Shown here: positions 1-38,886 of the stretch, one piece after another
How positions within the stretch are numbered: position 1 is the stretch's first letter
How the letters are laid out: each line of letters opens with the position of its first letter
DNA from: a virus
Strand: one strand, 5' to 3'
Virus record (IMG/VR): IMGVR_UViG_3300014838_000039
Span: 1-38,886 of that record
DNA length: 38,886 bases
The notes under the pieces: generated by a model
Seen by the model: the letters and a program-made list of their open reading frames with translations, nothing else
What the model was told of the DNA's origin: nothing
The model's database searches: none
Translations under genes and position numbers: made by a program

Positions 1-18
1 GGTTTCCATGTCCCGGGA
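1..18. repeat. Terminal 18-bp overlap, left copy
   Basis: These 18 bases are identical to the last 18 bases of the window (38869-38886). Removing one copy and joining the ends gives a circle of 38,868 bp and restores one continuous gene across the junction. The repeat is best read as the overlap of a circular or circularly permuted assembly rather than a biological terminal repeat. Confidence 0.9.
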
Positions 19-592
19 TAGCAGGAGGCGTTAATGTATTATTAGGCCCTACTCCATTTAATGGCCAATCAATCATAGCTAAGCCGAAATTATTAACATC
101 AACAGAACTAAAAAGAACATTGTTTTGAAGCAATATAGTTTGCTGAGTATTCACATAGGGAGGAATATTAGCTTGCTGGCTATTAATCGTTCCAGTGAAT
201 CTCGTCGTAATAGCGTCGCCAGTAACACCAATAGATGAGATATTATTCACCATTGGATACATAGCAAAGAATTTATCTCGAGATTCAATAAACTGAGCCT
301 CATATCCTGCTACATATATAGGAGGATTTACAGTCAGATACTTATTCTCGAAATCATAAAGAACACTTGCTGGATCATTACTGAAACTATAGGTATCTAC
401 GAAAGGTTTAGTAAAGAACTCAAAAGTTGTCAGTAGATTAAATAATCTTAAATGCTCAGGAAAGTCATAAAGAACTGCAGTATTTATATATTGATTTAAA
501 TCAGCAGTTGTTAATTGGCTTTCAGATGGGCTACGAGTAAGTCGTCTTACTTTCTGTTGGATAGTACTAAGTGATGAAGTTGCAACAGTCAT
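1..592 (-). CDS. Putative head-tail adaptor (gp4/neck-like), 5' part; continues at 38868
   Basis: This is the first part of a 369-residue protein whose frame leaves the window at base 1 and resumes without a break at 38868, ending at 38351. The start ATG (592-590) follows a strong AAAGGAGG ribosome-binding site. The N-terminus contains KVRRLTRSPSESQLTTADLN followed by a Tyr/Phe-rich stretch (QYINTAVLYDFPEHLRL). This resembles the adaptor or tail-accessory proteins that close the portal channel in P22-like phages. The gene lies after the capsid genes and before the tail hub, where such an adaptor is expected. Assignment rests on position and this N-terminal pattern; other neck or tail-tube roles are possible. 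Two HNH genes flank it, at 610-1080 and 37607-38281. Confidence 0.6.
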   Translation of the reverse strand, partial: MTVATSSLSTIQQKVRRLTRSPSESQLTTADLNQYINTAVLYDFPEHLRLFNLLTTFEFFTKPFVDTYSFSNDPASVLYDFENKYLTVNPPIYVAGYEAQFIESRDKFFAMYPMVNNISSIGVTGDAITTRFTGTINSQQANIPPYVNTQQTILLQNNVLFSSVDVNNFGLAMIDWPLNGVGPNNTLTPPAIPGHGN

Positions 593-609
593 AATATTCC
601 TCCTTTAAA

Positions 610-1080
610 TTATATCCAGGACCAAATTCTATTTTTTCTTATATCACAGATAGTGCTAGCGGTTACATTATATTTTTTAGCTATTTCAGTACTTTTTATA
701 CCCTCTACTAAATGAATCTTAATATCTCTAACCATATCAACGGTTAACTTCTTAAAATTCATTCCAGTAGCGAACGCATCTCGAGTATTCTGTTGTGCCG
801 TGCCTAAGTATAAATGATTAGGGTTTGTACATAATTCATTATCACATTTATGACATACATACATTCCAATTGGAATCTTTCCAAAATGGATCATCCACGA
901 TACTCTATGAGCTTGGATAGCCTTTAACTCAAAATATAATCTACCTCTATTATTAAGCTTAGTCCCATTCCAACCCCAGCATCCTTCTTTAATATCTACA
1001 TATTTATGAAAAAATATTTTTATCCTATCAATTTTTTGTTCGTAAGTAGAAATCTTCCAAAAAGAAGCACGAATATTCAT
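610..1080 (-). CDS. Free-standing HNH homing endonuclease with C-terminal HTH
   Basis: A 156-residue protein with an HNH_3-type core: CWGWNGTK near residue 34, AHRVSW near 57, CHKCDNELCTNPNHLYLGT near 76-94. The two Cys pairs and the Asn-His of the nuclease fold are present. The C-terminus (about 110-156) is a small helix-turn-helix (VRDIKIHLVEGIKSTEIAKK, then YNVTASTICDIRKNRIW) like the one ending the 37607-38281 gene. Such HTH tails give site specificity in phage HNH enzymes. Its GAGGAG ribosome-binding site overlaps the stop of the 1091-1462 gene, and its stop lies 17 bases before the adaptor ATG. It looks inserted between two head genes without damaging either. Likely a selfish homing gene. 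Confidence 0.88.
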   Translation of the reverse strand: MNIRASFWKISTYEQKIDRIKIFFHKYVDIKEGCWGWNGTKLNNRGRLYFELKAIQAHRVSWMIHFGKIPIGMYVCHKCDNELCTNPNHLYLGTAQQNTRDAFATGMNFKKLTVDMVRDIKIHLVEGIKSTEIAKKYNVTASTICDIRKNRIWSWI

Positions 1081-1090
1081 ATATACTCCT

Positions 1091-1462
1091 CTATGGATAA
1101 TTTGCCGGATAAGGGAGAATATTTTGTGTAGCAGCTTTAAGAGTGCTCGACACTTCTCCTATTGGAGTACATTGAGCAGATTGATAGCTAAACGGGAATG
1201 AAGATGGAGCAACGAAAGCATCAAACTTAGTCGTATCTATAGTTATAGTAAATGTAGTTGGACTCGTAACTATGATAGGACCATACAGTTGATTAGCTTG
1301 AACCATTCCAAATCCTTCTGGAATATTCAAACGTACAATCATACCAGTAATATATTGATGATTAAAAGTAGTCGTAACAGAAGCTGGAACAGCATTAGTT
1401 ATACCACTAATGATACGCATAGCCTTCTGGAATATAGGAAATTTGTAAGCTAATCTAGCCAT
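1091..1462 (-). CDS. Small virion protein with an FCCH-like module
   Basis: A 123-residue protein. Residues 17-75 (ISGITNAVPASVTTTFNHQY, GMIVRLNIPEGFGM, then a TFTITIDTTKFDAF strand) match the pattern often annotated in phages as a ubiquitin-activating-E1 FCCH-like domain. That pattern is a small beta module with 'His...G..V.....GM..lN' followed by 'tf.l.iDst.f..f'. The same module occurs in the 2165-3181 and 34754-36994 proteins, so this is probably a structural component. It sits between the capsid-associated genes and the adaptor. The exact virion role is unknown. The start ATG follows AATGGGGACTAT, a modest ribosome-binding site. Confidence 0.6.
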   Translation of the reverse strand: MARLAYKFPIFQKAMRIISGITNAVPASVTTTFNHQYITGMIVRLNIPEGFGMVQANQLYGPIIVTSPTTFTITIDTTKFDAFVAPSSFPFSYQSAQCTPIGEVSSTLKAATQNILPYPANYP

Positions 1463-1491
1463 ATAGTCCCCATTAATTAACTAGGTAGTAC

Positions 1492-2025
1492 CTATCCAGG
1501 TAACGCTGACCCTAAACTCTTAGAAGCAGATGCTATACCTGAATTGTAGATATTCATTTTTTGTTTCATTGAGGGATCATCCATATCCATGAATTCTAAG
1601 CTCTGGAAACTAGTTCTACGAACTCGTTCAGCAACTGTAACTTCTGGCATACCTTGGACATTGTTCTTATAATTATAAGTTGGATATGAACAATTAGTAT
1701 TCAGATGTTTTGCAACTGCTCGAGGGATTTCATAAACCTCTCCATCCTTAAGATTATATACCTTAAGTTGGTCCCATTTATATTTATAGAAGGGAAAGCT
1801 AAGCATTCCACCTGGACATTCATGATTACGGAAAATACCGCGCACCATTTCTCTATCTTTTTCCCATTCTTTTCGAAGCGCCACTTCATTTTGAATACGT
1901 TGTTGCTCGCGCGCTTCTTTGGTCAGAGGTACGTATTCTGGTGTCATATTTACTGGAGTTACAGACTCTTGGAATTTAATAGAGGTTATAGATCCCTCTT
2001 TTGATTTTTTTACTTCTTCAGACAT
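1492..2025 (-). CDS. Putative head-completion or capsid-associated protein, unknown function
   Basis: A 177-residue hydrophilic protein with no recognised family. Residues 1-60 are charged and probably helical (EAREQQRIQNEVALRKEWEK). A central region (about 65-125) is rich in Tyr and Lys (GGMLSFPFYKYKWDQLKVYN, then GEVYEIPRAVAKHLNTNCSY). The C-terminus is Ser/Ala-rich. Co-orientation between the capsid-associated 2165-3181 gene and the adaptor suggests a head or neck role, by inference from position only. It is separated from the upstream gene by a 14-bp inverted repeat (2045-2103). Confidence 0.5.
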   Translation of the reverse strand: MSEEVKKSKEGSITSIKFQESVTPVNMTPEYVPLTKEAREQQRIQNEVALRKEWEKDREMVRGIFRNHECPGGMLSFPFYKYKWDQLKVYNLKDGEVYEIPRAVAKHLNTNCSYPTYNYKNNVQGMPEVTVAERVRRTSFQSLEFMDMDDPSMKQKMNIYNSGIASASKSLGSALPG

Positions 2026-2044
2026 TTTTTCTCTTTAAGGTTAT

Positions 2045-2103
2045 ATTCCAGGGCTGATAAAAAAATAACAGATAACGAATCTATATATGATCAGCCCTGG
2101 AAT
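2045..2103. repeat. 14-bp perfect inverted repeat in intergenic gap
   Basis: ATTCCAGGGCTGAT (2045-2058) pairs perfectly with ATCAGCCCTGGAAT (2090-2103) across a 31-nt AT-rich loop. It lies between the 2165-3181 and 1492-2025 genes. Neither strand has a clean T-run directly after the 3' arm, so it is not a textbook terminator. It could be an RNA-processing hairpin, a weak terminator or attenuator, or the footprint of a mobile element. Confidence 0.75.
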
Positions 2104-2132
2104 TATTTAATACACTAGTTCAAGAACTAATA

Positions 2133-2168
2133 AAGACTAACAGTCAAAGACTAACAGTCAAAGACTAA
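2133..2168. repeat. 14-bp tandem repeat, 2.6 copies
   Basis: The unit AAGACTAACAGTCA occurs at 2133-2146 and 2147-2160, with a partial copy at 2161-2168. The partial copy runs into the stop codon of the 2165-3181 gene (TAG read from the minus strand). On the minus strand the repeat supplies further stop codons just after the gene. It may have arisen by replication slippage. Confidence 0.8.
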
Positions 2169-3181
2169 GGAAGAAGATATTCAGGAACATTGTTATTGAA
2201 GAATGTTCCAGCTTCCCAGATCAATACATCAGCATTAGCACCACCAGGGAATCCTGCTCCACCAGTAAGGATCATACCAATAGCACCTTCGTTAAGTGTA
2301 GCATCAGATAAGATGTTAACACCTTGTAGAAGAGCATCAGCAGTATCTTCACCAACTGGAATAGCAAGAGCTGGAGTAAATGCAGAAAGCAGACCTGTTG
2401 TTGGCCATGCAAATGTAGTAAAGCTTGTTGAGTCAACGTTAACTGTTATTGAGTTAGCGCCTGCACCTGTTGTCGCATCATTAACTGCAACAATAGTAGC
2501 TAATATGTTATTCATCTCAACCATACCGAAAGCAGCAGGAACCGTAATACGGATTGCTTGACCTTCTTGATATGTGTGTAATACAGAGAAAGTAATAACT
2601 GCTTGAGTAGCTTTAGTAATGCTTGTGATAACGCGTTTTGACGGATAGAAGTAAGGGTTATAAGGAATAACTCTCCAGCTACCAGTCGTAGCAGCAACAA
2701 TTTGAGCCATGTAATCAAGACTAAAAGTAGTAGCGCTTAACGTGTTATAACCAACAGTGAAATCGATTCCACCAAGTTGTTGACCGCCAACAATATTGAT
2801 CAAACGAACAACACTACCTGGAATTAAACCGTTTGTTCCTGTGTTAGTAACAACAGGAATAGCAGCACTAGAAATAGCTGTAATTGTTGAAACTAATGTA
2901 CCAGGATTATTAATAGTATTGTTAAAATACTGAAAACCACCAGCAGTTGTATATGCAATTAAGTTAGCAGCGCCAGCAGCGTTTGATTTCAAATAGGTAT
3001 ACTCAGAATTCTGAGCCATACCAAATTGCCAGAAGAACTCAACACCAGTAGCAGTCGTTTGAGCTGCTGCAGCTTGAGTTAAGTTTCTAACTCTGATCCA
3101 GTCAACGCCAGAGACTAAAGATAGATAGACATTTGCACCATTCGATACAAACATACCACCTTGGTTAGTTGTTAATGTCAT
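2165..3181 (-). CDS. Capsid-associated structural protein with two FCCH-like modules
   Basis: A 338-residue protein rich in Thr, Ala, Gly and Ile, as expected of a beta-structured virion protein. Residues about 92-165 (STITAISSAAIPVV, GSVVRLINIVGGQQLGGIDF, ATTFSLDYMAQ) and about 180-255 (ITSITKATQAVITFSVLHTY, AIRITVPAAFGMVEMNN, ANSITVNVDSTSFTTF) are two copies of the FCCH-like module also seen at 1091-1462. It starts 10 bases after the capsid stop with a good AAGGAGAG ribosome-binding site, so it is probably co-expressed with the capsid. Likely a head decoration or head-tail interface protein; the exact role is not known. Confidence 0.6.
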   Translation of the reverse strand: MTLTTNQGGMFVSNGANVYLSLVSGVDWIRVRNLTQAAAAQTTATGVEFFWQFGMAQNSEYTYLKSNAAGAANLIAYTTAGGFQYFNNTINNPGTLVSTITAISSAAIPVVTNTGTNGLIPGSVVRLINIVGGQQLGGIDFTVGYNTLSATTFSLDYMAQIVAATTGSWRVIPYNPYFYPSKRVITSITKATQAVITFSVLHTYQEGQAIRITVPAAFGMVEMNNILATIVAVNDATTGAGANSITVNVDSTSFTTFAWPTTGLLSAFTPALAIPVGEDTADALLQGVNILSDATLNEGAIGMILTGGAGFPGGANADVLIWEAGTFFNNNVPEYLLP

Positions 3182-3190
3182 GTTCTCTCC

Positions 3191-3827
3191 TTAACTGTTT
3201 AATGTGCAACGAAGATTCAAGATCCAAAGGTCATTCAGGATTCTTGGGACTTCTGCAAACTTGTAACCAACAGAAGCGTTCAATGCTAATGGTCCATCGT
3301 ACACAGGTGGACGATAGATGAATGATGCGCTATAACCATCTTGTTCGATACAAGCATATGCTTCCATACCAGCACAGAAGATGTTATAAACGTCTTTGCC
3401 TAAGCTTGAAGCATCTGATGTAATAGAACCAATTGAAGAAATTAAGAATCTTAAGTTACCAATAGCACCCCACTCTGAACGAAGAGCGTTCATTGGAGCT
3501 GGATATTGGTTTTTTTGGATGAAACCATCAACTGAGTCCATATCTTTAGTAAGATCTGTATGACACATAGCGAAGTACGCATCACGAACAGGCGCTGTAC
3601 CAAATTTATCTTCCCCTTCAATGTTATCTAAGATTGTGTACGCATTGTTTCCAAGAAGCGCACGAACAACGTTATCAACATCTGAACGAGATAAGTTAGT
3701 TGGGTTGTCACCATTAACACCACCAGTACAGTTAATGAAAGCAGCTGTAGCAGCTAACATATCACGCGTTAACTGATCTTCTGTTTGACGTAATGAAACA
3801 CCAAGACGAGCAGCACATTCATTCAAA
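3191..3827 (-). CDS. Major capsid protein (N4-gp56 type), 3' exon
   Basis: This is the downstream exon of the capsid gene. After predicted splicing the frame reads DPV|LNECAARLGVSLRQTEDQL and continues to the stop, about 211 residues. It includes a conserved-looking TRDMLAATAAFIN helix, SDVDNVVRALLGNNAYTI, and the C-terminal YSASFIYRPPVYDGPLALNA. This layout matches N4-gp56-family major capsid proteins. An apparent ATG-less start further upstream (3850) lies inside the intron and is not the real N-terminus. Joined to the 5' exon, with the 35-nt insertion left out, the product is 316 residues, a plausible length for the family. Confidence 0.88.
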
Positions 3828-4065
3828 CATTCTGTTACTTTAATGACCAAACTTTTACATTTGGCGGAGAAACCTCTTCGGATCTCTCTCTCATACTTTC
3901 GATATGAGTTCAGACTTTCGCATGCTCTTCGTAAGGTTGAAGAGCCCCACCCGCTAAGTCGTTCAGCCTGGAATTCAAATTCTTAATCCTTGGCCCTTGT
4001 CACCATAGCTTTCGCCTTAGGCTTCCAAGTCAATCAGGGTAGGTTTTAATCCCGCTTTCACCTTA
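3828..4065 (-). ncRNA. Group I self-splicing intron in the capsid gene
   Basis: A 238-nt intervening sequence with the hallmarks of a compact group I ribozyme. P1: the 5'-exon end ATCCCGT pairs with GCGGGAT inside the intron, placing the required U.G pair at the splice site. P10: AAA just 5' of that guide pairs with TTT at the start of the 3' exon. P3: CCTACCC with GGGTGGG. P4: CTTGG with CCAAG. P7: GACTT with AAGTC. P8: GCTCTTC with GAAGAGC. P9: CTCATA with TATGAG, followed by a CCAAA/TTTGG hairpin. The intron ends in G (3828). Exact removal restores GAT-CCC-GTT-TTG-AAT (DPVLN) in frame. It contains no endonuclease gene. Confidence 0.9.
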
Positions 4066-4414
4066 ACGGGATCTTGATTCTGTAACGTTACTTGCTCATT
4101 GAGGATAACGTAGGTCTATTCAGAATCAATTCTACGGCACCATATATTAAACCGTAGAAGCTAATCTTAGCATCGATATCAACAGCAGTTAAATTCTGTG
4201 GTGGAGGAGTTACGCCAGAATTTCCAAGTGGAACCATAGCTGTATTTAATGGGTTATAACGTCTCATACGAAGAGTTGTACCACCATTGCGAGGCATGTT
4301 TTTTAGCATCGCAGGGATTTTGTGAATCATATTAGGAACTGGGACAGACAATAATTTGTAACTAAACGATTGCTGTACCGGAGCAGGTAAAGAGCTCGTA
4401 GTCGTGATAGACAT
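4066..4414 (-). CDS. Major capsid protein (N4-gp56 type), 5' exon, with an out-of-frame insertion
   Basis: The first 88 codons read as the N-terminal half of an N4-gp56-family capsid protein: SYKLLSVPVPNMIHKI, RNGGTTLRMRRYNPLN, then LTAVDIDAKISFYG. The family pattern continues as 'YG-x-YV', and TYVILNEQVTLQNQDP is present but in another frame, starting at 4115. Between FYG and TYV lie 35 extra nucleotides (4116-4150). Read straight through, the frame ends at a stop at 4088. The ATG follows AAGGAAAAC. This must be the main shell protein, so either the insertion is an assembly or mutational artefact, or an unusual decoding event is needed. Confidence 0.85.
4116..4150 (-). other. 35-nt out-of-frame insertion inside the capsid gene, with 8-bp inverted repeat
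   Basis: Removing exactly these 35 nt joins TTC TAC GGT to ACC TAC GTT and gives FYG-TYVILNEQ, matching the family pattern. Together with intron removal the whole gene becomes 951 nt, exactly 317 codons. TTCTACGG (4152-4159) and CCGTAGAA (4130-4137) are perfect inverted repeats that put part of the insertion in a hairpin with a 14-nt loop. Possibilities include an assembly error, an intron remnant, or a ribosome-bypassed element; the last is speculative. Confidence 0.7.
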
Positions 4415-4518
4415 AAGGTTTTCCTTAGTTATCGATTAAATATATTTGCAATTTATGATGTTTTTTATGTATCATATTATGCACTATCTGTTATGCTTAA
4501 TATTGACGAGATATTGTT

Positions 4519-4588
4519 ACGTCGGGGGTTTAGGTAGACGAAGCCTAGATACGTCGGGGGTTTAGGTAGACGAAGCCTAGATACGTCT
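4519..4588. repeat. 32-bp tandem repeat upstream of HNH and capsid genes
   Basis: A 32-bp unit beginning ACGTCGGGGGTTTAGGTAGA occurs at 4519-4550 and 4551-4582, followed by the first five bases of a third copy. It lies in the 199-bp gap between the divergent capsid (minus) and HNH (plus) genes. The unit is GC-richer than its surroundings. It shares the ACGTCGG and GACGAAGC words with the palindromic repeats at 19751 and 33194. Its role is unknown; a binding site array or inserted palindromic element are options. Confidence 0.85.
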
Positions 4589-4613
4589 GAATTAACTATA
4601 ACTAAGGAATCAT

Positions 4614-5294
4614 ATGGAAGGCAAGATATTTTCAAAATGGACGGTAATAAAACTTATAAAGACTGAAAAGCCTGGAAAGTATTATGAATGTATCTGTGAA
4701 TGTGGAAATATAGGCATTAAAGCGGGAACAGAATTAAGGGCAGCAAGAGGAAAGCAATGTGCTGAATGTATGTATGCAGAACTATATAATCCATCAAGAG
4801 AGATAGGGAAAAAATACGGCAAGTGGACTATTATTAAATATATAGGAATGCATAGAAAGCTTCAGCAATTTGAAGCTCAATGTGATTGTGGATACATAGG
4901 CATTCATTTAGCTGCCGAATTAAGAGCCAAAAAATCAAATCAATGCATGACATGTCACAATAGAGAAAACGCTAAGAACAATACTATCCATGGCAGACAT
5001 AAAGATCCTATTTATAAAACTTGGTCATCAATGGTACAAAGATGCATAAATCCTAATGTAAAGTTTTATTACAGATATGGAGGAAGAGGTATAACTATTT
5101 GTGATCGATGGTTAAACTTTGAATATTTTATAGAAGATATGGGTGAACGACCAGAAGGTATGACCATAGATAGAATAAATAATGATGGAAATTATGAACC
5201 CAATAATTGCCAATGGGTTACTCATAAAGAGAACTGCAACAATAGATCAAATAAAAAGAACAAGTTAAAAAAGCAAGAGCTTCTAAATACTTAA
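4614..5294 (+). CDS. Free-standing HNH homing endonuclease with duplicated zinc-ribbon modules
   Basis: A 226-residue protein on the strand opposite to its neighbours. Residues about 1-60 and 64-122 are two related modules (W-x-V/I-I-K..., C-x-CG...G, A-ELRA..., QC-x-x-C), each with two Cys pairs. Residues about 130-215 form the nuclease: IYKTWSSMVQRCINP, YRYGGRGITICDRWLNFEYF, then GMTIDRINNDGNYEPNNCQW. This is a well-known phage HNH family. The ribosome-binding site is AAGGAA before the ATG. It sits between the endolysin and the intron-bearing capsid gene. The capsid intron lacks its own nuclease, so this enzyme may drive its mobility (collaborative homing), by inference only. Confidence 0.9.
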   Translation: MEGKIFSKWTVIKLIKTEKPGKYYECICECGNIGIKAGTELRAARGKQCAECMYAELYNPSREIGKKYGKWTIIKYIGMHRKLQQFEAQCDCGYIGIHLAAELRAKKSNQCMTCHNRENAKNNTIHGRHKDPIYKTWSSMVQRCINPNVKFYYRYGGRGITICDRWLNFEYFIEDMGERPEGMTIDRINNDGNYEPNNCQWVTHKENCNNRSNKKNKLKKQELLNT

Positions 5295-5324
5295 AATAAA
5301 TGCAATAAAAAGCAGAAGGGGACA

Positions 5325-5367
5325 TTTTCTTGGTGGTACAACCGTGGAGGACATACCACCAAGAAAA
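5325..5367. repeat. 14-bp perfect inverted repeat, 15-nt loop
   Basis: TTTTCTTGGTGGTA (5325-5338) pairs perfectly with TACCACCAAGAAAA (5354-5367). It lies between the convergent HNH (plus) and endolysin (minus) 3' ends, where a bidirectional terminator is expected. On both strands the U-side is in the 5' arm rather than after the 3' arm, so it does not fit a classical intrinsic terminator. Transcript-end or mobile-element hairpin are both possible. Confidence 0.75.
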
Positions 5368-5392
5368 AAGGAGAGTAGTAATGAAGACCTAA

Positions 5393-5734
5393 TTAATTTG
5401 GGCTCATCTCAAAATGGTTCGAATCTACAAGGTGAACAAATCTTCCGCCCCATACATTATGAGGAGATAAACTTTCCCAGTAAATGCCAAACGGTTCGTA
5501 ACTCGCTTTATCGGTTACATAGATTCCTGCATCATCGAACAAATTCAAATCAATTGCAAGTCTTTCACAATGAAGACTCTTTGCAATCCCTTTTCCAGCT
5601 GCTGCATTAAGCGCAGCTTGCTCAGGAGAACGAAAAGCATCACCAAAAGTAGCAGAACAATTCTTGCTGTAAATAAATGCTATCAATAAGCCAACATTTT
5701 TAGTGAAAGCTATTTGTCTATCATGTAGTAACAT
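5393..5734 (-). CDS. Endolysin, M15 (VanY/D,D- or L,D-) metallopeptidase
   Basis: A 113-residue protein that cleaves peptidoglycan cross-bridges for host lysis. Visible zinc-site residues follow the M15 pattern: S53-x-H55 ... D62 in AKSLHCERLAIDLN, and H107 in DSNHFEM. FRSPEQAAL (35-42) and VWGGRF (94-99) are family landmarks. The length is close to small phage L-alanoyl-D-glutamate peptidases such as the T5 enzyme (137 residues). There is no signal peptide, so it needs a holin or similar release route, and none is certain here. The ATG follows AGGGGAT. It sits between the scaffold and capsid genes, an unusual location for a lysis gene. It implies that the host has a peptide-linked peptidoglycan wall. 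Confidence 0.85.
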   Translation of the reverse strand: MLLHDRQIAFTKNVGLLIAFIYSKNCSATFGDAFRSPEQAALNAAAGKGIAKSLHCERLAIDLNLFDDAGIYVTDKASYEPFGIYWESLSPHNVWGGRFVHLVDSNHFEMSPN

Positions 5735-5743
5735 GGTAATCCC

Positions 5744-6598
5744 CTAAGCTTGTTTCATAGCTGCTTGCATTTCACGCCATGTATTAGCAGCTGTCTCTTT
5801 GCTTACTTTACGATCATTAGCAAATGCATTAGCTCTAGATAATGGCGTATCTGCAGTTTGTGGAGCTATAGATGCTAATGGTTTAGGCTTAGCAGCATTA
5901 GTAGCTGCTTGGATCTTTTGACTATCATAGTTGTGAGTTTTATGGATTCCAATTTTCTTAATCATAGTATATACCGCCGCAAGTTTATCCCAGCTATCTG
6001 GGGCCATATTTAACGATTGTGCTATTTCAGGCTCTTTTGTACGCAATAAATAGATGTTTTCATCAGTAACAACCTGATCTAAATCAGGATATTTAGCTCT
6101 AATACGAGCTTCTTCTCTCATATCTTTGATCTGTTTCTGTAAATGACGAACATCTTTAATGGTAGATATATCATCATCAGCAGATAAATCATATTCAGGA
6201 TCTTGTTTTGCAGCTTTGGGCTTTTGCTGCATGAGCTGTTCCATTAAAAGTTCTTGTTGACGCTCTAATTTCTCTGCTCTGCGCTCTGCGGCTTCACGAG
6301 CTTTACGAAGTTCTGCAAAGCTATCTTCTTTATTCTTAGTTTGTTTAATTGGTTGAACTTTCTCTTCAACTTCTTCAATATCTTCAACTTGTGGCTTACT
6401 ATCATCCACTGACATAGCATCTACAACATCTTCAGGAAGTTCATCAGGAACATTGTTAAAAACAGTCTCTTCTTTACGCTGTATATTAGGAGCAGAATCA
6501 TTGGCAAGAGATTGAGTTACTTGATTTATCTCTTCAAGAGGCGGCATTTCAATCTTTTTTCTTCTAACGTCTTTGCCTTCTGAGTAGGTCATATCCAT
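5744..6598 (-). CDS. Scaffolding protein
   Basis: A 284-residue, highly charged protein with no hydrophobic core. A disordered acidic N-terminus (1-95) is followed by predicted coiled coil at about 95-135 (AELRKAREAAERRAEKLERQ) and 148-170. The segment KYPDLDQVVTDENIYLLRTK then leads to a helical end (SWDKLAAVYTMIKKIG). This composition and the KYPD...V.T.ENI pattern are typical of phage capsid scaffolds. It lies after the portal block and before the capsid gene, as in P22-like phages. It would direct procapsid assembly and leave before DNA packaging. The ribosome-binding site is AGGAGACTAG. Confident as to class, based on composition and position. Confidence 0.7.
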   Translation of the reverse strand: MDMTYSEGKDVRRKKIEMPPLEEINQVTQSLANDSAPNIQRKEETVFNNVPDELPEDVVDAMSVDDSKPQVEDIEEVEEKVQPIKQTKNKEDSFAELRKAREAAERRAEKLERQQELLMEQLMQQKPKAAKQDPEYDLSADDDISTIKDVRHLQKQIKDMREEARIRAKYPDLDQVVTDENIYLLRTKEPEIAQSLNMAPDSWDKLAAVYTMIKKIGIHKTHNYDSQKIQAATNAAKPKPLASIAPQTADTPLSRANAFANDRKVSKETAANTWREMQAAMKQA

Positions 6599-6609
6599 AA
6601 ACTAGTCTC

Positions 6610-7161
6610 CTATATCATTTTCTCTAAGAGTGCACCCGCATACTTAGACTCTTTATTAAATTTCTTACATTTTCTCAACAAAGTACCATCATAAAAGTCT
6701 AAAACCATCTGTAATAGACCACGTTCTGCTGGCACAATCAAATCTTTGTTCTCTTGAAACGTTAAACAGGTCTCTTTATCAGGTACAACCCAAATGAATT
6801 CTAGCTGCTCTTTCTGGTGGTTGTATTTGAATAAAGTCTGATCATAAGCAGGAGTAGGACAATCTTTAGTGGGAACAAAGTAATTCCTAATAACATTCTG
6901 TAATAACTTTTCCTTCTTAATTAAAGATACGACAAAGAAATCACCAACCAAAGCATCTCTCTTCTTGCATTCATCATGACCTTTAATAGAATAACAGTCT
7001 ACCTTCTTTAGAGCATGTTTAACGCACCATTCTAAATTATCAAGATATTCACGCTCAGTTGCACGTTGTATTTCTCGGGGATCATTACTATCTGGAGTCT
7101 TTAATTGTAGTTCTGAAGCGATACTTCCGACAGTTGAATGGCCTAGAGTTCTTTTTGACAT
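6610..7161 (-). CDS. Conserved-looking phage protein, unknown function
   Basis: A 183-residue soluble protein. It has an N-terminal polar region and a mixed alpha/beta core with TEREYLDNLEWCVKHALKK, YFVPTKDCPTPAYDQTLFKY, and FIWVVPDKETCLTFQENKDL (about 135-155). It ends with a helical LLQMVLDFYDGTLLRKCKK segment. I do not recognise the family. The ATG follows GAGGAGG and overlaps the end of the 7143-7448 gene by 19 bases, indicating translational coupling. It lies just upstream of the scaffold gene, so a head-assembly role is plausible but unproven. Confidence 0.5.
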   Translation of the reverse strand: MSKRTLGHSTVGSIASELQLKTPDSNDPREIQRATEREYLDNLEWCVKHALKKVDCYSIKGHDECKKRDALVGDFFVVSLIKKEKLLQNVIRNYFVPTKDCPTPAYDQTLFKYNHQKEQLEFIWVVPDKETCLTFQENKDLIVPAERGLLQMVLDFYDGTLLRKCKKFNKESKYAGALLEKMI

Positions 7162-7448
7162 GAACCCTCCTCATTTCTATAATCTGCTAGCGCATCGGTT
7201 ATATCTATTCGTTGAGCTCGTCTAAGTTTAACTCTGTCAACTATACCCATATCTTCTTCTTCTTTATGAGTTATATCTACATAAGAAAATAGTTCTTTCT
7301 TATGCTTCTTCTTTTTAAGACATTCATTCCCTGCAGTAACACAAATAATAGTCTCTAAGGGACCACCAGGATACTTGCGTACTATTTTATGGGAAGCAGA
7401 GGGATTGATATAGAAAACAGAAAATAAAAGACAAAAAGATAATTTCAT
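7143..7448 (-). CDS. Small secreted protein, unknown function
   Basis: A 101-residue protein with a short Sec signal peptide (MKLSFCLLFSVFYINPSASH, cleavage near residue 19). A basic and then acidic mature part follows (LKKKKHKKELFSY, HKEEEDMGIVDRVKLRRAQR). It is the first gene after the terminator at 7519-7552 and has its own probable promoter (7483-7511) and a GAGGAG ribosome-binding site. One of six small Sec-targeted products in this genome. A periplasmic or exported role such as superinfection exclusion is conceivable; no family is recognised. Confidence 0.55.
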   Translation of the reverse strand: MKLSFCLLFSVFYINPSASHKIVRKYPGGPLETIICVTAGNECLKKKKHKKELFSYVDITHKEEEDMGIVDRVKLRRAQRIDITDALADYRNEEGSCQKEL

Positions 7449-7482
7449 ATAGCTCTCCTCAAATATGATTTAACATGAACGT

Positions 7483-7511
7483 ATTGTAATAACTTTGAAT
7501 AGATTTGTCGA
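7483..7511 (-). promoter_or_regulatory. Probable sigma70-type promoter for the 7143-7448 transcript
   Basis: On the minus strand TCGACA (7511-7506) and TACAAT (7488-7483) are separated by exactly 17 nt. It lies between the terminator at 7519-7552 and the 7448 start codon, where a new transcript would be expected to begin. Confidence 0.6.
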
Positions 7512-7518
7512 TCTACTC

Positions 7519-7552
7519 TAAAAAAAAGCCCCCAGCACGAACTGAGGGCTTT
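7519..7552 (-). terminator. Intrinsic terminator after the portal-DUF6496 block
   Basis: On the minus strand AAAGCCC/GGGCTTT closes a stem continued by CAG/CTG around one mismatch and a 6-nt loop, followed by a run of eight Ts. It lies 31 bases after the stop of the 7583-7774 gene. Confidence 0.85.
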
Positions 7553-7582
7553 AACAAGATAGAAGGAATCAAATCACGTTAT

Positions 7583-7774
7583 TTATTTTTTAGATTTCTT
7601 AGAAGGCTTCTTCATAGAAGCTTTTTTCTTTTCAGAAATAGCTATAGCAATCGCTTGTTTAGGATTACTCACAACAGGACCTTTTTTAGATCCTGAGTGA
7701 AGTTCACCTTCTTTAAACTCATGCATAACTTTTTTAACTTTATCTACTTTTTTCTTTGCTTTATGTTTAGCCAT
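7583..7774 (-). CDS. DUF6496-family small basic protein
   Basis: A 63-residue, Lys-rich protein. The core HEFKEGELHSGSKKGPVVSN followed by PKQAIAIAISE matches the DUF6496 signature (M-x-E-F-x-x-G-x-L-x-SG...V-x-x-x-x-QAIAIA). Members are frequent in phage and prophage head-gene clusters; their function is not established. The C-terminus is strongly basic (KKKASMKKPSKKSKK), suggesting nucleic-acid contact. Its ATG overlaps the stop of the 7774-7923 gene, and an intrinsic terminator follows it. Confidence 0.8.
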   Translation of the reverse strand: MAKHKAKKKVDKVKKVMHEFKEGELHSGSKKGPVVSNPKQAIAIAISEKKKASMKKPSKKSKK

Positions 7775-7923
7775 TATCTAACCCTTTGAGTATTGTCATA
7801 CATGATCTTTTTATCAATCTTCTTCTCAATCTCAGTTCGCTTCTCAGCAATATTAGAAGGAGTTCCTAATATATTAAAAGCAATCTTCTTAGGAAGACGA
7901 TCTGGACGAAACATTGTAGGCAT
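7774..7923 (-). CDS. Small basic protein, unknown function
   Basis: Starting at the ATG at 7923, four bases after the stop of the previous gene, this gives 49 residues (MPTMFRPDRLPKKIAFNILG then TPSNIAEKRTEIEKKIDKK). An ATG further upstream (7989) would overlap the previous gene by 62 bases and is less likely. The protein is basic and helical. It belongs to the run of small genes between the portal and the terminator. No family is recognised. Confidence 0.5.
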   Translation of the reverse strand: MPTMFRPDRLPKKIAFNILGTPSNIAEKRTEIEKKIDKKIMYDNTQRVR

Positions 7924-7927
7924 CGAC

Positions 7928-8221
7928 TTAGTATTTTTCTGGCTGTAAATGGCTTTCCATTTTTCTGTTGTCTTTATCCATTTGCTCATCGATACCACGG
8001 ATAGTATCATCAAGTCCGTAATCATGATAATGGTTAGCCTTAGGCCACATTTTATACATTACTTCTTGTGGAAGATTAGCAATAGCTTTTTTATCTTCAT
8101 TGATCATATCAAAGTCTGAACGTTCCATATCACGCGCTTGGTTTAAGCCTTCGTAATTACCATTGTCAAAAGCCTTAGCTTGTCTGCCATAGAACTTTTT
8201 TTTCATGCTCATTTTTGCCAT
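7928..8221 (-). CDS. Small head-cluster protein, unknown function
   Basis: A 97-residue hydrophilic protein: basic N-terminus (MAKMSMKKKFYGRQAKAFDN), then LPQEVMYKMWPKANHYHDYG and DDTIRGIDEQMDKDNRKMES. Similar small proteins with a PQEV...P...Y.DDTI.GID pattern occur just after the portal gene in several podovirus-type phages. I recall this as a pattern, not a named family. The ribosome-binding site is AGGAGCC. Probably a minor virion or head-assembly factor. Confidence 0.55.
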   Translation of the reverse strand: MAKMSMKKKFYGRQAKAFDNGNYEGLNQARDMERSDFDMINEDKKAIANLPQEVMYKMWPKANHYHDYGLDDTIRGIDEQMDKDNRKMESHLQPEKY

Positions 8222-8268
8222 TTTGGCTCCTAGAAACTACCCTATTACGGGTAAAGATTATATATCTT

Positions 8269-10407
8269 CTATCCTTGCGCACCTAAACCAGCCATAGCAC
8301 TCATCGCACTTGATTGTTCAGGCGCAGCCTCTTGCTGCTGTCCTTGGTTTTGTACTAGATTCTGTCCTTCAGCGCCCACGGGCGTTTGTGAAACATTTTT
8401 CAGACCAGCTTCAGCAACCTTAGATTCAGTTTCTTTCAACGCATTAGAAATAGCAAGCAGCTTTTCAATGTGATGAATATCCATCTCTTCAAGTTCCTTC
8501 ATAGCCTTCACTTTATTCAAGAATGCTAATTCATCTTGAGCATTAGCTTCATGAACTTGTCTAATAGCCAAGGCTCTATTCTCTTGAACGCGAGATATAC
8601 GCTCAACAGCAAGACCTCTATCTGCTTCTGCTCTAGAATGAGCAAGGTCAACTTTAGCTTGTTGTTCTTGTAGAGCACTTTGCATCTGCATTTGCTGTGC
8701 TTGCATAGCTTGCTCTTGCTTCTTCTTAGCATTCTCAATGATGACTTTTTTGTTCTGTATCGTTGCTGCTTCAAGCAAGTCTTCAGTCGTAATAGGAACA
8801 CCAGCTTCATGCAACTGTAACATCTGAGCAAATTGCATTTGACGCTGAGTAGCAGTGTTTAATCCATCTTCCACAACCGCATCATAACGACCGAAAGCCT
8901 TATTATAAAATTGCTGTGATGGTTCTTCACCACTTAAAATACGTTTAATCTTACCAGGCATGAAGTTAGCCTGAATTAGATCTATAAACAACTTACCAAG
9001 CAATTGTTGAGATCTGTCAAGCTGATCAAATAAACCTTGAAGCGTAGTCAATCCAGCACTTTGTCTAAGCATCGAAAGTATACCAGCCTTATCATCTACT
9101 GCTGCACCAAGAAGCTCTTCATTAACGCCAGATATTTGCGTCAATTCTTTACCCATGATTTCAGAAAGCTGTATGACTGCATTAGGAATGTTTGGAGTTT
9201 GTATTTGCTGAACGTCAGACATTTGAGCTTCAGCCTTAAGAGCGAGACCACGACCTTGACCAGAAAGGAATACATCCTTCGGATTAATTAAGGCATCTTC
9301 TTTATAGATCCAACCAGAAGTAATTTGAGACTCTAAGATATCCAGTTCAATAATCTTACGACGGTTATAGAGATACTGAGCATCCCGTAGTCCACGTACC
9401 ACACCTTGCACACGCCAGTTGTAATAAGGGAGTTCAGGATTATAGTAAGCCCATACAGGAACAAAAGGATAATTATCAATACCCATTGGTTGTGGCCCAT
9501 GGTACATTACCTTTCCTTGCACAACTATAGCCATTCTAACCGTAGGAATCTCTTGCTGTATTACCGTAATCTGTGGATATTGTTCGAGAAACTGCTCTAA
9601 ACCTTCTTTATCATCTACTTTCCATTCTTGTACTTCACCTGTCTCTGTATCAACAAGCATTTTCTGTGTTCTATAATCGCGATAGTAAAACTCATCATAT
9701 GTAAGTAAGTTCTTATGACCGTAATTATAAGACTCAGCCATAAACTGAAACTTACCATCTCTTCCTGTACCACTATCATTACCTACTAACCCAAGTATTT
9801 CTTCAGTTCTATCAGGTAAGAGCGACAAGCATTCACGCTTAGTTAAGAATGATCGTTTCCATATAGAGTTACAATCAGATAAATCAGCCTTTTTAAAGAA
9901 CGGATCTATAAGAAATGAGTTATAACTACAGTTATCAACCCTAATGTCACCTGAAACTGGATCATTTCTATAGTCCATCCATACTTGAAGTAGATTCATT
10001 CCACCAACCAAAGCACCATTAAATGCTTCAGAGATAGTCTCTAAAATGTTTTCTTTGTTGTTAAGCCAGATCATGATCTTAGAGAATTGATCTGCTGTTT
10101 CTGCATCTCCGTTCTCTACAGGAACAACAATCGTAGACTTACGTACCTGTCTTTGGCGACCAGAGATCATATTGATGATAGGTCGGATGCGATTGAAACT
10201 AAATTGACGTCTGCGATTAGCAGGAAGATTACCATAAAGGTCTGACCAAAGAGTTTGATCTCCTACATAGAATCGGTGATCAGTATCAGCCTCTTGCCAG
10301 TATGTTTGATTAATAGTGATTGATTCGGCATACATGGCTTCCATGCGCATCAGGATGCCTTTATCCTTTTCGTCGTAGTATTGGGGTCCAAGCTGGGGAA
10401 ATAACAT
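8269..10407 (-). CDS. Portal protein (P22 gp1-like)
   Basis: A 712-residue protein that forms the dodecameric portal ring through which DNA enters and leaves the head. The N-terminal half contains WQEADTDHRFYVGDQTLWSD, NRIRPIINMISGRQRQVRKS, and SYNSFLIDPFFKKADLSDCN, all typical of P22-type portals. AQYLYNRRKIIELDILESQI and a stem-like helical segment follow. Residues about 545-660 are Gln/Glu-rich coiled coil (the barrel region), and the last 50 residues are low-complexity Gln/Ala/Gly. The length is close to P22 gp1 (725). It lies two small genes downstream of the large terminase. The ribosome-binding site is TAGGAGTTT. Confidence 0.92.
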   Translation of the reverse strand: MLFPQLGPQYYDEKDKGILMRMEAMYAESITINQTYWQEADTDHRFYVGDQTLWSDLYGNLPANRRRQFSFNRIRPIINMISGRQRQVRKSTIVVPVENGDAETADQFSKIMIWLNNKENILETISEAFNGALVGGMNLLQVWMDYRNDPVSGDIRVDNCSYNSFLIDPFFKKADLSDCNSIWKRSFLTKRECLSLLPDRTEEILGLVGNDSGTGRDGKFQFMAESYNYGHKNLLTYDEFYYRDYRTQKMLVDTETGEVQEWKVDDKEGLEQFLEQYPQITVIQQEIPTVRMAIVVQGKVMYHGPQPMGIDNYPFVPVWAYYNPELPYYNWRVQGVVRGLRDAQYLYNRRKIIELDILESQITSGWIYKEDALINPKDVFLSGQGRGLALKAEAQMSDVQQIQTPNIPNAVIQLSEIMGKELTQISGVNEELLGAAVDDKAGILSMLRQSAGLTTLQGLFDQLDRSQQLLGKLFIDLIQANFMPGKIKRILSGEEPSQQFYNKAFGRYDAVVEDGLNTATQRQMQFAQMLQLHEAGVPITTEDLLEAATIQNKKVIIENAKKKQEQAMQAQQMQMQSALQEQQAKVDLAHSRAEADRGLAVERISRVQENRALAIRQVHEANAQDELAFLNKVKAMKELEEMDIHHIEKLLAISNALKETESKVAEAGLKNVSQTPVGAEGQNLVQNQGQQQEAAPEQSSAMSAMAGLGAQG

Positions 10408-10421
10408 TGATAAACTCCTAA

Positions 10422-10745
10422 TTAAGATTGTTTAAGTTTTATCCTATCAGACAATTCTTTTTCTCTAACTTCTTTAGACTTTAGAGACTCAGTTGTCACA
10501 TTAACAATCTTATCAGGTACACTCTTAAAACAGATCTTTTTAGTACATAAATCAGGATCTTTGCATTGATGTCTTTTAAGCGCCATAGCATTAATACCAG
10601 ATTCACATTGGTCAAACATCTTCCGAACACGCTTTACCGCTTCAATCGATCGCGTATCCTCTTGTACAGTTGGAATAAAAGAAACAGTAATATCATTATT
10701 CATCAATCGCTTAGAATGTATCCAGGCTTTTGCTTTGTTCAACAT
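10422..10745 (-). CDS. Small basic protein between terminase and portal, unknown
   Basis: A 107-residue protein with a Lys/Arg-rich, helical sequence (AKAWIHSKRLMNND, RSIEAVKRVRKMFDQ) and a small Cys cluster (HQCKDPDLCTKKICFKS). Its ATG (10745-10743) lies inside the end of the preceding gene, a 35-nt overlap, with AGGA upstream. This suggests translational coupling. No family recognised. Confidence 0.5.
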   Translation of the reverse strand: MLNKAKAWIHSKRLMNNDITVSFIPTVQEDTRSIEAVKRVRKMFDQCESGINAMALKRHQCKDPDLCTKKICFKSVPDKIVNVTTESLKSKEVREKELSDRIKLKQS

Positions 10746-11199
10746 CGAGGAATCCTAGGTCATTTTTAATTGAATAACTATCAAAGTTAAGTGGAATACT
10801 ACGAACATCAGACACGCTATCATTAACTTCATACACACTCTCTTCTTCAAACTTCTCAAACTGGTGATCTAATGGATCTTCACCCATTGCAAAACAAAGT
10901 ATATCTTCCCACGTTCTACTAAAATCTAAATTCTCTCTCTTAGGCTTAAGCTGCTTGAAGAAGATTTTAATACAACGCTCAGTCAATGCGATAGCTAATT
11001 GTCTTCTTAATAGCTTCTGCTCTATAGATTCTTCCATATCTACAGGCTTATGAAGATCGTAAACTTTGTTTTTGTATCTCACCGTAAAGTCTTTAGCTTC
11101 ACAATCCATCACCTTATCTAGATCTTCAAGCAAATTAAGCAGCGAAGCAGTAATCTTTATAGTCTGATCTCTTAAATTATCATATTGCTTCTGTATCAT
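10711..11199 (-). CDS. Unknown helical protein between terminase and portal
   Basis: A 162-residue, acidic, largely helical protein. It starts MIQKQYDNLRDQTIKITASL and has a central LLRRQLAIALTERCIKIFFK segment and an acidic C-terminus (EKFEEESVYEVNDSVSDV). It is the first gene after the large terminase. No family is recognised, and its position suggests a role in head assembly or DNA packaging. The end overlaps the next gene by 35 nt. Confidence 0.5.
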   Translation of the reverse strand: MIQKQYDNLRDQTIKITASLLNLLEDLDKVMDCEAKDFTVRYKNKVYDLHKPVDMEESIEQKLLRRQLAIALTERCIKIFFKQLKPKRENLDFSRTWEDILCFAMGEDPLDHQFEKFEEESVYEVNDSVSDVRSIPLNFDSYSIKNDLGFLDVEQSKSLDTF

Positions 11200-11234
11200 T
11201 TGATTCCTTCCAGCATTCGCTGTTCTTTAATTAA

Positions 11235-13628
11235 CTAATAAATAGGTAGGTCATCACGGAATACTGATGGTAGATTATGATTATGATTACCATACGCAGC
11301 CTCATTATAACGCTTCTCGAGCTCTTCTGGACTTGAATGAGCAGCAAGCTTAGGCAAGCTATAACAGAGATATCTCATGGTGTCAGAATTTGACACCAAG
11401 TATCCATTTGCGTAATAGCAATTGTCATGCTCTATCGTTAAATCATAAACGTATTCTGGGTTTTCTAAGTAAAGTCGACTTACATTCTTTACCACATGTC
11501 TTTTTAGAATTGTATTTTCCACAAGAGAATATAGCCGAACAAATACAACAAGAACGATCCACAAAATCAAGTTTAGACTTGACTCTGTAGCGAGTTTTAC
11601 AAGCGTTAGAACAGAAACGCTGATTAAACTTATTGCCGATATAATCTTTTTCACAAATTTCACAATTTTTTGGATAAGTGATTCCTCTAAGCCATGGCAA
11701 TGAGTTTTTCGCATGCCCTCTATGCCATTCTCTTCCTTCGTCGCTTCTATGCCAAACACTTGCTTGCGGTCTGATTCTCTGAAGCAATTCTTTGCACGAA
11801 TTGGAGTGTGGCCAACTATTTGGATTATTGGAGTGAAGCGCCATATGATCACTTCGACTAATAAGTTGCAAATTTTCGATAGAATTGTTTTTACGATTGT
11901 GATCGATGTGATGTATTTGATAGCCTTTTGGAATGAGACCATTATAAAATTCCCAAACATCCCTGTGAAGCCGGTATGCTCTTCCCCAGGAAGTTTTTCG
12001 TGCGTAGTATCTTTCTTCCTCCCAAATATAAATAACTCCATTAAAGACAACTTGGGATTCATCGTCAGAGATAAAAAAGTCTTTTTGAAGCCTTTCGAAT
12101 CTAACTCCATTGTATATATGACTTTCCATAAAAATTCCTTCACTTTATTATAATGCTCCATAACATCAGTATATCTCAAAGCATCGGATTCTACGAGTCC
12201 TCTTTGAGTGAATATTTTATGCTGAGGGGTACAAATAAGTTCTGAATTTCCTACGGATACTTTAACAAGTTCACTTACTAGCCTTTTATGAACTTTAAGC
12301 ACCTTTCTTAATCCAAAAGGAGTCTTTACTAAATCATTAATGTTAATTTCGCTTATATTAACACTTCCTTTAGATGTCAGGATTTTAGTATTAGAAGTAA
12401 AGCACCAATGAGATGACCAATCATGCAGTGGATTAAGTTTATACACCTTCTTCTTATGATCATACTCTTGTCGATAGTTCTCAATGGCTTTAATAAGAGA
12501 GGCGCAAGCCTTCTCATCAAACCACATCTTAGGTAGCGTTCGACGCACTGATTCTATTCCATCATCAACACTAGGATGCTTGTCACTATAACGCATGAAG
12601 GTTATGCCGAGATCATGCATCATCTTCCAACGACTTATACCAGTACCAAGATCATGGACAGCAATATCAAATGGAGCAATATGCTTACCATAAGAATATT
12701 CTTTTTCTTTAACGACTTTTGCATAATGCTCTAATCCCTTCTTATTATTCTCATAGCAATCTATAACTGCTATAACTTGACCAATAACCTGAAAAAATAT
12801 GATAGTAGTCGGATCATTATAACCAAGATCCCACGCTGTATGAACCGGGAAGTATGGTTCCCATAAAACATTAGTGATCTGACCCTTACGACGAAGATCA
12901 TCTATGTATTTAGCATAGAAGGATCCTTCAACACCAAGTTCAAATGAACACCAGTATTCTTGCTCAGCTAGATCTCTAGACATCTGACCTTCAGCAATAT
13001 CTTTCTCTATCTCATCAATATCAATATGACAAGTATCATCAATGCTAAGTCTTTCACAAAACCAATCAGGGCTTTCTTTAGCAACTTGATAAAGTTCCCA
13101 CAAGGCGTTCTTTCCACGAGGCGTAGTAACGAATAGCGCCCAGCCATTAGATGCCTTAAGAATAGGTATAGCATATGAATAAGATCTAGAATCTGAGAGT
13201 GCATACTCACTAAAAATGATGCCTAAAGCATTTGTACCCACCAAAGCAGTATCTGCATTATCAGACCCTAAAATCTGTATCTGAGAGCCATTGGTTAAAC
13301 GAACTCTCATCTGTTGTTCATTTCTCGATTCTACAATCTCATCAGGAATATAATAATTGAGTACACGATTACCAGAAATATCTATAGCATCCCACAAGAT
13401 CCTGCGACCAGAGCTAAAAGTGGGAAAGCAGTAGTAATAAGTACCTACTCTTCTAAGAGCTGCGCGAACCATTAAATTCAACGCACAAATATCCTTTCCG
13501 GAACGCCTTGGCCAGATTACGAGGAACTTCTTAATCTTAGCTTCTTCAAAAGCTTTACAAAGATTGTACTGATATGACCTAGCTTTAAAGCGATCAAGCT
13601 TTATCTGCGTCTCTATGGTTAGATTCAT
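11235..13628 (-). CDS. terL: Terminase large subunit, interrupted by an intein
   Basis: A 797-codon frame encoding the DNA-packaging motor, with ATPase and nuclease domains. Walker A is WPRRSGKD (39-46). The Walker-B-like strand is ALGIIFSEYA (134-143), with Glu141 as the likely catalytic residue. Nuclease acidic residues are D267 in TAWDLGY, D326 in AVHDLGTG, and D749 in the split motif HDWSSHW|SDTMRYL. The intein lies at residues 409-747, exactly inside that last motif. The mature protein after splicing would be 458 residues, normal for P22/Sf6-type terminases. Splicing is therefore required to build the nuclease site. The middle of the intein in this frame (about 500-725) looks non-coding because an HNH gene occupies another frame there. 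Confidence 0.92.
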   Translation of the reverse strand: MNLTIETQIKLDRFKARSYQYNLCKAFEEAKIKKFLVIWPRRSGKDICALNLMVRAALRRVGTYYYCFPTFSSGRRILWDAIDISGNRVLNYYIPDEIVESRNEQQMRVRLTNGSQIQILGSDNADTALVGTNALGIIFSEYALSDSRSYSYAIPILKASNGWALFVTTPRGKNALWELYQVAKESPDWFCERLSIDDTCHIDIDEIEKDIAEGQMSRDLAEQEYWCSFELGVEGSFYAKYIDDLRRKGQITNVLWEPYFPVHTAWDLGYNDPTTIIFFQVIGQVIAVIDCYENNKKGLEHYAKVVKEKEYSYGKHIAPFDIAVHDLGTGISRWKMMHDLGITFMRYSDKHPSVDDGIESVRRTLPKMWFDEKACASLIKAIENYRQEYDHKKKVYKLNPLHDWSSHWCFTSNTKILTSKGSVNISEININDLVKTPFGLRKVLKVHKRLVSELVKVSVGNSELICTPQHKIFTQRGLVESDALRYTDVMEHYNKVKEFLWKVIYTMELDSKGFKKTFLSLTMNPKLSLMELFIFGRKKDTTHEKLPGEEHTGFTGMFGNFIMVSFQKAIKYITSITIVKTILSKICNLLVEVIIWRFTPIIQIVGHTPIRAKNCFRESDRKQVFGIEATKEENGIEGMRKTHCHGLEESLIQKIVKFVKKIISAISLISVSVLTLVKLATESSLNLILWIVLVVFVRLYSLVENTILKRHVVKNVSRLYLENPEYVYDLTIEHDNCYYANGYLVSNSDTMRYLCYSLPKLAAHSSPEELEKRYNEAAYGNHNHNLPSVFRDDLPIY
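11388..12404 (-). mobile_element. Intein in the terminase nuclease motif
   Basis: A 339-residue intein (terminase residues 409-747). Block A begins at the splice Cys: CFTSNTKILTSKGSVNISEI. Block B is GNSELICTPQHKIFT with the TxxH motif. Blocks F and G are VYDLTIEHDNCYYANGYLVS followed by the terminal Asn. The +1 extein residue is Ser. The penultimate residue is Ser rather than the usual His, which some inteins tolerate. Splicing joins SSHW to SDTMRY and rebuilds the terminase active site. The region between block B and block F in the intein frame is unlike any intein domain and overlaps the HNH gene at 11443-12129. Confidence 0.9.
11443..12129 (-). CDS. HNH endonuclease nested in the intein, in another frame
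   Basis: A 228-residue protein read two bases out of phase with the terminase-intein frame. Residues 30-105 are an HNH_3 nuclease: GVIYIWEEERYYARKTSWGR, LHRDVWEFYNGLIPKGYQIH, then HIDHNRKNNSIENLQLISRS. Residues 150-220 hold two zinc-ribbon motifs (NCEICEKDY...FCSNACK, CCICSAIF...TCGKECKS). It has its own AAGGAA ribosome-binding site five bases before its ATG. An in-frame TAA six codons upstream means it cannot be a fusion to intein block B. Its stop falls within the codons of intein block F. It probably provides mobility to the intein while being translated separately. Confidence 0.88.
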   Translation of the reverse strand: MESHIYNGVRFERLQKDFFISDDESQVVFNGVIYIWEEERYYARKTSWGRAYRLHRDVWEFYNGLIPKGYQIHHIDHNRKNNSIENLQLISRSDHMALHSNNPNSWPHSNSCKELLQRIRPQASVWHRSDEGREWHRGHAKNSLPWLRGITYPKNCEICEKDYIGNKFNQRFCSNACKTRYRVKSKLDFVDRSCCICSAIFSCGKYNSKKTCGKECKSTLLRKPRIRL

Positions 13629-13635
13629 TAAAGTA

Positions 13636-14043
13636 CTATTGTAGATTATCTGAAGTTACACTATCAGTCTGAGTTTCTTTATCAGCTTTGCTATCTTCTT
13701 TAGCTGGAATGAGAGCACATACTTTGCATAAACATCCTTTGAATGTCACGCCTTGCTGTTCATTCTCATTGAAGTACTTAACCAACTCGTCATAGAGTTT
13801 TTCATCGCCAGGGAACAGTTCATAAAGAAAATCATGAGCTGGATGAATGATATCATTCACTGTAACCATCATATTGTGAAGAATGGTAGCTGTGCGTAAC
13901 TTTTCTGGATCGTTATCTTCTTGCTCCTCTTTGAGATCAAGCTTCTTCATCTCCATACTTAGAGCTTGAATATAGACAAGAGCCGAACATAAAACATGTT
14001 TTAATGGCTCTCTGTAATCAATTAATTGGGTTTCGCTTTTCAT
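13636..14043 (-). CDS. Unknown acidic protein upstream of terminase
   Basis: A 135-residue acidic protein. It has a helical core (LIDYREPLKHVLCSALVYIQ, ATILHNMMVTVNDIIHPAHD), a CKVC pair in FKGCLCKVCALIPAKEDS, and a Thr/Ser/Asp-rich tail. No family is recognised. It lies seven bases before the large terminase start and is probably co-translated. The ribosome-binding site is AAGGAGAACG. Two hairpins (14126-14195) separate it from the genes upstream. Confidence 0.5.
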   Translation of the reverse strand: MKSETQLIDYREPLKHVLCSALVYIQALSMEMKKLDLKEEQEDNDPEKLRTATILHNMMVTVNDIIHPAHDFLYELFPGDEKLYDELVKYFNENEQQGVTFKGCLCKVCALIPAKEDSKADKETQTDSVTSDNLQ

Positions 14044-14125
14044 CGTTCTCCTTATTGATAATTAGCACGGAATCGTGTCATAGATAGTATCAATAGAATT
14101 ACAGAAAAGTAAATAACAGCGTTAA

Positions 14126-14195
14126 AATGGGCGCATCAATTAAGACACGCCCATTCTGTGATAACTCTCATACTAGGGGTATGAGCTATCGCAGA
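14126..14195 (-). terminator. Two tandem hairpins, probable terminator or processing region
   Basis: Hairpin one: TCTGTGATA (14155-14163) with TATCGCAGA (14187-14195), continued inside by CTCATAC/GTATGAG and a 5-nt loop. Hairpin two: AATGGGCG (14126-14133) with CGCCCATT (14148-14155), followed on the minus strand by TTAAC, a weak T-run. They lie directly after the 14203-14376 gene and before 13636-14043. Termination or mRNA protection is likely. Confidence 0.6.
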
Positions 14196-14202
14196 AATCT
14201 AA

Positions 14203-14376
14203 TTACTTCTTATCGTCTGCTGGCGCTGGAGGCGTAGACGGACGTGATGGAGCTGGTGATAGATTGTGAACACAACCAGCTTCATAAATCTGTTCAGCTG
14301 TATAGGTGTCTGACGCAGATGCAATTGCCATACTTACCGGAGCAAGAAGCAATAATAGTAACATTTTTTTGAACAT
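14203..14376 (-). CDS. Small secreted Pro-rich protein
   Basis: Starting at the ATG at 14376, which follows AGAAGGAATC, this encodes 57 residues. A signal peptide (MFKKMLLLLLLAPVSMAIAS, cleavage near ASA-S) is followed by a short mature part with one Cys (YEAGCVHN) and a Pro/Ser-rich tail (PAPSRPSTPPAPADDKK). An ATG at 14394 without a ribosome-binding site is less likely. One of several exported small products; function unknown. Confidence 0.6.
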   Translation of the reverse strand: MFKKMLLLLLLAPVSMAIASASDTYTAEQIYEAGCVHNLSPAPSRPSTPPAPADDKK

Positions 14377-14441
14377 GAGATTCCTTCTGACCATTAGGTC
14401 TTTATCGTTGGTTAGTTGATAAATAGCATAACGATGAACTA

Positions 14442-14912
14442 CTATTTAGTTTTCTCAATCTTCTTGAAGAACTCATCTACCTTCTTGCCATCTTTAACTG
14501 TCTGCTCATCAAATTCCTTAAGTGCTTTCTTTCTCTCTTCTTCAGACTTAGCAGCCTTAACCTTATCTCCAAGCGTCTCGATCTTAAGATCAGATTCATT
14601 AGGAGAACCAGCTAAAGATCCACATTGAATACAGCTATGATTCTCATAACAGCTCTCATGTTTTAAGCATAGACCTACAACTTCATTGTTAACAATAGCC
14701 ATATTAGTCGCACGACGACCACAATGACATTCAATCTGCTTTCCATCTATAGATACCGTAGGATCCCCAAGATAGATAATTCCGTCTTTAACGCCAAATT
14801 CATACTGAATTCGAAAGGTTTTCATTCCTTTCACTGTAGGAACACGAGAATACGTTAATATAGGCAGAAGAACTAAAACTAAAGCTGAAACTGAAAACAA
14901 TCTATTATTCAT
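14442..14912 (-). CDS. Secreted Cys-rich protein with helical tail
   Basis: A 156-residue protein with an N-terminal signal peptide (MNNRLFSVSALVLVLLPIL, cleavage near TYS). The middle holds CHCGRRATNMA and CLKHESCYENHSCIQCGSL, seven Cys and His residues that could bind a metal or form disulphides. The C-terminus (about 105-156) is a highly charged helix (SEEERKKALKEFDEQTVKDG). The CHCGRRA...V.LCLKH pattern resembles the CACGQPG...LICCKEH pattern of the 15121-15363 protein, so the two may be relatives. The ATG overlaps the end of the 14905-15066 gene. Function unknown. Confidence 0.6.
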   Translation of the reverse strand: MNNRLFSVSALVLVLLPILTYSRVPTVKGMKTFRIQYEFGVKDGIIYLGDPTVSIDGKQIECHCGRRATNMAIVNNEVVGLCLKHESCYENHSCIQCGSLAGSPNESDLKIETLGDKVKAAKSEEERKKALKEFDEQTVKDGKKVDEFFKKIEKTK

Positions 14913-15066
14913 CGTCTTTCTCCACAGCGGTGATAAATACCTGTACCAAATCGTTCACAACTTCTTTTACAGTCTTGCCCGTTAGAGCACAAATAGATTT
15001 GAGTTTTTTGTGTCGCTCAGATGGCATTTCCATCGTTACCTTCACAAAGCAAATCTTGTCTTCCAT
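14905..15066 (-). CDS. Small ribbon-helix-helix-like protein
   Basis: Starting at the ATG at 15066, which follows AGAAGGAATC, this gives 53 residues: a beta-strand-like KICFVKVTMEMPSERHKKLK, then ICALTGKTVKEVVNDLVQVF as two helices. This is the layout of a CopG/Arc-type ribbon-helix-helix DNA-binding protein (strand, helix with KKL, GKT turn, second helix). It may be a small regulator of the late or secreted-protein genes. It overlaps the next gene by eight bases. A probable promoter (15089-15116) lies just upstream. Confidence 0.6.
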   Translation of the reverse strand: MEDKICFVKVTMEMPSERHKKLKSICALTGKTVKEVVNDLVQVFITAVEKDDE

Positions 15067-15088
15067 ATTGATTCCTTCTCTTCCTATT

Positions 15089-15116
15089 ATCATACAGCTA
15101 TACAGTTTAATGTAAA
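15089..15116 (-). promoter_or_regulatory. Probable sigma70-type promoter
   Basis: On the minus strand TTTACA (15116-15111) and TATGAT (15094-15089) are 16 nt apart, 23 bases upstream of the ribbon-helix-helix start codon. The match is moderate and the region is AT-rich. Confidence 0.45.
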
Positions 15117-15120
15117 CGTA

Positions 15121-15363
15121 TTATTTAATCGTTGGTCTATGCTCTTTACAACAGATTAAGACTTCATCTATATAGACATGAACAGACTCACCAGGTTGGC
15201 CACAGGCGCATACATAGGGTTGATCATTAATGTATACATGATCTCCATGAGCTTCTGCCTTAATCAATACTCGTTCAACATGCTCTGGTTTAATATGACA
15301 TCTTCTATCGGTGCATAATGAAGGCACAAAAACAACCATCATTAACATGGGCAATACGTACAT
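15121..15363 (-). CDS. Small secreted Cys-rich protein
   Basis: An 80-residue protein with a signal peptide (MYVLPMLMMVVFVPSLC, with a Cys at 17). The mature part includes DHVYINDQPYVCACGQPGES and VLICCKEHRP, a four-Cys cluster that resembles a zinc ribbon or a disulphide knot. The Cys near the cleavage region is not in a clear lipobox. It resembles the 14442-14912 protein in its Cys pattern. The ATG lies two bases after the DUF551 gene's stop and uses AAAGGAATAAC. Function unknown. Confidence 0.6.
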   Translation of the reverse strand: MYVLPMLMMVVFVPSLCTDRRCHIKPEHVERVLIKAEAHGDHVYINDQPYVCACGQPGESVHVYIDEVLICCKEHRPTIK

Positions 15364-15365
15364 TG

Positions 15366-15623
15366 TTATTCCTTTGGGGGTCTAGGCAAACATTGCCAGT
15401 GGGTTACATTATCTCTACATATTCCGCTTGATTCAACTTCATGCCAGCCAGCATTATTGTCATAGCCGTCTATATAATCATTTTTATCTATCCAGGCTAT
15501 CTTCTGTCTATGCTCTCTTGGTGTATAGTAGCCAATCCATATCTCTCTTGAGTCATCACTAAAACATAAGACATGCTTTTCAGTCCTAGGCTTGCGCTTC
15601 TTTACTACGTACCATTTGCTCAT
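15366..15623 (-). CDS. DUF551-like protein
   Basis: An 85-residue protein ending in NVTHWQCLPRPPKE, the characteristic C-terminus of DUF551 (ITHWMPLPEPP). It starts with KHVLCFSDDSREIWIGYYTP, the expected 'V-L...' strand of the family. DUF551 proteins are common in phages and prophages of Gram-negative bacteria and have no known function. The ATG overlaps the stop of the small terminase gene (ATGA), with GGAG upstream. Confidence 0.7.
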   Translation of the reverse strand: MSKWYVVKKRKPRTEKHVLCFSDDSREIWIGYYTPREHRQKIAWIDKNDYIDGYDNNAGWHEVESSGICRDNVTHWQCLPRPPKE

Positions 15624-16171
15624 TCTTTCTCCAATCTTTCATCAACTATTCTTGGTAATACTATTACTTGTCTACCTTCAACGTCGGTCAAAGCTTCTAC
15701 TTTAAGCTGAGCATGGAATTTGGCATCTTCTTTAGCTCTCTTGTCATATCTAGGTAGAGATTGTAATACCATCTTCTCGGATAGCTCTCTCTTAAGAGCA
15801 CCTTTCTCTCTTCGTGAAGCTAATGAATTCATAGCTACTTCATGCGCAGTCTTTAGATCTTGATGCTTAGCAACCCATCTATAGTAAGTTGACTCACATA
15901 TCCCTCTATCGTAATAGAAGTCTTCAATTCTAAAAGCATCGTTATCGGTCCTTGCCCATACTATAAGTTCTTGGCATAGACGTTCTATAAACTTCTGAGT
16001 AATTGGTTTAAACTTAAAATCAAAACAGTCTTGATATTCATCAAACCAAGGAGCAGCGCTTTCTTCGCGATCCCTTGCTATCGTTGTATCGTTTAGAGAC
16101 TTTATGTTAGATTTAACCTTTTTAGTCAGCGATTTTGTCAGCTTCTCTTTGGGCATCGGTTTTTTGACCAT
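15620..16171 (-). CDS. terS: Probable terminase small subunit
   Basis: A 183-residue protein. The N-terminus is basic (KEKLTKSLTKKVKSNIKSLN). Residues about 60-115 form a helix-turn-helix-like region: RLCQELIVWARTDNDAFRIE, then DFYYDRGICESTYYRWVAKH, which matches the DNA-recognition domain of small terminases. The segment AHEVAMNSLASRREKGALKR then leads to a helical oligomerisation region (SEKMVLQSLPRYDKRAKE). It would recognise the packaging site and recruit the large subunit. Five small genes separate it from terL, more than usual. No other packaging candidate is present. The start is supported by AAGGAAGTGG. Confidence 0.65.
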   Translation of the reverse strand: MVKKPMPKEKLTKSLTKKVKSNIKSLNDTTIARDREESAAPWFDEYQDCFDFKFKPITQKFIERLCQELIVWARTDNDAFRIEDFYYDRGICESTYYRWVAKHQDLKTAHEVAMNSLASRREKGALKRELSEKMVLQSLPRYDKRAKEDAKFHAQLKVEALTDVEGRQVIVLPRIVDERLEKE

Positions 16172-16355
16172 ATTCGTACCACTTCCTTAATTGTTCTTTA
16201 ACTTCTTCTGGGGATTGATTTAATAGATCGCCTAACATAAATAGAGGAATCTCTATTGTTTGGCATTTACCATAATCTACTTCTCCCCAGTAGTTTATTT
16301 CATTCTCTAATATCCAGAGAGTTCTCTCTGCTTCTATTTCATCTATTTCAGACAT
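16122..16355 (-). CDS. Small acidic protein, unknown function
   Basis: A 77-residue acidic protein (MSEIDEIEAERTLWILENEI, then WGEVDYGKCQTIEIPLFML, then EEVKEQLRKWYEYGQK). It is mostly helical. Its start overlaps the C-terminal codons of the shifted RusA frame, and its end overlaps the small terminase gene by 50 bases. No family recognised. Confidence 0.5.
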   Translation of the reverse strand: MSEIDEIEAERTLWILENEINYWGEVDYGKCQTIEIPLFMLGDLLNQSPEEVKEQLRKWYEYGQKTDAQREADKIAD

Positions 16356-16739
16356 GTTAATGTGAACTCCGTCCTAGGGTTAGCGTCATATACTTTTCTT
16401 GCGGTTATTTTGGCAATAGTGCAATCATCATAAAATAAGATTCCATTACAAACATCGCCTGGCGAATTTAATTAAATTATCGAGATCGGGCTTAAAGATA
16501 TGAGTTTGACCGTAGAGAGCGTTTCTTCTCTTAAGTGATATAGACTTAGCTGGCTCCATAAAGAATGTGATATCAAGATGTAAGGGCCCTTCTATGAGTG
16601 GTGCGTCATCATGTTGAGAGACTATATCGATACTTGCTATTAGTTTTAAGTTCTTCTGAGGATCGTACATCCTTTTACCAGAGATCCTTGCTCTCATCAA
16701 TGGAGTAGGATCACCCTTGATTATATAAACCTTGCTCAT
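16343..16739 (-). CDS. rusA: RusA-family Holliday junction resolvase, disrupted by a +1 frameshift
   Basis: RusA cuts Holliday junctions during phage recombination. The start (ATG 16739, GAGGAAG upstream) gives KVYIIKGDPTPLMRARISGK, then ITFFMEPAKS, KRRNALYG, and HIFKPDLDNLIKFA. In this frame the protein then stops at 16446 after ARRCL. Skipping one base at 16460 gives GDVCNGILFYDDCTIAKITA then RKVYDANPRTEFTL. That is the expected 'DxxNGxxxxDDxxI' end of RusA, with both catalytic Asp regions, finishing at 16343 (131 residues in all). The break falls right between the two conserved Asp motifs. It may be a real mutation, an error in the sequence, or a programmed shift; the site is not a known slippery sequence. 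ERF upstream fits a recombination role. Confidence 0.85.
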
Positions 16740-16750
16740 TACAATCTTCC

Positions 16751-17062
16751 TCACTTAAATGGTTGATCTCGCATTCTTTGATTTACTTCAATGAGATGTT
16801 CAGTTTTTTTATGCATATCTCTTTGTAGTTGCAATAATACATTTTTAAGATCTTTAGGAGGCAAAAAACAAAGAGCATCAATAGACAACAATGAAATCAA
16901 AGCATGTGATATTTCAGGATATTCTACAGCTTCAGCCATTTTATGAGTCCATTGTATCCATTCATCCATTGTGAAAGCGCTCATATTAGCGCCCATCTTG
17001 AATAATTTCTCTGGAGTAATATCAATAGATAATGATTCAGTGTCAGGGATATATTTAATCAT
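16751..17062 (-). CDS. Unknown helical protein between replication and RusA genes
   Basis: A 103-residue protein, mostly helical: GANMSAFTMDEWIQWTHKMA, then YPEISHALISLLSIDALCFL, then KDLKNVLLQLQRDMHKKTEH. It lies between the winged-helix replication-type gene and rusA. It overlaps the alternative GTG of rusA. No family recognised. Confidence 0.5.
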   Translation of the reverse strand: MIKYIPDTESLSIDITPEKLFKMGANMSAFTMDEWIQWTHKMAEAVEYPEISHALISLLSIDALCFLPPKDLKNVLLQLQRDMHKKTEHLIEVNQRMRDQPFK

Positions 17063-17067
17063 AGTTG

Positions 17068-18015
17068 TTACTTTCTTTTATCTTCAGGGATAAATTGTCC
17101 CCAAAATGAGTCCGGTTCTTTATATTTACCGATGATGGAATTAGTGCGATTAGATGGGTTTATACTAGCATTTTCTGGGTAGAATGTATCGTCTTTTTGA
17201 TATGATTTTTGAACACGAACCCACTTAGCGTTATCGGGCATATTATAACGCTTTTTCATCGTGTCATATAACTCTAAATTGATCGGAAGATTATTTTTAA
17301 TGCTGACTCCATGGCAATAGGTCTCAAACCATAAAAAGCTATCTTCAGGTAAAATACATGGCTTGAATTTATCTAAAGTAGCTCGCAGAGCTTCTTCTGC
17401 ATATATAATTAACCTAATTTGTCCCCACAATGTCAATCCAATCTTGTCATTTATTTCTCTTAAAACAGCAGGGATCTTTAAACTTGAAACTTTTTCCATC
17501 CTTACCTCTTCTTTTTTGTTAGGTTTTTCAAACATATTATTTAAAATCCCACCCAAGCTATAAGATTCTTTACTCTCAGATACACTAGTACTAGTTATAA
17601 AACTGTTCTCTTCTAAGCATGGTGTAACATTTGGCTCTAGGACCTGTTTTCCAGGACCATGCATGAAGTACCCTAAAGTTAATTTATACCAATAGTTAAC
17701 TAACCCTGGTAACTTCTTACGAGCCTCTGGAAAATCTGCAAGAGCATTAAATTTAGGGGAAATAATGTAGATACAAGTCTGTCTAGTTTTACGTTGGATC
17801 TTCTTAATCCATCCCTGCTCATTCAATTCTTTAAGAATTAAATTAACTGTTTTACGAGAACATCCAATCCACATAGCTATATTAGCCTGTGAAGGGAATA
17901 TTTTGTCATATTTTGAATTTAATTTCAGTAGGAAATTGACGACTAGGACAGCGAATTGAGATTTATCTTGAAAAAAGGCTTGCCATAAGCTTTTTCTTAC
18001 TATATAGTTATTCAT
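17068..18015 (-). CDS. Winged-helix replication-initiation-type protein (O/DnaD-like)
   Basis: A 315-residue protein. Residues about 1-95 are a winged-helix DNA-binding domain: QFAVLVVNFLLKLNSKYDKI, then FPSQANIAMWIGCSRKTVNL (recognition helix), then ILKELNEQGWIKKIQ. This is the layout of plasmid and phage replication initiators. Residues 165-235 include MEKVSSLKIPAVLREINDKI and LTLWGQIRLIIYAEEALRA, a helical region that could recruit a host helicase. The tail is basic. It is the only replication candidate and sits next to the control region. It lacks a clear ribosome-binding site and overlaps an upstream 10-codon leader (18012-18044). The role is inferred from domain layout and position. Confidence 0.6.
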   Translation of the reverse strand: MNNYIVRKSLWQAFFQDKSQFAVLVVNFLLKLNSKYDKIFPSQANIAMWIGCSRKTVNLILKELNEQGWIKKIQRKTRQTCIYIISPKFNALADFPEARKKLPGLVNYWYKLTLGYFMHGPGKQVLEPNVTPCLEENSFITSTSVSESKESYSLGGILNNMFEKPNKKEEVRMEKVSSLKIPAVLREINDKIGLTLWGQIRLIIYAEEALRATLDKFKPCILPEDSFLWFETYCHGVSIKNNLPINLELYDTMKKRYNMPDNAKWVRVQKSYQKDDTFYPENASINPSNRTNSIIGKYKEPDSFWGQFIPEDKRK

Positions 18016-18044
18016 GTCTGTATGTATGGTTTGTAGTTATTCAT
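18012..18044 (-). other. Ten-codon leader ORF overlapping the replication-gene start
   Basis: ATGAATAACTAC at 18044 opens MNNYKPYIQT and stops at TGA (18014-18012), which overlaps the replication-gene ATG (ATGA). The main gene begins with the same 12 bases except the last (ATGAATAACTAT), so the start region is duplicated. Neither start has a good ribosome-binding site, so coupling is plausible but unproven. Confidence 0.45.
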
Positions 18045-18124
18045 ATACATGTGACCCTTAGGGGTAAGCGATAATCAGAAGTTTCTCAGTTGCGACTGTA
18101 TTATTGCGGGATTAAAAATTTGTG

Positions 18125-18150
18125 AAAGCTCTAGATTCGTCTAGGGCTTT
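18125..18150. terminator. TTCG-capped hairpin, possible terminator
   Basis: AAAGCTCTAGA (18125-18135) pairs with TCTAGGGCTTT (18140-18150) across a TTCG tetraloop, 11 bp with one wobble. On the plus strand it is followed by TGCTTTTTAATT. On the minus strand only TTTCAC follows. It lies between the repressor-type gene and the replication gene. It may stop the repressor transcript or serve as replication-region structure. Confidence 0.5.
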
Positions 18151-18168
18151 TGCTTTTTAATTCAATTT

Positions 18169-18253
18169 ATTACTTAATGTGTCGGCTATATGTTTTAATT
18201 TTTATATTAAAATTAAGTAATTGAGACTATGGTAGCAACTTCTCAATTAGCCG
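18169..18253. repeat. Overlapping inverted repeats in the control region
   Basis: ATTACTTAAT (18169-18178) with ATTAAGTAAT (18212-18221), AATTGAGA (18219-18226) with TCTCAATT (18241-18248), and outer CGGCTA (18183-18188) with TAGCCG (18248-18253). The first two pairs share bases, so they are partly exclusive. The 249-bp gap that holds them has no gene. A replication origin, a regulatory RNA or an attenuator are candidates. Confidence 0.6.
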
Positions 18254-18264
18254 TCTAGTCCTAT

Positions 18265-18507
18265 CTATACAATTCCTAATTCTTTCTCCATTTTTAAGAC
18301 ATATCTCAAGATTAAACCATACGATTTTACTCTCGGATGATATTTGTTATTTACGAATGCACATAAACAACTTAAACCTATCCCAATTTCTTTAGCTAGC
18401 TTTAATAGACTAGACGTATGATCTATGCCTTGCATACAAGCTTTAATTCTAACTTGATTCAGTCTCATTCTTAAACTCTCAAGTTCTATACTCATTTGGG
18501 CTAACAT
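18265..18507 (-). CDS. Small helix-turn-helix regulator (Cro/repressor-like)
   Basis: An 80-residue protein. Residues about 33-52 (LKLAKEIGIGLSCLCAFVNN) read as a classical helix-turn-helix with the GIG turn, followed by a dimerisation-like helix (GLILRYVLKMEKELGI). The N-terminus is a coiled helix (SIELESLRMRLNQVRIKACM). It is transcribed away from the early operon, and its promoter overlaps the early promoter at a 15-bp palindrome. It therefore probably represses one or both, including its own gene. No integrase is present, so a lysogenic role is not supported. The ribosome-binding site is GGAG. Confidence 0.7.
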   Translation of the reverse strand: MLAQMSIELESLRMRLNQVRIKACMQGIDHTSSLLKLAKEIGIGLSCLCAFVNNKYHPRVKSYGLILRYVLKMEKELGIV

Positions 18508-18540
18508 AATTACTCCATGGTTATTGTATTACATAGTTAC

Positions 18541-18568
18541 AGTATATCATACTTATACATATTGACAA
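18541..18568 (-). promoter_or_regulatory. Leftward promoter of the HTH regulator
   Basis: On the minus strand TTGTCA (18568-18563) and TATACT (18546-18541) are 16 nt apart, 34 bases upstream of the regulator ATG. Its -35 box overlaps the -35 box of the divergent rightward promoter. Confidence 0.65.
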
Positions 18569-18572
18569 TATG
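18558..18572. promoter_or_regulatory. 15-bp perfect palindrome, likely operator
   Basis: CATATTG-A-CAATATG is symmetric about one central base and covers both divergent -35 boxes. It lies 51 bases from the helix-turn-helix gene. Binding of a dimer here would block both promoters. Confidence 0.65.
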
Positions 18573-18589
18573 CTACTATATGTTATAAT
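18562..18589 (+). promoter_or_regulatory. Rightward early promoter (consensus sigma70)
   Basis: TTGACA (18562-18567) and TATAAT (18584-18589), both exact consensus, with a 16-nt spacer. It lies 42 bases before the zinc-ribbon microprotein ATG and drives the ERF operon. Confidence 0.8.
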
Positions 18590-18631
18590 ATAAGTATATA
18601 TAAATATCCTACTATTCATTAAGGGAATAAC

Positions 18632-18736
18632 ATGGAAGATTTCACATTTCATTGTCTCAATTGTTCAGGCATCATACCTGATGATAGCTGTGGCTTCTGC
18701 TCAGCTGAATGCTTAAAAGAATACGTAAGCAAATGA
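18632..18736 (+). CDS. Zinc-ribbon microprotein, 34 aa
   Basis: A 34-residue product (MEDFTFHCLNCSGIIPDD, then SCGFCSAECLKEYVSK) with CxxC and CxxC-x3-C motifs typical of a compact zinc ribbon. AAGGGAATAAC precedes the ATG. First gene of the early operon. Its stop overlaps the start of the next gene (ATGA). It resembles the Cys pattern of the 30294-30611 protein. It may be a protein-binding adaptor or host-takeover factor; function unknown. Confidence 0.6.
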   Translation: MEDFTFHCLNCSGIIPDDSCGFCSAECLKEYVSK

Positions 18737-18816
18737 ACCTATATAGAATATTAGCTGGCGCCTTGTGCGCCATTGTTTTACACTTATGGCTAAATAAATT
18801 ATCTAAAGAGGATTAA
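18733..18816 (+). CDS. One-helix membrane microprotein, 27 aa
   Basis: A 27-residue product, MNLYRILAGALCAIVLHLWL followed by NKLSKED, with one membrane helix and a charged tail. It overlaps the zinc-ribbon gene by four bases (ATGA) and ends two bases before the ERF start, so all three are translationally linked. Its stop lies inside the AAAGAGG region that serves the ERF gene. Function unknown. Confidence 0.5.
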   Translation: MNLYRILAGALCAIVLHLWLNKLSKED

Positions 18817-18817
18817 T

Positions 18818-19453
18818 ATGTCACAACAACTGATGTCAGATCAAATAGATCAATTAGCAACTGCTCTCGCTAAAGCTCAAGGCGAATTCGATACCGCTGG
18901 GAAAAATCAAAAGAACCCATTCTTTAAAAGTAACTATGCTGATCTTGAATCGGTCGTAGAAGCCTCTAGACCGGCTCTTTCTAAATACGGCTTATCAGTC
19001 GTTCAATCTCCTAGTATCGTTGGCGAAAATGGATCCTCATGCTTAATAACCATACTTATGCATGCATCTGGACAATGGATTAAATCAGTAGCAGAATACA
19101 AACCAGTAAAAAATGACATCCAATCTCTTTCAAGCTACAATACCTACTTGAAACGTATGTGCTATACCAGCCTCGTTGGCGTTGTTGTAGGAGAAAACGA
19201 CGACGATGGCGAAGGAGCAGTGGTTCGTAATGGATCATATAATCAGACTCAAGAAGCAGCAAACGTTGAACCTACGATAGATTCTTATCAATTACAGGAC
19301 ATAAGAAACACTCTCAAAGGATATCCGGATAGCGCATTTAGAGTACTTAAGAGATTGAAAATAGAGAACTTTAGCGAAATAAAAAGAAAAGATTTCTCTG
19401 ACGTGATAAAATGGGTTCACTCATTAATTGCAGTAGAAACTAAAAAAGATTAG
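18818..19453 (+). CDS. erf: ERF-family single-strand annealing recombinase
   Basis: A 211-residue protein of the P22 Erf superfamily, which anneals complementary DNA strands and helps circularise or concatenate phage genomes. Family landmarks are LATALAKAQGEFDTAGKNQK, then NPFFKSNYADLESVVEASRP, then LSKYGLSVVQSP, then CLITILMHASGQWI and an SLSSYNTYLKRMCYTSLVGV segment. The C-terminal 60 residues are variable and helical. The length is typical for the family. It lies in the rightward early operon. Together with RusA it suggests an annealing route for a circularly permuted genome. Confidence 0.93.
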   Translation: MSQQLMSDQIDQLATALAKAQGEFDTAGKNQKNPFFKSNYADLESVVEASRPALSKYGLSVVQSPSIVGENGSSCLITILMHASGQWIKSVAEYKPVKNDIQSLSSYNTYLKRMCYTSLVGVVVGENDDDGEGAVVRNGSYNQTQEAANVEPTIDSYQLQDIRNTLKGYPDSAFRVLKRLKIENFSEIKRKDFSDVIKWVHSLIAVETKKD

Positions 19454-19462
19454 GAGTATTAA

Positions 19463-19642
19463 GTGGATGAAGCACAAAAGATATTTAGATACGGATCACC
19501 AAGCAAACTAGATACTGCACCTTATGGCACCGAATGCTATGTCGCTCAAGTCAATAAACCTAACGAATTTGAAGTATACAAACAATACAGTCATAATGAA
19601 GAAGAACCTAATTGGTTGTTTGTAGAATACAAAAAAGACTAA
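19463..19642 (+). CDS. Small acidic protein of the early operon, unknown
   Basis: A 59-residue product starting at GTG (19463) after TAGGAG, nine bases after the ERF stop (DEAQKIFRYGSPSKLDTAPY, then GTECYVAQVNKPNEFEVYKQ). It is acidic and likely globular. Last gene before the strong terminator at 19700. No family recognised. Confidence 0.6.
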   Translation: MDEAQKIFRYGSPSKLDTAPYGTECYVAQVNKPNEFEVYKQYSHNEEEPNWLFVEYKKD

Positions 19643-19699
19643 ATAAAATTCATAGTGGAACCTGACGAAGCCCCAGGCGAAGACATGGTCCTTTTCTTT

Positions 19700-19740
19700 A
19701 TATACCCCCTAGAGAGCCTTAATCTTTCTGGGGGGTATAT
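19700..19740 (+). terminator. Strong intrinsic terminator of the early operon
   Basis: A 17-bp stem (ATATACCCCCTAGAGAG with CTTTCTGGGGGGTATAT, two wobbles) and a 7-nt loop, followed by CTTTGTTT. It lies between convergent genes. The T-run favours ending the rightward transcript. Confidence 0.85.
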
Positions 19741-19750
19741 CTTTGTTTAC

Positions 19751-19779
19751 TCTCGGCGTAGCTATTTAGCGGAGACGGA
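19751..19779. repeat. Palindromic element, copy 1
   Basis: TCTCGGCGTAGC (19751-19762) and GCGGAGACGGA (19769-19779), with GCTA/TAGC and TCTC/GAGA pairing. The same element occurs at 33194-33223. It overlaps the last codon region of the 19762-19965 gene and so forms part of its stop. Confidence 0.7.
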
Positions 19780-19965
19780 AGAAGTAGGTAGATCAGGCAA
19801 TGCAACCTGAGTGCCGATCTCTTCCTCAATCACTTCTTCTACAATCTTTTCAGCTACGCAATCATTGCCCCAACCTAGGCCATATTTCATGCCAGCTAGT
19901 GCAATAACACAGACTACAACAATAACTATTTTTAGAACTGGACTTTGAAAGTTTGGTAATACCAT
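19762..19965 (-). CDS. Small single-pass membrane protein at the end of the late block
   Basis: A 67-residue protein with one strong membrane helix (LKIVIVVVCVIALAGMKYGL, about 11-30) and an acidic tail (CVAEKIVEEVIEEEIGTQVA, then LPDLPTSSVSAK). It is the last late gene after the fibres, a common position for lysis or fibre-assembly genes. Holin or spanin-like roles are conceivable, but the acidic tail is not typical of a holin. The ribosome-binding site is AAGGGAAC. The stop codon lies in a palindromic repeat. Confidence 0.55.
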   Translation of the reverse strand: MVLPNFQSPVLKIVIVVVCVIALAGMKYGLGWGNDCVAEKIVEEVIEEEIGTQVALPDLPTSSVSAK

Positions 19966-19990
19966 TTTTGTTCCCTTAAAAATTGGGCCA

Positions 19991-20872
19991 TTAAAAGAAT
20001 TCAGTTATTAGACATAAGCCAGGAGCGCCATTTCCACAAGGATATGATGGAGAAACTGAATATTGGAAAGATGAACTACCTCCCGAACCATATCCTGTTG
20101 CATCATTTTTTGTTAAGTTATTATTTGTACCTCCAGCATATTCGGTTGCTCCGCCAGATCCATATATAGTATTAGCTCCCCCAGACCATACATACCACTG
20201 AAATGCATCGCCTACGGTATTAAATGCCATATTCCCTGCTTGACCTTGAACATTCAGATCACCACCAGTAGCCGTTCCACCTAATCCTACAAAGGTAATA
20301 GGAGCCGCTATAGAACCAATTTGTCCACCATTAGCCGTCATAAAGGCACCAAAAGTAGAAGTACCTCCAGCAATAGCAGAAACACTAGATGTACCACCTA
20401 TACTTCCAGCTCCAATAGTTACTGTTTGACTAGCTCCTATCTGAGCAGCACTAAATAATCGTTTACAATATCCTCCAGCAGATCCTGAAATACTTTTTAA
20501 AAATCCATCACCACCGCATCCACCACCTAAAAGCTCAACGGATACCTGACTTATCCCTAAGCTTGGAATATAAGAGAAGGTCCCTGGAGTATTAAAGGTA
20601 ACAGTATTAATAACAGGAGTAGCTCCTCCTCCACCACCACCGAGTGGAATCCACGTACCATAATTTCTGGCTGTAGCGACAAGCATGTAAGCCAATGAAG
20701 TACTGTATACTGGCGTAGCGCCAGGAGTTGTGATCTGATTAAGCCATATAGTACCAATATCATATCCTATATAATCACTGGTTGTCGGGGCCCGAGTCTC
20801 AAATATAAAGTTAGGAGGCGTAGGAGCATTAACACCTTGATAAGCCAATGAATAACGACCTTGTATTGCCAT
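19991..20872 (-). CDS. Glycine-rich fibre tip protein
   Basis: Starting at the ATG at 20872, which follows AAGGGAAATAAT, this gives 293 residues. A beta-rich N-terminus (AIQGRYSLAYQGVNAPTPPN) carries a D..G.IWLNQ patch seen in other fibre proteins here. Gly-rich repeats follow (GGGCGGDGFLK, GSAGGYC, GSGGATEYAGGTNN, GYGSGGSSS). It is probably a receptor-contact or fibre-tip protein. It starts two bases before the end of the 20874-23243 gene, so it is translationally coupled. The Gly-rich sequence resembles polyglycine sandwich adhesins; this is inference. Confidence 0.6.
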   Translation of the reverse strand: MAIQGRYSLAYQGVNAPTPPNFIFETRAPTTSDYIGYDIGTIWLNQITTPGATPVYSTSLAYMLVATARNYGTWIPLGGGGGGATPVINTVTFNTPGTFSYIPSLGISQVSVELLGGGCGGDGFLKSISGSAGGYCKRLFSAAQIGASQTVTIGAGSIGGTSSVSAIAGGTSTFGAFMTANGGQIGSIAAPITFVGLGGTATGGDLNVQGQAGNMAFNTVGDAFQWYVWSGGANTIYGSGGATEYAGGTNNNLTKNDATGYGSGGSSSFQYSVSPSYPCGNGAPGLCLITEFF

Positions 20873-20873
20873 A

Positions 20874-23243
20874 TTATTTCCCTTCCAATACTTCAATACG
20901 TTTTGTTAATAATTCAATAGTCTTAACTGCTTTCTGTAATTCATTAAGAAGTAAAGCGGGCAAGTCATGATACTTAACTGTTTGAGGCAGACCTTCTTTA
21001 TCATAGACCACAAGAGATGGCATAATTTCATGAACTTCTTCAGCAATAAGACCTGTTTGAATAGATGTTGTATCTTCGCCCACATTGTACGTAAATGTTA
21101 CAGGGCGTAATGATAAGATAGAAGATGAAATATCGCTCATATCTTGAATATTGTCTTTGTATCGACGAGAGGAAACTAAGACACCAAGTTGATCAGAAGC
21201 AGAAACTAAAACAGCTGCTCCGGTAACCGCTATTCCTTTAATGCCACCAATATACGCTTGATTAATAGGATAGAGACTCGTTGCTGCTGTTCCTATACGT
21301 AATGCATTAGACTCTCCCAATAATCCCTTATCATTCAATAAAATATTATTTGATTCAGCGCCAGTATAAGCAGAACCAGACTGTTGGCCTATACATATAA
21401 CATTTGATCCCGTCGAAAGAGCATAAAGTGAATTATATCCTAATGCTACGTTATAATTACCACCATTAAGATCACCTAAAGATCTATCGCCAATACCTAT
21501 ATTCCCAGAATCAGCAGTACTAGTATTCAAAACACCATTACAGCCTATAGCAATATTGCTAAATCCAGATATTATAGCGGTACCAATACTAGAACCAACG
21601 ATAACGTTAGCATTACCGTTAATTATAGCAGTTGCGCTACCAAATCCTATAACGGTATTATCAGTTGCCGATGTACCATGATTTAAAGAACCTTGTCCTA
21701 CAACAGTATTACGATGTCCATGGTCTAATGCTGATAATGCATTCTGACCTACTGCTGTATTATAATCCCCATCTAATAATGCACTAAGAGCAAAAGATCC
21801 TATTCCTACATTATCTGCACCTGATGTCAAAACATTGAAAACATAAGATCCAAGACCAACATTTTGGCTTGAACTAAACGAACTATTTCCCGCGTTTGCA
21901 CCAATAATAGTATTAAAACTACCATCGGTAACATCAAAAGTTAGAGTAGATCCAGAAGCTACGAATTCAACAGTAGCACCACTATTTTGAGTAGAAACGC
22001 CAGCCTTAATAGTTACTGTAGATCCCGTTGCAGATCCTGTATCGCCATCAATAGTAGCAATAGCGCTGGAAGCAATAGTAATAGTATTAGCGCCTGGAGT
22101 AATAGTCACACCAGAACCTGCAGTAAGAACAGCGGTTCCCAATTGATCAGTAGTGCCTGTATTAGTTACAACATTTGCTGTAGAACCAACGTTAACGCCT
22201 TGAATACCAGAGATGTATGCTGTTGTAAATTGTTCCGTTCCTGAGCCAGTTCCTGATCCAATACGGAGAGTATTAGATTCAGCTACTACTCCATTATGAG
22301 CAATCATAACATTATTAGATTCTGCGCCTGTATAGCTGGTTCCTGCGGTAGCACCAATGAGAACGTTATGACCTCCTGTTAATATCTGATTACCAGATCG
22401 ATACCCAAAGAAGCTATTATTGCTTCCAGATGTATTAGCCGTTCCAGACTGACCACCAAAGAAACAGTTAGGAGTACCGGTACTATTCTGAGCACCTGCT
22501 TCAAACCCAATAAAAGTATTGTTATCTACAGTATTAAAGAACCCTGAAGCATATCCCATAAAGGTATTTTGCTTACCACTTATATTAGATCCGCCACAAG
22601 AAGAACCAATAAATATGTTATCGGTCCCGCCAACTGTATCTCCTCCGGCAGTATCACCGATAAATATATTATTTCCCGCGGTACAAGCTTTACCTGCATT
22701 TCCACCAATAAATACGCATGTAGTACCTGAAACGTTAGCAAGTCCAGCATTTTCACCAATAAATATGTTAGAACCTCCAGTAGTCGTTGCAGTACCAGCT
22801 TGAGATCCTATAAATACATTAGCTACTGCTGTCGTAACAGCTAACCCAGCTTTATAACCAACAAAAACATTATCTGTTCCAGAAAGGGTAAAATTACCAG
22901 CTTGCTTTCCTACCTCTACGTTATTAGTTCCAAAAGTATGGAATACAGGAGATCCATTAATCTGAATTGTACCAACGCTTGCTGATGCACTTGTGGGTAA
23001 GTTTATAAAACTTCCAAATGATGGATTAGCTCCAACACCATTAGAAATAAAGGGAGCACCTAAAGTAGCAGAAGGAGCAATAGAAGAGACAGCGTTAGCT
23101 GCCCCTGCTACAAGAGTACCATATTGCGTTATAGCATTAGCTGTAATAGCAGATATACCATTTCCCGTTAATAGACCAGTAAGCGTTACTGCTCCAGTAC
23201 CACCGTTTATAACGGGTATGGGTGAGTCTTGTTTAAAAGCCAT
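20874..23243 (-). CDS. Tail fibre/spike with head repeats and C-terminal S74 chaperone
   Basis: A 789-residue protein. The N-terminus (AFKQDSPIPVINGGTGAVTL) is shared with the next gene upstream. Residues about 100-680 hold many short repeats such as GTDNVFVGYKAG and GHRNTVVGQGSLNHG, the YadA-like head-repeat pattern that forms a trimeric beta-roll. From about 694 (SSRRYKDNIQDMSDISSSIL) it has an S74 (endosialidase-type) intramolecular chaperone with LRPVTFTYN and TGLIAEEV. That domain is cleaved after trimer folding, normally at the Ser of SSRRYKDN. It should bind the host surface. Two tandem copies of this design imply antigen diversification. Confidence 0.85.
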   Translation of the reverse strand: MAFKQDSPIPVINGGTGAVTLTGLLTGNGISAITANAITQYGTLVAGAANAVSSIAPSATLGAPFISNGVGANPSFGSFINLPTSASASVGTIQINGSPVFHTFGTNNVEVGKQAGNFTLSGTDNVFVGYKAGLAVTTAVANVFIGSQAGTATTTGGSNIFIGENAGLANVSGTTCVFIGGNAGKACTAGNNIFIGDTAGGDTVGGTDNIFIGSSCGGSNISGKQNTFMGYASGFFNTVDNNTFIGFEAGAQNSTGTPNCFFGGQSGTANTSGSNNSFFGYRSGNQILTGGHNVLIGATAGTSYTGAESNNVMIAHNGVVAESNTLRIGSGTGSGTEQFTTAYISGIQGVNVGSTANVVTNTGTTDQLGTAVLTAGSGVTITPGANTITIASSAIATIDGDTGSATGSTVTIKAGVSTQNSGATVEFVASGSTLTFDVTDGSFNTIIGANAGNSSFSSSQNVGLGSYVFNVLTSGADNVGIGSFALSALLDGDYNTAVGQNALSALDHGHRNTVVGQGSLNHGTSATDNTVIGFGSATAIINGNANVIVGSSIGTAIISGFSNIAIGCNGVLNTSTADSGNIGIGDRSLGDLNGGNYNVALGYNSLYALSTGSNVICIGQQSGSAYTGAESNNILLNDKGLLGESNALRIGTAATSLYPINQAYIGGIKGIAVTGAAVLVSASDQLGVLVSSRRYKDNIQDMSDISSSILSLRPVTFTYNVGEDTTSIQTGLIAEEVHEIMPSLVVYDKEGLPQTVKYHDLPALLLNELQKAVKTIELLTKRIEVLEGK

Positions 23244-23251
23244 AAAACCTC

Positions 23252-25969
23252 CTATTGATTGGATAATTGAGCTTCTAGAGCTTCAATACGTTTAACAGCT
23301 TTTTGTAATTCATTGAGAAGTAATGCAGGAAGTTCATGATATTTAACAGTTTCAATTTCACCAGCGCTATCATAAACAATTAATGCTGGCATAAGTTTTG
23401 CAACTTCCTCAGCAATAAGCCCAGTACAAACAGCATTGGTAGGATCAGCTATGTAACTAAAAGTTACCGGTCTCAAATTCAAGAGATTAGAACTTGCATC
23501 GCCCATGTCTTCAACGTTTTGTTTATAACGAATAGAAGATGAAATAGTACCAAGTTGGCCATTAGCATCTACTAGAACAGCAGCAGCACTAAGTCCAGTT
23601 GTTACGCCAGTAATTCCTTGAATAAATGTTTTAGTCTGGAAGCTGAAAGTACCAAGACGTATAACCCCAGATTCACCTACGTTACCATTATGATTTATTA
23701 AGATATTATCTGCTTCAGATGTCGTATAGTTACTACCGGCATTAAATCCTATAACCGTATTATAGTTTCCTCCAGTTGCTAAGCTCTCTAATGCATGAGC
23801 TCCTAGAGCAACATTTCCTATACCTGTGGTTACGGCATGTAATGAATTGTATCCAAGACCTGTATTAATAGTTGATGCAGTACTGAAATTACCAGCGCTA
23901 GAACCAACAAATATATTGGTTGCTCCACCTTCGGCATGGAATGCAGGAGTGCCAGCAATCTGAATGGCACCAATATTAGCAGCAGTTGTTGCTGGAAGAT
24001 TTATATAATTTCCAAACAATGGATCACTACTTGAACCATTTGAGATGAATGGATAGCCTGCAGTCGAACTTGGAGTTGCAACTGCAACAGAAGAGATTCC
24101 TGCACCAATAAGAACAGCATGAGTCGATAATGTTGTATCCCCTGTCCCACCATTTGCAACAGGAACTACACCACTAGTAGTTGTCCCAAGTTGGTTGGTT
24201 GAACTAACAAAAACAGGAGAACCGGTAACAGTAATACCATTAATCCCAGAAATAAATGCTTGATTAAGTTGTTGATTTCCAGTTCCAGTTGATACACCGA
24301 TACGAAGAGTATTGTTCTCAGCTAATACACCTAGGCTATTAATCGTAATATTTGATGATTCTGATGTCGTATAGTTGCTACCGGCATTATCTCCAATAGC
24401 TACATTATATGATCCAGTTGTTAAAGCGTCTAATGTCTGAACGCCAAAACCACTATTATTTGTTCCGCTCGTTAAAGCAGATAGTGATAGATACCCAGAA
24501 GCAGTATTATTGAATCCGGCGACCGCCTTATTTAATGCATTGTATCCAAGAGCACTATTACCTCCACCACCCTGTGCGCTATTTAATGCACCAGCTCCAA
24601 CAGCAACATTATTTCCACCAGTTGTTATGCTCGTTAATGAACTAGATCCAAGAGCTGTATTGCTCGTTGCTGCACTACTGAAATTACCCGCAGAAGCACC
24701 TACAAAAATGTTAGTTGAGCCACCTTCACTATGAAATACAGGAGTGCCATTAATTTGAATAGTACCAACGCTAGCACCGGTTGTAGATGGGAGATTAACA
24801 TATTGCCCAAATGATGGATCGCTGGCTGCACCATTTGAAATGAACGGATAACCTGCAGTTGCAGGAGCAGCGAATCCAACAGCAGAAGTTCCTTCACCAA
24901 GAAGTACATTGTGAGCTGTTAATGTTGTTAATCCAGTACCACCACCAGGAACGGTTGCGGTTCCGAATGCTGGATCTGAAGTTGCGCCAGTTGAAACTAA
25001 TGGAATGCCAGTAGCTCCTGGAGCTGCAAATGCAACCGGAGATGTGCCCTCACCAATCAGTACAGCATGCGCAGTTAATGTTGCATCTCCTGTTCCGCCA
25101 TTTGCTACTGGAATTATGCCACTCGTAGATGTACCAAGTTGATCACTGCTACTCACAAATACAGGAGAACCAGTAACAGTAACGCCATTAATACCAATAA
25201 TGCGAGTCACGCCACTTTCACCAAGGACACCAGAGCTACCTATCAAAGTATTATTTGATTCAGCGCCAGTATAAGCAGAACCAGCATTATACCCAATGAT
25301 TATATTTTCTCTTCCAGATGCTAAAGAACTAGCGCCCTGACTACCAACAACTGTATTCCAAAAGCCACCTCTTAAGGTCGATAGGCATTCGTATCCCACA
25401 GCAACATTATAACGATCTATTAAGCTATTCTGTAAAGCATAATATCCGATAGCAGTGGAATATTCTGTGGTAGAAGCAGAATGTAAAGCATAATCTCCAA
25501 CAGCAGTATTACCACCGCCACCGCCAGATAACGATGCAAAATTTCCAACGCCAAGTGAAGTATTACCAGAACTACCTAAAGAACCATTACCAGAGCCTTG
25601 ACCAATAACAGTATTGCTATTTGAATCACTTACGGTAAAAGCTACCGTAGATCCTGATGCTGTGAATAATACTGAAGATCCACTTACTTGGGTAGAATTA
25701 CCCGCATCAATAGTTATTGTAGATCCCGTTGCAGAACCTGTATCACCATCTAATGTTATAACAGCAGCAGTAAGAGGCTGGAAAGTAGGTAAACTGCTAG
25801 CGCCAGTAGACGTAAGTACATTACCTACAGTAGATAATCCGGTTGATGCTACCTGAAGAGGACTCGTTGCAGTTGTTCCTGCACATACCGGAGCATATGC
25901 AGTAGTCATTGTTACAACACCGGTTCCTCCGTTTACCAGAGGAATCGGAGAATCTTGCTTAAATGCCAT
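23252..25969 (-). CDS. Tail fibre/spike, paralog with C-terminal S74 chaperone
   Basis: A 905-residue paralog of the 20874-23243 protein. It shares the N-terminus AFKQDSPIPLVNGGTGVVTM, the repeats (NTALGSSSLTSITTGGNNVA and similar), and a C-terminal S74 domain from about 800 (SSIRYKQNVEDMGDASSNLL, LRPVTFSYI, TGLIAEEVA). It has several extra internal blocks that start PVANGGTGDATLTAHAVLIG. The chaperone would drive trimerisation and then be cleaved off. The two genes are eight bases apart, each with an AGGAG-type ribosome-binding site. Likely the result of tandem duplication followed by divergence of the host-binding middle. Confidence 0.85.
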   Translation of the reverse strand: MAFKQDSPIPLVNGGTGVVTMTTAYAPVCAGTTATSPLQVASTGLSTVGNVLTSTGASSLPTFQPLTAAVITLDGDTGSATGSTITIDAGNSTQVSGSSVLFTASGSTVAFTVSDSNSNTVIGQGSGNGSLGSSGNTSLGVGNFASLSGGGGGNTAVGDYALHSASTTEYSTAIGYYALQNSLIDRYNVAVGYECLSTLRGGFWNTVVGSQGASSLASGRENIIIGYNAGSAYTGAESNNTLIGSSGVLGESGVTRIIGINGVTVTGSPVFVSSSDQLGTSTSGIIPVANGGTGDATLTAHAVLIGEGTSPVAFAAPGATGIPLVSTGATSDPAFGTATVPGGGTGLTTLTAHNVLLGEGTSAVGFAAPATAGYPFISNGAASDPSFGQYVNLPSTTGASVGTIQINGTPVFHSEGGSTNIFVGASAGNFSSAATSNTALGSSSLTSITTGGNNVAVGAGALNSAQGGGGNSALGYNALNKAVAGFNNTASGYLSLSALTSGTNNSGFGVQTLDALTTGSYNVAIGDNAGSNYTTSESSNITINSLGVLAENNTLRIGVSTGTGNQQLNQAFISGINGITVTGSPVFVSSTNQLGTTTSGVVPVANGGTGDTTLSTHAVLIGAGISSVAVATPSSTAGYPFISNGSSSDPLFGNYINLPATTAANIGAIQIAGTPAFHAEGGATNIFVGSSAGNFSTASTINTGLGYNSLHAVTTGIGNVALGAHALESLATGGNYNTVIGFNAGSNYTTSEADNILINHNGNVGESGVIRLGTFSFQTKTFIQGITGVTTGLSAAAVLVDANGQLGTISSSIRYKQNVEDMGDASSNLLNLRPVTFSYIADPTNAVCTGLIAEEVAKLMPALIVYDSAGEIETVKYHELPALLLNELQKAVKRIEALEAQLSNQ

Positions 25970-26022
25970 AAAATCTCCTATTTGTTAGGGTGGTAGCAAT
26001 CCACCACCCATCATTTATAAAC

Positions 26023-28617
26023 TTAATATATTTCGTAGCCTACACCATCGAATATGACATTCGTAGATTGGAATGCGGTATTTAATGTTTGTGAAGTTAG
26101 TGTATCGATAGTAACCGTTCCACCAACCGTAGTTAATGTCATAGCGCTTGCACCAGTTGCTGTACCTGTTTTATCTTTAATGATGATAGAACGACCAGTC
26201 GTTGGAGCGTTCGGTAACCGAATCGTTACAGCGCCACCAGTTGAATCTACTGAAAGAAACTGATCAGTTGCAAGTACTGTATAAGGAGAAGCAGCATGAT
26301 TAACTGGAGTTATGGTCATTATTCCCGAAGCTACAATAGTAATAACGTTAGCAGTAGGTGTGATAGTTATACCAGCGCCAGCAGTAAGAACAGCTGTTCC
26401 TAATTGATCGGTAGCACCCGTATTAGTAACTACTGTTGCTGTAGAACCAACGTTTACACCTTTTATTCCCGAGATGTAAGCAGTGCTTAATTGTCTACTA
26501 GCAGTACCAGTTCCTGCTCCAATACGAAGAGTATTATTCTCAGCAGCTACACCAATACTGTTAATTAAAATATTGCTCGATTCAGCAGCAGTATAATTAG
26601 TACCAGCACTTGAACCAAGTAAAGTGTTATTACTACCAGTTAATAATACATCACCAGCAGAATCACCTACAGCTGTATTAGTTGAACCACCTGCAACCAA
26701 TTTAAGAGCATTTGTTCCAACAGCAACGTTAAAATTATCACTAAGTGTGTTTTGAAGAGCGCTAGATCCGATAGCTATATTAGCAGATCCTGAAGTAAGA
26801 GATGATAAAGCTGCATCACCAAGAGCATTATTATTAGTTCCTGTAACAACAAAAGTTCCAGCGTTAGCGCCCAGGAACATATTATCTGCTGCTCCATAAC
26901 TATGTAATACAGGATTTCCATTAATTAATATCTGACCATGAGTGGCAGTTGTAGCTGGAAGAGATAAGTAGTTAAAACTCTCAGTTAATGTTGATCCTGC
27001 TCCTGTAAATACAGCTCCAGATGTACCACCAGTAATAGTAATTACGTTTCCAGTAGCCGAACCTACATCTCCATTAATAGTTATAGAAGCAGGAGCATCT
27101 ACTTCAGAAACTATTGAATAAGTTCCCTTAGATAAACTCCAAACCACAGTTATTGATTCATAGTTAGTAGCCATAACGAAAGTAGTAGCGCCATCAATAG
27201 TATCAGTGCCACCTGGAGTGGTTACTGTTATATGATGAGCAGCTGCACCACCGCTCCAATCCTTAACGGTCCATGTTTCACCATCGATTGTAGGGCTATT
27301 GGGCAAGTTTACCGTTGAAGCAGCAGCTATCGCTACCGTATCAACCAATATAGTATGATCAGTCGTAAGTACTGTATAGGGAGTTGTAGCTACATACGTT
27401 GTTGAACCTGCAGCCGCAATAGTTATCACGTTAGCAGTAGGCGTAATAGTTATACCCGCACCTGCGGTCAATAATGCTGTACCAAGCTGATCTGTTAGTC
27501 CTGTATTTGTGACTATATTCGCTGTAGAACCAACGTTAACGCCTTTGATACCAGATATATAGGCAGATGTTAACTGTTGAACGCCTGCACCCGTTCCTGC
27601 TCCAATACGAAGCACATGGCTTTCTGCAGCTACGCCAGTACTGTTTATAGAAATGTTGCTTGATTCACCTGCAGTATAACTAGAACCAGCATTATAACCT
27701 ATGGAAGTGTTATATGAAGCTGCTATTGCATTAACTAATGCATTAGCTCCTAGAACTGTATTATGATTACCGCCTAGGATAGTAGAAGCTGCATCAAATC
27801 CTACTGCAGTATTGAAACTATCTGCAGTAATAGATGAAAGAGACCCATATCCTATAGCAGTGTTATCTAAGCCAGAAGTAATAGCAGCAAGAGCTAAAGA
27901 ACCGAATCCTGAGTTAGCTGTTCCTGACATGCCAGATTTACCAGCCAATGCACCAATCGTTGTATTAGAATTAACATCAGTGACATCCAATGTTAGAACA
28001 GTTCCAACGCCAGCAAATTTTATCGTCTCACCAGAATTGTTTGTTGATAGACCAGATTTGATCGTAACAGTAGTTCCAGTTATTGACCCAGTATCGCCAT
28101 CAATAGTAGTAATACCTGAGCTTGCACCTACTTCAGAAACGATCGAATAAGTACTTGTAGCAGTGCTATAAGCAACTGTAATAGACTCATTAGCCATATT
28201 AAGAAGAAAAGAAGTAGCACCATCTATGAGAGTGGCCCCTCCAACTGTTGTAACTGTTATAGGATAAGTAGCTGCATCCCCATTCCAATCTTTAATAGTA
28301 AATTCTTGACCATCAATTGCAGAATTAGGAAGAAGCATAGTTGAAGCAGATCCTATGCCTGCGGTATCAACCAAAACGATATCATCAGTAGTTAATACCG
28401 TATAAGGAGTCACAGCCACATAGGTCGTAGACCTTAAAGATCCTGCATCTGTTATAACTAATGTATGCGTTGCTGGATTACCTGTAACAGTAACTCCGCC
28501 AGCACCAACAATGTTAATATTACCACCTGTTGGACCAACTATACCACCAGCATTACCTGTTAAAGTACCTACTGATCCGCCACCAGAGGCGTTGCCTCTG
28601 TTATAAATAAATGACAT
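26023..28617 (-). CDS. Tail fibre with head repeats but no S74 domain
   Basis: An 864-residue protein with the same repeats as its two neighbours (NTAIGYGSLSSITADSFNTA and similar). It also has three copies of a module (TPYTVLTTDDIVLVDT, GQEFTIKDWNG, ESITVAYSTATSTYSIVSEV) at about 90-185, 410-510 and 780-864. The third copy ends the protein, where the two paralogs carry S74. It either trimerises without the chaperone or relies on one of them. It is 54 bases upstream of the 905-residue gene. Likely a third member of the fibre complex. Confidence 0.75.
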   Translation of the reverse strand: MSFIYNRGNASGGGSVGTLTGNAGGIVGPTGGNINIVGAGGVTVTGNPATHTLVITDAGSLRSTTYVAVTPYTVLTTDDIVLVDTAGIGSASTMLLPNSAIDGQEFTIKDWNGDAATYPITVTTVGGATLIDGATSFLLNMANESITVAYSTATSTYSIVSEVGASSGITTIDGDTGSITGTTVTIKSGLSTNNSGETIKFAGVGTVLTLDVTDVNSNTTIGALAGKSGMSGTANSGFGSLALAAITSGLDNTAIGYGSLSSITADSFNTAVGFDAASTILGGNHNTVLGANALVNAIAASYNTSIGYNAGSSYTAGESSNISINSTGVAAESHVLRIGAGTGAGVQQLTSAYISGIKGVNVGSTANIVTNTGLTDQLGTALLTAGAGITITPTANVITIAAAGSTTYVATTPYTVLTTDHTILVDTVAIAAASTVNLPNSPTIDGETWTVKDWSGGAAAHHITVTTPGGTDTIDGATTFVMATNYESITVVWSLSKGTYSIVSEVDAPASITINGDVGSATGNVITITGGTSGAVFTGAGSTLTESFNYLSLPATTATHGQILINGNPVLHSYGAADNMFLGANAGTFVVTGTNNNALGDAALSSLTSGSANIAIGSSALQNTLSDNFNVAVGTNALKLVAGGSTNTAVGDSAGDVLLTGSNNTLLGSSAGTNYTAAESSNILINSIGVAAENNTLRIGAGTGTASRQLSTAYISGIKGVNVGSTATVVTNTGATDQLGTAVLTAGAGITITPTANVITIVASGIMTITPVNHAASPYTVLATDQFLSVDSTGGAVTIRLPNAPTTGRSIIIKDKTGTATGASAMTLTTVGGTVTIDTLTSQTLNTAFQSTNVIFDGVGYEIY

Positions 28618-28631
28618 GTTATATCTCCTTT

Positions 28632-28970
28632 CTAGGTTGCTGGTAAAATAGCAGAAAACTGAACAAATCCTAATGTAGGAGCGGCTGATGAATATCTAAC
28701 CCATACATATTCCCCAATAGATAACTGAATACCGTTAGTGAACATATCTGAAGAAATAGTACCACCCGGAGCAAGCGTAAAAGATAGGTCTACTCCGGTG
28801 AAGCTAACTGAAAAATCAATGTTCTGATCTGTAAAATTTTGTGCGAACCATATATAAAGGGTATTAGCAAATGGATTTCCAATAGGCGCAAATGTAGCAG
28901 TAATACCTGAATATATCTCTACGCGAGCAGCATCAAACTTGCCTCGGATTGGATTGGCATTAAGACTCAT
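28632..28970 (-). CDS. Small fibre-cluster protein, unknown
   Basis: A 112-residue, beta-rich protein (LNANPIRGKFDAARVEIYSG, then LYIWFAQNFTDQNIDFSVSF, then ADMF-like strands). No Cys, no signal. It lies between the 140-residue paralog pair and the fibres, and probably has a minor virion or fibre-attachment role. The ribosome-binding site is AGGAGATTATT. No family recognised. Confidence 0.5.
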   Translation of the reverse strand: MSLNANPIRGKFDAARVEIYSGITATFAPIGNPFANTLYIWFAQNFTDQNIDFSVSFTGVDLSFTLAPGGTISSDMFTNGIQLSIGEYVWVRYSSAAPTLGFVQFSAILPAT

Positions 28971-29010
28971 AATAATCTCCTGACCATTCGGTCGTTAAAA
29001 AAGTTAATCA

Positions 29011-29418
29011 CTACGCTGCTGTAACCACGTTTGTCCATGTTCCTGTTGCATTCTCAGCAATATATGCACGAGTAGAAGTAGAACTACCGTCAACGCGGAG
29101 ATATAACGATCCTTTAGGAAGGCTAAGTGAAGGAGCTCCTGTTCCTGAAATGATCACAACTTGATTTGCTGTTGTCGCAGGAAGGCTATTAATAGTAACT
29201 GGATAGTTAGCAATACCATCCCATAAACCTTGACCTGCAATACTACCTGTACAAACAGCAACGCTATTAGAAGCAGTATTTACCCAAAGTGTTCCAGCAG
29301 TAGCTAAATCAGTTACAGCTGGATCACGTTTAACTTGAATAGGTGCTTGAGCTAAACTTGGTAATGCATTGGTTAATCCATAACCAACTGAATGTTTTGT
29401 TCTATTTATTCCTGCCAT
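29011..29418 (-). CDS. Small virion protein, paralog 2 of a tandem pair
   Basis: Starting at the ATG at 29418, after GAGGAATTCA, this gives 135 residues. It aligns along its length with the 29459-29866 protein: HSVGYGLTNALPSLAQAPI, GTLWVNTASNSVAVCTG, LWDGIANYPVTINSLPATTA, then GSLYLRVDGSSTSTRAYIAE. The sequence is beta-rich. Similar small proteins occur near tail fibres as repeated structural units; the role here is inferred from that and from position. Confidence 0.6.
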   Translation of the reverse strand: MAGINRTKHSVGYGLTNALPSLAQAPIQVKRDPAVTDLATAGTLWVNTASNSVAVCTGSIAGQGLWDGIANYPVTINSLPATTANQVVIISGTGAPSLSLPKGSLYLRVDGSSTSTRAYIAENATGTWTNVVTAA

Positions 29419-29458
29419 TGAATTCCTCATCAATTAAAAAGTTAAATTATAATTATTA

Positions 29459-29866
29459 TTAAGCTGCTGTACTTATATCTGTCCAAACACCAGCGCCCTC
29501 AGAAATGTATGCGCGAGTTGTTCCAGAACTACCGTCAACACGCATATAGAGTGAACCAGCTGGAAGAATAAGCGTAGGAACACCTGTTCCTGAAAGGACT
29601 GCAACAGAATTAGCACCTGTTGCTGGAAGACTATTTACAGATAAAACGGTATTAGCTATACCATCCCATAAATCGATTCCGCTAGAAGTACCTGTAAAAA
29701 CAGATGCTGAATTTAAATTAGTATCAACCCAAATGGTTCCATTCTCTGCTGCATCATTTACTGTAGGTCCACGTTTTGCGGCAATAGGTGCTTGAGCCAA
29801 ATCCTGTAGTGCATTAGTCACACCATATCCAAGCGAAGGTATGGTTTTTGTTACACATTGAGCCAT
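29459..29866 (-). CDS. Small virion protein, paralog 1 of a tandem pair
   Basis: Starting at the ATG at 29866, after TGGAGAACTTC, this gives 135 residues. An ATG at 29878 has no ribosome-binding site. It is a clear duplicate of the adjacent 29011-29418 protein (IPSLGYGVTNALQDLAQAPI, LWDGIANTVLSVNSLPATGA, GSLYMRVDGSSGTTRAYISE). Tandem duplication, like that of the fibres downstream. Function unknown, probably structural. Confidence 0.6.
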   Translation of the reverse strand: MAQCVTKTIPSLGYGVTNALQDLAQAPIAAKRGPTVNDAAENGTIWVDTNLNSASVFTGTSSGIDLWDGIANTVLSVNSLPATGANSVAVLSGTGVPTLILPAGSLYMRVDGSSGTTRAYISEGAGVWTDISTAA

Positions 29867-29993
29867 GAAGTTCTCCATAACTTAGACGTTAAAAAATTCT
29901 ATCCTTACCATAAGAACATAACCCATAAACTAAACAATGGATTAAGGGCAAAAGCGTGTAATTGTGTTATATTATTTCGAGAAGGAGCATTGG

Positions 29994-30146
29994 ATGGAAA
30001 AGAGATTGACTATAAAAGTAGACGAAACATTTCATATGGAAATAAAGAAGAGAGCAGTTGAAAAGCGAATCACAATAACACGCTATGTAAAGCGAGCTCT
30101 GCTTGAATATATACGCAGAGAGAAGCTGTATGAAAATGGTGAATAG
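29994..30146 (+). CDS. Ribbon-helix-helix DNA-binding protein, 50 aa
   Basis: Starting at the ATG at 29994 after GAAGGAG, 50 residues: KRLTIKVDETFHMEIKKRA, then VEKRITITRYVKRALLEYIR. The strand, GERT-like turn (EKRITITRYV), and second helix match CopG/Arc-type repressors. It lies opposite to the late genes, with its own terminator at 30188-30226. It begins after a TGTTATATT extended -10 sequence. With the gene at 30294 it forms a separate rightward cassette inside the fibre region. It may be a small regulator or an acquired gene. Confidence 0.75.
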   Translation: MEKRLTIKVDETFHMEIKKRAVEKRITITRYVKRALLEYIRREKLYENGE

Positions 30147-30187
30147 CTGATACAATAATAACAGAACCTTCTCCAGATTCTGATATG

Positions 30188-30226
30188 AAAAGCCATAGAT
30201 CCCCCTAACAAAACCTATGGCTTTTT
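30188..30226 (+). terminator. Intrinsic terminator
   Basis: AAAAGCCATAG (30188-30198) pairs with CTATGGCTTTT (30215-30225) and is followed by further Ts. The A-run before the stem makes it potentially bidirectional. It ends the ribbon-helix-helix gene. Confidence 0.85.
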
Positions 30227-30232
30227 TATCGC

Positions 30233-30260
30233 TTGACATATATTAACTTAGTGTTATAAT
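30233..30260 (+). promoter_or_regulatory. Promoter of the Cys-rich membrane protein
   Basis: TTGACA (30233-30238) and TATAAT (30255-30260), both exact consensus, with a 16-nt spacer, 33 bases before the 30294 ATG. Same boxes and spacing as the early promoter at 18562. Confidence 0.8.
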
Positions 30261-30293
30261 ATACTATATATGAGTAATCCATAGGGGGAAATT

Positions 30294-30611
30294 ATGGAAA
30301 ATAAAGTTTGTGTAATTGGTTCAAATTGTTGCAATGGTTATGAATGCAGAGTATGTGGTATAGAAATTCATGAAGATATGGCTACAGAATATTGCAAAAT
30401 TTCAGATACTGCATGGTGCGCATCTAATTGCGGATCAAGCATGGGAGAGCCTTCAAACCCTCCCAAAGTAATCATCAAAGAAATAGTTCATTGCCATTGG
30501 TGTAGTATTGATTTCGCTAAAATCAAGTCACAAACCATAACGGCATGCAATCGAATAACTATAACAATGTTATTATGCATACTAGTTGGATATATTATTT
30601 CACTATTTTAA
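30294..30611 (+). CDS. Cys-rich protein with C-terminal membrane helix
   Basis: A 105-residue product with at least ten Cys in the first 75 residues (CCNGYECRVCGIEIHED, CKISDTAWCASNC, VHCHWCSIDF) and a C-terminal membrane helix (TITMLLCILVGYIISLF). The spacing resembles zinc-ribbon motifs. There is no signal peptide, so the Cys domain is probably cytoplasmic and tail-anchored. It has its own consensus promoter and AGGGGGAAATT ribosome-binding site. It is convergent with, and overlaps by nine bases, the 30603-31847 gene. Expressed independently of the late block, like a moron gene. Function unknown. Confidence 0.7.
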   Translation: MENKVCVIGSNCCNGYECRVCGIEIHEDMATEYCKISDTAWCASNCGSSMGEPSNPPKVIIKEIVHCHWCSIDFAKIKSQTITACNRITITMLLCILVGYIISLF

Positions 30612-31847
30612 GAGCCTATATAGCCCTCCAAATCCTGATTTAGTAGCTCCTAGTCCAGCACCTATTGCTGCTCCACCGCCAGCACCGATTGGACCACCAA
30701 AAGCTCCTATTCCAGCACCTACAGCCGCGCCACCTAAGACAGGAGCAGCTAAACCTATAGCGCTTCCTGTTGCAGCTTGAAGAGCAGTTATAAGCTTGCT
30801 TTGGCCTTTAGGGACAGGTTTTTTTAAATCTTCTCTAAATTTCTCAGCGAGCTTTTCTATTTTCTTTTCTACTCGATCTTCTACTTGCTCTTGTAGATCT
30901 AGCGGCGGAATGCCTTTATTTGCTTTAATAATCTCAGAAGCTGTTTCTGAATAAGCAAGTTTAGCCCTAGCCCCTAATTCAAGCATAGCGATAACGCGCT
31001 TTCTTCCTTCTGGAGAGTTTGAAAGAGATGGTATAGTTTGCATAAAGTTCTCAATTTCAGTAGTAGAAATAGAACCTTTAAAATAATTACCAATATTTTT
31101 CAGGAATCCTTTTTCAATTTTATTGAATTGTTCGCTATCAGGGCTGAGCAAAGCTGGAATATTACCTAATCCAGACCGTTGTAACAACTCTACATAGCCC
31201 GGTGTATCTAATTGACCTTCACTATTCAATTCTTTCATAATCGTAAGATCTTGTAATTCTTGACGAGCTACCTTCTTATCTTCAATTACTTTTTCTCTAT
31301 ATTTTGCAGTTTCTTTAAATCCAGTTAATTTAGTTTCTTGAGCCAAATTCTCTTGATGCCTTCTTTCAACATTTTCTTCTCCGCTAGGCTTACCAATCCT
31401 AAAAATCTTACCCATAACTTGCCCTTGAGGCTGCGCAGTCTGTTGAGGCTGAACCTGCGGTTGTTGCAACGCTTTTTGCGCTGCTTGTGTTGCCATAGAT
31501 TGTCCAGGAACTTGAGCCTGAGGAGATTCTTGTTGTTGTTGAGGTTGTGGTTCTCCTAATCCAGCCATAGACTGCATAGGATTAGCTTGTTGTTGATTTC
31601 CACCAAATCCAGCACCACCAAGACCTAACTGTTTGAAGACTTCTTTTTGGAAGTCGGGTGATTGCTCTGAAATGGCTCTAATTGTTTCCTCAGGAAGACT
31701 TTCACCTGTAGGTAGCTTAATAGACTTCCAAAGTCTTACATTCTTTTGAATTTCATCTTGTCTGAGTTTTTCTTCAAGTCTATTATGAGCTGCTTTTTCT
31801 AAGCCTCTTGATAGACCTTCACCAATATGAGCTAAATTAAATGGCAT
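30603..31847 (-). CDS. Ejection/internal virion protein with glycine-zipper C-terminus
   Basis: A 414-residue protein. Residues 80-145 are low-complexity Gln/Pro. Residues 160-350 are charged helix (ERRHQENLAQETKLTGFKE, DLQEQVEDRVEKKIEKLAEK). The last 60 residues (SAIGLAAPVLGGAAVGAGIG, AFGGPIGAGGGAAIGAGLGA) form a glycine-zipper, membrane-inserting type segment. This combination, after the hub gene in a P22-like phage, matches proteins injected into the cell envelope ahead of the DNA (roles of P22 gp7, gp16, gp20). Sequence similarity to any one of them is not evident to me. Confidence 0.6.
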   Translation of the reverse strand: MPFNLAHIGEGLSRGLEKAAHNRLEEKLRQDEIQKNVRLWKSIKLPTGESLPEETIRAISEQSPDFQKEVFKQLGLGGAGFGGNQQQANPMQSMAGLGEPQPQQQQESPQAQVPGQSMATQAAQKALQQPQVQPQQTAQPQGQVMGKIFRIGKPSGEENVERRHQENLAQETKLTGFKETAKYREKVIEDKKVARQELQDLTIMKELNSEGQLDTPGYVELLQRSGLGNIPALLSPDSEQFNKIEKGFLKNIGNYFKGSISTTEIENFMQTIPSLSNSPEGRKRVIAMLELGARAKLAYSETASEIIKANKGIPPLDLQEQVEDRVEKKIEKLAEKFREDLKKPVPKGQSKLITALQAATGSAIGLAAPVLGGAAVGAGIGAFGGPIGAGGGAAIGAGLGATKSGFGGLYRLLK

Positions 31848-31862
31848 ATTAAATCCTTTCTA

Positions 31863-33179
31863 TTATTTTCCTGCAGGCTTTGGAGCGGGATACAATAAAT
31901 CATATAATTTTTGTCCTGCGTGTTCAGTTGCTTTATTACTTAAACCTCCTAATATTCCATGAGTATCTTTAGCTTCTATAGTAGCATTAGGAAACTTAGG
32001 AGTAATTCCTAATCCAGCAAGACCAGTAAAATGCCTTTGTTGATTCTGGCCATATTCATATTTTAAGGCAGCAAGTCTATCTTCTAGATCCTGACCACCT
32101 TCTCTTAATTGATTTCCAAGAGCACTTGAACCACCGCTACCAGAGAAACGTTCTGTAATAGAAGGAATAGTTTTCTGTGTGAAATTACGTCTTGCAGCAC
32201 CTTCAATTTGTTCAGGATTATATTGATTATTTTCTAATCCTTTAATACCCAATTGACCTAGCTTAGAGATAATTCCTTGTTGTTCTGGTGTGAAGTTAGA
32301 AAACTTTTTACCGAAGAGGGCTTCATGCATTCCACCTTCACCATTTTCTCCACCACCAAACTTTCCTGCTACCCATTCTAATGCAGCAGCAGGACCAAAA
32401 TCTTTAGCAAATTGTTGAAATTTTTGCATCCATGTTTGAGGATCAGCAGCGGCTGCAGCTGCATCAAAAGGAATCATACCAGGAGCTTCAGGAATAGGAG
32501 GGACTCCACCATGAGCACCATTCGCAACAGCGCCTTCGGCAGCACCTGGAATACCAGCTTCAGCACCACCAGCTACAGGAGCTGCTCCTAATCCAAAATC
32601 AGGCGGAATAACGCCAGTTGCTAAACCAACAGTAAGAGCAGCCATCAAATGTGGTATATATTTAGAATATTTCTGAGTAAAATCAAACACTGCTTTTTTA
32701 GCAGGACTAGGACCCTTAAAGTCTTTAGCCTTCTGAACTTCTAATTTCATATTTGCAAGATCTGTTGCGAATTGATCCTTAGTGGCTTGATCAGGAAGAG
32801 AATTATAAATCCTTTTAACTTCATCAGCTTTTAAACCCTTAAGAGCTTTATCAAGCTTCTTAACATCTGCACCTTCAAGACTAGCAAAAAACTTCTGCGC
32901 TTCATTTTGATCACCAGCAGGTTGTCCTGGTTGCGCCGGCTGAGCAGCTTGAACAGCTTCCTCTCCACCTTCTTCATATAGAGCAGCGTCTGCCGGATCT
33001 TCTTGTAGCATTCCACCTTCAGGAAAATCGGCAAGTAAAGCCGCAAGTCGTTCTTTGTTTAACTTAACAACTCTACCATCTGGGCCTATATAGCCCATCT
33101 CATCACCTTCTTGCATTCCATCAAGTATTGCCTGAAGATCTTCTTTAGAAAGCATCACTTTTTCATTTTCGTTTGCCAT
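31863..33179 (-). CDS. Ejection/internal virion protein
   Basis: Starting at the ATG at 33179 (AAAGGGAGATTT upstream), 438 residues. A further upstream start would only translate the palindromic repeat. Acidic N-terminal helices (ENEKVMLSKEDLQAILDGMQ), a helical ADVKKLDKALKGLKADEVKR block, a hydrophobic middle (YIPHLMAALTVGLATGVIPP), and an Ala/Gly/Pro-rich segment are followed by a helical C-terminus. Such hydrophobic, low-complexity proteins after the hub are typical DNA-ejection components. It lies 15 bases upstream of the other ejection-type gene. Confidence 0.6.
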   Translation of the reverse strand: MANENEKVMLSKEDLQAILDGMQEGDEMGYIGPDGRVVKLNKERLAALLADFPEGGMLQEDPADAALYEEGGEEAVQAAQPAQPGQPAGDQNEAQKFFASLEGADVKKLDKALKGLKADEVKRIYNSLPDQATKDQFATDLANMKLEVQKAKDFKGPSPAKKAVFDFTQKYSKYIPHLMAALTVGLATGVIPPDFGLGAAPVAGGAEAGIPGAAEGAVANGAHGGVPPIPEAPGMIPFDAAAAAADPQTWMQKFQQFAKDFGPAAALEWVAGKFGGGENGEGGMHEALFGKKFSNFTPEQQGIISKLGQLGIKGLENNQYNPEQIEGAARRNFTQKTIPSITERFSGSGGSSALGNQLREGGQDLEDRLAALKYEYGQNQQRHFTGLAGLGITPKFPNATIEAKDTHGILGGLSNKATEHAGQKLYDLLYPAPKPAGK

Positions 33180-33193
33180 TAAATCTCCCTTTA

Positions 33194-33223
33194 GTCTCGG
33201 CGTAGCATGTACGCGAAGACGGA
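33194..33223. repeat. Palindromic element, copy 2
   Basis: GTCT (33194-33197) pairs with AGAC (33217-33220), and GCGTA (33200-33204) with TACGC (33210-33214), around a GCATG loop with a two-base internal mismatch. The left side TCTCGGCGTAGC and right side GCGAAGACGGA repeat those at 19751-19779. It lies between the divergent 33179 and 33287 starts. Confidence 0.75.
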
Positions 33224-33286
33224 TTAATTTAAAATTCACTATACTCTTAATGATATAGTAAATACCCAATAAAAAGGAAATAAATC

Positions 33287-33844
33287 ATGGCGAATCCTCA
33301 ATTCTCAAATGCAGGTTCTTTTATACCCACAACGTTTATATTAGACACGCAGCAGTTCTATGAAACAGAGGTTAATAGTGAAGAATTTAGAGAGCTTATT
33401 GTAAGACTAGCTCAGAATCTAAACAACATCGCATTAGTACTCAATACCAAAGATACAGGATATTATCCAGCAGCTGAATTCGTTAATAGCCAATTATTCT
33501 TTCCTAATCCAACAGGAAATACCAGTACCATGCAAGGGAATGCCTATCGACAAGTATTTAGAACGACGGTTAATTTTGGAGCATTACCTAATGCAACGAC
33601 GAAATCAGTAGCACACAACATAAATATAAGTACTACAATTCCCTCTACTTATTCATTCACCAGAATATATGGCGCAGCAAGCAAACCAGATCAGACGAGT
33701 TTCATACCATTACCGTATAGTAGCTTAACACTATTAGATAACATAGAACTTCATGTGACTGATACGAATGTAGTGGTAACGACAGGAATAGATTATAGCG
33801 CATGGACGATCACCTATATCGTAGTCGAGTATTTGCAGAATTAA
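33287..33844 (+). CDS. Virion/tail protein on the opposite strand
   Basis: A 185-residue protein (ANPQFSNAGSFIPTTFILDT, then FRELIVRLAQNLNNIALVLN, then TKDTGYYPAAEFVNSQLFFP). The N...NNIALVLNTKD.GYY pattern is familiar from phage structural proteins encoded near fibres. The C-terminal part is beta-rich. It is transcribed against its neighbours, ends at its own terminator (33898-33936), and uses AAAAGGAAATAAATC as ribosome-binding site. Probably an accessory fibre or tail component; role inferred. Confidence 0.6.
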   Translation: MANPQFSNAGSFIPTTFILDTQQFYETEVNSEEFRELIVRLAQNLNNIALVLNTKDTGYYPAAEFVNSQLFFPNPTGNTSTMQGNAYRQVFRTTVNFGALPNATTKSVAHNINISTTIPSTYSFTRIYGAASKPDQTSFIPLPYSSLTLLDNIELHVTDTNVVVTTGIDYSAWTITYIVVEYLQN

Positions 33845-33897
33845 TTATTGATGATAAGATCTAACTGATATATGGGATACATAAATTACTACTCTTT

Positions 33898-33936
33898 ATC
33901 CCACAGGTATTTTACGGTACTTGTGGGATTTTATTT
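33898..33936 (+). terminator. Intrinsic terminator
   Basis: ATCCCACAGGTA (33898-33909) pairs with TACTTGTGGGAT (33918-33929), 12 bp with one wobble and an 8-nt loop, followed by TTTATTT. It ends the 33287-33844 gene. Confidence 0.85.
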
Positions 33937-33938
33937 AG

Positions 33939-34304
33939 TTATTTATTCGAATGCTCACTATTCGGCGTATCAATAGTATTAAGATCGTCAGGCAAACTGT
34001 CAAAACTAGGTAGCTGAATAACAATCGTAGCAACCACGCTAGCAGTATTAGCAGGAGGAGTAGTGGCAGAAAAAGTAGGCATAGGAGTTCTGTAAGGTAA
34101 TAAGCTGCAAGGGAATGACTTTGTACTATCACATCTAATATGAGAGCTTTCATTTAAATCATGTCCCCAATGGTTATGATGGCCAGCAGCCCCAGAAACA
34201 ATATATTGTGCCTCTTCTGCTTCAGTAGGACTTTTATAATTTGATTCAGGAGCAGAAGCAAAAGTTACTGAAGAAATTGAAAATAGAACCATATATTTGA
34301 ACAT
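33939..34304 (-). CDS. Small secreted protein, His/Pro-rich
   Basis: A 121-residue protein with a signal peptide (MFKYMVLFSISSVTFASA). The mature part contains AAGHHNHWGHDLNESSHIRC, a His-rich patch that could bind metal, two Cys, and a Pro/Thr-rich tail. It follows the 34306-34746 gene by one base. Together they form a secreted pair between the tail hub and the ejection genes. A lysis role such as spanins, or an envelope-acting ejection aid, is possible but not shown. Confidence 0.55.
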   Translation of the reverse strand: MFKYMVLFSISSVTFASAPESNYKSPTEAEEAQYIVSGAAGHHNHWGHDLNESSHIRCDSTKSFPCSLLPYRTPMPTFSATTPPANTASVVATIVIQLPSFDSLPDDLNTIDTPNSEHSNK

Positions 34305-34305
34305 G

Positions 34306-34746
34306 TTATTCCTTTTTGGTTAATGTTATAACAAGAACGATAGCAGCTGAGACGACTGAAGAAATACTCGAAGCCACAGCAACTCGTTTCTTAGTCCATC
34401 TTTCATCAGCCTTATTCCTTAAATCATCCATAATCATTTCAGAAACACGTAATGCTACACGATGAGCATAATCCCTATCTTGTTCATTATCTAAAGAAAA
34501 ATTAGTAACTCTTTCAGTGGAGAAATCTGTCGTTCTTATAGGAGAAGAAATATCCTCAATAACAATCTGACTAGCATATCTTCTAATATTATCATTAGGA
34601 TCTGTAAACAATTGAGTTATTGATTCAACGATAATATCACTATCTGAAGAGGAATGAGAAGATAGTGGTGATGCTGTTCTATCTACTGTCGCAGATGAAG
34701 GCTCTGCAATACAACTAATCAATAATAAAATAATATATAAAAACAT
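34306..34746 (-). CDS. Membrane/secreted protein with N- and C-terminal hydrophobic segments
   Basis: Starting at the ATG at 34746 after GAGGAAAAT, 146 residues. The N-terminal segment MFLYIILLLISCIAEPSSA is a signal peptide or membrane helix; a Cys in ISCIAE near the cleavage site is a possible lipobox (LLISC). A polar, Ser/Thr/Asp-rich middle is followed by a helix (DRDYAHRVALRVSEMIMDDL) and a C-terminal membrane helix (VAVASSISSVVSAAIVLVIT). Two ends in the membrane make it a candidate for a lysis or membrane protein. It lies just after the hub gene. No family recognised. Confidence 0.5.
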   Translation of the reverse strand: MFLYIILLLISCIAEPSSATVDRTASPLSSHSSSDSDIIVESITQLFTDPNDNIRRYASQIVIEDISSPIRTTDFSTERVTNFSLDNEQDRDYAHRVALRVSEMIMDDLRNKADERWTKKRVAVASSISSVVSAAIVLVITLTKKE

Positions 34747-34753
34747 ATTTTCC

Positions 34754-36994
34754 TCATTGTAATCTAGAAGTAGGAGTAGCATTTACAACTAAAGCATGAA
34801 GTTCAAAATCAGACCATGCAATATCAGTATCTCTTATCTGTTCATCAGTAAGATAAATTAAAAACTGTATACACTCACCATTTGCAAATGGATAAATAGG
34901 ATGCCATATACGAGTCTGTGACATTTCTAATGGAAAATCAGGATAAGGAGAAGTCTCAAGAATTCCAGATCCTACAAGAGTTCCGCTTAATGCTCCGAAC
35001 TGAAGCAATGATTCTCCTGATGAGGATACAGCATAATCAACAGTAACCTGTCCATTAGCAGTCTTATCCAATAAGAAATCTACTTTGTTTATAGAGGCGT
35101 TTAGGCCCTTATCTGCATAGAAGTTATATTGCTTCGTCTGAATACTTAAGCTTGATACAAGAGCTAATGTACCTCCACCTGTATAAGTACCACCAAAGTT
35201 AGTAAGAATAACAGTGAAAGAATTAGCCCCAAGTACTGCATTAACTGGAAACACAACACCGTTTACTCCTGTTACGCCTTGAGCGTTTTCTATGATTATA
35301 TAATCACCAGTAGAGTTAAACCCAGGTTCTAGGTTATGGTTTACGCATGTTATTGTTAATGTCTCGCCTGAATAAGTCATGTTACTTATTTGTAGAGATG
35401 GAGCATTACGATAAGTATCAGCATCTATTATGAAGGTATAGCCTTCTTGGTTACCAGCAACAATAGATCTAAATTGAGCACCTAGCGGCGCAGCATTCCA
35501 AGCATCTCCTGATTCCTGCCATGTATCTTCATAAGATGCCCAAGTTTCACCTTCGCCATCAGATTTCTGATAGTAACCGAAGGCAGTAACAGAATCATCA
35601 TTATAGGCCCATGATCCAGTCTTATAGTTGTAAACTAATATCTGGTTGTTAAAAGGGAAGGTGGCATTTCTATCAATACTAGGAATAGCCCAATAAATAA
35701 GCTCAGAATAATAATCCCTAATGCCACATACGCGCACAACACCATTGTCTTCATTATGAATCTCAAAAACAGCAGCAGGAATATCATCATCAATACGCGT
35801 AACATTAGATCCATTACAAGCATGAATACCGACATTTCCTATACCTAATATAACTTTATCGAAAGGAACTTGAGAGAATGTAGATTCTGCCCCAAGCTCA
35901 GTATTAATTTTTTCCCAAACAAAAGGACGCAACTCATTATAAGTATAAACCAATTTCCATGTACTATTTTCAAAATAGACTATGAGCTGATCTTTAACGA
36001 ATTGAGCAGTAATAATAGATTCTTTCGTAGGAGCATCCTCAAATCCACCAAATCCAGCAGTCGTATAGAATGCAGTAGCGTCAGCAGGATTACCTAACCA
36101 TGAATACCTACAACGATTAACAAAGCTCGCATTAGTTCCTGGCCCTGCTCCTGTATTTTCTACTGTATTAAGCAATAGAAGTCTATTTTTATAAGCAACA
36201 ATAATTCTACATGTAACAATAGTAGAAGTAGCAACGACAGAATCATATCTAGGATTAAAGACATTCCATGCTGCGCCATCCCAATAGTACATAGTATCTG
36301 AATTAGCTAAAGTTGTTCCAGCATTGAAGTTAGTGACATAAAGATAGTTAAGATCTGGGGTTAAACCTTGCCAATTCCATGCCCAGAAGAAGTTAGCATT
36401 AGAGCCAGTCCATACGGCAGTTCCCAATCTTGTCCATCCTGTAGGTACATAAGCATAGGCAAATTGAGTATCCCATGCAAAAGTAGGAGCAATGTTAACA
36501 GCTCCTAATTGAGGAATATAATTAGCGAATCCCATAACAGGTTGTGCAGGATAAAAATAAACAGCAGTTAAAGGAGGAGCGCCTGTAAATACATAAGCTC
36601 CAGTAGTAGTATCATACGTATGAACCCCAGCGCCATTAGCGAGCATAGTTACAGGTGTTCCAGTCGTTTGCACCGTATAAACTTTGCTACCTATAGAAAA
36701 CATCTGTCCTATACCAAAAATAGTTCCAGGAACGGTACCCGCTAAAGCTCCCGCAATACTTGTAGTTCCTATATTAATTCTAAGTCGAGACTGAAGTTGT
36801 TCTAATCCAGCAATCTGTCCACTTGATCCTTCCATAAGAAGCGAACCAAATCTTTTACGTACCCGACCACGGAATACATAAGCATTATTAAGTACTTCAA
36901 ATGCATTATCAGGAATAGCAAAAGGCCTAAGTGCAGTATTGAGTCCAGCTCCTCCCTCAATCATCCCTATATAAAAGCGATCAGTGCGAGCCAT
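34754..36994 (-). CDS. Tail hub/stabilisation protein (P22 gp10-like)
   Basis: A 746-residue protein. ALRPFAIPDNAFEVLNNAYV, then FRGRVRKRFGSLLM is the typical start of hub or stabilisation proteins with a beta-propeller (asparagine-rich ...PDN...L.N..v..g.v.kR.G). Later features are RIIVAYKNRLLLLNTVEN, SIITAQFVKDQLIVYFENST, then ILVYNYKTGSWAYND. An FCCH-like module lies at about 540-620 (LQISNMTYSGETLTITC, QGVTGVNGVVF, ANSFTVILTN). It connects the adaptor to the needle and fibres. It is the third structural gene after the adaptor, as expected. The ribosome-binding site is ATAGGAGTCT. Confidence 0.75.
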   Translation of the reverse strand: MARTDRFYIGMIEGGAGLNTALRPFAIPDNAFEVLNNAYVFRGRVRKRFGSLLMEGSSGQIAGLEQLQSRLRINIGTTSIAGALAGTVPGTIFGIGQMFSIGSKVYTVQTTGTPVTMLANGAGVHTYDTTTGAYVFTGAPPLTAVYFYPAQPVMGFANYIPQLGAVNIAPTFAWDTQFAYAYVPTGWTRLGTAVWTGSNANFFWAWNWQGLTPDLNYLYVTNFNAGTTLANSDTMYYWDGAAWNVFNPRYDSVVATSTIVTCRIIVAYKNRLLLLNTVENTGAGPGTNASFVNRCRYSWLGNPADATAFYTTAGFGGFEDAPTKESIITAQFVKDQLIVYFENSTWKLVYTYNELRPFVWEKINTELGAESTFSQVPFDKVILGIGNVGIHACNGSNVTRIDDDIPAAVFEIHNEDNGVVRVCGIRDYYSELIYWAIPSIDRNATFPFNNQILVYNYKTGSWAYNDDSVTAFGYYQKSDGEGETWASYEDTWQESGDAWNAAPLGAQFRSIVAGNQEGYTFIIDADTYRNAPSLQISNMTYSGETLTITCVNHNLEPGFNSTGDYIIIENAQGVTGVNGVVFPVNAVLGANSFTVILTNFGGTYTGGGTLALVSSLSIQTKQYNFYADKGLNASINKVDFLLDKTANGQVTVDYAVSSSGESLLQFGALSGTLVGSGILETSPYPDFPLEMSQTRIWHPIYPFANGECIQFLIYLTDEQIRDTDIAWSDFELHALVVNATPTSRLQ

Positions 36995-36995
36995 C

Positions 36996-37589
36996 TTAGA
37001 CTCCTATAACTATGTAATTAATCTCAGTCGTTGCAGATGGATTATTAGCATAAGCAGTGAAATTACCTGTAGTAGGATCATTAAGGAGGGCATTGCTTAC
37101 TGTCGTACGTTGGCCTACTGTAAAGTTAGTATTAACACTTGTATCATAAGCTGTAAGAAAAACTTGAAAAGCTCTTTGAAAATTAGGGCCACCACTTGTT
37201 ACTGTTGGAGTTATTGCTAATGTCGCTGTCGTCATATTAACATTACCCCATTTAACTAATAAACCACTTGGAAGATATGACCAACCAATTTCACAGCCAA
37301 TAAAAGCTAATGTGCTCATACTTGATGCAGTCATAGGTATTTGAGCCTGTCCCCCATTAATCTGTTTCTGGACATATAATTCACCAACAGCAGTAGTAGG
37401 ATTAACGAAAGCATAAAGAACGCTATCGGTGACTGCTCCAACGGCCAATGTAGGTGGCTGTGTTGCTTGAATAGATAAATCAGCATAACCTGCTCCAAAA
37501 GAAGCAAGCGCTGTAAAGTTACCTAAAATATCAGCTTGAGAATTCTTTAAAAAATCACCCGGTTGGGGGATATTACTTTGGAAGGCCAT
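36996..37589 (-). CDS. Tail-fibre-type protein with gp53-like C-terminal domain
   Basis: A 197-residue protein starting AFQSNIPQPGDFLKNSQADI. The C-terminal half (GWSYLPSGLLVKWGNVNM then FQVFLTAYDTSVN, ending ATTEINYIVIGV) resembles the gp53-like C-terminal domain of phage tail fibres (G.IiqWG, a central 'F...f' pair, final I..f..iG strand). It is encoded one base after the hub start region and eight-residue linkers are visible. It may be a short fibre attached at the adaptor or hub. It starts 17 bases after the HNH gene's stop. Confidence 0.65.
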   Translation of the reverse strand: MAFQSNIPQPGDFLKNSQADILGNFTALASFGAGYADLSIQATQPPTLAVGAVTDSVLYAFVNPTTAVGELYVQKQINGGQAQIPMTASSMSTLAFIGCEIGWSYLPSGLLVKWGNVNMTTATLAITPTVTSGGPNFQRAFQVFLTAYDTSVNTNFTVGQRTTVSNALLNDPTTGNFTAYANNPSATTEINYIVIGV

Positions 37590-37606
37590 TATATCTCCTA
37601 ATTATA

Positions 37607-38281
37607 TTAAACGTGCTTCCAGGTTCTTCTGTGCACTATACTGCTAATAGTACCACTAGTTATATTGTAGAGCTCCATAATTTTTTCTTGCGAATATCCA
37701 TCTTCCCATAACTTTCTAATTCTCATTACATCTACTGGATTAAGCTTAGAATGCTGCCTACCTTTTTGAGTCATATCTATCATATTTTCTATATGACTAC
37801 CAGCCCACAAATGATCAGGATTTACACATGATGGAATATCGCATGTATGGCATATTACTTTATCATTTTCTACTGGTCCTTTAAAAAGTTCATAAGATAC
37901 CCTAGAAGCAATGGCTGTTTTATTATCTTTAAAACAAAGCATACCATAACCTTTTGCCCCTTTAGCACCAATCCATATCCAACATTCTTCTTGCTTGTCT
38001 ACATATGACATAAATCGACACATGTCTGAGCAAAATGCTTTCTCGTAGTTTTTATAACATAACTTCCCACATCCTTCACATAGATGCTCCTTAACGATAC
38101 CTACTTTTCTATTATAAGCATTCATATAGGCCATTCGCTTAGGATTCCCCACCATGGTTTTAACTACAGCCTTACTACGACACGATTTACATTCATTACG
38201 ATAATATTTAGCATTCTTCTTAGCTGCATTATCTGTTGTTAAATCAATCTGACAATCACGACATTTTTTATTTAGATCCAA
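37607..38281 (-). CDS. Free-standing HNH homing endonuclease with zinc ribbons and HTH
   Basis: A 224-residue protein starting at TTG (38281). Two zinc-ribbon motifs (CRDCQ...CKSCR, CEGCGKLCY...CSDMC) precede an HNH_3 nuclease (CWIWIGAKGAKGYGMLCF, ASRVSYELFKG, CHTCDIPSCVNPDHLWAG). A C-terminal HTH (RIRKLWEDGYSQEKIMELYN, then ITSGTISSIVHRRTW) follows, related to the 610-1080 protein. The ribosome-binding site lies in a hairpin arm (38286-38319). It sits between the adaptor and the 36996 fibre gene. A selfish homing gene that leaves its neighbours intact. Confidence 0.88.
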   Translation of the reverse strand: MDLNKKCRDCQIDLTTDNAAKKNAKYYRNECKSCRSKAVVKTMVGNPKRMAYMNAYNRKVGIVKEHLCEGCGKLCYKNYEKAFCSDMCRFMSYVDKQEECWIWIGAKGAKGYGMLCFKDNKTAIASRVSYELFKGPVENDKVICHTCDIPSCVNPDHLWAGSHIENMIDMTQKGRQHSKLNPVDVMRIRKLWEDGYSQEKIMELYNITSGTISSIVHRRTWKHV

Positions 38282-38285
38282 AGAA

Positions 38286-38319
38286 ATATCCCTACATAAT
38301 TAAATACATAGGGATATTG
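38286..38319 (-). promoter_or_regulatory. Hairpin sequestering the HNH ribosome-binding site
   Basis: AATATCCCTA (38310-38319 on the minus strand) pairs perfectly with TAGGGATATT (38286-38295) around a 14-nt loop. The AGGGA near the TTG start lies inside the 3' arm, so the site is masked in read-through RNA. Hairpins over homing-endonuclease start sites are known in T4-type phages. It could also act as a weak terminator after the adaptor gene. Confidence 0.6.
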
Positions 38320-38350
38320 TATACAAATTAAATTATATTGCCACTTTTAA

Positions 38351-38886
38351 TTAGAAATTACTTCCATTCCCAAACCAACCAGCATTATAACCACCATTTC
38401 CAGATATAGCTTCGGTGTATATAGTTTGCGTTCTTTGGCTTGTATACTGAACAATCGTACGTCTTTGACATAATCTTTCTTGATTCTTGAGTTCGGGCAT
38501 AATTAATGCTACACTTTCCATGTCCATTCGATCTTCAAATATTTTTTTGCTTGCGAGAAAAGCTATATACTGCCACCATTCATTAAGTTCAGGATTCTGA
38601 CCTCCAGAAAGAAGTTCAGTTGGTCTTTGATAGACTTCCATATTCACTCTATACGGTTGGTCTGGACATGGACGCATCGTAAACTGTCCATCGTAGAAAA
38701 GCATCGCCTGAGGCAATGTAGGTTGAACAGTAACGGTTTGGCTATTGATTGCGTTACCAATACCAGGAGCGGTAGGGAATGTAACCACAAACTGACCAGT
38801 TAAATAGTTAATGTTGTTATTAGGATCAATCGCATTATATGAAGTTGGCGCTTGACCTGGAACATAAAGGTTTCCATGTCCCGGGA
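38351..38886 (-). CDS. Putative head-tail adaptor, 3' part; begins at 592
   Basis: Second part of the 369-residue adaptor whose start is at 592. Reading from base 38868 the sequence continues ...GHGN-LYVPGQAPTSYNAIDPNN..., with no stop, then MLFYDGQFTMRPCPDQPYRV and WWQYIAFLASKKIFEDRMDM, ending GYNAGWFGNGSNF. A GTG at 38788 is internal, not the start. Continuity across the ends shows that the frame is intact. The last third (KKIFEDRMDMESVALIMPEL) is helical. See the 5' part for the functional reasoning. Confidence 0.6.
   Translation of the reverse strand, partial: PGHGNLYVPGQAPTSYNAIDPNNNINYLTGQFVVTFPTAPGIGNAINSQTVTVQPTLPQAMLFYDGQFTMRPCPDQPYRVNMEVYQRPTELLSGGQNPELNEWWQYIAFLASKKIFEDRMDMESVALIMPELKNQERLCQRRTIVQYTSQRTQTIYTEAISGNGGYNAGWFGNGSNF
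38869..38886. repeat. Terminal 18-bp overlap, right copy
   Basis: Identical to bases 1-18. Reading the adaptor frame through it gives the same residues at both ends, so it should be counted only once in a circular map. Confidence 0.9.

What the first reader, a model, noticed from the sequence alone, without database searches (positions are those of the whole stretch)
11388..12404. HNH endonuclease gene nested out of frame inside a terminase intein
Seen: intein blocks A, B, F and G are in frame with terL. The HNH protein (11443-12129) is in a frame offset by two bases, with its own AAGGAA site, its own ATG, an in-frame TAA six codons upstream, and a stop inside block F. The intein frame stays open through all ~229 overlapping codons. 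With three stop triplets in 64, a chance estimate is roughly 2 in 100,000, and lower in AT-rich sequence. Known: intein endonucleases are normally fused in frame as a domain between blocks B and F. Inferred: this may be a dual-coded, independently translated homing gene that must keep the other frame open for splicing. I know of no described example, but cannot search.
Basis: partly seen in the sequence, partly recalled or inferred. Interest (0 to 1): 0.95.

Follow-up and report, generated by a model that had tools for sequence, protein, structure and literature searches.

The report
Intein with overprinted out-of-frame homing gene
A phage DNA-packaging gene carries a self-splicing protein insert (intein) whose DNA also encodes, in a second reading frame, a separate DNA-cutting enzyme that probably spreads the insert; this dual-coded layout is not a sequencing slip but a widespread, conserved design in phages, so far recorded only in passing in brucellaphages.

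Summary
TerL (11235-13628, minus) holds a 339-residue intein (11388-12404), inside which a 228-residue HNH endonuclease gene (11443-12129) is read in another frame, with its own start, SD-like site and stop. It is neither chance nor an indel. At least 65 other distinct homologues in phage contigs, including isolates TJE1 and Highwayman, share the layout. The intein frame is always HNH frame +1; none is fused in frame. Related HNH genes outside continuous inteins carry 7-9 stops in that same frame. AlphaFold gives a confident Hint fold from the intein flanks, a disordered overlap, and a folded HNH protein. In close pairs protein-level constraint lies mainly on the HNH frame; the overlap of the intein frame is chiefly kept open. 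Block F of the intein usually supplies the HNH stop codon. Close TerL relatives show empty sites, other nested inteins at the same site, and an intein whose HNH core is deleted while the intein frame stays open. The same HNH family also sits between halves of split TerL inteins. New variant of a known kind. Translation, splicing and homing are inferred.

The parts
11235..13628 (-). terL, large terminase ORF interrupted by the intein (797 codons)
   Evidence: PHROG terminase large subunit
12405..13628 (-). TerL N-extein, ending LHDWSSHW in the nuclease motif
   Evidence: empty-site relatives read LHDWSSHW|ADAMRYL
11388..12404 (-). intein, 339 residues (Cys1 ... Asn339)
   Evidence: Pfam Intein_splicing 36.8 bits against cut-off 35.8; block residues invariant in A2/A3; Hint fold, nearest gp41-1 intein
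12119..12404 (-). N-terminal Hint part (blocks A and B; Cys1, TPQHKIFT at 12230-12207); residues 1-90 mean pLDDT 74-98 per ten-residue block
11508..12119 (-). intein-frame reading of the overlap, residues 96-299, mostly pLDDT 30-60: predicted disordered filler kept open
11388..11507 (-). C-terminal Hint part (block F VYDLTIEHDNCYYANGYL, block G LVSN), mean pLDDT 87-97 for residues 301-339
11235..11387 (-). TerL C-extein SDTMRYL..., +1 residue Ser; empty relatives have Ala or Cys
11443..12129 (-). nested HNH endonuclease gene, 228 codons; intein frame = HNH frame +1
   Evidence: HNH_3 E=8e-18; PHROG 15471; AlphaFold mean pLDDT 86.7
12135..12140 (-). AAGGAA, Shine-Dalgarno-like site five bases before the ATG
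   Evidence: SD-like matches enriched at nested HNH starts
12145..12147 (-). in-frame TAA upstream of the HNH start
11845..11913 (-). HNH catalytic stretch (HHIDH...N...H95) in the HNH frame
   Evidence: H73, H74, H95 invariant in 18 sequences
11443..11445 (-). HNH stop TGA formed inside the block F codons TAT GAT (Tyr-Asp)

Best explanation
This is a mobile element made of two interleaved genes. Frame 1 (in frame with TerL) encodes an intein: its N and C flanks fold into a Hint splicing domain that should excise itself and rejoin TerL, while the ~200 residues between them are a disordered by-product of the second gene, kept open but largely free in sequence. Frame 2 (intein frame -1) encodes a free HNH homing endonuclease started from its own internal ribosome site and stopped by block F of the intein. 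The nuclease would cut intein-less terL alleles at the RuvC-like nuclease motif, and repair would copy intein and HNH gene together. Shown: the sequence layout, its recurrence in one phase, openness tied to nesting, empty and decayed alleles. Inferred: internal translation, splicing, cleavage at the empty site.
For: 73 of 123 loci (including the window) have both Hint blocks in one ORF around the HNH, all with intein frame = HNH +1, none in frame; four further TerL relatives with +1 nested HNH. 66 distinct nested HNH genes have 0 stops in +1; 26 free-standing and 11 between-halves homologues average 7.2 and 8.6, as shuffles predict; +2 has about 20 in every class, so +1 is the accessible frame. 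Seven independent tree contrasts, all concordant. Close pairs: third HNH codon positions vary most and the overlap intein frame evolves much like the unread frame of controls. AlphaFold: HNH pLDDT 86.7; intein flanks 74-98, overlap about 30-60, Hint fold. HNH starts 218-287 nt into the intein; SD-like matches of 5+ nt at 27% of starts against 1.8% of controls. Stop within block F in 47 of 57. Empty sites, other nested inteins at the same site, and an HNH core deletion of 124 codons that leaves the intein frame open in L031/L032.
Against: No direct evidence of splicing, of a separate HNH protein, or of cleavage. About half of the nested HNH genes lack a clear SD-like match, and the SD figure takes the best of several candidate starts while controls are single starts. 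Canonical -1 slippery heptamers occur in 16 of 60 loci (19 sites, 5.8 expected from TerL; the window has TTTTTTA), so a frameshifted fusion is possible in some. In one clade (L001/L045/L068/L109) the overlap intein frame looks a little more conserved, so some function there is possible.
Confidence: 0.8

Rival explanations
1. The HNH is reached by -1 ribosomal frameshifting from the intein frame, giving a TerL-N/intein-N/HNH fusion rather than a free protein.
For: HNH frame is exactly -1 of the intein frame; the window has T TTT TTA in the intein frame within the HNH N-terminus; 19 heptamers in 16 of 60 loci against 5.8 expected.
Against: Several heptamers sit at the conserved GK codons of the HNH itself, and 44 of 60 loci have none. 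The window has an HNH-frame TAA six codons before an ATG with an SD-like site; SD-like matches are enriched at nested starts.
Confidence: 0.08
2. Sequencing or assembly indels split a normal in-frame HNH intein domain.
For: Intein endonucleases are usually in frame (general knowledge).
Against: 66 distinct loci show the same phase, including the isolates TJE1 and Highwayman; starts and stops fall at consistent places inside the intein; no in-frame member was found.
Confidence: 0.01
3. Dead element: the HNH is a relic and the open intein frame is a coincidence.
For: L031/L032 show that HNH decay happens; given codon usage, a single locus stays open in 2.4% of shuffles.
Against: The window HNH is intact and folds confidently; HNH codon-position pattern in relatives shows protein-level constraint; joint shuffle probability over 66 loci about 1e-106 with a floor of 0.001 each, not corrected for relatedness.
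Confidence: 0.05
4. The overlap-encoded intein segment is itself a second functional domain (DNA binding or endonuclease assistance).
For: Slightly higher intein-frame identity in the clade L001/L045/L068/L109.
Against: Low pLDDT; identity like unread frames elsewhere; L031/L032 lost most of it and keep the intein.
Confidence: 0.05

Closest known systems
Brucellaphage TerL with out-of-frame 'intein-encoded' HNH (PMC4422536)
   Same: HNH gene inside terL, out of frame, called intein-encoded by the authors
   Different: One remark, no Hint motifs shown. From its SNP data (HNH 3170-3856; site 3357 is HNH codon position 2 and silent in TerL) I infer the opposite phase, TerL = HNH +2. Records under the two accession numbers I tried are not in the collection, so not tested.
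ShiLan element in phage methylase (PMC11855218)
   Same: Out-of-frame HNH with host frame open; host frame = HNH +1, checked here
   Different: No intein splicing domains (paper; no hit of my Hint models); different HNH subfamily and start type (GTG, no ribosome site reported)
Canonical inteins with an in-frame endonuclease
   Same: Hint fold, splice-junction residues, conserved site in an essential gene, empty alleles
   Different: Endonuclease not part of the precursor protein; separate overlapping gene
Split-intein 'fractured genes' (Dassa 2009, known here only from citations)
   Same: Free endonuclease gene lying between intein halves; here the same HNH family is found in that role
   Different: In the window the intein is continuous, so the DNA is read in both frames
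I-HmuI (1u3e)
   Same: Nearest solved structure to the HNH model (Foldseek prob 0.99, E 0.02)
   Different: Encoded in a group I intron (general knowledge); partial structural match only

Membership tests
Intein (Hint protein-splicing element) | Hint domain, Cys1, block B TxxH, terminal Asn, Cys/Ser/Thr at +1, in-frame insertion at a conserved host site | tested here: met
Intein (Hint protein-splicing element) | Self-excision and extein ligation | not testable with these tools
   needs expression of the precursor
Canonical full-length intein | Endonuclease domain in frame between blocks B and F | tested here: not met
   HNH frame is intein frame -1 in all nested loci
HNH endonuclease (HNH_3) | HNH motif and zinc-binding cysteines | tested here: met
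Homing endonuclease | Occupied and empty alleles among close relatives | tested here: met
Homing endonuclease | Cuts the empty allele and is copied into it | not testable with these tools
   needs purified protein or co-infection
Split-intein fractured gene | Intein halves on separate ORFs | tested here: not met
   one continuous ORF in the window; met in relatives L044, L048 and others
Group I intron with HEG | Intron RNA structure around the HEG | tested here: not met
   no Rfam match at gathering score in 11000-13000; host frame stays open
ShiLan-type element | Out-of-frame HNH in an open insertion without splicing domain | tested here: not met
   splicing domain present; phase shared

The most novel reading that the evidence does not exclude
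Dual-frame inteins are a widespread, old class in phage terminases, in which one HNH family moves between three states: free-standing gene, gene between halves of a split intein, and gene overprinted on a continuous intein. The overprinted state is limited to one phase because only that frame is poor in stops, and breaking it could be a route to natural split inteins.
Probability: 0.5. Interest if true: 0.82.

Novelty: new variant of a known kind. Interest (0 to 1): 0.7.

Why it matters
Inteins are normally taught as one protein with splicing and endonuclease parts. Here the endonuclease is a separate overlapping gene in a long same-strand overlap repeated across many phage lineages, which makes it a natural data set for the cost and evolution of dual coding. 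It offers a testable step between continuous and split inteins, and it warns that annotation pipelines hide such nucleases: TJE1, Highwayman and LS06 list only terL there.

Tried and rejected
In-frame relatives: none among 123 loci. Group I intron: no Rfam match. Brucellaphage comparison: accessions JN939331 and NC_019446 not held, and no Brucella record among the listed HNH hits. Gorbalenya 1998 (PMC147447) not held. Genome contigs gave only 3 loci. Solved-structure sequence search for the HNH gave only weak matches. Direction of evolution (free to nested, or the reverse) could not be fixed: the tree root is arbitrary.

Full report
Observation. Every coordinate in the finding checks out. The terL ORF (11235-13628, minus strand) is open for 797 codons and contains a 339-residue intein at 11388-12404; the HNH ORF at 11443-12129 starts with ATG five bases after AAGGAA, has a TAA six codons upstream in its own frame, and stops with TGA inside the intein's block F. 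Pfam Intein_splicing passes its curated cut-off on the intein alone (36.8 against 35.8 bits), and HNH_3 scores 64 bits on the HNH ORF. So the window alone does not prove selection; the relatives do.

Relatives. Searches with the HNH protein and with an alignment of nested HNH proteins brought in 122 loci; with the window, 123 were classified by home-made models of the N and C Hint blocks and of the HNH. In 73 both Hint blocks lie in one continuous ORF around the HNH, and 7 more show one block. In all 80 the intein frame equals HNH frame +1; none is in frame and none is at +2. Two of the 73 (L031/L032) have a decayed HNH. Four further TerL relatives found later carry another nested HNH, again +1. 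The nine host ORFs tested match terminase families of several lineages, and insertion points cluster in the nuclease motif with at least three distinct positions.

Why one frame. Among 66 distinct intact nested genes the +1 frame has no stop (by classification), while 26 free-standing and 11 between-halves homologues have on average 7.2 and 8.6, which is what synonymous shuffling predicts for them. The dipeptides M-[IMTNK], which can force a stop in +1, are absent from nested proteins and occur 0.54 and 1.09 times per gene in the other two classes. The +2 frame holds about 20 stops in every class, so only +1 could be kept open. On a tree of 103 HNH proteins the nested label needs 8 changes (least forced by well-supported branches 7), and seven independent contrasts all pair nesting with an open +1 frame.

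What each frame does. In close pairs, HNH third positions change most, and the overlap read in the intein frame is about as similar as the unread frame of free-standing controls (0.44 at HNH identity 0.63, against 0.49 at 0.70). The protein-level constraint is therefore mainly on HNH, and the intein frame is chiefly kept free of stops; one clade may be an exception. AlphaFold agrees: the HNH model has mean pLDDT 86.7 (nearest solved structure I-HmuI, weak); the intein model is confident in its flanks (about 1-90 and 301-339) and mostly below 60 between, and its flanks match intein structures with gp41-1 first.

Signals shared by the two genes. HNH starts fall 218-287 nt after the intein start; SD-like matches of five or more bases precede 27% of them against 1.8% of control starts, with the caveat that the best of several candidate starts was taken. 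In 47 of 57 cases the HNH stop lies in block F, most often in the codons for [Y/F]-[D/N] or V-E of the V-Y-D-L-x-V-E motif, so the splicing motif itself supplies the stop.

Population evidence for mobility. TerL relatives 75% identical to the window have the empty sequence LHDWSSHW|ADAMRYL or close variants of it (for example L123, L127-L129, L142), or a different nested intein at the same place (L124-L126, L130). L031/L032 carry the most similar intein found (46% identity) with 124 codons fewer: the HNH core is gone and its frame is broken, yet the intein frame is open. This is the expected end state of a homing cycle, and it shows that the intein does not need the HNH. Highwayman and BP10 have HNH proteins 51% identical, nested in one and free-standing in the other, while their TerL proteins are 27% identical, consistent with transfer between unrelated terminases.

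Split forms. In eleven loci the two intein halves are separate ORFs with an HNH of the same family between them, among them Lactobacillus phage CL2; Vibrio phage 1.245.O looks alike, and Brochothrix BL3 has a decayed remnant. These resemble the published fractured-gene arrangement.

Prior art. A brucellaphage paper states that a putative intein-encoded HNH gene lies out of frame within terL (PMC4422536). Its SNP at 3357, codon position 2 of HNH and silent in TerL, implies the opposite phase; that is my inference. The ShiLan element (PMC11855218) is an out-of-frame HNH without splicing domains; I find host = HNH +1 there too. No paper in the held library describes the class seen here, but subscription literature is not covered.

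Limits. Loci were found through the HNH, and only the 80 best of 545+ were kept, so class frequencies are not population estimates. 'Nested' was defined by an open frame, so the zero stops in that class are not independent evidence; the stops in the other classes and the tree contrasts are the comparison that carries weight. Translation, splicing and cutting were not tested. A -1 frameshift cannot be excluded in some loci, including the window.

Noticed in passing
L031:409-3487: TerL with two inteins: one near the P-loop whose in-frame middle part looks LAGLIDADG-like by eye, and one at the nuclease motif with the decayed nested HNH.
   Followed up: partly
L044, L048, L054, L059, L063, L064, L069, L072, L079, L094, L111, L153: TerL split by what look like trans-splicing inteins with an HNH gene between the halves; in L044 (Lactobacillus phage CL2) this is unannotated as such.
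   Followed up: partly
L154:727-2607: Brochothrix phage BL3 terL and gp3 carry intein N and C halves with a shortened HNH remnant.
   Followed up: no
11713-12153 (+): 146-codon ORF on the opposite strand across the HNH; probably a by-product of composition, no family search done.
   Followed up: no
about 12070-12080, minus strand: Canonical -1 slippery heptamer TTTTTTA in the intein frame inside the HNH N-terminus; such heptamers are about three times more frequent near nested HNH starts than in TerL.
   Followed up: partly
L131, L137: Empty terL sites that carry Cys (LHDWSSHFCDAMRYL) instead of Ala at +1, perhaps a trace of a lost intein.
   Followed up: no
8269-10407 (-): Portal protein of PHROG 156; most other large ORFs of the window tested had no PHROG match.
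   Followed up: partly
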